Positions 1 to 40,071 of a DNA stretch of 40,071 nucleotides are shown here, in pieces. Every line of letters begins with the position of its first letter. Positions within the stretch are counted from its first letter, which is position 1. This DNA comes from an uncultured Treponema sp. (GTDB taxonomy: Bacteria; Spirochaetota; Spirochaetia; Treponematales; Treponemataceae): the NCBI GenBank assembly GCA_946540605.1, contig CAMNIU010000231.1, positions 1-40,071 on the forward strand, read 5' to 3'. The translations under genes and the position numbers were made by a program. The notes under the pieces were generated by a model that was given only the letters and a program-made list of their open reading frames with translations, ran no database searches and was not told the DNA's origin.

Positions 1-744
1 CTTTACGGTGTCGGGTTCTTTTTCTACGCCGTAGCAGCGGAACTTCATTACTTCATCAGAAGATTTGTTGTGGCGGTGCATAAAGCGGGCGGCCTGAACA
101 AACATACCGCCTGAACCACAAGCAGGGTCTAAGATTTTCTTTTCGCCATTTTGCGGCTGTAAAACTTCTACCATGTAGCGGACTACGGTTGCCGGCGTAT
201 AGAAGGTTCCGCCGTCTTTTCCTTCCTGAAGGGCAAATTCGCCGAGAAAGAATTCGTAGATTTCGCCAAAGAGGTCTACGCTGATATTTTCCGGAATATC
301 CATAAAGATACGCATGATATTGGAAAGGAGTTCCGGTTCTTCTTCGGGCACGAGCTGGCCGTACACTTCTTTTGGAAGAACGCCATCCATCTTTTCATTT
401 TCGCGTTCTATGGCTTCCATCGCTTTTTTTACTAGGGTTGCTTTGTTTGCGTCATCGGGCGCGTCGTTGATAGTTGTGTAATAGGCTTCTGGAGGAAGGT
501 AAAAACCGCAGTATTTGATTGAAATATCTTTTATGGATTTTTCGGCTCGTGTGCCTTTTGACTTATTGTATTCGGCTTCTATTTCTGCCTTGTGCTGTTT
601 GTAAAGGATGTCTGCATAGCGGAGGAAGATGAGGCCTAAAATTGGCTGTCCGTATTTGTTTGCTGCAAGGTGAGCTCCGGCACGAAGAACATCTGCGGCG
701 TGCCATAAATCATCTTTTAGTTTTTTTAATTTCTGGTCTGTCAT
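1..744 (-). CDS. hsdM: Type I restriction-modification N6-adenine methylase subunit (HsdM), 5' part; gene runs off the window edge
   Basis: Reverse-strand reading from ATG at 744: MTDQKLKKLKDDLWHAADVLRAGAHLAANKYGQPILGLIFLRYADILYKQ...GKDGGTFYTPATVVRYMVEVLQPQNGEKKILDPACGSGGMFVQAARFMHRH; FYTP and DPACGSGG motifs typical of HsdM. Confidence 0.93.
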   Translation of the reverse strand, partial: MTDQKLKKLKDDLWHAADVLRAGAHLAANKYGQPILGLIFLRYADILYKQHKAEIEAEYNKSKGTRAEKSIKDISIKYCGFYLPPEAYYTTINDAPDDANKATLVKKAMEAIERENEKMDGVLPKEVYGQLVPEEEPELLSNIMRIFMDIPENISVDLFGEIYEFFLGEFALQEGKDGGTFYTPATVVRYMVEVLQPQNGEKKILDPACGSGGMFVQAARFMHRHNKSSDEVMKFRCYGVEKEPDTVK

Positions 745-794
745 AAATAATCCTTTTTGGTATTAAATCTATTATAACATATTTTTTATTGAAA

Positions 795-2231
795 TTATTG
801 TAAATCAATTACTTTTTGGCAAAAATAAGATTCAAAAGTCCGCATTTGTTCTTCATAATCTTGATATGTGCAATCCTCTTCATAATAATAGAGTTCCAGC
901 CCATAACTCGAAAAACTAACTTCCCCATTATGTCCTGCAAGATATAAATGTGTATCTGGTGAACTTTCTTTATTTGAATAAGGATAAAGAAGACTTCCTC
1001 TTTTGCAATCAAATCTATACATGTATGACAAAACCTGAAAATAATCTTCTCGGGAAATACCTGTATTCTCGAGGTGTTTATATTTTGCATCGAGAATTGA
1101 AAGACAATTATTATGTAAGTCTTTAAATATGAAATCTGGATAAATTGCTGTATTTTGAGAACCAGATTCTGTTTCAAAAAGATATTTTCTACCCTTTCCA
1201 GTTCTGTTATTTGGATGCTCAATAATAATTGAAACTGAGTTTTTCTTGAAATATTCTTGAAATAAGATTGCAAGATATTCTTCCCATAAAGAAGCACCAT
1301 CAAATAAAATTCCATTTATCTGATTATGATTTGTCTGGTTGTAAGAAAACTTGTCATGCAGAAGAATCATTTTGCATAAATTTCTTAATTTCTCATATTC
1401 TGTATAATATGGATGGGTAAGAGGTTTTAAGTTTTTATTGATGATATAAGTTCGTGAAGCTTTATTATATGTTTGTGTACATCCACGGATTTCCTGTACA
1501 GCAGTTATCATATCTTCATCGATAGATAGAATTCTACGAAGTTCTTGATTTTCTGAGATAAACTCAATCGTATGACGTATAATCTGTGTAACATAATTAT
1601 CTTGTGCATATTCCCTTGTACAATACGCAATCTTTCCATTAAATGGAATATTATTACGAATATGTTTTGAGAAATCTATCACTCCACGAATACTTGAATC
1701 ATTATATTCTCGATTTACATAACTTCGAAAAATTCCTTGAGCGACAGCCTTTTTCAAAAACGCAGGGAAAAGATAAACCATGAATTCATAAAAAGGATTT
1801 TTATTTGCATGAGTTAGCTCAACCGTTGGAGATACATTACAGACCTTCTGCAACATATGATGAAGAAAAAATTGTTTCTTGGCTTTATCAAAACGAGAAT
1901 GAATTGAAATCTGAACATCATTTCCAATACTAAAGAAACCCATTATATTTGTTGTCTTAATTATTGGATTCTCTGTTTCTAAATTCTGAACAGAACAAAC
2001 GATTTTTGATTCTTCATTCAATTCACTTTCAACAGATCGTGAAGGAAAAATGATTGCCCCACGCTCTTCCAATTGTTTTAACGAAACATTGTTTATTGCA
2101 TCCAGTAATTTTCTTACAGCTGATTTATGTTCATCTGTAAGTTCTGTAAAGTTAACTGGTAAAGCACCGTTTACAGACACTTCAAGAGGAGAACCAGAAA
2201 AATTGTTGTCAGAAAGTTGGATTGAAAGCAT
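795..2231 (-). CDS. mcrC: McrC-family 5-methylcytosine restriction endonuclease subunit
   Basis: 478 aa ORF; MGFFSIGNDVQISIHSRFD, YVNREYNDSSIRGVIDFSKHIRNNIPFNGKIAYCTREYAQDNYVTQIIRHT and C-terminal YPDFIFKD...SILDAKYKHL (PD-(D/E)XK of McrC); directly downstream of McrB. Confidence 0.88.
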   Translation of the reverse strand: MLSIQLSDNNFSGSPLEVSVNGALPVNFTELTDEHKSAVRKLLDAINNVSLKQLEERGAIIFPSRSVESELNEESKIVCSVQNLETENPIIKTTNIMGFFSIGNDVQISIHSRFDKAKKQFFLHHMLQKVCNVSPTVELTHANKNPFYEFMVYLFPAFLKKAVAQGIFRSYVNREYNDSSIRGVIDFSKHIRNNIPFNGKIAYCTREYAQDNYVTQIIRHTIEFISENQELRRILSIDEDMITAVQEIRGCTQTYNKASRTYIINKNLKPLTHPYYTEYEKLRNLCKMILLHDKFSYNQTNHNQINGILFDGASLWEEYLAILFQEYFKKNSVSIIIEHPNNRTGKGRKYLFETESGSQNTAIYPDFIFKDLHNNCLSILDAKYKHLENTGISREDYFQVLSYMYRFDCKRGSLLYPYSNKESSPDTHLYLAGHNGEVSFSSYGLELYYYEEDCTYQDYEEQMRTFESYFCQKVIDLQ

Positions 2232-2245
2232 AGTTCTTAGAAGCC

Positions 2246-4666
2246 TTAATTCTTAGAAACTAAATTATAAGCTTCTTTTAATCGTTCAATTTTTTCTGCA
2301 ACATCACCTTGTCCACGAAGGTATTCAATCAAAAGTGGCTCAAGATTATAATTCCAAAGGCATTCAAAAGGATTTTCTTCATCCATATACATTTTGTATT
2401 TTAAGAAATATGCTGCACCAATTTGATAAGCTGATGATAATCCGATTTCGTCAGAGATAATTATCTGATTTAGACTGTTCATTCTGTCCTTTAGTTCATC
2501 AATCAACGAATCATCAAAATCCGAAATTGATTCATTATTTCTTGAAAGCATTTCTTTACATGAATCTTCAGCTGTTATTTCTTTGAAAGTAAAACGCCTG
2601 CGCATAGCTAAGTCCATACTTTCTACACTGCGATCAATATCATTCATAGTGCCGATTACATATATATTTTTGGGGATATAAAATCCTTTCTTAAACGCAT
2701 CACCATCAGATATAAGATTTTGATATTGTGTTTGGACAAGACCTTCTTCTCCCCTGTATCCAGGTTCAATTGAGAAAAACAATTCACCAAATATCTTTGA
2801 AAGTTCTCCACGATTTATTTCATCGATAATGAAAACATATGGTTTATCTGTAGAAACTGCGGTTGGGTTAGTATATTTTTTTACAATATCAAGAACAGAT
2901 TGCAATGGAATAGAAAGCTTATACACCGAAGAAAGTGTCATGACAGTTCTATTATTCAATTCATAAATATTCTCTTTTATATTCTTTACCAACCACTTTA
3001 CATTTCTGAATCTCCAATAATCAGAATTGTTCTCTTTATCCACATAATAATCACCAGTTACAATTCCTATAGCATCAATTTCCTTATTCGAATAACAAGA
3101 TAATACAATGTCACCTTTCTGCATTTTATATTCAAAAGCATTTAGCTCATTCTTTCCACGTTCTGCAGGAGTTTCTTCCGTAATATATTCTGGTTCTTCA
3201 TTAAACCCTAATCTGATATAACCATTTTCTAAACAATCTCTTCTTACTGGGTTATCTCCAGTACCTTTTAATGATATCTTCCATACAGTGGCATCTTTTC
3301 TTAATTCAGATATAGTTGTTGAATCTATCGTTCGACTTAATAATGCCTTCTTACAAAATTCCTTGAAAACACCGTCCATCCGTTCAAAAGAATTTGCAAT
3401 ACCTTCATTAGAATTACTAGGCCTTATTCCTTCCACAAAATCTGTATAATCATAACTAGGATGAAATTGTACAAATCCAATTTCGTTATCTGTACAACCA
3501 AGTTCTTTTGCAATTTTTTTTGCAAGATATGTTTTTCCTGTTCCAGGGGCACCATGTAAAATTAAGTTATAAGTTTTTTTAAGAAGTTTAGATAATTCCT
3601 CTGCCTGTGACATATTTTCATCTCCTCCTAGTAATTCTTCCTCATTAGTTCTCTCTGATAACAGTGGTAAACAAACCCATAATATTGTTTGAACAACAAG
3701 TTTTTCATAAAATGGATTGCCATTAAGATATTTCTGTAATTCATTAATTATTTCTGTATCTTGTTTTACTTTACTGGCTATATCATCTACTATTGAAAGA
3801 TAATGAGTTACCCGATTAAATCCTTCTTCTCCAGTAATATCAAAGAAGGCAAGTAATGATTTGTAAACTCCAGTTTTAAAGAATGTATATTTTTCTGGAT
3901 ATTTACAAGACAAAAAAGTCAACGCAGTTCTTTCATCATTTACGCAAACTTTATAATTCTTTTCTTCACATAGCTTTTTAAGATCTTTCTGGTATGAATC
4001 CAATCTAGTGAAGAAATCTAACTTCTCATCAAATAAGTTTGAAATAATTTCTTTTGTTGCTTCGGCTGTCTCTTTATCATTTTGAAGCAAATTGTTGTAC
4101 ATTATTACATAATTAGTTGTATATACAAGATTTGTTTTTTTGACTTCATTAATAAGTACTGTTATTTCAGCATTACGTGTTTTCTCTATTAATTTCCATT
4201 TGTATAATTCATTTAAAATTGCTTCTTTTGGATTTGATTGAAGTTTATTCTTATATTCCTTGATTAATATATCAATTCGATCGTTATAAACTTGAGTCCC
4301 TATTTTCTCTAGGTCTTCACCAACTTCATCATCTGCTTTAGAGAATAATTGAAAACATTTCTTAATAGAATCTTCTTCTATTTCAAAGCCTGACAGATCT
4401 AATCTTACTCCCTTATTATGATGAGGAGCTTCTTCATATTTATTACTTAAAATATTCCAGAATTCATTTTTCCCAAAATGTTCACAATGAATATCTGGAT
4501 ATATTTTATTATCTGATTTTATAATTTCATAATGACAAGACCAATTTCCAACACGGCTTCTATTCTTTCCAATCCATATAAAATTTGAGCCTTTCTTAGT
4601 AATTCTGAAATCAGGATATAAATGTATTTGTTCTTCTACCTTCTTTTTGAACTCTTTGAAATTCAT
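2246..4666 (-). CDS. mcrB: McrB-like AAA+ GTPase/ATPase with PUA/EVE-like insert
   Basis: 806 aa; Walker A LHGAPGTGKTYLAKKIAKEL, Walker B YVFIIDEINRGELSKIFGELFFSIEPGYRG, sensor IGTMNDIDRSVESMDLAMRRRFTF; paired with McrC. Confidence 0.88.
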   Translation of the reverse strand: MNFKEFKKKVEEQIHLYPDFRITKKGSNFIWIGKNRSRVGNWSCHYEIIKSDNKIYPDIHCEHFGKNEFWNILSNKYEEAPHHNKGVRLDLSGFEIEEDSIKKCFQLFSKADDEVGEDLEKIGTQVYNDRIDILIKEYKNKLQSNPKEAILNELYKWKLIEKTRNAEITVLINEVKKTNLVYTTNYVIMYNNLLQNDKETAEATKEIISNLFDEKLDFFTRLDSYQKDLKKLCEEKNYKVCVNDERTALTFLSCKYPEKYTFFKTGVYKSLLAFFDITGEEGFNRVTHYLSIVDDIASKVKQDTEIINELQKYLNGNPFYEKLVVQTILWVCLPLLSERTNEEELLGGDENMSQAEELSKLLKKTYNLILHGAPGTGKTYLAKKIAKELGCTDNEIGFVQFHPSYDYTDFVEGIRPSNSNEGIANSFERMDGVFKEFCKKALLSRTIDSTTISELRKDATVWKISLKGTGDNPVRRDCLENGYIRLGFNEEPEYITEETPAERGKNELNAFEYKMQKGDIVLSCYSNKEIDAIGIVTGDYYVDKENNSDYWRFRNVKWLVKNIKENIYELNNRTVMTLSSVYKLSIPLQSVLDIVKKYTNPTAVSTDKPYVFIIDEINRGELSKIFGELFFSIEPGYRGEEGLVQTQYQNLISDGDAFKKGFYIPKNIYVIGTMNDIDRSVESMDLAMRRRFTFKEITAEDSCKEMLSRNNESISDFDDSLIDELKDRMNSLNQIIISDEIGLSSAYQIGAAYFLKYKMYMDEENPFECLWNYNLEPLLIEYLRGQGDVAEKIERLKEAYNLVSKN

Positions 4667-4753
4667 CTCAATGCTCCACTATAAATATAATAGCACAGGA
4701 AATGAATTACGGAAACTTTCTTAATTAGTTATATTGTTTCATAACACTGTTAC

Positions 4754-7700
4754 TTATTTTTGAAGCTTTATTGTTTTTTTCTTTCTTGTTTCCTTAAAAT
4801 CATATTTTTTAATTATTCCTAAATCAACTAAACCTTGTGCTAATAAATCATAACCAGTTTTAAAATCAATAGTGACTGATTTTTGCTTTCGAATCTTTGA
4901 GAAATGAATATTAAGATTTGCTATTGCTTCTATATAGTCCTGAGAAGAGAATTTTCTTGCACATTTTGAAATCAAATCGATTTTTAGCTTTTCACTTTCC
5001 ATTGAAAGAAAGTCATCTGAAGTTGTAATAAGAAGTTCCTGAATCTGATTCAATTCTAAATAATCATAAAGTCCATACTTCTTAATTAGCGCAATTATTT
5101 CTAATTTATTACTTGAATTACAAAGTGAAATAATATTGAAACAAATTAAATCTTTTTTCTCATTAAATGTAAGCCCCTTTTGCTTTTCAACAAAAAGAAT
5201 CTCTGTGTTAGTAATATTATAGTCTTCTGGATGTGATAAATATTTTTTTATATTATTTTTAATAAAACAATTAGAATAATTTAAATCAATCTCTCTAATA
5301 TACGAAATATTATCATTAGAAAAATCAACAATATTTTTATCGATTAGTAACTTAATTTTTTCTTTTGGTAATGATTTTTCTCTTAATCTATAGATTGAAA
5401 GCTCTTGAATAAAATTAAGTTTATTTATTTCGTTTACTGGAATCTCATCATTTTCAAGGATTGCAAAAAATATTTTTTCAAATTCTTTTTTATTAATTTT
5501 AGAAGGCTCATCTTTACCAATTAGTATAGAATTTTCTTTTATAAAGTCTATCAATATCTCAGACAATACCATATTATTTAATTTGAACAAAGAAATAATA
5601 TTATCCCAATTTGCTTCTATAATTCCTTTTTCAAAAATTGAATTCCATAACTCTTTTGATATTATATCATGAATGTGTCGAATTTTTATAGAAACATTTA
5701 CCTTTAAAATAAGAGCCTTTCGTAAGTCAAGAGATAATGCAGAATTATTAAGTAAACTAATTAAGTGATTTTCTTCTTCAATGATATTATCTTGTTTTAG
5801 AATTACGGCTTCAACAAAATAACTTATTTTCTTATTGACATTTTCAATCAATCTTTCATTTTTAGTATTACAGACACTTGAGTAAACGCATACGTTTTTT
5901 ATTTGATAATATTCAAAGATACAGTTGAAATTACTTAAAGTATATTTAAATATATCATATTCTATTATTCGAGAAAAAAGACCTTTTTCATTAATTACAT
6001 TTTTTATATCTGTAAAACAAATATCTAAGCCTTGTAAAATGAAGAATACTTCTTCAATATTGTCAGCTCTTGTTATTCCAAATAATACTTCTGTATTTTC
6101 ATTCAAGTATTTACAGAAAGATTCATTTTTATTTAATGTATATTTTGAATCTTCCTGATAATTTCCAAAATTTCCTAGACTTCTAATTATAGAAACTGCA
6201 AATTCTTTTTCATTAACAAAATCATCTGTATATGAAGCTAAAAATCTATCCCATAAATTTTCATAATTATCATATAGGTATGTAATAAATGGTGAACTTG
6301 GATATGAAATAATATATGATTTTAGAAACAAAAGCCCAGGTTCTTCCATTATATTCTTTGAAAGTTCTTTTAGCTCCTCTTGATAATTGTCAGGATTTTC
6401 TGCTAAATAATTAACTAAATAAAAATTGAATAATGCAGGATTATTCATTATAAAATAACCTTCAATTTTTTTAATTATTTCAACAACTTCAGTAATTTCA
6501 TAATCATAGCTTAATGGTTTTTCAGCATAAACTGACATAATATAATCATTATCAGCCTGAGATAAATCACCATTATGAAATATGGTTATATATTCTAAGT
6601 ATTGCTCATCTATTAAGCCAAGTCGTATAAACGAGAATTTTGGATCATCATAGTTTATTGAGTTTTCTTTCAAAACTGTATTAATATCTTCTTTGTAATT
6701 TGTATACAACATATTAAATGATATATGCTTAATATCAGATGTTTTCTTCCTTAACATTTCAACTTTATTCATCAAAACCAGGATTTGTTTTTTTTCGTTA
6801 TCTTCTACACTTGTTTTCCTCTGTTCATATGTTTTATTATCTAGACGTAACCCATTAAAATATTCTGAATCAAAGGCTGTTGAATAATTCATGGAATAGT
6901 GAATAAGTTTTGATGAAAAAATTAAATCAAAGTTATCGTCATCTGATTGTTTTATTATATCTCTTACTGTAATTGATGATGGACCCTTTTGATTACAATA
7001 ATAACTCAAATATAAGATACGTAATTCTTTTAGATTAGCAATATATTCTTGTTTACAATCCTCAATATTGTGTAGAGTACTCTCTATTTCAGAATTTATC
7101 TCACTAATTTTTTTCTCTGTAAATTTCTTTTTACAATTAAAAATATCAGCTATATAACCAGTACGTTTTTGCATCATAGCAAAATCAATGGGGAATAAGT
7201 TCTTGTAAACTATTAATGAAAATAGTTTTTTGTTATCTTTAGAACTACTTTTTTCCTTAAACAATATATATTCATTAATAATATTTTTAAGCAATCTCAT
7301 ATCATTGATAAATAATCCAATCTGTCTAAAGAACTGGTCATTCATATCAGAGAATAATTCTTTCTTATCTTCCTGCTTACTTATTTCACACAGAAAAGCT
7401 CCAGAATTAAGAACATTTGTATATGGAATAACAGGAATAATAAAATCAAAAAATTTAACTCGTTCTTCATCCTTAAACATTTGATCTCTTACCGCATATA
7501 TAAATTTCACATTTCGTCTTATTTGATTATTTTCATTAATAATCTTATTTATTTCTCGTAAATGTACAAAAATTTGATTGCTATTAAATCGATCTAAATC
7601 TTCAAAAATTACATATTCATATTCAGTTTGTTCAAAGAAGTACAGAATTTCATCTAATCTTTGATTTAAAATGGAATCTGATTCATAAGATTTCAACTCT

Positions 7701-8413
7701 ATTTCTGCATTCTTAAATGAAACTTTTTTCACTGAAATATTTAATAATTTTTTGTAAAACCAAATGTTATATTTATAAAATGGCTTTTGAATAAGAATGC
7801 AACCTATAAAAAATAAAAAAATCCTTACAAATTTTATAAAAAATGGTTTTATGAAGAAAAAACTAACAGGATAAAAAACTGCTTCAAGAATTAATATTAA
7901 AGGTACAATGAATGAAATTACCTCTAAAAATATTGTTCTTGCATTATTATCAGTATACCCCGTTATTCTTGGTAATCGAGAATTAGGGAGTTCTTTCATT
8001 GATTTTTTATAAATTAATTGATGTAAAATACTAATTTCAATGTTACGTAATTGTTCTTTTGATAAATTTACGAATAAATTATCATTCTTTAACTCCTGCT
8101 GGTTATTAGTTTTTTTTCCGCCAGCGTCATCAGTACCTTCTTTTGTTTGCTGAGTTGTATTGTTTGTATCATCACCAAGAAATGTAAAGGATGCTAAACT
8201 AACATTCAAACACTTATCTTCAATTTCCATGGTTTTAATAGCACTTTGTAAAAAGGTAGATTTTCCAGAACCGTAATTTCCAGTAATACCAATATTTCTT
8301 ATTTTTGGATCTTCAATTGCATATTTAAATGCATCAAAACGTGCTTCACCTTCTAAACTAAGATTATCTTTTGGAAGCAAATTGTCAAATTTTATACTTT
8401 TTTTATTACTCAT
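4754..8413 (-). CDS. YobI/KAP-like P-loop NTPase with two hydrophobic segments
   Basis: 1219 aa; NIGITGNYGSGKSTFLQSAIKTME (Walker A), YEYVIFEDLDRFNSNQIFVHLREINKIIN (Walker B), hydrophobic stretch VISFIVPLILILEAVFYPVSFFFIKPFFIKFVRIFLFFIGCILI. Confidence 0.75.
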   Translation of the reverse strand: MSNKKSIKFDNLLPKDNLSLEGEARFDAFKYAIEDPKIRNIGITGNYGSGKSTFLQSAIKTMEIEDKCLNVSLASFTFLGDDTNNTTQQTKEGTDDAGGKKTNNQQELKNDNLFVNLSKEQLRNIEISILHQLIYKKSMKELPNSRLPRITGYTDNNARTIFLEVISFIVPLILILEAVFYPVSFFFIKPFFIKFVRIFLFFIGCILIQKPFYKYNIWFYKKLLNISVKKVSFKNAEIELKSYESDSILNQRLDEILYFFEQTEYEYVIFEDLDRFNSNQIFVHLREINKIINENNQIRRNVKFIYAVRDQMFKDEERVKFFDFIIPVIPYTNVLNSGAFLCEISKQEDKKELFSDMNDQFFRQIGLFINDMRLLKNIINEYILFKEKSSSKDNKKLFSLIVYKNLFPIDFAMMQKRTGYIADIFNCKKKFTEKKISEINSEIESTLHNIEDCKQEYIANLKELRILYLSYYCNQKGPSSITVRDIIKQSDDDNFDLIFSSKLIHYSMNYSTAFDSEYFNGLRLDNKTYEQRKTSVEDNEKKQILVLMNKVEMLRKKTSDIKHISFNMLYTNYKEDINTVLKENSINYDDPKFSFIRLGLIDEQYLEYITIFHNGDLSQADNDYIMSVYAEKPLSYDYEITEVVEIIKKIEGYFIMNNPALFNFYLVNYLAENPDNYQEELKELSKNIMEEPGLLFLKSYIISYPSSPFITYLYDNYENLWDRFLASYTDDFVNEKEFAVSIIRSLGNFGNYQEDSKYTLNKNESFCKYLNENTEVLFGITRADNIEEVFFILQGLDICFTDIKNVINEKGLFSRIIEYDIFKYTLSNFNCIFEYYQIKNVCVYSSVCNTKNERLIENVNKKISYFVEAVILKQDNIIEEENHLISLLNNSALSLDLRKALILKVNVSIKIRHIHDIISKELWNSIFEKGIIEANWDNIISLFKLNNMVLSEILIDFIKENSILIGKDEPSKINKKEFEKIFFAILENDEIPVNEINKLNFIQELSIYRLREKSLPKEKIKLLIDKNIVDFSNDNISYIREIDLNYSNCFIKNNIKKYLSHPEDYNITNTEILFVEKQKGLTFNEKKDLICFNIISLCNSSNKLEIIALIKKYGLYDYLELNQIQELLITTSDDFLSMESEKLKIDLISKCARKFSSQDYIEAIANLNIHFSKIRKQKSVTIDFKTGYDLLAQGLVDLGIIKKYDFKETRKKKTIKLQK

Positions 8414-8809
8414 TTAATTTCCTTTTTTCATACTATGTTTTTTTTTATTTTATTCACATATTTTTACAAAAATAAATTAAATTTGTGAATCTAACTTTTT
8501 CCGCTGGTAGTAAACGACTGCTATTAAATTCGATCCATTACCTTTTTATAATTATACTACATCTACTTTTTTATTCAAATAATACTGAAGAGAAATAAAA
8601 ATGATATACTTTTCTCCTCTACATTAAATTTTATGATTATTTTCTTAGCCTTAAATTGCCTTAATGTAGATGCTAAAATTTTTTCTAGTTTGAAATGGTA
8701 GCTCAGATTTCTGAGTATTATGGCTGATATAAAAAAGGAAATGCTTTCAACTGAGATTTCCCTGAAGAAACGCTTAATTAGAAAAACTCTTCATTTTGCA
8801 AAAAATGAA

Positions 8810-9003
8810 CTAATCAGCAGGAAGCCAGTTTACAGTACGCAATTTTTCTTTTGAAACCCATTTTTGTTCTGGAGTTTCACAAGGTTCGAGCTTTCCACCA
8901 GGAATTTCCCAGCCATCTTTGTAATCGCATAGCCACGCAGAGTTGTAAATATCTCTTTCTTGTTTGTTTCTGGATTTGTACGGAGAAAGAGCGCTCCGCT
9001 TAC
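8810..9003 (-). pseudogene. Remnant of a Nudix (MutT-like) hydrolase with internal deletion of the Nudix box
   Basis: Reverse reading ending at TAG 8810: ...ERDIYNSAWLCDYKDGWEIPGGKLEPCETPE|QKWVSKEKLRTVNWLPAD*; GWEIPGGKLEPxET is the typical lead-in to a Nudix box but the REUXEEXGU segment is absent; no ATG start. Confidence 0.55.
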
Positions 9004-9019
9004 TGTTAATTATTTAATT

Positions 9020-12000
9020 TTACACTGCTTCCAAAAATTTTGGCATAATCGGAGTTTCTACATGCCATTCTATGCTCATAGGCTTTTCTCCTGAAGAAGT
9101 AATATAATCTACAAAGCCAAAACAATAGAATGGATTTGTATTTCCAAAGCCGTCATTTATTGACTCACGAACAAATAGAATAAACTTTTTTCCATTTTTC
9201 TTCTGATTAATATATCTACTCCCTGAATTATTATAACTCTCTTTACTCTGACTTTGCCAATGAAATTTATACTCAGAAATAACATAATCTTTATACATAT
9301 TAGTAGGAGAAAAATCTTTTTCAGATTTATTTAATGTAACAAAAAATAATTCCATATTTTCATTAATTGGAACTACACCGCTTTGTTGTTGTTGAGTAAG
9401 ATTATTCCATTTATTAATCTTCATTCCAAATAAAGTCAAAATCTCATTTCTATTATAACATCCGTAAGTCTCAATTCCAGGGTCAAGATTTTCAGACAAT
9501 GGTTCTGTTACTATTTCAAGATTTTCAATTTTATATTCAACAAGTTCTTTTATTTCTTTTACAAACAATGGATAATCACCTAACTTTTTAAGAAGAGCAG
9601 GCAAAGAAGACATATCTGTCTCTGGTCCATATTTATCTGCTTTTTTATAAAAGAGATTGTAACAGAAAATATATAAGTATTTTTCTTCGGTACGATTTGA
9701 GCAAACAATATTTTCCTTATCCTTGATGATTTTTAAAATGAAACGTAAAAAATTTGCACAATTCAAATGAATAAGCTTTGTTATGTTATTAGTAAGTAAC
9801 TGTGTAAATACATCATCTTGGTAAGTAACTTTTCCAGCATCACGTAATAAAGAAGTCCAGCATTTCTTTCCCTTATAAATCAAACGAACATCTTGATTGA
9901 TATTTTTAATAAACTCACCAAGTGTAGGAATGCCTGTATAGCTTTGTATACTTTGTTGTAACTTTCTTGAGTTAAAGATTGCTGCACTAATCGTTTGAAG
10001 GATATACTCTTGTGCTTTCTGCTCCATCATAATTGAACAGCCAGGTGGCAATAATACAAAACCTTCTGATATCTGTTTTTTAACATCTATACCACCATCG
10101 CCTTTCTTAAGTAAGGCTCGGAATCTGCTTTCGAAATCGAATTTCTTATTTACATGGGCTACAAAGTCAAATACAGTAAGTACTTCTTTTTCTGGGCAAA
10201 GTCTTAAACCACGTCCCAATTGCTGTATGAAGATTCTTGAACTTTCTGTTGGACGAAGAAATAAAACTGTATCAACTTCTGGAATGTCAACACCCTCATT
10301 AAACATATCAACAACACAAAGATAATTAATTTCTCCTCGTTTAAGTTTATCTACAATTTCTTTTCTTTTCTCTTTTGGCTGAGACGAATCATTGGAAACT
10401 AAATAATCTGCTTTTAGCCCTGCAGCAGTAAGATCTTCCGCTGTATATTTTGCATGTTTCTTGTCGGTACAGAAACAAAGTGCTTTTACTTTGTGTTCAT
10501 CAGCTAAATAATAATTTAGTGCCTTCACAATTAAAGCGGATCTTTGTTTAGTACAAAGACAAGCTGAAAGTTTTGAATCAATATAGCTTCTACCACTCCA
10601 AATTGATTCATCTGTTAAATCTGTATCATCACTTATACAGTAATATTGGAATGGAGATAGTAACCCCTGCTCTTGAGCTTCAGGTAAACGAATCTCTGCT
10701 GTAATTTTCCCACCAAAATCAGGGAGAAGACTTGATTCATCTCTTCGTTCTGGAGTTGCTGTAAGACCAAGAAGAACTTTTGGCTTAAAATGATTAAACA
10801 GTTCTCGATAACTCTTTGCAGTTGAGTGATGTGCTTCATCAATTACAATGTAGTCATAATAATCAGGCTGCAATTTACTAAAAGTCTCTTCCCAGCGAGA
10901 TGCAAACATATCTACAGAAAGAAATAAATTATCTAAACCATTTGTCGGTTTATAATCACTTACCCATAGATCACCAAAATTTGCATCATTTAAAACACTG
11001 CGATATGTCTTGATGGATTGCTCAAGGATTTCTTTTCTATGAGCAATAAATAATAATTTATGTGATTGTTCTTTATTACAGAATCGTCTGTAATCAAAAG
11101 CAGAAATAACTGTCTTTCCGGTTCCTGTTGCAGCTACTACAAGATTTTTATAATTGCCATTCTGTTCTCTTTCTACTTGGATTTTATCAAGAATTCTTTT
11201 CTGATGTGGTAAAACCGTATATTGCTGAAGATGCTCATAAGAAATTCCTCCAGTCTTAGCAAGCTTTAATTCTTTTCGGAGTTTTTCTTCGTCTTCTTTT
11301 TTATATTCTTCAAAATCAGAATTATTCCAGTAAGTTTCAAAGGTTGCTTTTGCAGCATTTATGATATGTTCATTTTCAGCATTTGTTACACGAATATTCC
11401 ATTCCAAACCTTCTGTCTGCGCTGACTTAGATAGATTTGATGATCCGATGTATGCCGTAGAGCAACCAGAGTTTCTTATAAAAATATAAGATTTTGCATG
11501 AAGGCATTCCTTCTTTATATTATAAGAGATTCGAACTTCTGTGTTAGGTAACTCCGCAATTCTCTGCACAGCCTTTGGATCTGTGATGCCACAATAAGTT
11601 GTTGTAATAATTCTCAGCTTATGATTTGGTTGACTACAGAATTTTTTTAAATCTTCATAGATTAGATTTAAACCAGAAAGCTTAAGAAATGAAATTATAA
11701 AATAAATTTCATCAGAAGATTCTATGTCTTTTTTAATCTCACTATAAAGAGGTATTTTACTTCCTCTTCCTGTAAACAAATATGAATAAAGGAACCCTGT
11801 TTCCGGCCGATTTGTTTCTGTGTTTGCTGCCTGTTGTTCTATCTTTTTCTGATTTGAAATAATCTCAGCAAGAAGATTTTCATTATCACATATTAATTCT
11901 TCATTCGAAGTTGAAAACGATTGAATAATCTGATTTACAAGTTCAATGTTATCAGATAATGAATCATTTTCATCTAATTTATTTTTCAAGATTTTCGACA

Positions 12001-12136
12001 AATATGAAGCAAGAATACTAGATGCTTCAGCTTTATCGATTGGAAGTTTTTTAGCATAACAGTCTTGTAATGTATTTATCTCAGAAAGAATCTCATTATT
12101 AATAATATTTTCGTATATACCCTGACTAAGCTTCAT
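9020..12136 (-). CDS. DEAD/DEAH-box helicase with N-terminal phospholipase-D-like domain and C-terminal DUF3427
   Basis: 1038 aa; HAKSYIFIRNSGCSTAYIGSSNLSKSA (PLD HxK..N), LVVAATGTGKTVISAFDYRRF (Walker A), YIVIDEAHHSTAKSYRELFNHF (DEAH), FIQQLGRGLRLCPEK; C-terminal part NRNEILTLFG...FVDYITSSGEKPMSIEWHVETPIMPKFLEAV resembles DUF3427. Confidence 0.88.
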   Translation of the reverse strand: MKLSQGIYENIINNEILSEINTLQDCYAKKLPIDKAEASSILASYLSKILKNKLDENDSLSDNIELVNQIIQSFSTSNEELICDNENLLAEIISNQKKIEQQAANTETNRPETGFLYSYLFTGRGSKIPLYSEIKKDIESSDEIYFIISFLKLSGLNLIYEDLKKFCSQPNHKLRIITTTYCGITDPKAVQRIAELPNTEVRISYNIKKECLHAKSYIFIRNSGCSTAYIGSSNLSKSAQTEGLEWNIRVTNAENEHIINAAKATFETYWNNSDFEEYKKEDEEKLRKELKLAKTGGISYEHLQQYTVLPHQKRILDKIQVEREQNGNYKNLVVAATGTGKTVISAFDYRRFCNKEQSHKLLFIAHRKEILEQSIKTYRSVLNDANFGDLWVSDYKPTNGLDNLFLSVDMFASRWEETFSKLQPDYYDYIVIDEAHHSTAKSYRELFNHFKPKVLLGLTATPERRDESSLLPDFGGKITAEIRLPEAQEQGLLSPFQYYCISDDTDLTDESIWSGRSYIDSKLSACLCTKQRSALIVKALNYYLADEHKVKALCFCTDKKHAKYTAEDLTAAGLKADYLVSNDSSQPKEKRKEIVDKLKRGEINYLCVVDMFNEGVDIPEVDTVLFLRPTESSRIFIQQLGRGLRLCPEKEVLTVFDFVAHVNKKFDFESRFRALLKKGDGGIDVKKQISEGFVLLPPGCSIMMEQKAQEYILQTISAAIFNSRKLQQSIQSYTGIPTLGEFIKNINQDVRLIYKGKKCWTSLLRDAGKVTYQDDVFTQLLTNNITKLIHLNCANFLRFILKIIKDKENIVCSNRTEEKYLYIFCYNLFYKKADKYGPETDMSSLPALLKKLGDYPLFVKEIKELVEYKIENLEIVTEPLSENLDPGIETYGCYNRNEILTLFGMKINKWNNLTQQQQSGVVPINENMELFFVTLNKSEKDFSPTNMYKDYVISEYKFHWQSQSKESYNNSGSRYINQKKNGKKFILFVRESINDGFGNTNPFYCFGFVDYITSSGEKPMSIEWHVETPIMPKFLEAV

Positions 12137-12205
12137 ACTTGCAGCTTAGCAGGAATTTAAAAATTGGACCAGATCTTTTTTGTACAACACACCTAAAAGT
12201 TGTCT

Positions 12206-12868
12206 TTATAATTCAATACTGTTACATAACTTCTTAAAAGCTCCCCAAACAATTAGTTGAGGAACAATAACCATTACTGAAAAGCTTTCTAGTTTTTTGG
12301 CAATTTCATGAAAAGCTCCAGAAAATGAATTATTTGCTATACATAACGCAACTAGCAGACCTACCATAAAAAAACAAATATGAATAAAACCTGTAAACTT
12401 AGCAGTTCTACATAAAGGCTTTGAACTCTCAAGCAATATCTTGATTTCATTTTCATATTCTTTTCTTACTTCCGATTGACAATTTATTTTACCTATTGCC
12501 ACAAATTCTGCATGAGAAATATACAATAATGAAATAAGACAAAGACAGATAATGCTATAACCCACAATATAATTACCCTCACACAAGATGGTTCCAATTA
12601 TTGATGTGATACCATACATATTCTTTCCTATCAGAATTAATTCACTGCGTAAAAGTGCAACCATTAAACCTACTGATAATAATCCAAAATAAGTACAGAG
12701 TTTTCTGAAAACACAAATATTTTTCTCATTTGCAAGGAAAAAAATCAAAATGCTAAACAGTAAAACAAAGATTTCTGCTCCAAGAAGAATACTTTCTGGT
12801 AAGACTATTAGCGTTGCTAAGATCAAAAATATACTAACAGTCAAAAAGTTTGATAATAATTCTTTCAT
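12206..12868 (-). CDS. Small multi-pass membrane protein, function unknown
   Basis: 220 aa ORF with several hydrophobic segments (VSIFLILATLIVLPESILLGAEIFVLLFSILIFFLA; HICFFMVGLLVALCIA). Confidence 0.7.
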   Translation of the reverse strand: MKELLSNFLTVSIFLILATLIVLPESILLGAEIFVLLFSILIFFLANEKNICVFRKLCTYFGLLSVGLMVALLRSELILIGKNMYGITSIIGTILCEGNYIVGYSIICLCLISLLYISHAEFVAIGKINCQSEVRKEYENEIKILLESSKPLCRTAKFTGFIHICFFMVGLLVALCIANNSFSGAFHEIAKKLESFSVMVIVPQLIVWGAFKKLCNSIEL

Positions 12869-12872
12869 ATTT

Positions 12873-13247
12873 CTATTCTCTCCCCTTGCTTCTATTATCT
12901 ATTATATTTGACAAGTCTGAATAAACAGGTGGATTTTGCCCTTCAACCCCTGCTGGCCCTTCTGGATTATAAGCAGTTCCCTTCAAATACTTTGAATCGG
13001 CCTTATCTGAAGTGACATAATTATCGTATGGGATTTCTGGATTATCTTCTTGTATTGTAATTGGGCTATAAACTCCGTCTTTCCTATTTAGCGGTTTTTC
13101 TTTTATAGAGACATAAGATATTTCGCCAATAGAGTTTTTTTCAACATCAATTGTATTTTGAACTCTATTTATTTTGGCAATAGTAATTGCTTGTAACAAA
13201 CAGATCACAGCAAATACAAATCCTTGTACTATATTTCTTTTAATCAT
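12873..13247 (-). CDS. Hypothetical protein with N-terminal membrane anchor
   Basis: 124 aa; NIVQGFVFAVICLLQAITIAKI followed by a soluble region; spaced 4 nt from the next gene. Confidence 0.6.
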   Translation of the reverse strand: MIKRNIVQGFVFAVICLLQAITIAKINRVQNTIDVEKNSIGEISYVSIKEKPLNRKDGVYSPITIQEDNPEIPYDNYVTSDKADSKYLKGTAYNPEGPAGVEGQNPPVYSDLSNIIDNRSKGRE

Positions 13248-13300
13248 TCCACTCCTCCTCTGGAAGTCTCATAAGTGCATTCCTCTTTCTGATGGTCTTA

Positions 13301-13558
13301 CTAGCGATATGCGTAGAATTCTCTATCACGATGCTTAAACTGCTTAGCTTCGAAAACATATGATTTAAGATGGCTTACATGATAAAATCCACAATCTTTG
13401 CAGTAATATTTTCTCGTAGGTTTATATTTCTTTCCTACGCCCCAGCTGTTGTAATTATGGCGTTTACATGCGTTTACAATGGTTCCAGCTTCCCTTTCGG
13501 TATAGCAAATTTTGCGCTCCTGGAAACAAATAATGTCATTCTGATTCTGGTCTTTCAT
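13301..13558 (-). CDS. Small zinc-ribbon-like hypothetical protein
   Basis: 85 aa; YYCKDCGFYHVSHLKS resembles the common small CxxCGxxHxT proteins; Shine-Dalgarno-like aggagg upstream. Confidence 0.6.
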   Translation of the reverse strand: MKDQNQNDIICFQERKICYTEREAGTIVNACKRHNYNSWGVGKKYKPTRKYYCKDCGFYHVSHLKSYVFEAKQFKHRDREFYAYR

Positions 13559-13636
13559 ATCAATCCTCCTGATACTATAACTAGTACCAGAAGGATGAGG
13601 AGTTGATATTTTTTTGGAAAAAAAAGTGATTATTTT

Positions 13637-16600
13637 TTATTCGTCGTCTGATTCAGTTGAATCTTCATCATCATCCGGATTTTCAGAAGTTGCACTTTCT
13701 ATTCGTGGCATCTCCGAAGAATTCTCGCCATCTAACCAAGACAACAGATAGTCAAGGAATGGATTTTCATTCTCTGAATCATCAATTGTAAATTTAATCT
13801 GTCTTGGGACAAGCTCCTTTTCTTTTCTTTGTAACAACGAATAAATATTCTCTACCAAGTCAATAAATCGTTTCATTTCAGATTTGAATGGTGAAAAAAT
13901 ATCTCTATACTCATCTCCAAAATTACGTGCCATAATTAAATTACATAATAATTCAAGATAATACCTTGTTGGATTCAGAACTCGATTTGTTAATTCACAA
14001 TCCCTAATATTTGATAATTCATTAACCAATTTCAAATATATCTTATCCAAAATCAAAGAGATTTTTTCAGGAGATATCTCTCTAAGCAGGTTTTCTCCTC
14101 TCCAAAGAGAAATACATAACGCCTGCAATTTAAAAGAAACTAAGTATTCGTTTTCGATATTGAGTATTAACAACCAATCAAAGAATTCTTTTTGTTTATC
14201 AGTTTCTGCATTACCAATAAAATAAGCAACTTTAAACAATTGTTGCTCTAATACTCTCCAATGAGTATTTTCAAAGTCCAATTCCTCAAAAAAGTTTATA
14301 TCAAGCCATTTCGATGTTATTTCTATTGCATCCTTATGCATGAAACATGCTTGCAAAAGAAGTTCACCCCAAAGCACTGATTGTTGATATATGTTATCGT
14401 TATTGAGTAATACTTCTATTACTCTCTTTATATTATTTACATCATTTATAAACTCTTCAGGAACATCTTTTCTCTCATGAACAGATAAACTTGAATTCCA
14501 GATTTGCATAGCAGGAAATCTAAAACTTCGTCCAAAGAATGCAATCAATTTATTATTAAGGGAAATTCCAGGGGTAACTCCTAAAGTCTTATATACCTTG
14601 CAACCATCTATAATTAAAGGTTCTCGTTTTGTATTTAAAGAAAATGAGATTAGATTATCAATACGAAGCTGCTCGGTAAAACTATGTAATTGAGCTTTAT
14701 ATACTTTTGCATATTCGTTTTGAGCTATTGGTACATAAAAAAAGTACCCTTGTATATCTTTTTTGAAAGCAGTTTCCGATGGAACGCGGCAAGTATATCG
14801 ATGCAATTCATTTGGTCTATTTTCAATGAAATCCAAAATACTTTCAATTCGCTTGAAATTCTTCATCTGCCAGTCTTCAAGATCACGTGGCTCTACTGTA
14901 TACCCATCATTCCAATTTACAAATTCACTCCAAGGACGTACAGGAGGGAAATTTGGAACAGGGAAAGTATTCTCATCAATTTTGCGCCATTCGACTTTTG
15001 CACGAATAAATTCGGAACTATTAACTGGAACAAAATACAATTCAAACGGATGTTCTTCGCCGTATGTATAATACATCTCAAGACGACATTCTGTATTTCT
15101 TCCAAGGGGGAAAGCTGCGTTAGTTAGGCAGGCTTCATATCTAAGTGAAGATGATGTATCTGAATTGCCTCTACTCAAACGGAAGTGATATGTCTGAACC
15201 TTTTTATTAAGAATAAATAAATCTGGAATATCAATTCTTTGTCTTTGTCCTCGAATTGGAAGAACTGTTTTCCCATATGTAAGATTACTTCCCGAACGTT
15301 TTCCATTCTTAAGATAAGTCATCTGAAGGACAGGAAGATGTTCACTCCACATAGGAATCTCTTTTACCTTTTCCTGAATATATGCACAAAAGGCAGCTCC
15401 GTCAGAAGCTTCAAATGATTTATTAAAGAAGAACCAATTCTCAGCCGGAAGTTCCAAGCGAGCTTTCTCTATTGATTTTTGTCCAGAAATAATAACTATC
15501 TTTTTTGCCTTTTCAATTCCTTCTGTTGCGGAAACTGTTGCTTTAATATAATCCATAACTTTTGACGGATCATAACTTTCTATAATAACAGAAGGATGAT
15601 GTTCCCACCTAATTCCATAAGGAATTTCCTGATAATCACTCAGTTTAATTATTTTCTGATTATTCAATTCAAAAGTTGTTCTAACCTGTATTGGGGTAAT
15701 AGAAAACAAAGAATTATCATTACTCTTTTCTATTACAAAAACAAAATCGTTCTCGCATAGAGAAAGATTTGTGAACTCCTCACTTTTATGGAAAGCAAAC
15801 ACCGTTCCAATACTACTTGGTACAGGATTTGCGCTTGGAAAAACTGTATTTGCAGTTGAACGGATTCTACTTAATGAAAAGTCTTCTAAAAAGTCTGGTA
15901 AAAGATAATACAGCGTATTTGTGTTATAAAAGTCACGAATACTATTCATGAAATCATATGCTGCAGAAGACAATTTTTCTTCTGATAGCATATGCTCTTC
16001 TGAATCAAAGAAAACATCTTCAAATGAAACAGTTTCAATTTTATAATCATTAACGCCTTCAGAATAAGCTGCTGGAGAGTTAGATGATTCAAGGTTAATC
16101 CAATCAGTCTCAGTATTCGCAGTCCAGAATTGACGGGTTAAACGAGTAGAAAAATCACGGCTTTCAAAATTATCAGAAGTTGAAACAGAAACAGCCTTAT
16201 ATGGGAATTCTGAAAAATTGATTGCAGTAAATTGTTGTTCTTCCTCAAAACCTGCTGGTATTGTTCTCTTTTCTGATATCTTATCTATTGATTTAGCCAG
16301 TTTTCGGGAAACCTTATCTGCATCAGATAGAGTTACAAGAGCTTCTGGCTCTACCTTATTCTCTATGATAAGTTTATTAAAATGTATCTCGATTAAATGC
16401 TCTTTTCCTTCTTTTGGAATTACAGTTATTTTATTTGAATTCATTTCAAGAGCATATTCTTCAGCTTCTACCCGCACACAATTATCAGATTCAAACGGAA
16501 TATTACAAATCTCAAATTTATTGTAATCAAATTTTAGTGGAGACTGTAAGATTTTACTTCCCTTACTCTGAAGAATTGATAGTGTCTTCCAGAAGATATA

Positions 16601-17374
16601 TACCGCTAAAAGTCTATCTATATCATTCCAGTCATTCAAAACCATTTCATCTAAATCCAACAAGAACTGCCAGCCTCTCCAGATTTTTCTATAATTCTTA
16701 TCATGGAGAAGAATATTGTTTGGAGGAAGATTCTGCCATTTTCCAATACGATCCGCTTCTTCACTTTTCAACCAGCGACGAATAACGGAATAGAGTCTTG
16801 ATAAAGTTGAATCTTCATTTTCCAAATCATCAAAACACTTTTGACGTTCATCCAAAACATTTACAAGTCTTACCAGATATTTTTTAAAGAGTCGATTTTC
16901 AAGAGTATCCTCCCCCTGCTCTCTTTTTACAGCAAGAATTGTTGGTTTCACTGCAACCTTTTCTTTTACAGTTCTACCTGGTCTTCTGGAAATCTCCATT
17001 ATTCCCGCAGAGTCTATTTCACGGGCCTGATAGATATTCATCCTTTCATGAGATCGAATAATTTCATTTCTTGGACTCCCAAGAAGATATAAAAGAGAGC
17101 GTCTATTGTAAGATAAACTTTTATATAACAAATCAAACTTATTATTATTAATTTCCTCTAATTCTTCTTTATTAAAAGGAATTATTCCTGATACTTTATC
17201 CAGAAAGGATGTAATATCGGATAAAAGAGGGTCTCCAGTATTTGGATCAAATTTTAGAACCGAAAAAAGCCAGTTTCGTAGCTGAAGCAAAAGAACTGCT
17301 TTTGGATTCTTTCCTTTGAGAGAATTTAAAAATATCTGATAATCAATAGTTCGTTTATCTTCTAATAAGAGCAT
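13637..17374 (-). CDS. Large DUF2357-like protein encoded next to an McrB-like ATPase
   Basis: 1245 aa; EDTLENRLFKKYLVRLVNVLDER...WRGWQFLLDLDEMVLNDWNDIDRLLAVYIFWKTLSIL resembles DUF2357-type McrBC-partner proteins; very acidic C-terminus; gene order with AAA+ McrB-like neighbour. Confidence 0.5.
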   Translation of the reverse strand: MLLLEDKRTIDYQIFLNSLKGKNPKAVLLLQLRNWLFSVLKFDPNTGDPLLSDITSFLDKVSGIIPFNKEELEEINNNKFDLLYKSLSYNRRSLLYLLGSPRNEIIRSHERMNIYQAREIDSAGIMEISRRPGRTVKEKVAVKPTILAVKREQGEDTLENRLFKKYLVRLVNVLDERQKCFDDLENEDSTLSRLYSVIRRWLKSEEADRIGKWQNLPPNNILLHDKNYRKIWRGWQFLLDLDEMVLNDWNDIDRLLAVYIFWKTLSILQSKGSKILQSPLKFDYNKFEICNIPFESDNCVRVEAEEYALEMNSNKITVIPKEGKEHLIEIHFNKLIIENKVEPEALVTLSDADKVSRKLAKSIDKISEKRTIPAGFEEEQQFTAINFSEFPYKAVSVSTSDNFESRDFSTRLTRQFWTANTETDWINLESSNSPAAYSEGVNDYKIETVSFEDVFFDSEEHMLSEEKLSSAAYDFMNSIRDFYNTNTLYYLLPDFLEDFSLSRIRSTANTVFPSANPVPSSIGTVFAFHKSEEFTNLSLCENDFVFVIEKSNDNSLFSITPIQVRTTFELNNQKIIKLSDYQEIPYGIRWEHHPSVIIESYDPSKVMDYIKATVSATEGIEKAKKIVIISGQKSIEKARLELPAENWFFFNKSFEASDGAAFCAYIQEKVKEIPMWSEHLPVLQMTYLKNGKRSGSNLTYGKTVLPIRGQRQRIDIPDLFILNKKVQTYHFRLSRGNSDTSSSLRYEACLTNAAFPLGRNTECRLEMYYTYGEEHPFELYFVPVNSSEFIRAKVEWRKIDENTFPVPNFPPVRPWSEFVNWNDGYTVEPRDLEDWQMKNFKRIESILDFIENRPNELHRYTCRVPSETAFKKDIQGYFFYVPIAQNEYAKVYKAQLHSFTEQLRIDNLISFSLNTKREPLIIDGCKVYKTLGVTPGISLNNKLIAFFGRSFRFPAMQIWNSSLSVHERKDVPEEFINDVNNIKRVIEVLLNNDNIYQQSVLWGELLLQACFMHKDAIEITSKWLDINFFEELDFENTHWRVLEQQLFKVAYFIGNAETDKQKEFFDWLLILNIENEYLVSFKLQALCISLWRGENLLREISPEKISLILDKIYLKLVNELSNIRDCELTNRVLNPTRYYLELLCNLIMARNFGDEYRDIFSPFKSEMKRFIDLVENIYSLLQRKEKELVPRQIKFTIDDSENENPFLDYLLSWLDGENSSEMPRIESATSENPDDDEDSTESDDE

Positions 17375-17389
17375 TGTTTTTCCGTATAA

Positions 17390-19936
17390 TTAGTTTGTAG
17401 AAGTTTCATTCAAATATTCAGAAGTTACCCAAAGGAACTGTCCATCACCAAATTTGATTGCATTATCAAAATCTTTAGCAATATTCAAAGCATGGCCTGA
17501 GTTCTTGAAGGTTTCGATACTAGTTCGAATCTCATCCAAACATTTTTTTGATTCACCACGAGTTTCAATTCCACGAAGCTTTGGCATAATCTTTTGAACA
17601 AGCTGATCTTCAAATGCCGGGTCAATCTTTTTAGAGATCTCCTTTATAAAATCTTCGTCTGATAAATCCGCAGGACGACAAAGGAATTCTTTTCTGACAT
17701 CTGGATAGTTCCAGATATAGTTCTCAATTGATTGCCATACACGGTGTCCAATTGCACGACCAATATTTGAAATCGATTTATTAATCTTCTCTACTATTTC
17801 TTTATAAGGAGCAATTATTTTTTCGGTTTCAATCACCTGTTGATCATTAAGAATAAGTTTCCATGAGTTCCATGTTTCAACAGAAAGATACTTTTCTTCT
17901 GCTTTTACATCACGATTCAAATTAAGACGTCGTTTGAATTCGTCTGGTCTAGGGAAGTTAATAACGATACCACGGTCCAATACTTTATCAGAAAGACTCT
18001 TGGTTGTTTCATCTTGATTCATGGTTCCAACCCAAAGTACATTTCTTCCCATTGGTAATGGATAAGCATCTGTACCGCCTAATTTAACAGCAAGTGCTGG
18101 AAACTGAGAGTCTTCTTCTTTCTTTCCACGACGCTCTTCCAGTTTACTTAAGAACTCAGCAAAGTATTGTTCTATGTGAGCAAGGTTCATTTCGTCCAAA
18201 AGAACAATATTCATCTGATCCTTTAAGCTGCATTTATATTCTTCATGTTTCTCTGTTTTTTCACTATTTGGAGTCTGAGTCTGAACAAGATATTGCAAAA
18301 GTGGTTGAGCTTCGAACTTACTTGAAACAGTGTTATAGTAACCAAGCATTGCTTCCTGACTATCCCAGTTAGGCTGAACTGGTACATTCAGACAGTTAAT
18401 TCCTCCAAATTTTGCATATAACTGAGGAAGCTCAGATTTACCTGTTCCACTGACACCTGCCAAAACAGCTAACGGAGACCATTCGGCTGTTTTCAAAGCT
18501 GTGTGGAATGCCTTTAATATACGAGGACTAAATTCGAGACCATACTCTTTTATTTTTTTGCTTACATTATTGAACCATTCCATTTCTTGTTCAACAGATT
18601 CATTTGCTATTGAAGCAGTAGTATTGATTTCTTCTGCCCCTTCTGTTTCTACTGTTGTGTTATCTGAAGAAGATGTTTCGTCATCATAATCAACATATTC
18701 ATCGTCTTCATCTTCCTGAATACTTGTTTCTTCTGCTTTTTTCTCAGCAAATAAGGCTTCTTTTCGAATCTTTCCTTCTGTAAAATTCTCATGAGGAGCC
18801 ATGATTGTTTTTATCTTGTCTGCAATAGAAGTCTCTTTTTCATACAAATCTCTAAACTCACGAATTGTCTTACTCTGGTCAGCTACTAATAATTCATATC
18901 TTTCATTATCATTTTTCAAAACATTATTTTGATTTTTGAGAGAATTAATATCTAGCCTATCCTGCTCTCGTGAGGACAAAACGTTTTTAGCATCTAAAAG
19001 TTCTTGATTCAAAACATCTCTCTGATTAGAAAGATTTTTTAGTTCTGTATCTTTTTTAGCAATCTCATTCAAAACATCATCTGGATATGAGGCAAGTTCG
19101 CGTTCGAAATCCGTCACTTGTCTTCGAAGACTCTGGATTTCTGTAAGAATAACTTCGGGTTCTTTGCCCCCCAAACGTGTTTTAATTTCATTAAAAGAAT
19201 TTATCTGTGTCTCAAGATCTGCTCGTTCCTTACTAAGACGGTCATGTTCTTGCTTATAATTATCGAGTCTGGCTGTTAATTCTCGAATCTGAGCATCAGC
19301 AAGTTCTCTTGCTTTTTCGTCAAGAGACTGTTCTTTATTCAAAATATTCTGTTTTGCAGCATCAAGTTTATCTTTATTTATTTCATGTTCTCGACGTTCC
19401 TGATCTAATTCTTCCTGATTACTCCTCAGGCGATTTTCATCCTCCCGAAGCTTTCTTTCCTGTTCTGCCAGAAGATTTCGTCTTTCAAGAAGTTCTTCAT
19501 CTGTTTCCTGAATTCTTTTATTTGTCTGCTCAACAAGTTTTGCTTCATGCTCTGCTTCCATCTGCTGGTGCAAAGTGTGTAATTTTTCTCCGTATTCTTC
19601 TTGTTTTTTAAGAATTTCTTTTGAATAATTTGAAATCTTTTCTTCTATTTTTTTATCTGTTTCTGAATTTCGTTTTGCAAATCCAGATTCTGCCTCTCTT
19701 TGTTTTGGCTCAAAATCAATTTTAGCTTTATTTAGTTCAATTTCTTTTTCATCGATTTCTTTTTCTCTTGAGTCTAATTTCTCTGAGATTTGTTTTTTTG
19801 CTTCATCAAATTCATGTTTTGCAGTTTCAAGATTGCTTTCTTGTGCTTTCAGTAATTCTGCCTTGTAATTTAAGTTTTCTTCCTTCTTCTGAAGTTCTAA
19901 TTCTTTCTGTTTGTTGTTCTTACTAAAAAATCCCAT
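17390..19936 (-). CDS. Coiled-coil + McrB-like (AAA_5/MoxR-type) AAA+ ATPase
   Basis: 848 aa; ~350 aa charged coiled coil, then VLAGVSGTGKSELPQLYAKFGG (Walker A), NIVLLDEMNLAHIEQYFAEFLSKLEERRG (Walker B), LWVGTMNQDETTKSLSDKVLDRGIVINFPRP. Confidence 0.85.
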   Translation of the reverse strand: MGFFSKNNKQKELELQKKEENLNYKAELLKAQESNLETAKHEFDEAKKQISEKLDSREKEIDEKEIELNKAKIDFEPKQREAESGFAKRNSETDKKIEEKISNYSKEILKKQEEYGEKLHTLHQQMEAEHEAKLVEQTNKRIQETDEELLERRNLLAEQERKLREDENRLRSNQEELDQERREHEINKDKLDAAKQNILNKEQSLDEKARELADAQIRELTARLDNYKQEHDRLSKERADLETQINSFNEIKTRLGGKEPEVILTEIQSLRRQVTDFERELASYPDDVLNEIAKKDTELKNLSNQRDVLNQELLDAKNVLSSREQDRLDINSLKNQNNVLKNDNERYELLVADQSKTIREFRDLYEKETSIADKIKTIMAPHENFTEGKIRKEALFAEKKAEETSIQEDEDDEYVDYDDETSSSDNTTVETEGAEEINTTASIANESVEQEMEWFNNVSKKIKEYGLEFSPRILKAFHTALKTAEWSPLAVLAGVSGTGKSELPQLYAKFGGINCLNVPVQPNWDSQEAMLGYYNTVSSKFEAQPLLQYLVQTQTPNSEKTEKHEEYKCSLKDQMNIVLLDEMNLAHIEQYFAEFLSKLEERRGKKEEDSQFPALAVKLGGTDAYPLPMGRNVLWVGTMNQDETTKSLSDKVLDRGIVINFPRPDEFKRRLNLNRDVKAEEKYLSVETWNSWKLILNDQQVIETEKIIAPYKEIVEKINKSISNIGRAIGHRVWQSIENYIWNYPDVRKEFLCRPADLSDEDFIKEISKKIDPAFEDQLVQKIMPKLRGIETRGESKKCLDEIRTSIETFKNSGHALNIAKDFDNAIKFGDGQFLWVTSEYLNETSTN

Positions 19937-19946
19937 TTTATTACTC

Positions 19947-22154
19947 CTATTCGATGAAATTTAAAATCTCTTTTATTATATAAGTGTAGATATTCTCAAA
20001 AGTTGATACTTCTTCTGAAGAATATTCTCTCACGTCTTTATGACCACGTTGTTTTAAAAGTTTATCTATATCAATAATCATTTCTGGATGTCTTGATGAA
20101 ATATCCTTTAACTCTCTATCATCAGCTAAAAGAATAAAACCAATTACAGCTGCACCCAATGTATCACAAGCTCCACATACAGCTTTATTAACTCTCCTAT
20201 AATTTACTGTATTAAGAGATTCTGGTAATACACCAGAAGTTAGGTAAAATCCAGCATTTTTACATTTTTCTGATGCATATTTTGTATTTCTTTGTTCTTT
20301 TACTGGAGGGTTCACTCTTCTTAATATTGAGACAATACTTTCTTCAAATATTTGCTGCATAACTGAACAAATACTTCCAACAATATATTTCTTATCTTTT
20401 AAGCTCATACTACAATTGATCATTTGATTAACAATATTCGAATTTAATGAATTAATTGTAGAATTACCAAATGTTTTATACAATTTCAGCTTTGCATTAA
20501 AGCGTTGATTATAATTTGCTGAGAATTTCTCATATTCCACATCTTGAATTCTAAATCCAGAAATTGATTTAATATCATCTTTAAGTTCAGGACAAAGTAT
20601 TGTCGAATAACTAAAAACTAGATTCATATATTTTGAAACAATTTCATATTTTATTTCATTTGCTGCAACTCCTGGTCCATGAGCCATGTGTGTTTTATCA
20701 CGTAACTCTTTTAATGATAATAATTGAGAAATAAAATCTGGATGTTTCTCACAAAGATAATCCAACGGTGTTTCATCTTGCGAATTAGCATAAGCTAGCA
20801 TAAGACATAGAAGTGGCGCAAATTCTGACTGGCCATCATCTCTCATTTCCTTAATTTTTCCCCTGTAAACTTTTAAGGATTGCTTTTCTTGTTCTGTCAG
20901 TTCAAATCCAAGAGTTTCAGCTAACGGATAATACAAAACAGTACTGGAATCTATAGCTTCTGTTTCAGAAAGCATTTGTTTATTCAGCATTCTGGCTTCT
21001 TCATCAGCAACTATTATTCTACTATCTTCTTCATTTGTATCATGATTATTCTGATAATGTAACTTCATCACATCTTCAAAGGCTGAATATAAATCATAAA
21101 TGATTTGTTCTCCTTTTCTTTGAATTTCCTGACGCTCTGTCACACCCTCTTTTATATTCACATTCTTTATTGATTCAATTTTCTTATATGTTTCAAATAA
21201 AGGTTTCGATACACTTGGATAATTAAATCTTGGGTCATCACTTATAGTTTCCTCATTATCAGCATCTTGCGTTATTTTTCCATTATCAAATATCTTCTTT
21301 AACCATGGATTTGTTTCACTATCTGCTTCACGAATGAAATCTGTATAATTATCAGATATGCCTATACCAGTAACATCAGTTGAATATATGTCTCCCGCAG
21401 TAGTTGCAAATGCGTTTGTTGCAACCAATACGTATTCCTCTGTTTTAATTTCTGCCTTATTTGAAGAATTGTTCAAAGGAATTTTATTTTCATCATCAGC
21501 AAATTTATTAAACCTTCTTATAGCACGTAAAATCAAAGCTGGCTCAGGTTTTAATGCCATATTTTTCTCTATAATATTGAGCGATTCAGGAAAAACCAGG
21601 TCAGCCTTTTCATTAGGATTTCCGGGAAGAAAATATCTAACATATGGATCACTCTCTTTTCCTGGGAAAAAACCTTTTATCGAATTCAATGGAGGATTTA
21701 CTTCTGCATAATCAAGAAGTTTTCCTGAGATTAAATCTTTCAAAATACAAACAACAATAGGTTCTGAATTTTGCTCTGATAATACTTTTTGTAAGCATTC
21801 ACTTCCTTTTTCTGTGATTTCGAAAGTATTAGGCTTCAGAAGTGTTTTAGAAACCAATCTATTTTGAATAAATTCAATTATTTCAGGTGTCATTTTCATA
21901 TTAGATGACACTTCACCTGTTGTAGTAATTTTACATTCAGCCAACCCCAACACTGTTCTTTCAAAAACATCCAGGAGCATTTTTGACGATTGAACTTCAA
22001 CTCTATATAAAGCACAAGGCCATAATAAATTTGTAATTGTGTTTTTTACTATTGGAAACACTGATTTATCTGATTTGAAATTATTATGAATGATATTGTG
22101 AAATTTTGATTTATAATAGTCGAAAAAAGGATTATCTTTATTTTCCATAATCAA
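19947..22154 (-). CDS. Helical protein of unknown function with HEPN-like R-x6-H motif
   Basis: 735 aa; SLKELRDKTHMAHGPGVAANEIKYEIVSKYMNLVFSYS at about residues 485-520; start overlaps stop of upstream helicase gene by 4 nt. Confidence 0.6.
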   Translation of the reverse strand: MIMENKDNPFFDYYKSKFHNIIHNNFKSDKSVFPIVKNTITNLLWPCALYRVEVQSSKMLLDVFERTVLGLAECKITTTGEVSSNMKMTPEIIEFIQNRLVSKTLLKPNTFEITEKGSECLQKVLSEQNSEPIVVCILKDLISGKLLDYAEVNPPLNSIKGFFPGKESDPYVRYFLPGNPNEKADLVFPESLNIIEKNMALKPEPALILRAIRRFNKFADDENKIPLNNSSNKAEIKTEEYVLVATNAFATTAGDIYSTDVTGIGISDNYTDFIREADSETNPWLKKIFDNGKITQDADNEETISDDPRFNYPSVSKPLFETYKKIESIKNVNIKEGVTERQEIQRKGEQIIYDLYSAFEDVMKLHYQNNHDTNEEDSRIIVADEEARMLNKQMLSETEAIDSSTVLYYPLAETLGFELTEQEKQSLKVYRGKIKEMRDDGQSEFAPLLCLMLAYANSQDETPLDYLCEKHPDFISQLLSLKELRDKTHMAHGPGVAANEIKYEIVSKYMNLVFSYSTILCPELKDDIKSISGFRIQDVEYEKFSANYNQRFNAKLKLYKTFGNSTINSLNSNIVNQMINCSMSLKDKKYIVGSICSVMQQIFEESIVSILRRVNPPVKEQRNTKYASEKCKNAGFYLTSGVLPESLNTVNYRRVNKAVCGACDTLGAAVIGFILLADDRELKDISSRHPEMIIDIDKLLKQRGHKDVREYSSEEVSTFENIYTYIIKEILNFIE

Positions 22155-25100
22155 ACACCTGCCCCACTAATTATATCTTTAGCACTGATTACTTTACCAA
22201 ATTCATTATTCTCGCATAGTTCAATGAAAGCATTTAGTTCTGGAACTGCTGTTTTCGCAATTTCACTGGAAAATAACTTTTTATCTCCAGTAACTACAAG
22301 AACTTTCTTCTCACGGCTCATACTTACACATAATCGATTTTTTGACATAAGAAAGCCGAAAAGCCGCTGCTGCTCTTTTTCCCCCTCTTCTGAATCTCTT
22401 AAATATTTGTTATATGCATTAGTATAAATTTTTTCTGAAGTACTTCGAACAACACACAGAATTACTGCATCAAATTCCATACCCTGAAAGGCATCTACTG
22501 TTCCTATTCTGATTCTTTCTTTCAACTCCATCTTTTCACCAAATTCATTTTCTTCAGACTTATCATCCGATTCAACAAATTTGTATTCATCAAGAAAGTC
22601 TCCATTCTTATTACATATTCCGAGGTTATTTAATTCGTTTCTTACTTCAGCACATTGAGCAGAATAAAAACTAATTATTCCAAAAGTTTTCTTTTTTTCT
22701 GTATCACTATCAAGCCATTGTTTTAGCATTTTTGCAGCAACTCTAGCTTCCGCCGTTCTATAACGACTTTTCATATTATTCTTTTGTTCTTTATAATCAC
22801 CCTCATCATGAGGAACATCACACCATACAGCAGCTTTTCCACTAACAAACGGTAAATTATGTGTGAACTTTTCTGGTCCCAAAGGAGAATCAAAACCTTC
22901 ACCATGTGATTTATAGAAATATTCACTTACAAAATTTCCTAATAATGGATGCATGCGGTATTGTTTATCCAATGTAATCTTTTTCGTTACTTCCAACTGA
23001 TTAAATAATCTTTCAAAAGTACTTTCATTCAAATATGCGATTTCTTCTTTATTTGCAGTTGCTTCTTCCAATTGTCTTTCAATTACCTGATCAACTTGCT
23101 GTGGTAATTGTCTCTGATCACCAACAAGGATAATATGTTTTCCTTTTGCTAAAGGTATCATTAGATCAGGCGGAGCAACACGTGCAGCTTCATCTACAAT
23201 TACATATTCATAAGGAGTTTCTCCAGTTTCTATTGTATCTAAACCCATACCTCTTCTTGATTTAGATATTTCACTTCCTTCTACTTGCTGTACTGTTGCT
23301 GCAAAAACAGGATTATATTCTAGAAGCGTATTCCAAACTCCTTCTGGATTTGTTCTCAGTTCACTGATAAAACTTGATAATACAGCATTCTTTTTTTCTG
23401 CGGGATCTAAAGGATTGTTCTTTATTCTTTCTGTTACCTCATCAAGAATCTGATTAATTGCCAGGTTTTCTTTTCTTACGCGGAAATCGTTAGCTGGCAG
23501 ATATTCATCAATAAGAAGTTCTTTATATTCTTCAAGCTCTTCGAGAAAATCAAGTGGAGCTTCCGGCACCCATCGACAAGCTTTTTCAAGAGCTGTAGAA
23601 ATAGACTGTCCATTTTCCTTCAAGATGTCAGCTAATTCTAAAGCCCTGTATACTCCATCATCCTTAAAAGAAATTCCGTCTGTTCTAAGAGAATAAAGAG
23701 AACTAATAATCTGTTCATTTGAAAACGAATTTTCTAGTCTAGTAGAATCATCCAACAAAGCTTCAACTCGATTTATAATTGATTCAGTTACAAATCTAGG
23801 AGAGAGATTTTTTATTCCCATCAACAGTTTTCTTTCCATCTCTTGAGACGGAGATTTATGATAATCTAGAAATAAACTCTGAAGATTATTTAAATCCATT
23901 GATGATTCAATTGCTGGATTTGATTTCTCAATTTCGTTGGCTTTCTTAATACTCCATTGAATTATACGATCCTCTGTATTTGATAAACTGTATTCGTCTT
24001 CCTCTCGAGAATGACCAAATTTAATTGATGGAAGAGAGTTTACTGAGAGTCTGCGATTAATATTACTTACAGCATCATGCTGAAGACTGGTTACCAATAT
24101 TTTTCCAGCAATTCTATTTCCTTTCTGGAAATCTTCATTAAGCGATTCAATAATTGCACAAATTACTGTTGTTTTTCCTGTTCCAGGAGGTCCCTGTATA
24201 ATTGTCACATCAGGACTATTCAAAGCTAGAGACACAGCTTTTGCCTGATTAATAGTTGGCTCGTGTTCAAAAATTTTATTCTGAACCTTTGCAGACATTT
24301 TTTTCTGGCTTCGATTAATTCCTGGAACTGAAAGACTTGCAGACTGCTTCCCATCAAGAATTAAAGCCAATCCACTAATCTGACTTTTTCCTTGAACAAT
24401 ATTTTGTCGTGCGCGGCGTCTTCTTTCTACCTGAATTTGATCACCGAAAATTGAAAGAACAATAAATAAATCTCCATTGTCTCCTCGTTTTGGTACAGTT
24501 CCTGCTTTTACACTATTTTTGGTTTTAATATCAATGTAATCAGGACCAATAGAGACAATCTTCAAATTACTCCAAAGCTTTGTTTCCTTTTCCTGTTGTT
24601 TTTCTTCCTTCGAAAGCCTTTTTATAGTATCTTCTTGGGAAATCTTTTTATCAACATCTTCTTTTATCCATTCTTCATAAGTCATTGAATAATTTTTCAA
24701 ATATGGAGGAAGTTCTTGAATTATATCTACTCTATCAAGATCTACAGACAGCTCATTAATATCACCTTTATTCGCACTAGCTGAAAAACAGAATCGCAGT
24801 GTATGTGTATCACCGATAGGTTCTGGTTTCCCTGATACAGCAACGTATCCAACTTTTCTAGATGATTTAAGGAGTCTTTCTCCTATCATATTATTATATT
24901 GGTCCCATTTTCCAATATAACTGCTACCGTCCTTCAAGTCATTTTCAATTTCAATAGCATTTAAGCGTGAAATTGTTTCTGCACCTTTATCATTAAATTT
25001 TATTTTTCCATGTAAAAGACATACAGAATTATCAAAGTTTCTTGGAGTTCTATTTTTTACACCTTTAGCAAAAAAGTAAGTCTCTCCTTTATTTTCAGAA

Positions 25101-25684
25101 CCTTTAACTAAAAGTTGTCTGTTTTTACTTACTAAAGAAAAATCTCCTAATTCTGCTGAATCATCCTGGAAAGAGTTTATTGTCGCTGAAGAACCAACAA
25201 ATAAGTAGAAAGGATCTTCCTTTGAACCAATTGAAAATTCAGACTCAAAAGCTTTTCCAATCTCAAATAATGTCTTTCCTCTAATGCCATTCTTTTTTGC
25301 TGAGAGCGGATTTTCTTTATCCAATAATTCGTCAGTCAAATTAATGATAAATTCTTGTTTTATTGTTCTTAATCCGCTGAAGAAAACAACTTCTATATCA
25401 AAGCTGTTATTAGATAGAGAATCTGTTATTTCAAATAAATTTGGGATTCCTGAAGAAAGTCGATTTTCTAAAGCTGGTAATTCTTCACATTTTGTGATTC
25501 TTACCATCTTTAAGTCTCCTTTCATATCTAAAATATAAGCGTCAGGAATTCTATTGTCTCTTAAAATTTGACCTACAGAGACTCTTTTACCATCTTTCGC
25601 ATTTAGGATATCCGGAGAATTATCTGAGTAAGGTTCAATACGACATTGGAAATGTTCACCATATCTTATTTCATTCAACTTCAT
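22151..25684 (-). CDS. SF1 (Upf1/Dna2-like, AAA_11/AAA_12) helicase
   Basis: 1177 aa; VTIIQGPPGTGKTTVICAIIESL, YVIVDEAARVAPPDLMIPLAKGKHIILVGDQRQLPQQV, DKQYRMHPLLGNFVSEYFY, IGTVDAFQGMEFDAVILCVVRS. Confidence 0.9.
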   Translation of the reverse strand: MKLNEIRYGEHFQCRIEPYSDNSPDILNAKDGKRVSVGQILRDNRIPDAYILDMKGDLKMVRITKCEELPALENRLSSGIPNLFEITDSLSNNSFDIEVVFFSGLRTIKQEFIINLTDELLDKENPLSAKKNGIRGKTLFEIGKAFESEFSIGSKEDPFYLFVGSSATINSFQDDSAELGDFSLVSKNRQLLVKGSENKGETYFFAKGVKNRTPRNFDNSVCLLHGKIKFNDKGAETISRLNAIEIENDLKDGSSYIGKWDQYNNMIGERLLKSSRKVGYVAVSGKPEPIGDTHTLRFCFSASANKGDINELSVDLDRVDIIQELPPYLKNYSMTYEEWIKEDVDKKISQEDTIKRLSKEEKQQEKETKLWSNLKIVSIGPDYIDIKTKNSVKAGTVPKRGDNGDLFIVLSIFGDQIQVERRRRARQNIVQGKSQISGLALILDGKQSASLSVPGINRSQKKMSAKVQNKIFEHEPTINQAKAVSLALNSPDVTIIQGPPGTGKTTVICAIIESLNEDFQKGNRIAGKILVTSLQHDAVSNINRRLSVNSLPSIKFGHSREEDEYSLSNTEDRIIQWSIKKANEIEKSNPAIESSMDLNNLQSLFLDYHKSPSQEMERKLLMGIKNLSPRFVTESIINRVEALLDDSTRLENSFSNEQIISSLYSLRTDGISFKDDGVYRALELADILKENGQSISTALEKACRWVPEAPLDFLEELEEYKELLIDEYLPANDFRVRKENLAINQILDEVTERIKNNPLDPAEKKNAVLSSFISELRTNPEGVWNTLLEYNPVFAATVQQVEGSEISKSRRGMGLDTIETGETPYEYVIVDEAARVAPPDLMIPLAKGKHIILVGDQRQLPQQVDQVIERQLEEATANKEEIAYLNESTFERLFNQLEVTKKITLDKQYRMHPLLGNFVSEYFYKSHGEGFDSPLGPEKFTHNLPFVSGKAAVWCDVPHDEGDYKEQKNNMKSRYRTAEARVAAKMLKQWLDSDTEKKKTFGIISFYSAQCAEVRNELNNLGICNKNGDFLDEYKFVESDDKSEENEFGEKMELKERIRIGTVDAFQGMEFDAVILCVVRSTSEKIYTNAYNKYLRDSEEGEKEQQRLFGFLMSKNRLCVSMSREKKVLVVTGDKKLFSSEIAKTAVPELNAFIELCENNEFGKVISAKDIISGAGV

Positions 25685-25687
25685 AAC

Positions 25688-27145
25688 TTATTCTCCAATA
25701 ACTTCAATCCGAACTTTTTCGGACATAGAGTCTTTGTAAAATACAATAAATACAGAATTCTTATTTAATATTCTTTTTCCAATGAGAGTTTCTTCTTTAC
25801 CATCCTCAAATACGATATAAGGAACAATTGAGTCATTTAGTTTTATTATCTCAATAGTATTTCCCTTCTTTTTTAAGCCAATAACAGGTTCATCACCTTT
25901 ACCAATTCTGAAAGGTTCAAAGCATCTAGAAGGAATTTCAACTTCCTGCTCATCCGACAATTCATGAACAAAAATCGATTTCTCACCATTAGCCTTATTT
26001 GTTGTTACCTTTAAAATATCACCGGTCTTTCCAGAACAATAAGGGCATTCATCTCTTTCATCAGAATAGTAATATGTCATTCCACAAGAACTACATCTTA
26101 TTGTCTTATCTGCAGCTCGAGCGAACGCAAGTGGCCATCGGTTTAATGGAGTTCTTAATTCTGGTTTTGTATGTCCAACTCTAAACGTATTATCAAACAG
26201 TGCCATTAATTCAGGTGTTAGAAATAGCTCCATGACCTGTTCATAACTACCATAAGAATTCGTATCATCTTCCTGATCAAAAATCCAAGGGAGTGTTCCA
26301 TCATCCTTAAAATCACCATTATCTTTCTGAGCTTGAACTGTTACGGTCTTCGCCCAGTCATCATCCTCGTCATTAATACCTATAACTTTCTCTCCCTTAT
26401 ATGGATGCATCATGGTAAGAATATAAAATGCTGCTACAGCAAAAGCGTAGGAATCAGAGAATATAGTTGCACCATTCTGACCATTAATAATCTCTGGAGC
26501 TCCATATCCTGGAGTAAAATATGTTTTTCCTTTTCCTGCAAAATTAATATTATCTGCATCAATTAGTCCACCAGAAATATTTTGATCTTTTTCCTTATAC
26601 ATCAAGTTTCCGGCAGAAATATCACCATAAACTAATCCATTCATATGCAAAGCAGCTAATAATTCAGATACTTTATAGAGAGCTTGAAGACGTGTTCTTA
26701 ATCCTCCAGAAATACAATAATTGGCCCAGATTTCAGCATTTTCAACAGGTTTTCCCTCCTCATTACATAACCAAGAAGGGATTTCTTTTACTGTTTCTTT
26801 TAATTTTAAGAATGACTCAAAACTTTTCATTCCATTCATAAAAGTCATTACATAACCTGCATGACTTTTTAAAATAGACAATGGTTGTGACAGATTTATA
26901 TCCTTTGGAATTGGAAGTCTTCGAATATTATTTAGGCGTTCAGAAATCTCTTTTATTACATTATGATCAACAACAGGTGATCCATTTGAGTCAATTGCAA
27001 TTTTGACAGCTATATCCATGTCATCCTTTACATGATAAACGATTCCCTGACCACCATGCCCAATTTCAGAGGAAGTATGGAATACCCTATTTTCCATATC
27101 AATTACTGTGAGACTTTCTTCTTCTGTGCTTTCTTCCATATTCAT
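25688..27145 (-). CDS. Ser/Thr protein kinase-like protein with C-terminal zinc ribbon
   Basis: 485 aa; GHGGQGIVYHVKDDMDIAVKI (P-loop and Lys), MNGLVYGDISAGNLMYKEK (catalytic loop GD variant), GLIDADNINF (DFG-like), GYGAPEII; CSSCGMTYYYSDERDECPYCSG zinc ribbon. Confidence 0.87.
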   Translation of the reverse strand: MNMEESTEEESLTVIDMENRVFHTSSEIGHGGQGIVYHVKDDMDIAVKIAIDSNGSPVVDHNVIKEISERLNNIRRLPIPKDINLSQPLSILKSHAGYVMTFMNGMKSFESFLKLKETVKEIPSWLCNEEGKPVENAEIWANYCISGGLRTRLQALYKVSELLAALHMNGLVYGDISAGNLMYKEKDQNISGGLIDADNINFAGKGKTYFTPGYGAPEIINGQNGATIFSDSYAFAVAAFYILTMMHPYKGEKVIGINDEDDDWAKTVTVQAQKDNGDFKDDGTLPWIFDQEDDTNSYGSYEQVMELFLTPELMALFDNTFRVGHTKPELRTPLNRWPLAFARAADKTIRCSSCGMTYYYSDERDECPYCSGKTGDILKVTTNKANGEKSIFVHELSDEQEVEIPSRCFEPFRIGKGDEPVIGLKKKGNTIEIIKLNDSIVPYIVFEDGKEETLIGKRILNKNSVFIVFYKDSMSEKVRIEVIGE

Positions 27146-27873
27146 GCTCTATCCTTCCTACAAACAAAGACTGCAGTCTTATCATCACTATGTCTTGGAA
27201 CAGGCCAATGTGATAGCCAGTTTTTCATATCATGTTTTATTTTGTTACTGCTTTTAGACAAATACTGTTCTGTCAATTCTGAAACAAATGCAACATCTGC
27301 ACCTTTCTGTAAATCATCAGAAATTCCATCTGAACACAAAAAAACGCTTTTCAAGTCTTCTGCAGAAATCGTTCTAATTATCCAATCATTAGGTAAAACT
27401 TCATTTCGCAGTGATTTTGTCATATTAGAAAACGATTCGTCTTTTGCATCTGTCATCACAAGATTTTTTGATTCATCATCAAAAATACAAGAAATCATTC
27501 CATCTCCTAACTGGAAAAGGTAAAGAGTACTATTGTGATATACTGCCCCCAAAAAGGTTGCCGAACAATCTCTAACATCAAAAGAGCTCTTCTGAATTTC
27601 ACAAACCCATTTTTTTACAAAAAGAGAAGTAAAATCCTCCGGCGATTTGTCCCGAACCCCAATCCATTCTTTTGCCAACTTTACAAACAAACAGCATGCA
27701 GTCTTAGAACCAAAATCAGAATGAGCCTTACTTCCTAACCCGTCAGAAACTGCTGCAATAAAGCATTTTTTTGACAAGAATAAATAATGAGAATCCTGCA
27801 TAGGTAATTTTTGTTTTATGTGTAAAGGTCCTATGCTTTCAGCACAGGCTCCTTTCCATTTTGTATTCCACAT
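27142..27873 (-). CDS. PP2C-family protein phosphatase
   Basis: 243 aa; CFIAAVSDGLGSKAHSDFGSKTACC, LYLFQLGDGMISC, SVFLCSDGISDDL; ATGA-type overlap with kinase gene. Confidence 0.85.
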   Translation of the reverse strand: MWNTKWKGACAESIGPLHIKQKLPMQDSHYLFLSKKCFIAAVSDGLGSKAHSDFGSKTACCLFVKLAKEWIGVRDKSPEDFTSLFVKKWVCEIQKSSFDVRDCSATFLGAVYHNSTLYLFQLGDGMISCIFDDESKNLVMTDAKDESFSNMTKSLRNEVLPNDWIIRTISAEDLKSVFLCSDGISDDLQKGADVAFVSELTEQYLSKSSNKIKHDMKNWLSHWPVPRHSDDKTAVFVCRKDRA

Positions 27874-27885
27874 ATCGTCTATATC

Positions 27886-28344
27886 CTAATAGTTTAATGA
27901 TTCGATCGCTGCAGAAACCTCAATAGCATTAAATATGTATTTTTTCTGCTCTGACACAATCATATTTTCCGGGAAAAAAGACTGTCCATTAATTACTCTT
28001 GAATCAGCTCCAACCAATACAACTCTAAGTTTTGAACCAGAATTATCCCTAAGAAATGCAGTTAGATTTGACTTATCATCATTAGAAAAACCATCTGTTA
28101 AAAGTAAACATGAATCATTGTTATTTCTTAAGAAATCTAGCAAAGCTTGAATTGAAGACTTTCCATTGAAATCAATACTTATTGTTTCTTCTGTTCCAGA
28201 AGCTAATCTTACATCTTCTCCCCAAACGAAAAAATTACAATCAATTCCTTCTGTTAATTGTATTTCTCTAATGATTGATTGAATTACTTCTGGCTTTCCC
28301 AATGTATTCATACTTCCTGATTTATCAATTACTACATTAATCAT
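27886..28344 (-). CDS. Short vWA-like protein (MIDAS DKSGSM)
   Basis: MINVVIDKSGSMNTLGKPEVIQSIIREI...CLLLTDGFSNDD; the track ORF starts at 28377, but ATG 28344 fits the vWA fold start better. Confidence 0.72.
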   Translation of the reverse strand: MINVVIDKSGSMNTLGKPEVIQSIIREIQLTEGIDCNFFVWGEDVRLASGTEETISIDFNGKSSIQALLDFLRNNNDSCLLLTDGFSNDDKSNLTAFLRDNSGSKLRVVLVGADSRVINGQSFFPENMIVSEQKKYIFNAIEVSAAIESLNY

Positions 28345-30079
28345 TTTCACATCCAATAATTTTCTTAATCTGCTCAATTAAATCATCTCCAGAAACAATC
28401 TCAACATTCGGAGTTTCCTTAATTTTCTTATCAAGGATATGTGAATCTGGAGTTTTCGAATAAGCAAGTATGCCCTTTCCTTCAATTCCTCCATAATAAC
28501 GAGCAATTGTAGAAAGCTTTTCTATATGTTCTATTTCAGGCCTACCTGATTTACATTCTACAATAAAAAGACGTTTACCATTCGTGAATACAACATCCAT
28601 CTCTTGGTAGATGTAATGGTCTGAATCAAATTCAGAGATAGCTTTATTGAAATCAACTTTTATTCCATGTCGTATATCAAATAACTTTCCTTTTTCATAA
28701 AGTGGATAAAGATGATTATATACATACTCTTCAAACCAGCCGCCTTTAATGTATGTACTAAACTGAGATTCATCTTCAAATGTATAATCTACAGCCTTTG
28801 TACTTACACAATAAGGCCCTTGTGCCAATTCTAAAATTTCTGGATGCCATGGATCTTCTATCGAAAGAGAATAATAACAATCTCTTCTCTTCATATCTTG
28901 AATATCATTGTATAAATAATTTATTTTCTTTCGGGCTTTCCACATCTCATCGGTCATTGCAATTGAATCTTCATCATCAGCACCAGAACGACCATAATCA
29001 CAAATACCAAGCCCGTTACTATTTACTAAAATAAATGACTCTACTTTTGTAATTGGCTTTAAATCTTCTGTCACAAAATCATTCAAATAAGTGATTTTTA
29101 GTTCTTTGCCTCCTACATAAAAAGGAACACCGCCGAGTTTACGGCATGCGTTCATTGCACCTGCATACATTAATTTTGTTCCACCGGTCAAATTAAAACC
29201 GATTCTTGCATCCCATGGTAATTCAGCAGAGTCCTTAATTATTTTATCAAACACATCACTAGGATTATAAGGGTCTGCTTTTATTTGTGAGAACTCACAA
29301 CTCTCTGGTAGAAATTTTCTCATGCATTCTGCATCATAATTTCCAGATGATACGAATACATGCTTTTTACAATTAAAATGATTTACACCTAACAATGCAG
29401 GTATTCTCTGTTCTCCAAACAAAGTATATATAACATCATAAGTGTCAGCTTTGTTCTCGTCTTTTGGATTCGGATTCTGTTTAGAATTCCAGGCCAACCA
29501 TTCCTTTGGAGGCATAATAGGTACTGGAGGTTTTCTTGGATCTGAGCTGGCAATAAGACGTTTTGAAAGCCCTGGAAACTTGAAGGCAGCCAGAGCCCAT
29601 GAAAAAGCCATTAATGGAGTTCCAGAACTCAAGAAAATAGAAACACGACATTCAATTTGTAAATTTGAAATGTGTTGTAATGCTTGAACTGCTGCACTAT
29701 AAATTCCTTCAGAATCATTGAGTTCAGAAAGTGTGACAGATATTAATCCTACCGAAACAGATTTTCCCATTTCGGAGATTTTTTCCTCAATAAAGTTTAT
29801 GAAATGCTTGTGTGCGGCAGAACAGTTCGCATATTCATATGTGAATTTAAATTTCGCATCAGGATCATCCGAAGCGCTAACTTCATTCAGTTTAGATTTA
29901 AATTCTTCATTAGAAATGCTGTCATCATGTTTTGTGTAGCCAAGAACGATAACATCAGTATAATTACCGTCTGCTAAAGCTCCTAAAATAGGGCCACTTT
30001 TTTCAAACCCCAGTGATGACTTAAAATCTGTAATGCCATACCATGTCACAAGAAAATTCTTCATAAACCCCACCTTCAA
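28337..30079 (-). CDS. CARF-CARF-PD-(D/E)XK nuclease (Can1/Card1-like, DUF1887-type)
   Basis: 580 aa; N-terminal RtcR/Csx-like CARF (IFLSSGTPLMAFSWALAAFKF), second CARF (ARIGFNLTGGTKLMYAGAMNACRKLGGVPFYVGG), C-terminal nuclease (EEYVYNHLYPL...YQEMDVVFTNGKRLFIVECKSGRPEIEHIEKLSTIARYYGGIEGKGILAY). Confidence 0.78.
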   Translation of the reverse strand: MKVGFMKNFLVTWYGITDFKSSLGFEKSGPILGALADGNYTDVIVLGYTKHDDSISNEEFKSKLNEVSASDDPDAKFKFTYEYANCSAAHKHFINFIEEKISEMGKSVSVGLISVTLSELNDSEGIYSAAVQALQHISNLQIECRVSIFLSSGTPLMAFSWALAAFKFPGLSKRLIASSDPRKPPVPIMPPKEWLAWNSKQNPNPKDENKADTYDVIYTLFGEQRIPALLGVNHFNCKKHVFVSSGNYDAECMRKFLPESCEFSQIKADPYNPSDVFDKIIKDSAELPWDARIGFNLTGGTKLMYAGAMNACRKLGGVPFYVGGKELKITYLNDFVTEDLKPITKVESFILVNSNGLGICDYGRSGADDEDSIAMTDEMWKARKKINYLYNDIQDMKRRDCYYSLSIEDPWHPEILELAQGPYCVSTKAVDYTFEDESQFSTYIKGGWFEEYVYNHLYPLYEKGKLFDIRHGIKVDFNKAISEFDSDHYIYQEMDVVFTNGKRLFIVECKSGRPEIEHIEKLSTIARYYGGIEGKGILAYSKTPDSHILDKKIKETPNVEIVSGDDLIEQIKKIIGCEND

Positions 30080-30086
30080 CCTTGTA

Positions 30087-30791
30087 TTACCAATAACTTC
30101 CTGTATCTAGAATTGCAGCCACTGGTTCAACAATTTCCTTAGGTGGTTCGATTTTCATAATCACATTTGGATTCTGCGAATGACTTCTTGTTGCTACACT
30201 CATAGTGACAAACTTGAAGAACTTGTGCATTGATGAAGCATCTTTTGCGTAAAATAACGGGTTCTCTGTTCCTTCAATAAAGCGCTTAAGCACGGCCTCA
30301 TTTGCATCACTACCAATTGCCATAGCCATGCGGTCACATTTTGAAGAACGGCCATCCTTTATAAACTTATCCATAGGCTCTTGCCAGTCATCGTTTGGTT
30401 CCCCGTCTGAACAAAGAATGACTAAAGGACGATAGGCACGAGAAGGTGTTGTTTCCTTATCTTCAATCATATCTTTTGCCATACGAAGAGCAGTTCCCAT
30501 TGGAGTATTACCCTGCGCTTCCAATTTTTTCATTTCAACCTTAGATGCATTGGTATATGGTAACGCAAGTTTTACTCCTTCATACCCGAAAGTTATAACG
30601 GATACTTGAATCTCAGTTTCAAGCTGCTCTTCATGAGCAAAATCCTTAATCATTTCACGAACAGCTGAATCAAGTTCTGCTATTTTTGACTGTTCACCGC
30701 CTGCATTCATACTTGAACTCGTATCCAGAAGTAATACGACTGGAAGAGGTTTTGCCTTTGCTACTGTGTACTTTGATGGATCGAATGCCAT
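30087..30791 (-). CDS. TerY-like vWA domain protein
   Basis: 234 aa; PVVLLLDTSSSMNAGGEQSKIAELDSAVREMIKDFA, QGNTPMGTALRMAKDMI, PLVILCSDGEPNDDW. Confidence 0.87.
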   Translation of the reverse strand: MAFDPSKYTVAKAKPLPVVLLLDTSSSMNAGGEQSKIAELDSAVREMIKDFAHEEQLETEIQVSVITFGYEGVKLALPYTNASKVEMKKLEAQGNTPMGTALRMAKDMIEDKETTPSRAYRPLVILCSDGEPNDDWQEPMDKFIKDGRSSKCDRMAMAIGSDANEAVLKRFIEGTENPLFYAKDASSMHKFFKFVTMSVATRSHSQNPNVIMKIEPPKEIVEPVAAILDTGSYW

Positions 30792-30857
30792 AGTGTTTTC
30801 TCCTTTTTTGGGGTTATCCCATTTACTGTTATTACTTAATCTAGTAGCAAAAAGTCA

Positions 30858-31799
30858 TTAACTTGATATTTTTTTCTGAACTTTTTCAAAAAATTCAGAA
30901 ATTCGATTACTTATATATCCTTCATCTTTCCCATATTTAGCAGCCAATTCACCTTGAGTCGGCAGCGCTTCATGAGAAAGAAAAACTTTTAGTAAATCTA
31001 CATCCAAGAAACTTCTTTCTTGTAATAGTTCTACAATCTGTGCAATTAAAAAGGTTCTTTCCAATACTTGAAGAAGCCTCAATGTAATAAAAGTTGAAAG
31101 ATATTCTTTCTGCCTCTCCTGACATTTATCAAAAACCTGTTCAATTATTGATATATCTTCTAGAGCATATTCTGTTTTGAAAAGACTCTGTTCAGGTGTC
31201 AAATAATTATTATGAACAGCTTCTGTTTCAAAAATAGAGGTTTCAGATCCATCTTCAATATCTTTTATCTGTTCTTCTACAAGCTGAGATTGATGATATT
31301 TAATAACCAACTCTTTTACTTCATCCGGTGTCAATCCAGATTGTTTTGCAAGCCAGGCTTGAACATTCACTTTTGAAGGGTCTTTTCCCAATTGTTTCGC
31401 TTTTTCAACAAGTTCAACAGCTCTATTATATTCATCCTTAGTACACATCCGGAATTTTCTGACTTCTGCCTTTTCCTTCTTATGCTGAATTTCTGTTGCT
31501 AAGCAGGTATAGAGGAATCCTATGTATGATGAGTCTTCCTGTTCCTTGTATTTTTCGACTGAACGTCTTACACAGTGAGTAATCTCAATACAGGCTTTAC
31601 AGACATCTTCTTCTTTAAAACACATTAGAGTCCAATCCCAGATTGGAGCATATATTTTTTGGAGAAGCTTTTTATAATCAAGAGATTCTTTATCTGTTAT
31701 TGCCTGAATCTTAGTAAATATTGCAAGAATTTCTTCTTCTTTCTTTAGTTTGGCTTCGCTATTTATCATATGCCCCACCTTATAAAGAGAAGAATTCAT
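30858..31799 (-). CDS. Divergent sigma-factor-like protein
   Basis: 313 aa; region-2-like helical N-terminus, KQLGKDPSKVNVQAWLAKQSGLTPDEVKELV (region-3-like), C-terminal HTH LPTQGELAAKYGKDEGYISNRISEFFEKVQKKI. True start may be 31769. Confidence 0.5.
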   Translation of the reverse strand: MNSSLYKVGHMINSEAKLKKEEEILAIFTKIQAITDKESLDYKKLLQKIYAPIWDWTLMCFKEEDVCKACIEITHCVRRSVEKYKEQEDSSYIGFLYTCLATEIQHKKEKAEVRKFRMCTKDEYNRAVELVEKAKQLGKDPSKVNVQAWLAKQSGLTPDEVKELVIKYHQSQLVEEQIKDIEDGSETSIFETEAVHNNYLTPEQSLFKTEYALEDISIIEQVFDKCQERQKEYLSTFITLRLLQVLERTFLIAQIVELLQERSFLDVDLLKVFLSHEALPTQGELAAKYGKDEGYISNRISEFFEKVQKKISS

Positions 31800-32400
31800 C
31801 TAAACTTTGTCTAGCATCTTTTCCGTTATCTGCGACCATTGAACTTGTAAGATTGTTTAAATAATACAATGAAGTAACATCATACAGTTCTGGATTGCAT
31901 GGTTTATTATTATCATCAAAATCAACCTTTCCATAAACCACACTTTTAACTTCACAATTCAGGAATTTTTCTGCAAACGAAATAACACACATAAGAATCA
32001 TTGGTAAAGGCTTTGGTCCATAAGTGATGTCTGCATAAATTTCAGAATTTTCCTCAATTTTATCCAGCATATTTTTTAATCTTGTTTCGTGATTATCTTT
32101 AGTTTCCTTAAATTCAGAATCCAGAGTTTCATAAGTGATTTTAGCACCAATTTCAGCATTAATGGCATCAAGTTCCTGCATAAAAAGGCCGCTATTTTTT
32201 CCACAATTTCCGCCTTTATCTAAAGTACGAAGTAGGATAACTCTAACCTCATCATCTTTTTTCAATGTCTCAGCAAGAATTGCATTAATCGGATAATATA
32301 CAGGTTCCTTATAAGAAATATTAGTATTACCTGAACCGGCATAAACCATTGTATTCATGTATTTCTTCATTGGAATATCACAAAAAATAATCTTTTTCAT
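31780..32400 (-). CDS. Stand-alone CARF-domain protein (TM1812/Csx1-type), no fused effector
   Basis: 206 aa; YYPINAILAETLKKDDEVRVILLRT and IYADITYGPKPLPMILMCVISFAEKFLNCEVKSVVYGKVDF, matching the TM1812-like DITHGFRSLP...YG pattern. Confidence 0.68.
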   Translation of the reverse strand: MKKIIFCDIPMKKYMNTMVYAGSGNTNISYKEPVYYPINAILAETLKKDDEVRVILLRTLDKGGNCGKNSGLFMQELDAINAEIGAKITYETLDSEFKETKDNHETRLKNMLDKIEENSEIYADITYGPKPLPMILMCVISFAEKFLNCEVKSVVYGKVDFDDNNKPCNPELYDVTSLYYLNNLTSSMVADNGKDARQSLDEFFSL

Positions 32401-32499
32401 AAAAGATATCTCCTTATTGTCAAATATAGATTATTAGGAATGAATTTTATTAGAGTTGATATTTTTTCTTAATTTTTCAACACTTTTTTTCCTTTTATA

Positions 32500-32548
32500 T
32501 TAAAAGGATACTAAAGCAACAATAAAAATTGTTGCTTTAGCCTTTTAA
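32500..32548. terminator. Long intergenic hairpin, possible terminator/attenuator
   Basis: Perfect 13-bp stem CTAAAGCAACAAT(32511-32523)/ATTGTTGCTTTAG(32528-32540), 4-nt loop, extended by TTAAAAGG(32500-32507)/CCTTTTAA(32541-32548) across a 3-nt bulge. Confidence 0.65.
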
Positions 32549-32622
32549 TTATAAACCCTCAAAAAGCAGAAAACAACTTTGATTTTTTGATTTTTGAATA
32601 GTTTGTTATTAAATCTTGGAAA

Positions 32623-33372
32623 TCAAAACCAATTACATCTATTACTTATATTAGATTCAAGGAAAGGCGTTGGAATCTCTATGCACTTATCAAAAGATAA
32701 ATCAATTGTATTATTTGCCAGATTCACAACAGTCGCTTTTACCTGATATTTTTCAGCATCATCATAGTAGAGGAAATTTAAGGTGTCCCCGATTTTCAGG
32801 TAGAACTTAAATCTACCAGCAAGATAGTATCTATTATCATAATCAGCAACTGATGTATTTATTATCTCAACTTTATATACTTCATCCGAGTACTTTGAAA
32901 CTTCCGTAATAAAATATGCATAATTACAATTTGATTTTATCTCTTTATCAAAAGAATAAGAGCGATTCCAAAATGTTGGATAATCGGGCAGCATCAAATT
33001 AATTTGGAAGTCTCCTCTAGAAGGTCTTTCAAAAGTAAACGATAAGCTTTCTCCTGTTCTAAAATGCTTTCTTAAATATAATTGTGGATGCTTTTCAAAA
33101 TATTGCAATATACAATCCATAATTGTTGATGCATCAGCTTTTTCATCAAGCGAAAAGACTTCGCTAGCAAATCTAGGTTTTTCAATATTTCCTTCAAGGC
33201 CAATAGAAATTTGAAAAGGTTCCAGCTGCATATTGTCTTGAATTCTAAACTTTGGAATTTTAGGATCGTTTTTTCTTAATGCTGAAATATCTTCCAATAA
33301 GATACTTCCTTTCTCTTTATCAACTAATGGAATAAGTCCATAACCAAGTTCTAATAAAATTGGATTTTCCAT
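32623..33372 (-). CDS. Protein starting with a partial FlhA cytoplasmic-domain (FHIPEP) segment; remainder unknown
   Basis: 249 aa; LLELGYGLIPLVDKEKGSILLEDISALRKNDPKIPKFRIQDNMQLEPFQISI closely resembles the start of FlhA_C (ElGYGLIPLVD..qGg.LLerI..iRrq...PpiRirDNlqL.P.eY.I). Confidence 0.65.
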   Translation of the reverse strand: MENPILLELGYGLIPLVDKEKGSILLEDISALRKNDPKIPKFRIQDNMQLEPFQISIGLEGNIEKPRFASEVFSLDEKADASTIMDCILQYFEKHPQLYLRKHFRTGESLSFTFERPSRGDFQINLMLPDYPTFWNRSYSFDKEIKSNCNYAYFITEVSKYSDEVYKVEIINTSVADYDNRYYLAGRFKFYLKIGDTLNFLYYDDAEKYQVKATVVNLANNTIDLSFDKCIEIPTPFLESNISNRCNWF

Positions 33373-33425
33373 ATAAATACTCCTTCTATTATTAAGAAGG
33401 ACTACATATTACAAAAGTTGATATT

Positions 33426-34448
33426 TTATATTTTTAATTTATTAACTTTTTCTCGCCGCTCTAGCCAATTATCCACAAGCTCTTTTGGTTCTATTGGCAA
33501 AGCCTCATCTGCCCATTGCCAGACCCAAGTCCAGATAGCTTCGCGTTGGTTGCTTCGGAAACTTAGAATTATACCGTCGCCTTTTGGTCCAGGATTCTTT
33601 TTGTCTTTTTCAATAGTTTGATTTTCTCCCCATACACTTTTCTTTGCAAAACGAGCTGGATATCCATGGAGATGGATTTTGTAGTTTTCATAGTTCTTAT
33701 CACAAAGACATCCAAAAGAGCCACGTGTCATTTTTCTAAAATCGTAGTCTCTTGGTAAAGAGAAAACATCTTTTGTGAGTTTAAGATTTTTTATTTCGCT
33801 GAGGGTATATCGGCGACGGGCATTCTTTGCAACATCAAGCGCATGTAAGTTCCAGTTACCATTATCAAATATAAGCTGCCATGGCTGAACTCTGCGAGGC
33901 TTTGGCTTATCATCTGTAAGAGACTGATAATCAAAAGTAATGACTCGGTTTTCTTTTAATGCCTGATCTATAAGTCTCCAGGTTTCTGCAGGAATTTCTT
34001 TGTTCGGTGCTCCAACAAAAATGATTCTGTCATTCTCCGGCTTTTTATTGATCTTAATATTTTCAATTGATAAATCATGATTCTCAATTGCTAGTGATTC
34101 AAAAACTTCCTGAGCTTCTTTATAGAGTGGATTACTTTTTACCATATCCATTAGAGTCTTTATAAGTTTTGCAGCTTTTGCTGCATTTTCATCTGTGTAA
34201 AATCTTGGTAGGCGATATTTAGGATCTGTGTAGAAGTATCCATTTGTTTCAAAATCTGTATCTATAGGAGCGCCATATTTTTCCTCGAGTTCTTCGATAT
34301 CACGGAAGAAGGAAGACTTACTTGTCTTTAGATCATACTTATCGTTCATCTCCGAAATCATTTCATTCCATTTTAGTTTCCGTCCAGATGCGATAATCTC
34401 ATCAATTGCTTGAAAGCGTTTTGCTTTTTCGGTGAAATCTACTGCCAT
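33426..34448 (-). CDS. WYL-domain transcriptional regulator with N-terminal winged helix
   Basis: 340 aa; ALKENRVITFDYQSLTDDKPKPRRVQPWQLIFDNGNWNLHALDVAKNARRRYTLSEIKNLKL = WYL domain. Confidence 0.88.
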   Translation of the reverse strand: MAVDFTEKAKRFQAIDEIIASGRKLKWNEMISEMNDKYDLKTSKSSFFRDIEELEEKYGAPIDTDFETNGYFYTDPKYRLPRFYTDENAAKAAKLIKTLMDMVKSNPLYKEAQEVFESLAIENHDLSIENIKINKKPENDRIIFVGAPNKEIPAETWRLIDQALKENRVITFDYQSLTDDKPKPRRVQPWQLIFDNGNWNLHALDVAKNARRRYTLSEIKNLKLTKDVFSLPRDYDFRKMTRGSFGCLCDKNYENYKIHLHGYPARFAKKSVWGENQTIEKDKKNPGPKGDGIILSFRSNQREAIWTWVWQWADEALPIEPKELVDNWLERREKVNKLKI

Positions 34449-35291
34449 CTATTTTTCCCTCCAAGAAACCTTAAATCCCAACTTCTGAGCAACCTTATTA
34501 AAATAATCTATCCTTGTTGGGTTATACTGATTTGAAACAACAATTTTCTCACCTGAAGATAAGATTATAGGATTATTGATATCTTTTACTCTTCCATCTA
34601 TTAAGTCTTTCTTAGAAACATTTTCTAATTCTTGAATAAACACAGGAGTACCACTCATTTCAATTCCATCAGGAAAAGCTCTCTTTAAGTCTGCGAAAGT
34701 TATATTCTTATTCTTCTCAACATAATATTTCACAACTTCATATGGAAATGAACATTTTCCTACATATTTACCTAAACCTTCAAATGTGTACTGTTTAGTA
34801 TCTTTACTATTTTTATGCACTGTTTTTGTGGAAATAACTTGAAGATTTGAATTCTTAAATAACAATTTTCCTCTTCGCATATCTTCAGGTCTAAGAGTCT
34901 CTTTAGAATCAAATGCAGTAACATAATCTTTGACATTCCAGCTCCAGGCTTCTACCATTTGGAATTCTGTATTATATAAAATCCAAATCAATATATCGAA
35001 ATCATAGTTCCTGGCTTTGCGTACATTTGTAACTGTACTTCCGGGTTTTCCACTTGGGCGATTTGCTTTTATTTGGTATCTAAGTCCATTATATTTAAAA
35101 TCAAATCCTTTATTTACAGCAGTAATCGTCTGCATAAAATTTGAATAGTCACTTTCTTTCATACCCAATAACATAGCAGCATCAAACTCTGATATAGAAC
35201 TCAATATACCTGGTGCTACGCCAAACTCTTTTTGCCATTCCAAGGCCAGTTCTACAAGTTTCTTTCTTAATTCAATTCCATTTAGAGACAT
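34449..35291 (-). CDS. Predicted restriction-endonuclease-like protein
   Basis: Internal start MSLNGIELRKKL at 35291 has a better context than 35414; YNGLRYQIKANRPSGKPGSTVTNVRKARNYDFDILIWILYN suggests a PD-(D/E)XK-like QIK core. Confidence 0.6.
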   Translation of the reverse strand: MSLNGIELRKKLVELALEWQKEFGVAPGILSSISEFDAAMLLGMKESDYSNFMQTITAVNKGFDFKYNGLRYQIKANRPSGKPGSTVTNVRKARNYDFDILIWILYNTEFQMVEAWSWNVKDYVTAFDSKETLRPEDMRRGKLLFKNSNLQVISTKTVHKNSKDTKQYTFEGLGKYVGKCSFPYEVVKYYVEKNKNITFADLKRAFPDGIEMSGTPVFIQELENVSKKDLIDGRVKDINNPIILSSGEKIVVSNQYNPTRIDYFNKVAQKLGFKVSWREK

Positions 35292-35333
35292 TGTATATAT
35301 CCTCAATATTAATTTACTAAAAAATAACACTCT

Positions 35334-35358
35334 TTCATTCCCGTGCCTTGGGAATGAA
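35334..35358. promoter_or_regulatory. Inverted repeat TTCATTCCC-GTGCCTT-GGGAATGAA in the divergent promoter region
   Basis: Perfect 9-bp arms, 7-nt spacer; followed by TTTATATTTTATAT (possible -10). Confidence 0.6.
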
Positions 35359-35446
35359 TCCTTTTTATATTTTATATCATCAGACCGAAATGTCAACTTT
35401 TCTAAAAAGCACACCTTTATATTTTCTGTCTGAACAGGAGGACGCT

Positions 35447-36295
35447 ATGAATTATCAATATCTGTTACGTCAGATTAATGATCAGCCGGAACTGCAGAAA
35501 GAAGAATCTGTGATAATTGAAAATCCTTTTGAGAAAAAGGATGAAAACAAATCAGCTGCCAACTCCGCTTATGACTTAAACGTCCTCAATACATCTCTAC
35601 CTGCAGATGAAATTGTGGAGATGGTTCAGAACGCAATTGCAAATGATCGTAAAGCTTACGGTAGCCAGCAGGGAATCAGAATCCTCTTTTACGGAGTAAG
35701 TGGTGCCGGGAAAACAAATCTTGCTCATTACATTGCAGACTCAATTGGCAGAAAACTTCTTTGTAAAAATGCCTCTGACATTCTTGGTATGTATGTTGGT
35801 GAATCTGAAAAGAATATTGCTAATACTTTCTCGGAGGCTAAAAAAGCAAATAAGGTTCTGCTCTTTGATGAGGTTGATTCTTTCTTCCGGGAAAGGTCTC
35901 TGGCCTCTCAGCGTTTTGAAATCACAGAAACAAATGAGTTTCTGACTCAGATGGAAAATTACGATGGCATTGTAATCTGCACAACCAATCTGCGCGGAAT
36001 TATGGATAAGGCAATGCAGCGCCGTTTTCACATCATGGTTGAGTTTAAGGCTCTTAAGGCTGAAGGTGTGGAAACTCTTTTGAGTAAATATTTCCCGCAG
36101 TTTGAATTTGATAACAACGTCATTCAAAGCCTCTGCAGATATGACAGTGTTACTCCCGGTGATTTTGGAAATATCTCTTCACGACTTAGATTCATGCGGC
36201 CGGAAAAAGTCACAAGCGAATATATCATCCAGGAGCTTTGCAAGGCTCAGGAAGAAAAAGAATACGGAAAGAAAACCGTAGGCTTTATGCAATAA
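35447..36295 (+). CDS. AAA+ ATPase (FtsH/VCP-like core)
   Basis: ATG 35447 preceded by caggagga; IRILFYGVSGAGKTNLAHYIADSIGRKLLCKNASDILGMYVGESEKNIANTFSEAKKANKVLLFDEVDSFFRERS...ICTTNLRGIMDKAMQRRFHIMVEF. Confidence 0.87.
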   Translation: MNYQYLLRQINDQPELQKEESVIIENPFEKKDENKSAANSAYDLNVLNTSLPADEIVEMVQNAIANDRKAYGSQQGIRILFYGVSGAGKTNLAHYIADSIGRKLLCKNASDILGMYVGESEKNIANTFSEAKKANKVLLFDEVDSFFRERSLASQRFEITETNEFLTQMENYDGIVICTTNLRGIMDKAMQRRFHIMVEFKALKAEGVETLLSKYFPQFEFDNNVIQSLCRYDSVTPGDFGNISSRLRFMRPEKVTSEYIIQELCKAQEEKEYGKKTVGFMQ

Positions 36296-36300
36296 CTGTC

Positions 36301-36321
36301 ATCCCGAACTTGTTTCGGGAT
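36301..36321. repeat. Palindromic ATCCCGAA-CTTGT-TTCGGGAT element between the AAA+ and FlhA/sigma genes
   Basis: Perfect 8-bp stem, 5-nt loop; resembles widely dispersed REP-like intergenic palindromes. Confidence 0.65.
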
Positions 36322-36340
36322 CTATAAGGAGATATCGAAT

Positions 36341-37672
36341 ATGAACAAATATAGACAAATAGATTTATTTACTCTTGAACTAGGAAACGCTCTTTGTCAG
36401 GAAGCTTCATTGAACAGTATCCTGAAAACAATTACTTCAATTCGCGAAAATATTTTTGAACAGTACGGAGTTGTAATTCCATCAGTCAGAGTAAAAGACA
36501 ATAAAAGTCTCTCTCCCTTTGAATATGTGATTAAAATCTCCGGACTTGAAACCGCACGTTATGAACTCAAAAAAGATTCTCTTTTGATTCTTGATCTTGG
36601 AAACGTTTCATCCAAAATGAGAGGAACTAAGGCTAAGGACCCGACTTATGGTTTACCAGGAATCTGGATTTCTTCTGCAAGAAAGGAAGAGGCAAAAGAA
36701 AAAGGATATCTCATTGTTTCTCATGAGAAACTTATCAGGACTCTTCTTTTTGAAGAAATAAAGAAGAATCTCGCAGAAGTCATTACTACTCAATATGTAG
36801 AAGAACTTCTTAATGAAATTATGTTTTCTGACCATGCCCTTTGCGACCAGATTGCAAGAAAGCATGGATCAGAATCTGTTTCAATCATAAAAGAAGTTCT
36901 CAAGACCTTGTTGAAAGATGAAGTAAATATCACTGATATTATTTCTATTCTCGAAACTATTGCAAACTCAGCAAAAGTAAACTATGAGAATATTGATAGG
37001 CTTGTTGATAAATGCCGCATTGCAATTGCTCCTTATATCATTTCTTCCTTGATAACAGACGGAAATCTTAATCTGATTTCTGTTGGAATCAATTTATCGA
37101 ACTACATTCTTGATAATTCAAAAGATATTTTATCTTTTAGTTATGACAGAAAAATACTTGGTCAATTTAGGAATGAATTACTTTCCATTCTTGATAATCT
37201 GGAAGTAACACCTGTAATTGTTTGCTTTGAACGTATTCGTAAAGAAGTAAGTTTCATAATTAATGAACTCCTTCTCTTACCCGGAATCAAAGTGATAACA
37301 GATGTGGAACTGGCATCTGTTCGAAATAGAATACATATCTCCAATGCTGAGCTCATTGCTACTGTTGGAGAAGACTTTCCTATCGAAGAGTCCAAATCAG
37401 AAGAAGAAAAATCTCCAAAAGAAGAGTCGATGCCATCCACACTGAAACCTCAGCTAGATAAGAAGGATGCATATGCCATTCTCCAGAAACAACTGAAAAC
37501 AATTCTCGACAAGCTCCCTCAACAAGAACGAGAAATTATCTCCATGCGTTTCGGCCTCGATGGAACTGGAAGTCACACTCTGGAAGAAATTGGCATGTAT
37601 TTCAATCTAACTCGCGAAGAAATCCGAGGTATTGAAGCCAAAGCCCTTCGCCTTCTTCGAAAAGATATTTAA
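36341..37672 (+). CDS. Soluble FlhA cytoplasmic-domain (FHIPEP) protein fused to sigma-70 region 4
   Basis: 443 aa; residues ~1-340 FlhA_C-like (LELGNALC...[29 protein letters not shown]...[55 protein letters not shown]...[13 protein letters not shown]...[34 protein letters not shown]); acidic linker; residues ~372-443 [55 protein letters not shown] = sigma region 4. Confidence 0.82.
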
Positions 37673-37685
37673 TAATCTGTTTTTT

Positions 37686-37704
37686 ATTCCCGTGACTTGG
37701 GAAT
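37686..37704. promoter_or_regulatory. Second copy of inverted repeat ATTCCC-GTGACTT-GGGAAT
   Basis: 18/19 identical to 35337-35355; also followed by TTTATATTTT. Confidence 0.6.
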
Positions 37705-37766
37705 AGACATAGTTTATATTTTGGTATAACAGCAGCTGTTGCTTTAAGCAGCGCAGGAGGATAAAC

Positions 37767-38405
37767 ATGAAAAAGATTATTAGCTTTTTCGCAATGTGTT
37801 TGGTTGGGGTTTTTGCTTTTGTGGGCTGTGCTAGTGCTCCAAAAATGAAGGATGTATCAGGTCCAACTGAAATTATTGAGCATAAGGGAACTGCTTTTGG
37901 TGTTACTCAGCCGAATTGGGTTCAGGAGGTGCTTTTTACTTCAAATCAGAAGGCTCTTCAAAAGGCTCTCGGTATTGATAAACATGTTTGGGTAGTAACA
38001 AAGCAGGGTGAAAATCTGGATTTCGTTTCTAACTGGGCTGATCAGGTTGAAGCTCGTGCTCAGATTTCGGCTTCCATCAAGCAGGGCATTTCTGATTTTG
38101 TCGGAGCTCATCTGGTTGGTGATGACGGTGATGTTGAAGAGACTGTTGAAAGATATTCAGCTCGCGCTTCTGCTATTACGGTTTCTGGCCTGAATAAGGA
38201 AGCTGACTGGTGGTTCCGCGGAATTACAAAAGCTGATAAGAAGGCTGGCCGCGAACCAAAGTACACTTACCTTGTTGTTTATTCGCTTGATGAGGATTTG
38301 TATCAGAAGCAGATAAAAAAGGCCTTTAATGGCGAGGATGACAAGGTAGTTGATGATTTAATCCACTATCTGATGAATTACACAATGGTTCTGGGGAAGG
38401 ACTAA
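37767..38405 (+). CDS. Lipoprotein of unknown function
   Basis: 212 aa; MKKIISFFAMCLVGVFAFVGCASAPK signal peptide with lipobox; gcaggaggataaac RBS. Confidence 0.75.
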   Translation: MKKIISFFAMCLVGVFAFVGCASAPKMKDVSGPTEIIEHKGTAFGVTQPNWVQEVLFTSNQKALQKALGIDKHVWVVTKQGENLDFVSNWADQVEARAQISASIKQGISDFVGAHLVGDDGDVEETVERYSARASAITVSGLNKEADWWFRGITKADKKAGREPKYTYLVVYSLDEDLYQKQIKKAFNGEDDKVVDDLIHYLMNYTMVLGKD

Positions 38406-38426
38406 TTCTCGTGAGGAGGGCTGTAT

Positions 38427-39398
38427 ATGAAAAAGACGATTTATTTTATAACTCTAAACATTTTGTATTCAGCCCTCTGTTTTGCGGCTGCTCCTACCTG
38501 GAAGCTGAATCTTGAAAAGCAGTTTCCATCTGAGAAATATGTTCGAGCCATTGGGGAAGGGACAACAGAACCAGCTGCTAAAAAGTCTGCACTTGCAGAA
38601 TTGAGCGCTTATTTTTCTCAGACAATTATTGCAGAGTCCGAAAGCTATCAGAAAATCCGACAGGCAGGAGCTGGCAATGGAACAAGCTCAGATTTACGGG
38701 AGAACGTAATTGTTCATTCCGATACAGAGCTTTTTTGTGTCAGATATACAGATGCCTGGACCGAGCCAAAATCAAAGAAGATTTATGTTTGTGCTTTTAT
38801 AGATCGCAAAGAAGCCTGGGATCTTATTACTCAGAAAATGAAAGGACTTGAAGACAAATGCAATCAGCTTTCAAAACTGGAAGATAAGGAAATGGAGCCC
38901 CTCAAGAAACTGCTGCTTCTTACTAAAGTCAGGCCCCTTTATTCTGAGTATTCCGAACTTTATGAAAAGGCTGTCGCCTTATTTCCAAAACGCGGTGAGC
39001 AATTTGAAGCCTTTATCAGAAAAATGGATGACTATATGAACGAATTGATGCTTCTGAAGGCTTCTACAGCAATTCAGGTAAAGGTCTCTGGAGACAAGGG
39101 AAATTCAATCTATAGCAAAATAACTGAATTATTGATGCAAAAGGGCTTTCTGATTTCTTCTGACGGCCGCTATCAGCTTTCGGCTACTGTGAACTGGAAT
39201 GAAGCAAAATTGAATGAGGTTTATTCGGCTTACCCAAATATCAAAATCCTTATTACAGGAAACGGGCGGACCTTTGCTTCATTCAACGGAGAATGCGAGA
39301 AGATTGCGGCTTATAACCAGGAAAGTATGCAAAGAAGTGCAATTTTTCGTCTGGAAGAGTTACTGGAAGAAAGCTTCATCAAAGAGTGTTTTGAATAA
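38427..39398 (+). CDS. LPP20-like secreted/envelope protein
   Basis: 323 aa; signal peptide then KYVRAIGEGTTEPAAKKSALAELSAYFSQTIIAES, typical LPP20-family N-terminal pattern. Confidence 0.65.
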   Translation: MKKTIYFITLNILYSALCFAAAPTWKLNLEKQFPSEKYVRAIGEGTTEPAAKKSALAELSAYFSQTIIAESESYQKIRQAGAGNGTSSDLRENVIVHSDTELFCVRYTDAWTEPKSKKIYVCAFIDRKEAWDLITQKMKGLEDKCNQLSKLEDKEMEPLKKLLLLTKVRPLYSEYSELYEKAVALFPKRGEQFEAFIRKMDDYMNELMLLKASTAIQVKVSGDKGNSIYSKITELLMQKGFLISSDGRYQLSATVNWNEAKLNEVYSAYPNIKILITGNGRTFASFNGECEKIAAYNQESMQRSAIFRLEELLEESFIKECFE

Positions 39399-39411
39399 TC
39401 TGGAGGTGCTT

Positions 39412-40071
39412 ATGAATAAACGAATAGTCTTACTTCTTATTTCTGTGCTTTGCTATTTTTCTCTATCAGCAAAAGAGAAAATTGATAATGTAATTGCACG
39501 TGCAGCGGAGGACATTGTTCAGAAATGTGACGCAAAATCAATTCTTGTTATTGATGATTTTGAAAGCCCAACTCAGAAGATGACTCTCTATATTCGTGAG
39601 CAGCTTGCAGATTCAATTTATGCAGAAGATGGTTTACTCAAGCTTGTTACCCGTGAGCATATGGATATTGCAGAAAAGGAATTGAAGTTTCAGAACTCTG
39701 GAGTCGTAAGCGAAAAAACAATCTTGTCAGTTGCAGAAAGGCTTGGCGCCCGCTTTGCAATTTTTGGAAAGCTTGAGGAATTCAACAGCGGCTTTATTTT
39801 ACGGGTTCGGATGCTGGATGTAAAAACAGGGGCATATCTTTTCCGCAAAACTTATGAATTCGGATATTCACAGAAAACAGCTCAACTTTTGGGGAATGCA
39901 TCTTCATATAAGAAAGTTGCGGTTGGTGGCATTGGAGAGATAAATAAAAACTCAATCGAGTTCGTGGCTCCGGCCGCAGGACTTTCTTTTGATTTTAGCC
40001 TCTGGAGGAAATTCTCTGTAGGGGCAAAAGTCCTTCTGAGTTATGACTATCATGAAAAACAGAATCAGATT
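39412..40071 (+). CDS. CsgG/FlgO-like secreted protein, truncated by window end
   Basis: Open from ATG 39412 (tggaggtgctt RBS): MNKRIVLLLISVLCYFSLSAKEKIDNVIARAAEDIVQKCDAKSILVIDDFESPTQKMTLYIREQLADSIYAEDGLLKLVTREHMD...AERLGARFAIFGKLEEFNSGFILRVRMLDVKTGAYLF. Confidence 0.65.
   Translation, partial: MNKRIVLLLISVLCYFSLSAKEKIDNVIARAAEDIVQKCDAKSILVIDDFESPTQKMTLYIREQLADSIYAEDGLLKLVTREHMDIAEKELKFQNSGVVSEKTILSVAERLGARFAIFGKLEEFNSGFILRVRMLDVKTGAYLFRKTYEFGYSQKTAQLLGNASSYKKVAVGGIGEINKNSIEFVAPAAGLSFDFSLWRKFSVGAKVLLSYDYHEKQNQI

Follow-up and report, generated by a model that had tools for sequence, protein, structure and literature searches.

The window, by which we mean the whole stretch of 40,071 nucleotides analysed, contains a gene for a soluble protein in which the cytoplasmic domain of FlhA (FlhA_C) is fused to a sigma-70 region 4 (sigma4). 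An AAA+ ATPase gene lies 45 bp upstream of it, and the two are set between a WYL regulator and a lipoprotein/LPP20 operon in the following arrangement:

32623..33372, minus strand: second, partial FlhA_C relative (Pfam E 1e-5), about 60 amino acids of FlhA_C N-terminus plus 190 amino acids
33426..34448, minus strand: WYL-domain transcription regulator (Pfam WYL E 4e-14), slot flank
34449..35291, minus strand: restriction-endonuclease-like gene between the WYL gene and the operator (PADLOC mREase_II E 2e-7, PDC-S57 E 3e-8)
35338..35354, minus strand: palindromic putative operator copy 2, TTCCCAAGGCACGGGAA, one of two copies in the genome
35369..35396, minus strand: promoter-like TTGACA-N16-TAAAAT, 14 bp upstream of operator 2, directed towards the restriction-like and WYL genes
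35447..36295, plus strand: AAA+ ATPase, 282 amino acids, IetA-like (Pfam AAA E 9e-27; PADLOC IetA E 3e-26)
36341..37672, plus strand: FlhA_C-sigma4 fusion gene, 443 amino acids, soluble
36350..37315, plus strand: FlhA cytoplasmic domain of the fusion, residues 4-325 (Pfam FHIPEP and Foldseek 6ch2_A)
37376..37468, plus strand: acidic linker, residues 346-376, poorly conserved
37505..37663, plus strand: sigma-70 region 4, residues 389-441 (Pfam), RpoD-derived by sequence, without the RpoD C-terminal tail
37687..37703, minus strand: palindromic putative operator copy 1, TTCCCAAGTCACGGGAA, just past the fusion stop codon and before the lipoprotein gene
37767..39398, plus strand: lipoprotein gene (212 amino acids) and LPP20-like gene, conserved flank; an LpoB-like gene is next

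The reading frame of the fusion (36341-37672, plus strand) starts with ATG, has a Shine-Dalgarno sequence and contains zero internal stops. A preliminary description of this DNA had proposed that the protein contains the whole FlhA cytoplasmic domain without the transmembrane half, joined through an acidic linker to region 4 and lacking region 2 (-10 recognition and core binding), and our searches supported each of these points. Positions 327-653 of the Pfam FHIPEP profile match residues 4-325 (E 2.4e-52), and a PDB sequence search returned FlhA over residues 8-308 (E 9e-36). The structural comparison suggested at that time, run with an AlphaFold2 model (mean pLDDT 75.1; alignment rows besides the window's were related loci from other genomes), gave 6ch2_A as the best FlhA_C structure (Foldseek E 8e-20, TM 0.82 over the target). 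Profile positions 1-326 are absent and we found no transmembrane stretch in the fusion, the best 19-residue hydropathy being 1.39 against several windows above 1.6 in the host FlhA. The linker has a mean pairwise identity of 0.25 across the fusions and a pLDDT of about 30 in its core, and of the sigma regions only region 4 was detected by the profile search.

In its parent protein, FlhA_C is a docking platform for chaperones and substrates. We assigned the residues of the chaperone-binding dimple ourselves to what we take to be the corresponding Salmonella FlhA positions (the E. coli FlhA sequence compared is numbered +25). Across the eight fusions, D456 appears as E in six and D in two, F459 as F in six and Y in two, and T490 is mostly lost. 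Of 63 alignment columns without variation among host FlhAs and the E. coli sequence, 37 retain their residue in 75% or more of the fusions, whose FlhA_C domains have a mean pairwise identity of 0.53. The C-domain fold is complete, as in FlhA/SctV (TM 0.82 to 6ch2), and the dimple is partly kept; unlike FlhA/SctV, the fusion lacks the transmembrane export-channel half, carries sigma4 and sits on a branch apart from the host FlhAs, and the host retains its own ordinary full-length FlhA elsewhere in the same genome (C205).

The search for other FHIPEP-sigma4 fusions and their neighbours, also suggested in the preliminary description, yielded seven further loci with the same two-domain frame, which rules out a frameshift or assembly join at the linker. 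Altogether, eight copies occur in seven of about 196 Treponema genomes and are 41-83% identical to the window copy; the G014 copy lacks its 5' end, which falls beyond a contig edge. The FlhA_C-sigma4 family is therefore real and conserved, and the fusion is an accessory gene rather than an assembly error. Several of the genome assemblies are in fragments; completeness is 81% for G112, which has 5% contamination, and 84.8% for the window's genome of 3.06 Mb. Nearly all of the approximately 196 genomes have an FlhA match, and only the seven carry the fusion. Outside the genus, none was found in the 396 order-level and 395 phylum-level Spirochaetota genomes sampled. The search beyond this phylum covered plasmids, phages and viral contigs together with one pattern-based genome scan (close relatives only). 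Plasmids, phages and viral contigs gave no full-length match, and a phage or plasmid origin was rejected on that ground; scans of viral contigs with the AAA+ protein and with the mobile-element FlhA_C gave no matches either. In an FlhA_C tree that has some long branches, a branch with 98/89 support separates the host FlhAs from the soluble FlhA_Cs linked to AAA+ genes, whether these carry sigma4 or not. Sigma4 may have disappeared from the AAA-only members, or it may have been acquired repeatedly. In agreement with the earlier remark that no described function was known for this architecture, our literature search retrieved no description of it and did not find FHIPEP and sigma-70 region 4 together. 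Neither soluble FlhA_C proteins nor a protein that joins FlhA_C to a sigma domain seem to have been described before.

The C-terminal domain matches Pfam Sigma70_r4 over residues 389-441 (E 3e-13), and a PDB sequence search of this part returned region 4 of SigA/RpoD, with the sigma4 entries 4g6d/4g8x among the matches. It is 59% identical over 64 amino acids to the RpoD of its own genome, with which it shares the MRFGL core, and is far from FliA; judged by sequence it is RpoD-derived, and an origin from FliA was rejected. In contrast to RpoD/SigA, the fusion has no regions 1-3, and all fusions stop soon after LLRK, without the RpoD tail. Sigma4 is the best-kept part of the fusions (mean pairwise identity 0.67). 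The positions that we take to read the -35 element in E. coli sigma70 (R584, E585, R588 and Q589) are not conserved as a set: R588 is kept in all eight fusions, E585 in six, R584 in four and Q589 in none, a drift judged from these few sequences. R586 is likewise kept in none of the eight. The variants at this segment are TREEIRG, TSEEIRG, PLEKIRR, PLEKIRM and TRNEIRK, whereas RpoD of the window's genome and of four other fusion genomes is invariant at TRERIRQ. The window's own copy retains R584, E585 and R588; the initial view of a textbook -35-binding domain nevertheless fails for the family. Because the fold is right but the reading positions drift, recognition of the -35 element is doubtful as a common function. 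A split sigma factor is unlikely. Region 4 may bind RNA polymerase or anti-sigma proteins.

The AAA+ partner has intact Walker A/B motifs, arginine fingers and pore loop in the alignment, and is without an obvious substrate-binding domain of its own. The pore loop reads Y/F-V-G-E-S in fusion-linked copies and W-V-G in L042/L043. Between the two genes, at 36296-36340, there is a short hairpin, CCCGAACTTGTTTCGGG. The AAA+ gene had been noted as a neighbour of the fusion, and it is kept in four of the seven loci where that side is visible, directly upstream of the fusion in each (window, G112a, G142 and G167). We found no copy adjoining the fusion in G105, G112b and G137, so the pairing is not obligatory, and in G014 that side is cut. 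The same AAA+ is also paired with an FlhA_C without sigma4 in G060, G113 and G015. Relatives of about 780 amino acids were set aside, the two typical ones scanned having a second AAA stretch and no FHIPEP. The partner resembles IetA of the IetAS system, with an NCBIfam IetA score of 70 bits against a cut-off of 510. IetAS pairs IetA with the subtilisin-like peptidase IetS, whereas the window's ATPase is paired with FlhA_C-sigma4, and no IetS peptidase was found in the neighbouring genes scanned.

The 3.06-Mb genome contains exactly two copies of the palindrome TTCCCAANNCACGGGAA, and these bracket the AAA+ and fusion genes; a reversed-pattern control gave no matches in the genome. In related loci the palindrome also brackets the cargo, in a single orientation per locus, and in G157 five copies punctuate an array of cassettes. 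On the WYL side, a spacing of exactly 14 bp separates most of the palindromes from an upstream TTGACW-N16-TAWAAT or TAGAAT. The promoter-like elements on this side score 10-12 of 12, the maximum among 3000 random window stretches being 10, reached in 74. We detected no strong promoter directed into the AAA+ gene. BrxR is a WYL protein that represses a phage defence island, and it binds to inverted repeats situated on the downstream side of the -10 box of its own promoter (PMC9122601). Like the BrxR/CapW loci (PMC9122601, PMC9122589, PMC9122588), the window combines accessory genes with an adjacent WYL regulator, and a palindrome closely follows a sigma70-type promoter that reads towards the regulator. 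It differs from them in that its cargo consists of export-gate-domain proteins, and regulation of this cargo is predicted from the arrangement. Since the geometry of the palindrome matches that reported for BrxR, control of the site by the WYL protein is likely by analogy.

The region between the lipoprotein/LPP20 operon and the WYL regulator is an exchange slot whose cargo varies from genome to genome. In the window, it holds the AAA+ and fusion genes together with the restriction-like gene, the start of which we place presumptively at Met-42 of its reading frame. In G015 the slot is empty, in G112b it holds the fusion alone and in G040 an ankyrin protein. Soluble FlhB_C-DUF7738 proteins fill it in G045, G035, G158 and G190, and FlhB_C-DUF7738-ankyrin proteins with Fic and HTH genes in G034 and G119 (cargo of G158, G119 and G190 assigned by similarity to scanned members). 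The Pfam matches behind the FlhB_C assignment are weak (E 0.0016 and 0.011); it is supported by a profile search of the PDB, helped by mobile-element members, and by a profile-profile comparison with host FlhB (E 8e-8, probability 94.5%; controls 0.2%). The NPTH self-cleavage motif is lost in these proteins. Where a fusion locus is visible from one side only, the flank seen is that of the WYL gene or that of the lipoprotein. The WYL flank is 73-92% identical between loci. Divergence is much greater in the cargo than in the flanks: between the window and G112b the fusions are 40% identical, as against 97% for the lipoprotein and 75% for the WYL protein. A constant link of the cargo to the lipoprotein operon was rejected, as the operon family is present in 114 of 196 genomes, mostly without such cargo.

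Beyond the WYL gene, the window continues into a defence island. On the minus strand between 795 and 32400 we observed genes for McrBC, a Tmn/YobI-type ATPase, a type IV restriction enzyme, an Mko-like helicase, a kinase, PP2C and a vWA protein, as well as Card1-like CARF-nuclease and other CARF genes, a defence-like ensemble. The partial FlhA_C relative at 32623-33372 is 50% identical over 64 amino acids to a mobile-element FlhA_C (P0003), and its remaining 190 amino acids had no match in the loci compared. Soluble gate-domain proteins also occur in mobile-element-like loci (L116 of G015:C3, 1231-9045; L044 of G112:C299, 6278-10761; L117, 6758-7900). In the G015 and G112 elements, soluble FlhA_C lies beside a MoxR-type AAA+, a DUF2201 vWA protein and WYL; the G015 element has two FlhA_C-FlhB_C pairs, and that of G112 adds FliM. 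Small soluble FlhB_C proteins were found in several genomes as well. FlhX of Helicobacter and YlqH of Bacillus, both soluble FlhB C-domain proteins, show that the cytoplasmic domain of an export-gate protein can exist as a soluble paralogue. They are of the FlhB type, unfused to a transcription domain and outside any exchange slot, whereas the window protein carries FlhA_C; the FlhB_C form without its membrane part occupies the same slot elsewhere.

Our preferred reading, which we hold tentatively as plausible but short of probable, is that the AAA+ and FlhA_C-sigma4 genes form a two-gene accessory cassette in a WYL-regulated exchange slot, most likely serving conflict with phages or mobile elements. 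Based on the operator geometry and the BrxR precedent, the WYL protein would bind the TTCCCAANNCACGGGAA palindromes bracketing the cassette, repress itself and gate expression of the cassette. The soluble FlhA_C could then act as a recognition and assembly platform. As the pairing recurs and the motifs are intact, the AAA+ ring would remodel whatever FlhA_C holds. Given the drift of its reading residues, region 4, captured from RpoD, would not read a -35 box but would work through contact with a protein, either the flap of RNA polymerase or a phage protein directed at sigma region 4. We infer a role in conflict from the WYL precedent, the exchange of cargo, the resemblance of the partner to IetA, the companion genes of restriction-like, Fic and MrcB_N type and the defence island on the far side of the WYL gene. 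Against this counts the other flank of the slot, which is the lipoprotein/LPP20 operon and not a defence gene. If the cassette reading is true, a docking platform of the export gate has been put to a use other than secretion. With one regulator, two operators genome-wide and two genes the locus is a ready test unit. A broader generalization, which seems rather unlikely to us as it stands, is that FlhA_C and FlhB_C of Treponema could be interchangeable recognition heads of new WYL-controlled, AAA+-assisted immune cassettes, with the captured region 4 as bait or brake against phage takeover of transcription.

The export-gate theme suggested by the soluble FlhB_C proteins of the same slot, together with the whole FlhA_C fold, the retention of F459 as F/Y and D456 as E/D and the adjoining LPP20-family gene, would also suit a sensor of the flagellar export state, an idea close to that of the preliminary description. 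In such a sensor, flagellar chaperones or substrates would dock on FlhA_C, and sigma4, being tethered to it, would modulate transcription through recruitment or blockage of RNA polymerase. We consider such a sensor unlikely, as T490 is mostly lost, sigma4 comes from RpoD and not from FliA, its -35-reading residues drift, and the fusion occupies a swapped-cargo site in only seven of about 196 genomes though nearly all have an FlhA match. Since the site is a WYL-operator slot with FlhB_C counterparts, an exchangeable accessory cassette appears a better description than a flagellar regulator. Interference with the export gate, by which soluble FlhA_C or FlhB_C would compete for flagellar export partners and lower motility, draws on the G015/G112 elements, which might act in this way and which carry soluble FlhA_C (in FlhA_C-FlhB_C pairs in G015), MoxR AAA+, vWA and, in G112, FliM. 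It leaves sigma4 and DUF7738 unexplained and the partner-binding dimple has drifted from that of host FlhA, and we regard it as improbable.

Phage proteins that bind sigma region 4 exist, and sigma4 could accordingly be an integrated decoy, a bait for AsiA- or gp67-like proteins whose binding trips the FlhA_C/AAA+ assembly. Sigma4 is better kept than FlhA_C (0.67 vs 0.53) while its DNA-reading positions drift, 4g6d/4g8x are among its PDB matches, and the defence-labelled MzaA of the MZA anti-phage system likewise ends in an RpoD-like region 4 (NCBIfam E 6e-22). The match to MzaA is limited to residues 321-441 and to region 4, with 78 bits against a family cut-off of 800. We know of no Treponema phage anti-sigma protein, and AAA+-FlhA_C pairs without sigma4 exist, so that sigma4 cannot be the sole possible trigger; on balance we find the decoy doubtful. 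That the gene is a degenerating, functionless product of a chance fusion of FlhA and RpoD fragments would fit its accessory and rare occurrence. It is nonetheless largely refuted by conservation, since all eight copies, with identities as low as 41%, retain an open frame, the two folds and a common junction, and we give it hardly any credence.

Three further observations concern neighbouring genes. At 30858-31799 (minus strand) of the window, beside a CARF gene, there is a 313-amino-acid protein that looks by eye like a divergent sigma factor, with a region-3/4-like C-terminal half; no convincing family match was obtained for it. A 248-amino-acid protein family adjoins the fusion in L035 (10692-11438) and L036 (281-1027); its L035 member has no Pfam match, and the proteins of the two loci are 91% identical. 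Pieces of this family, together with an FlhB_C protein, are also found in the five-palindrome array of L205 (G157:C1:872000-885000, at 4146-12416).
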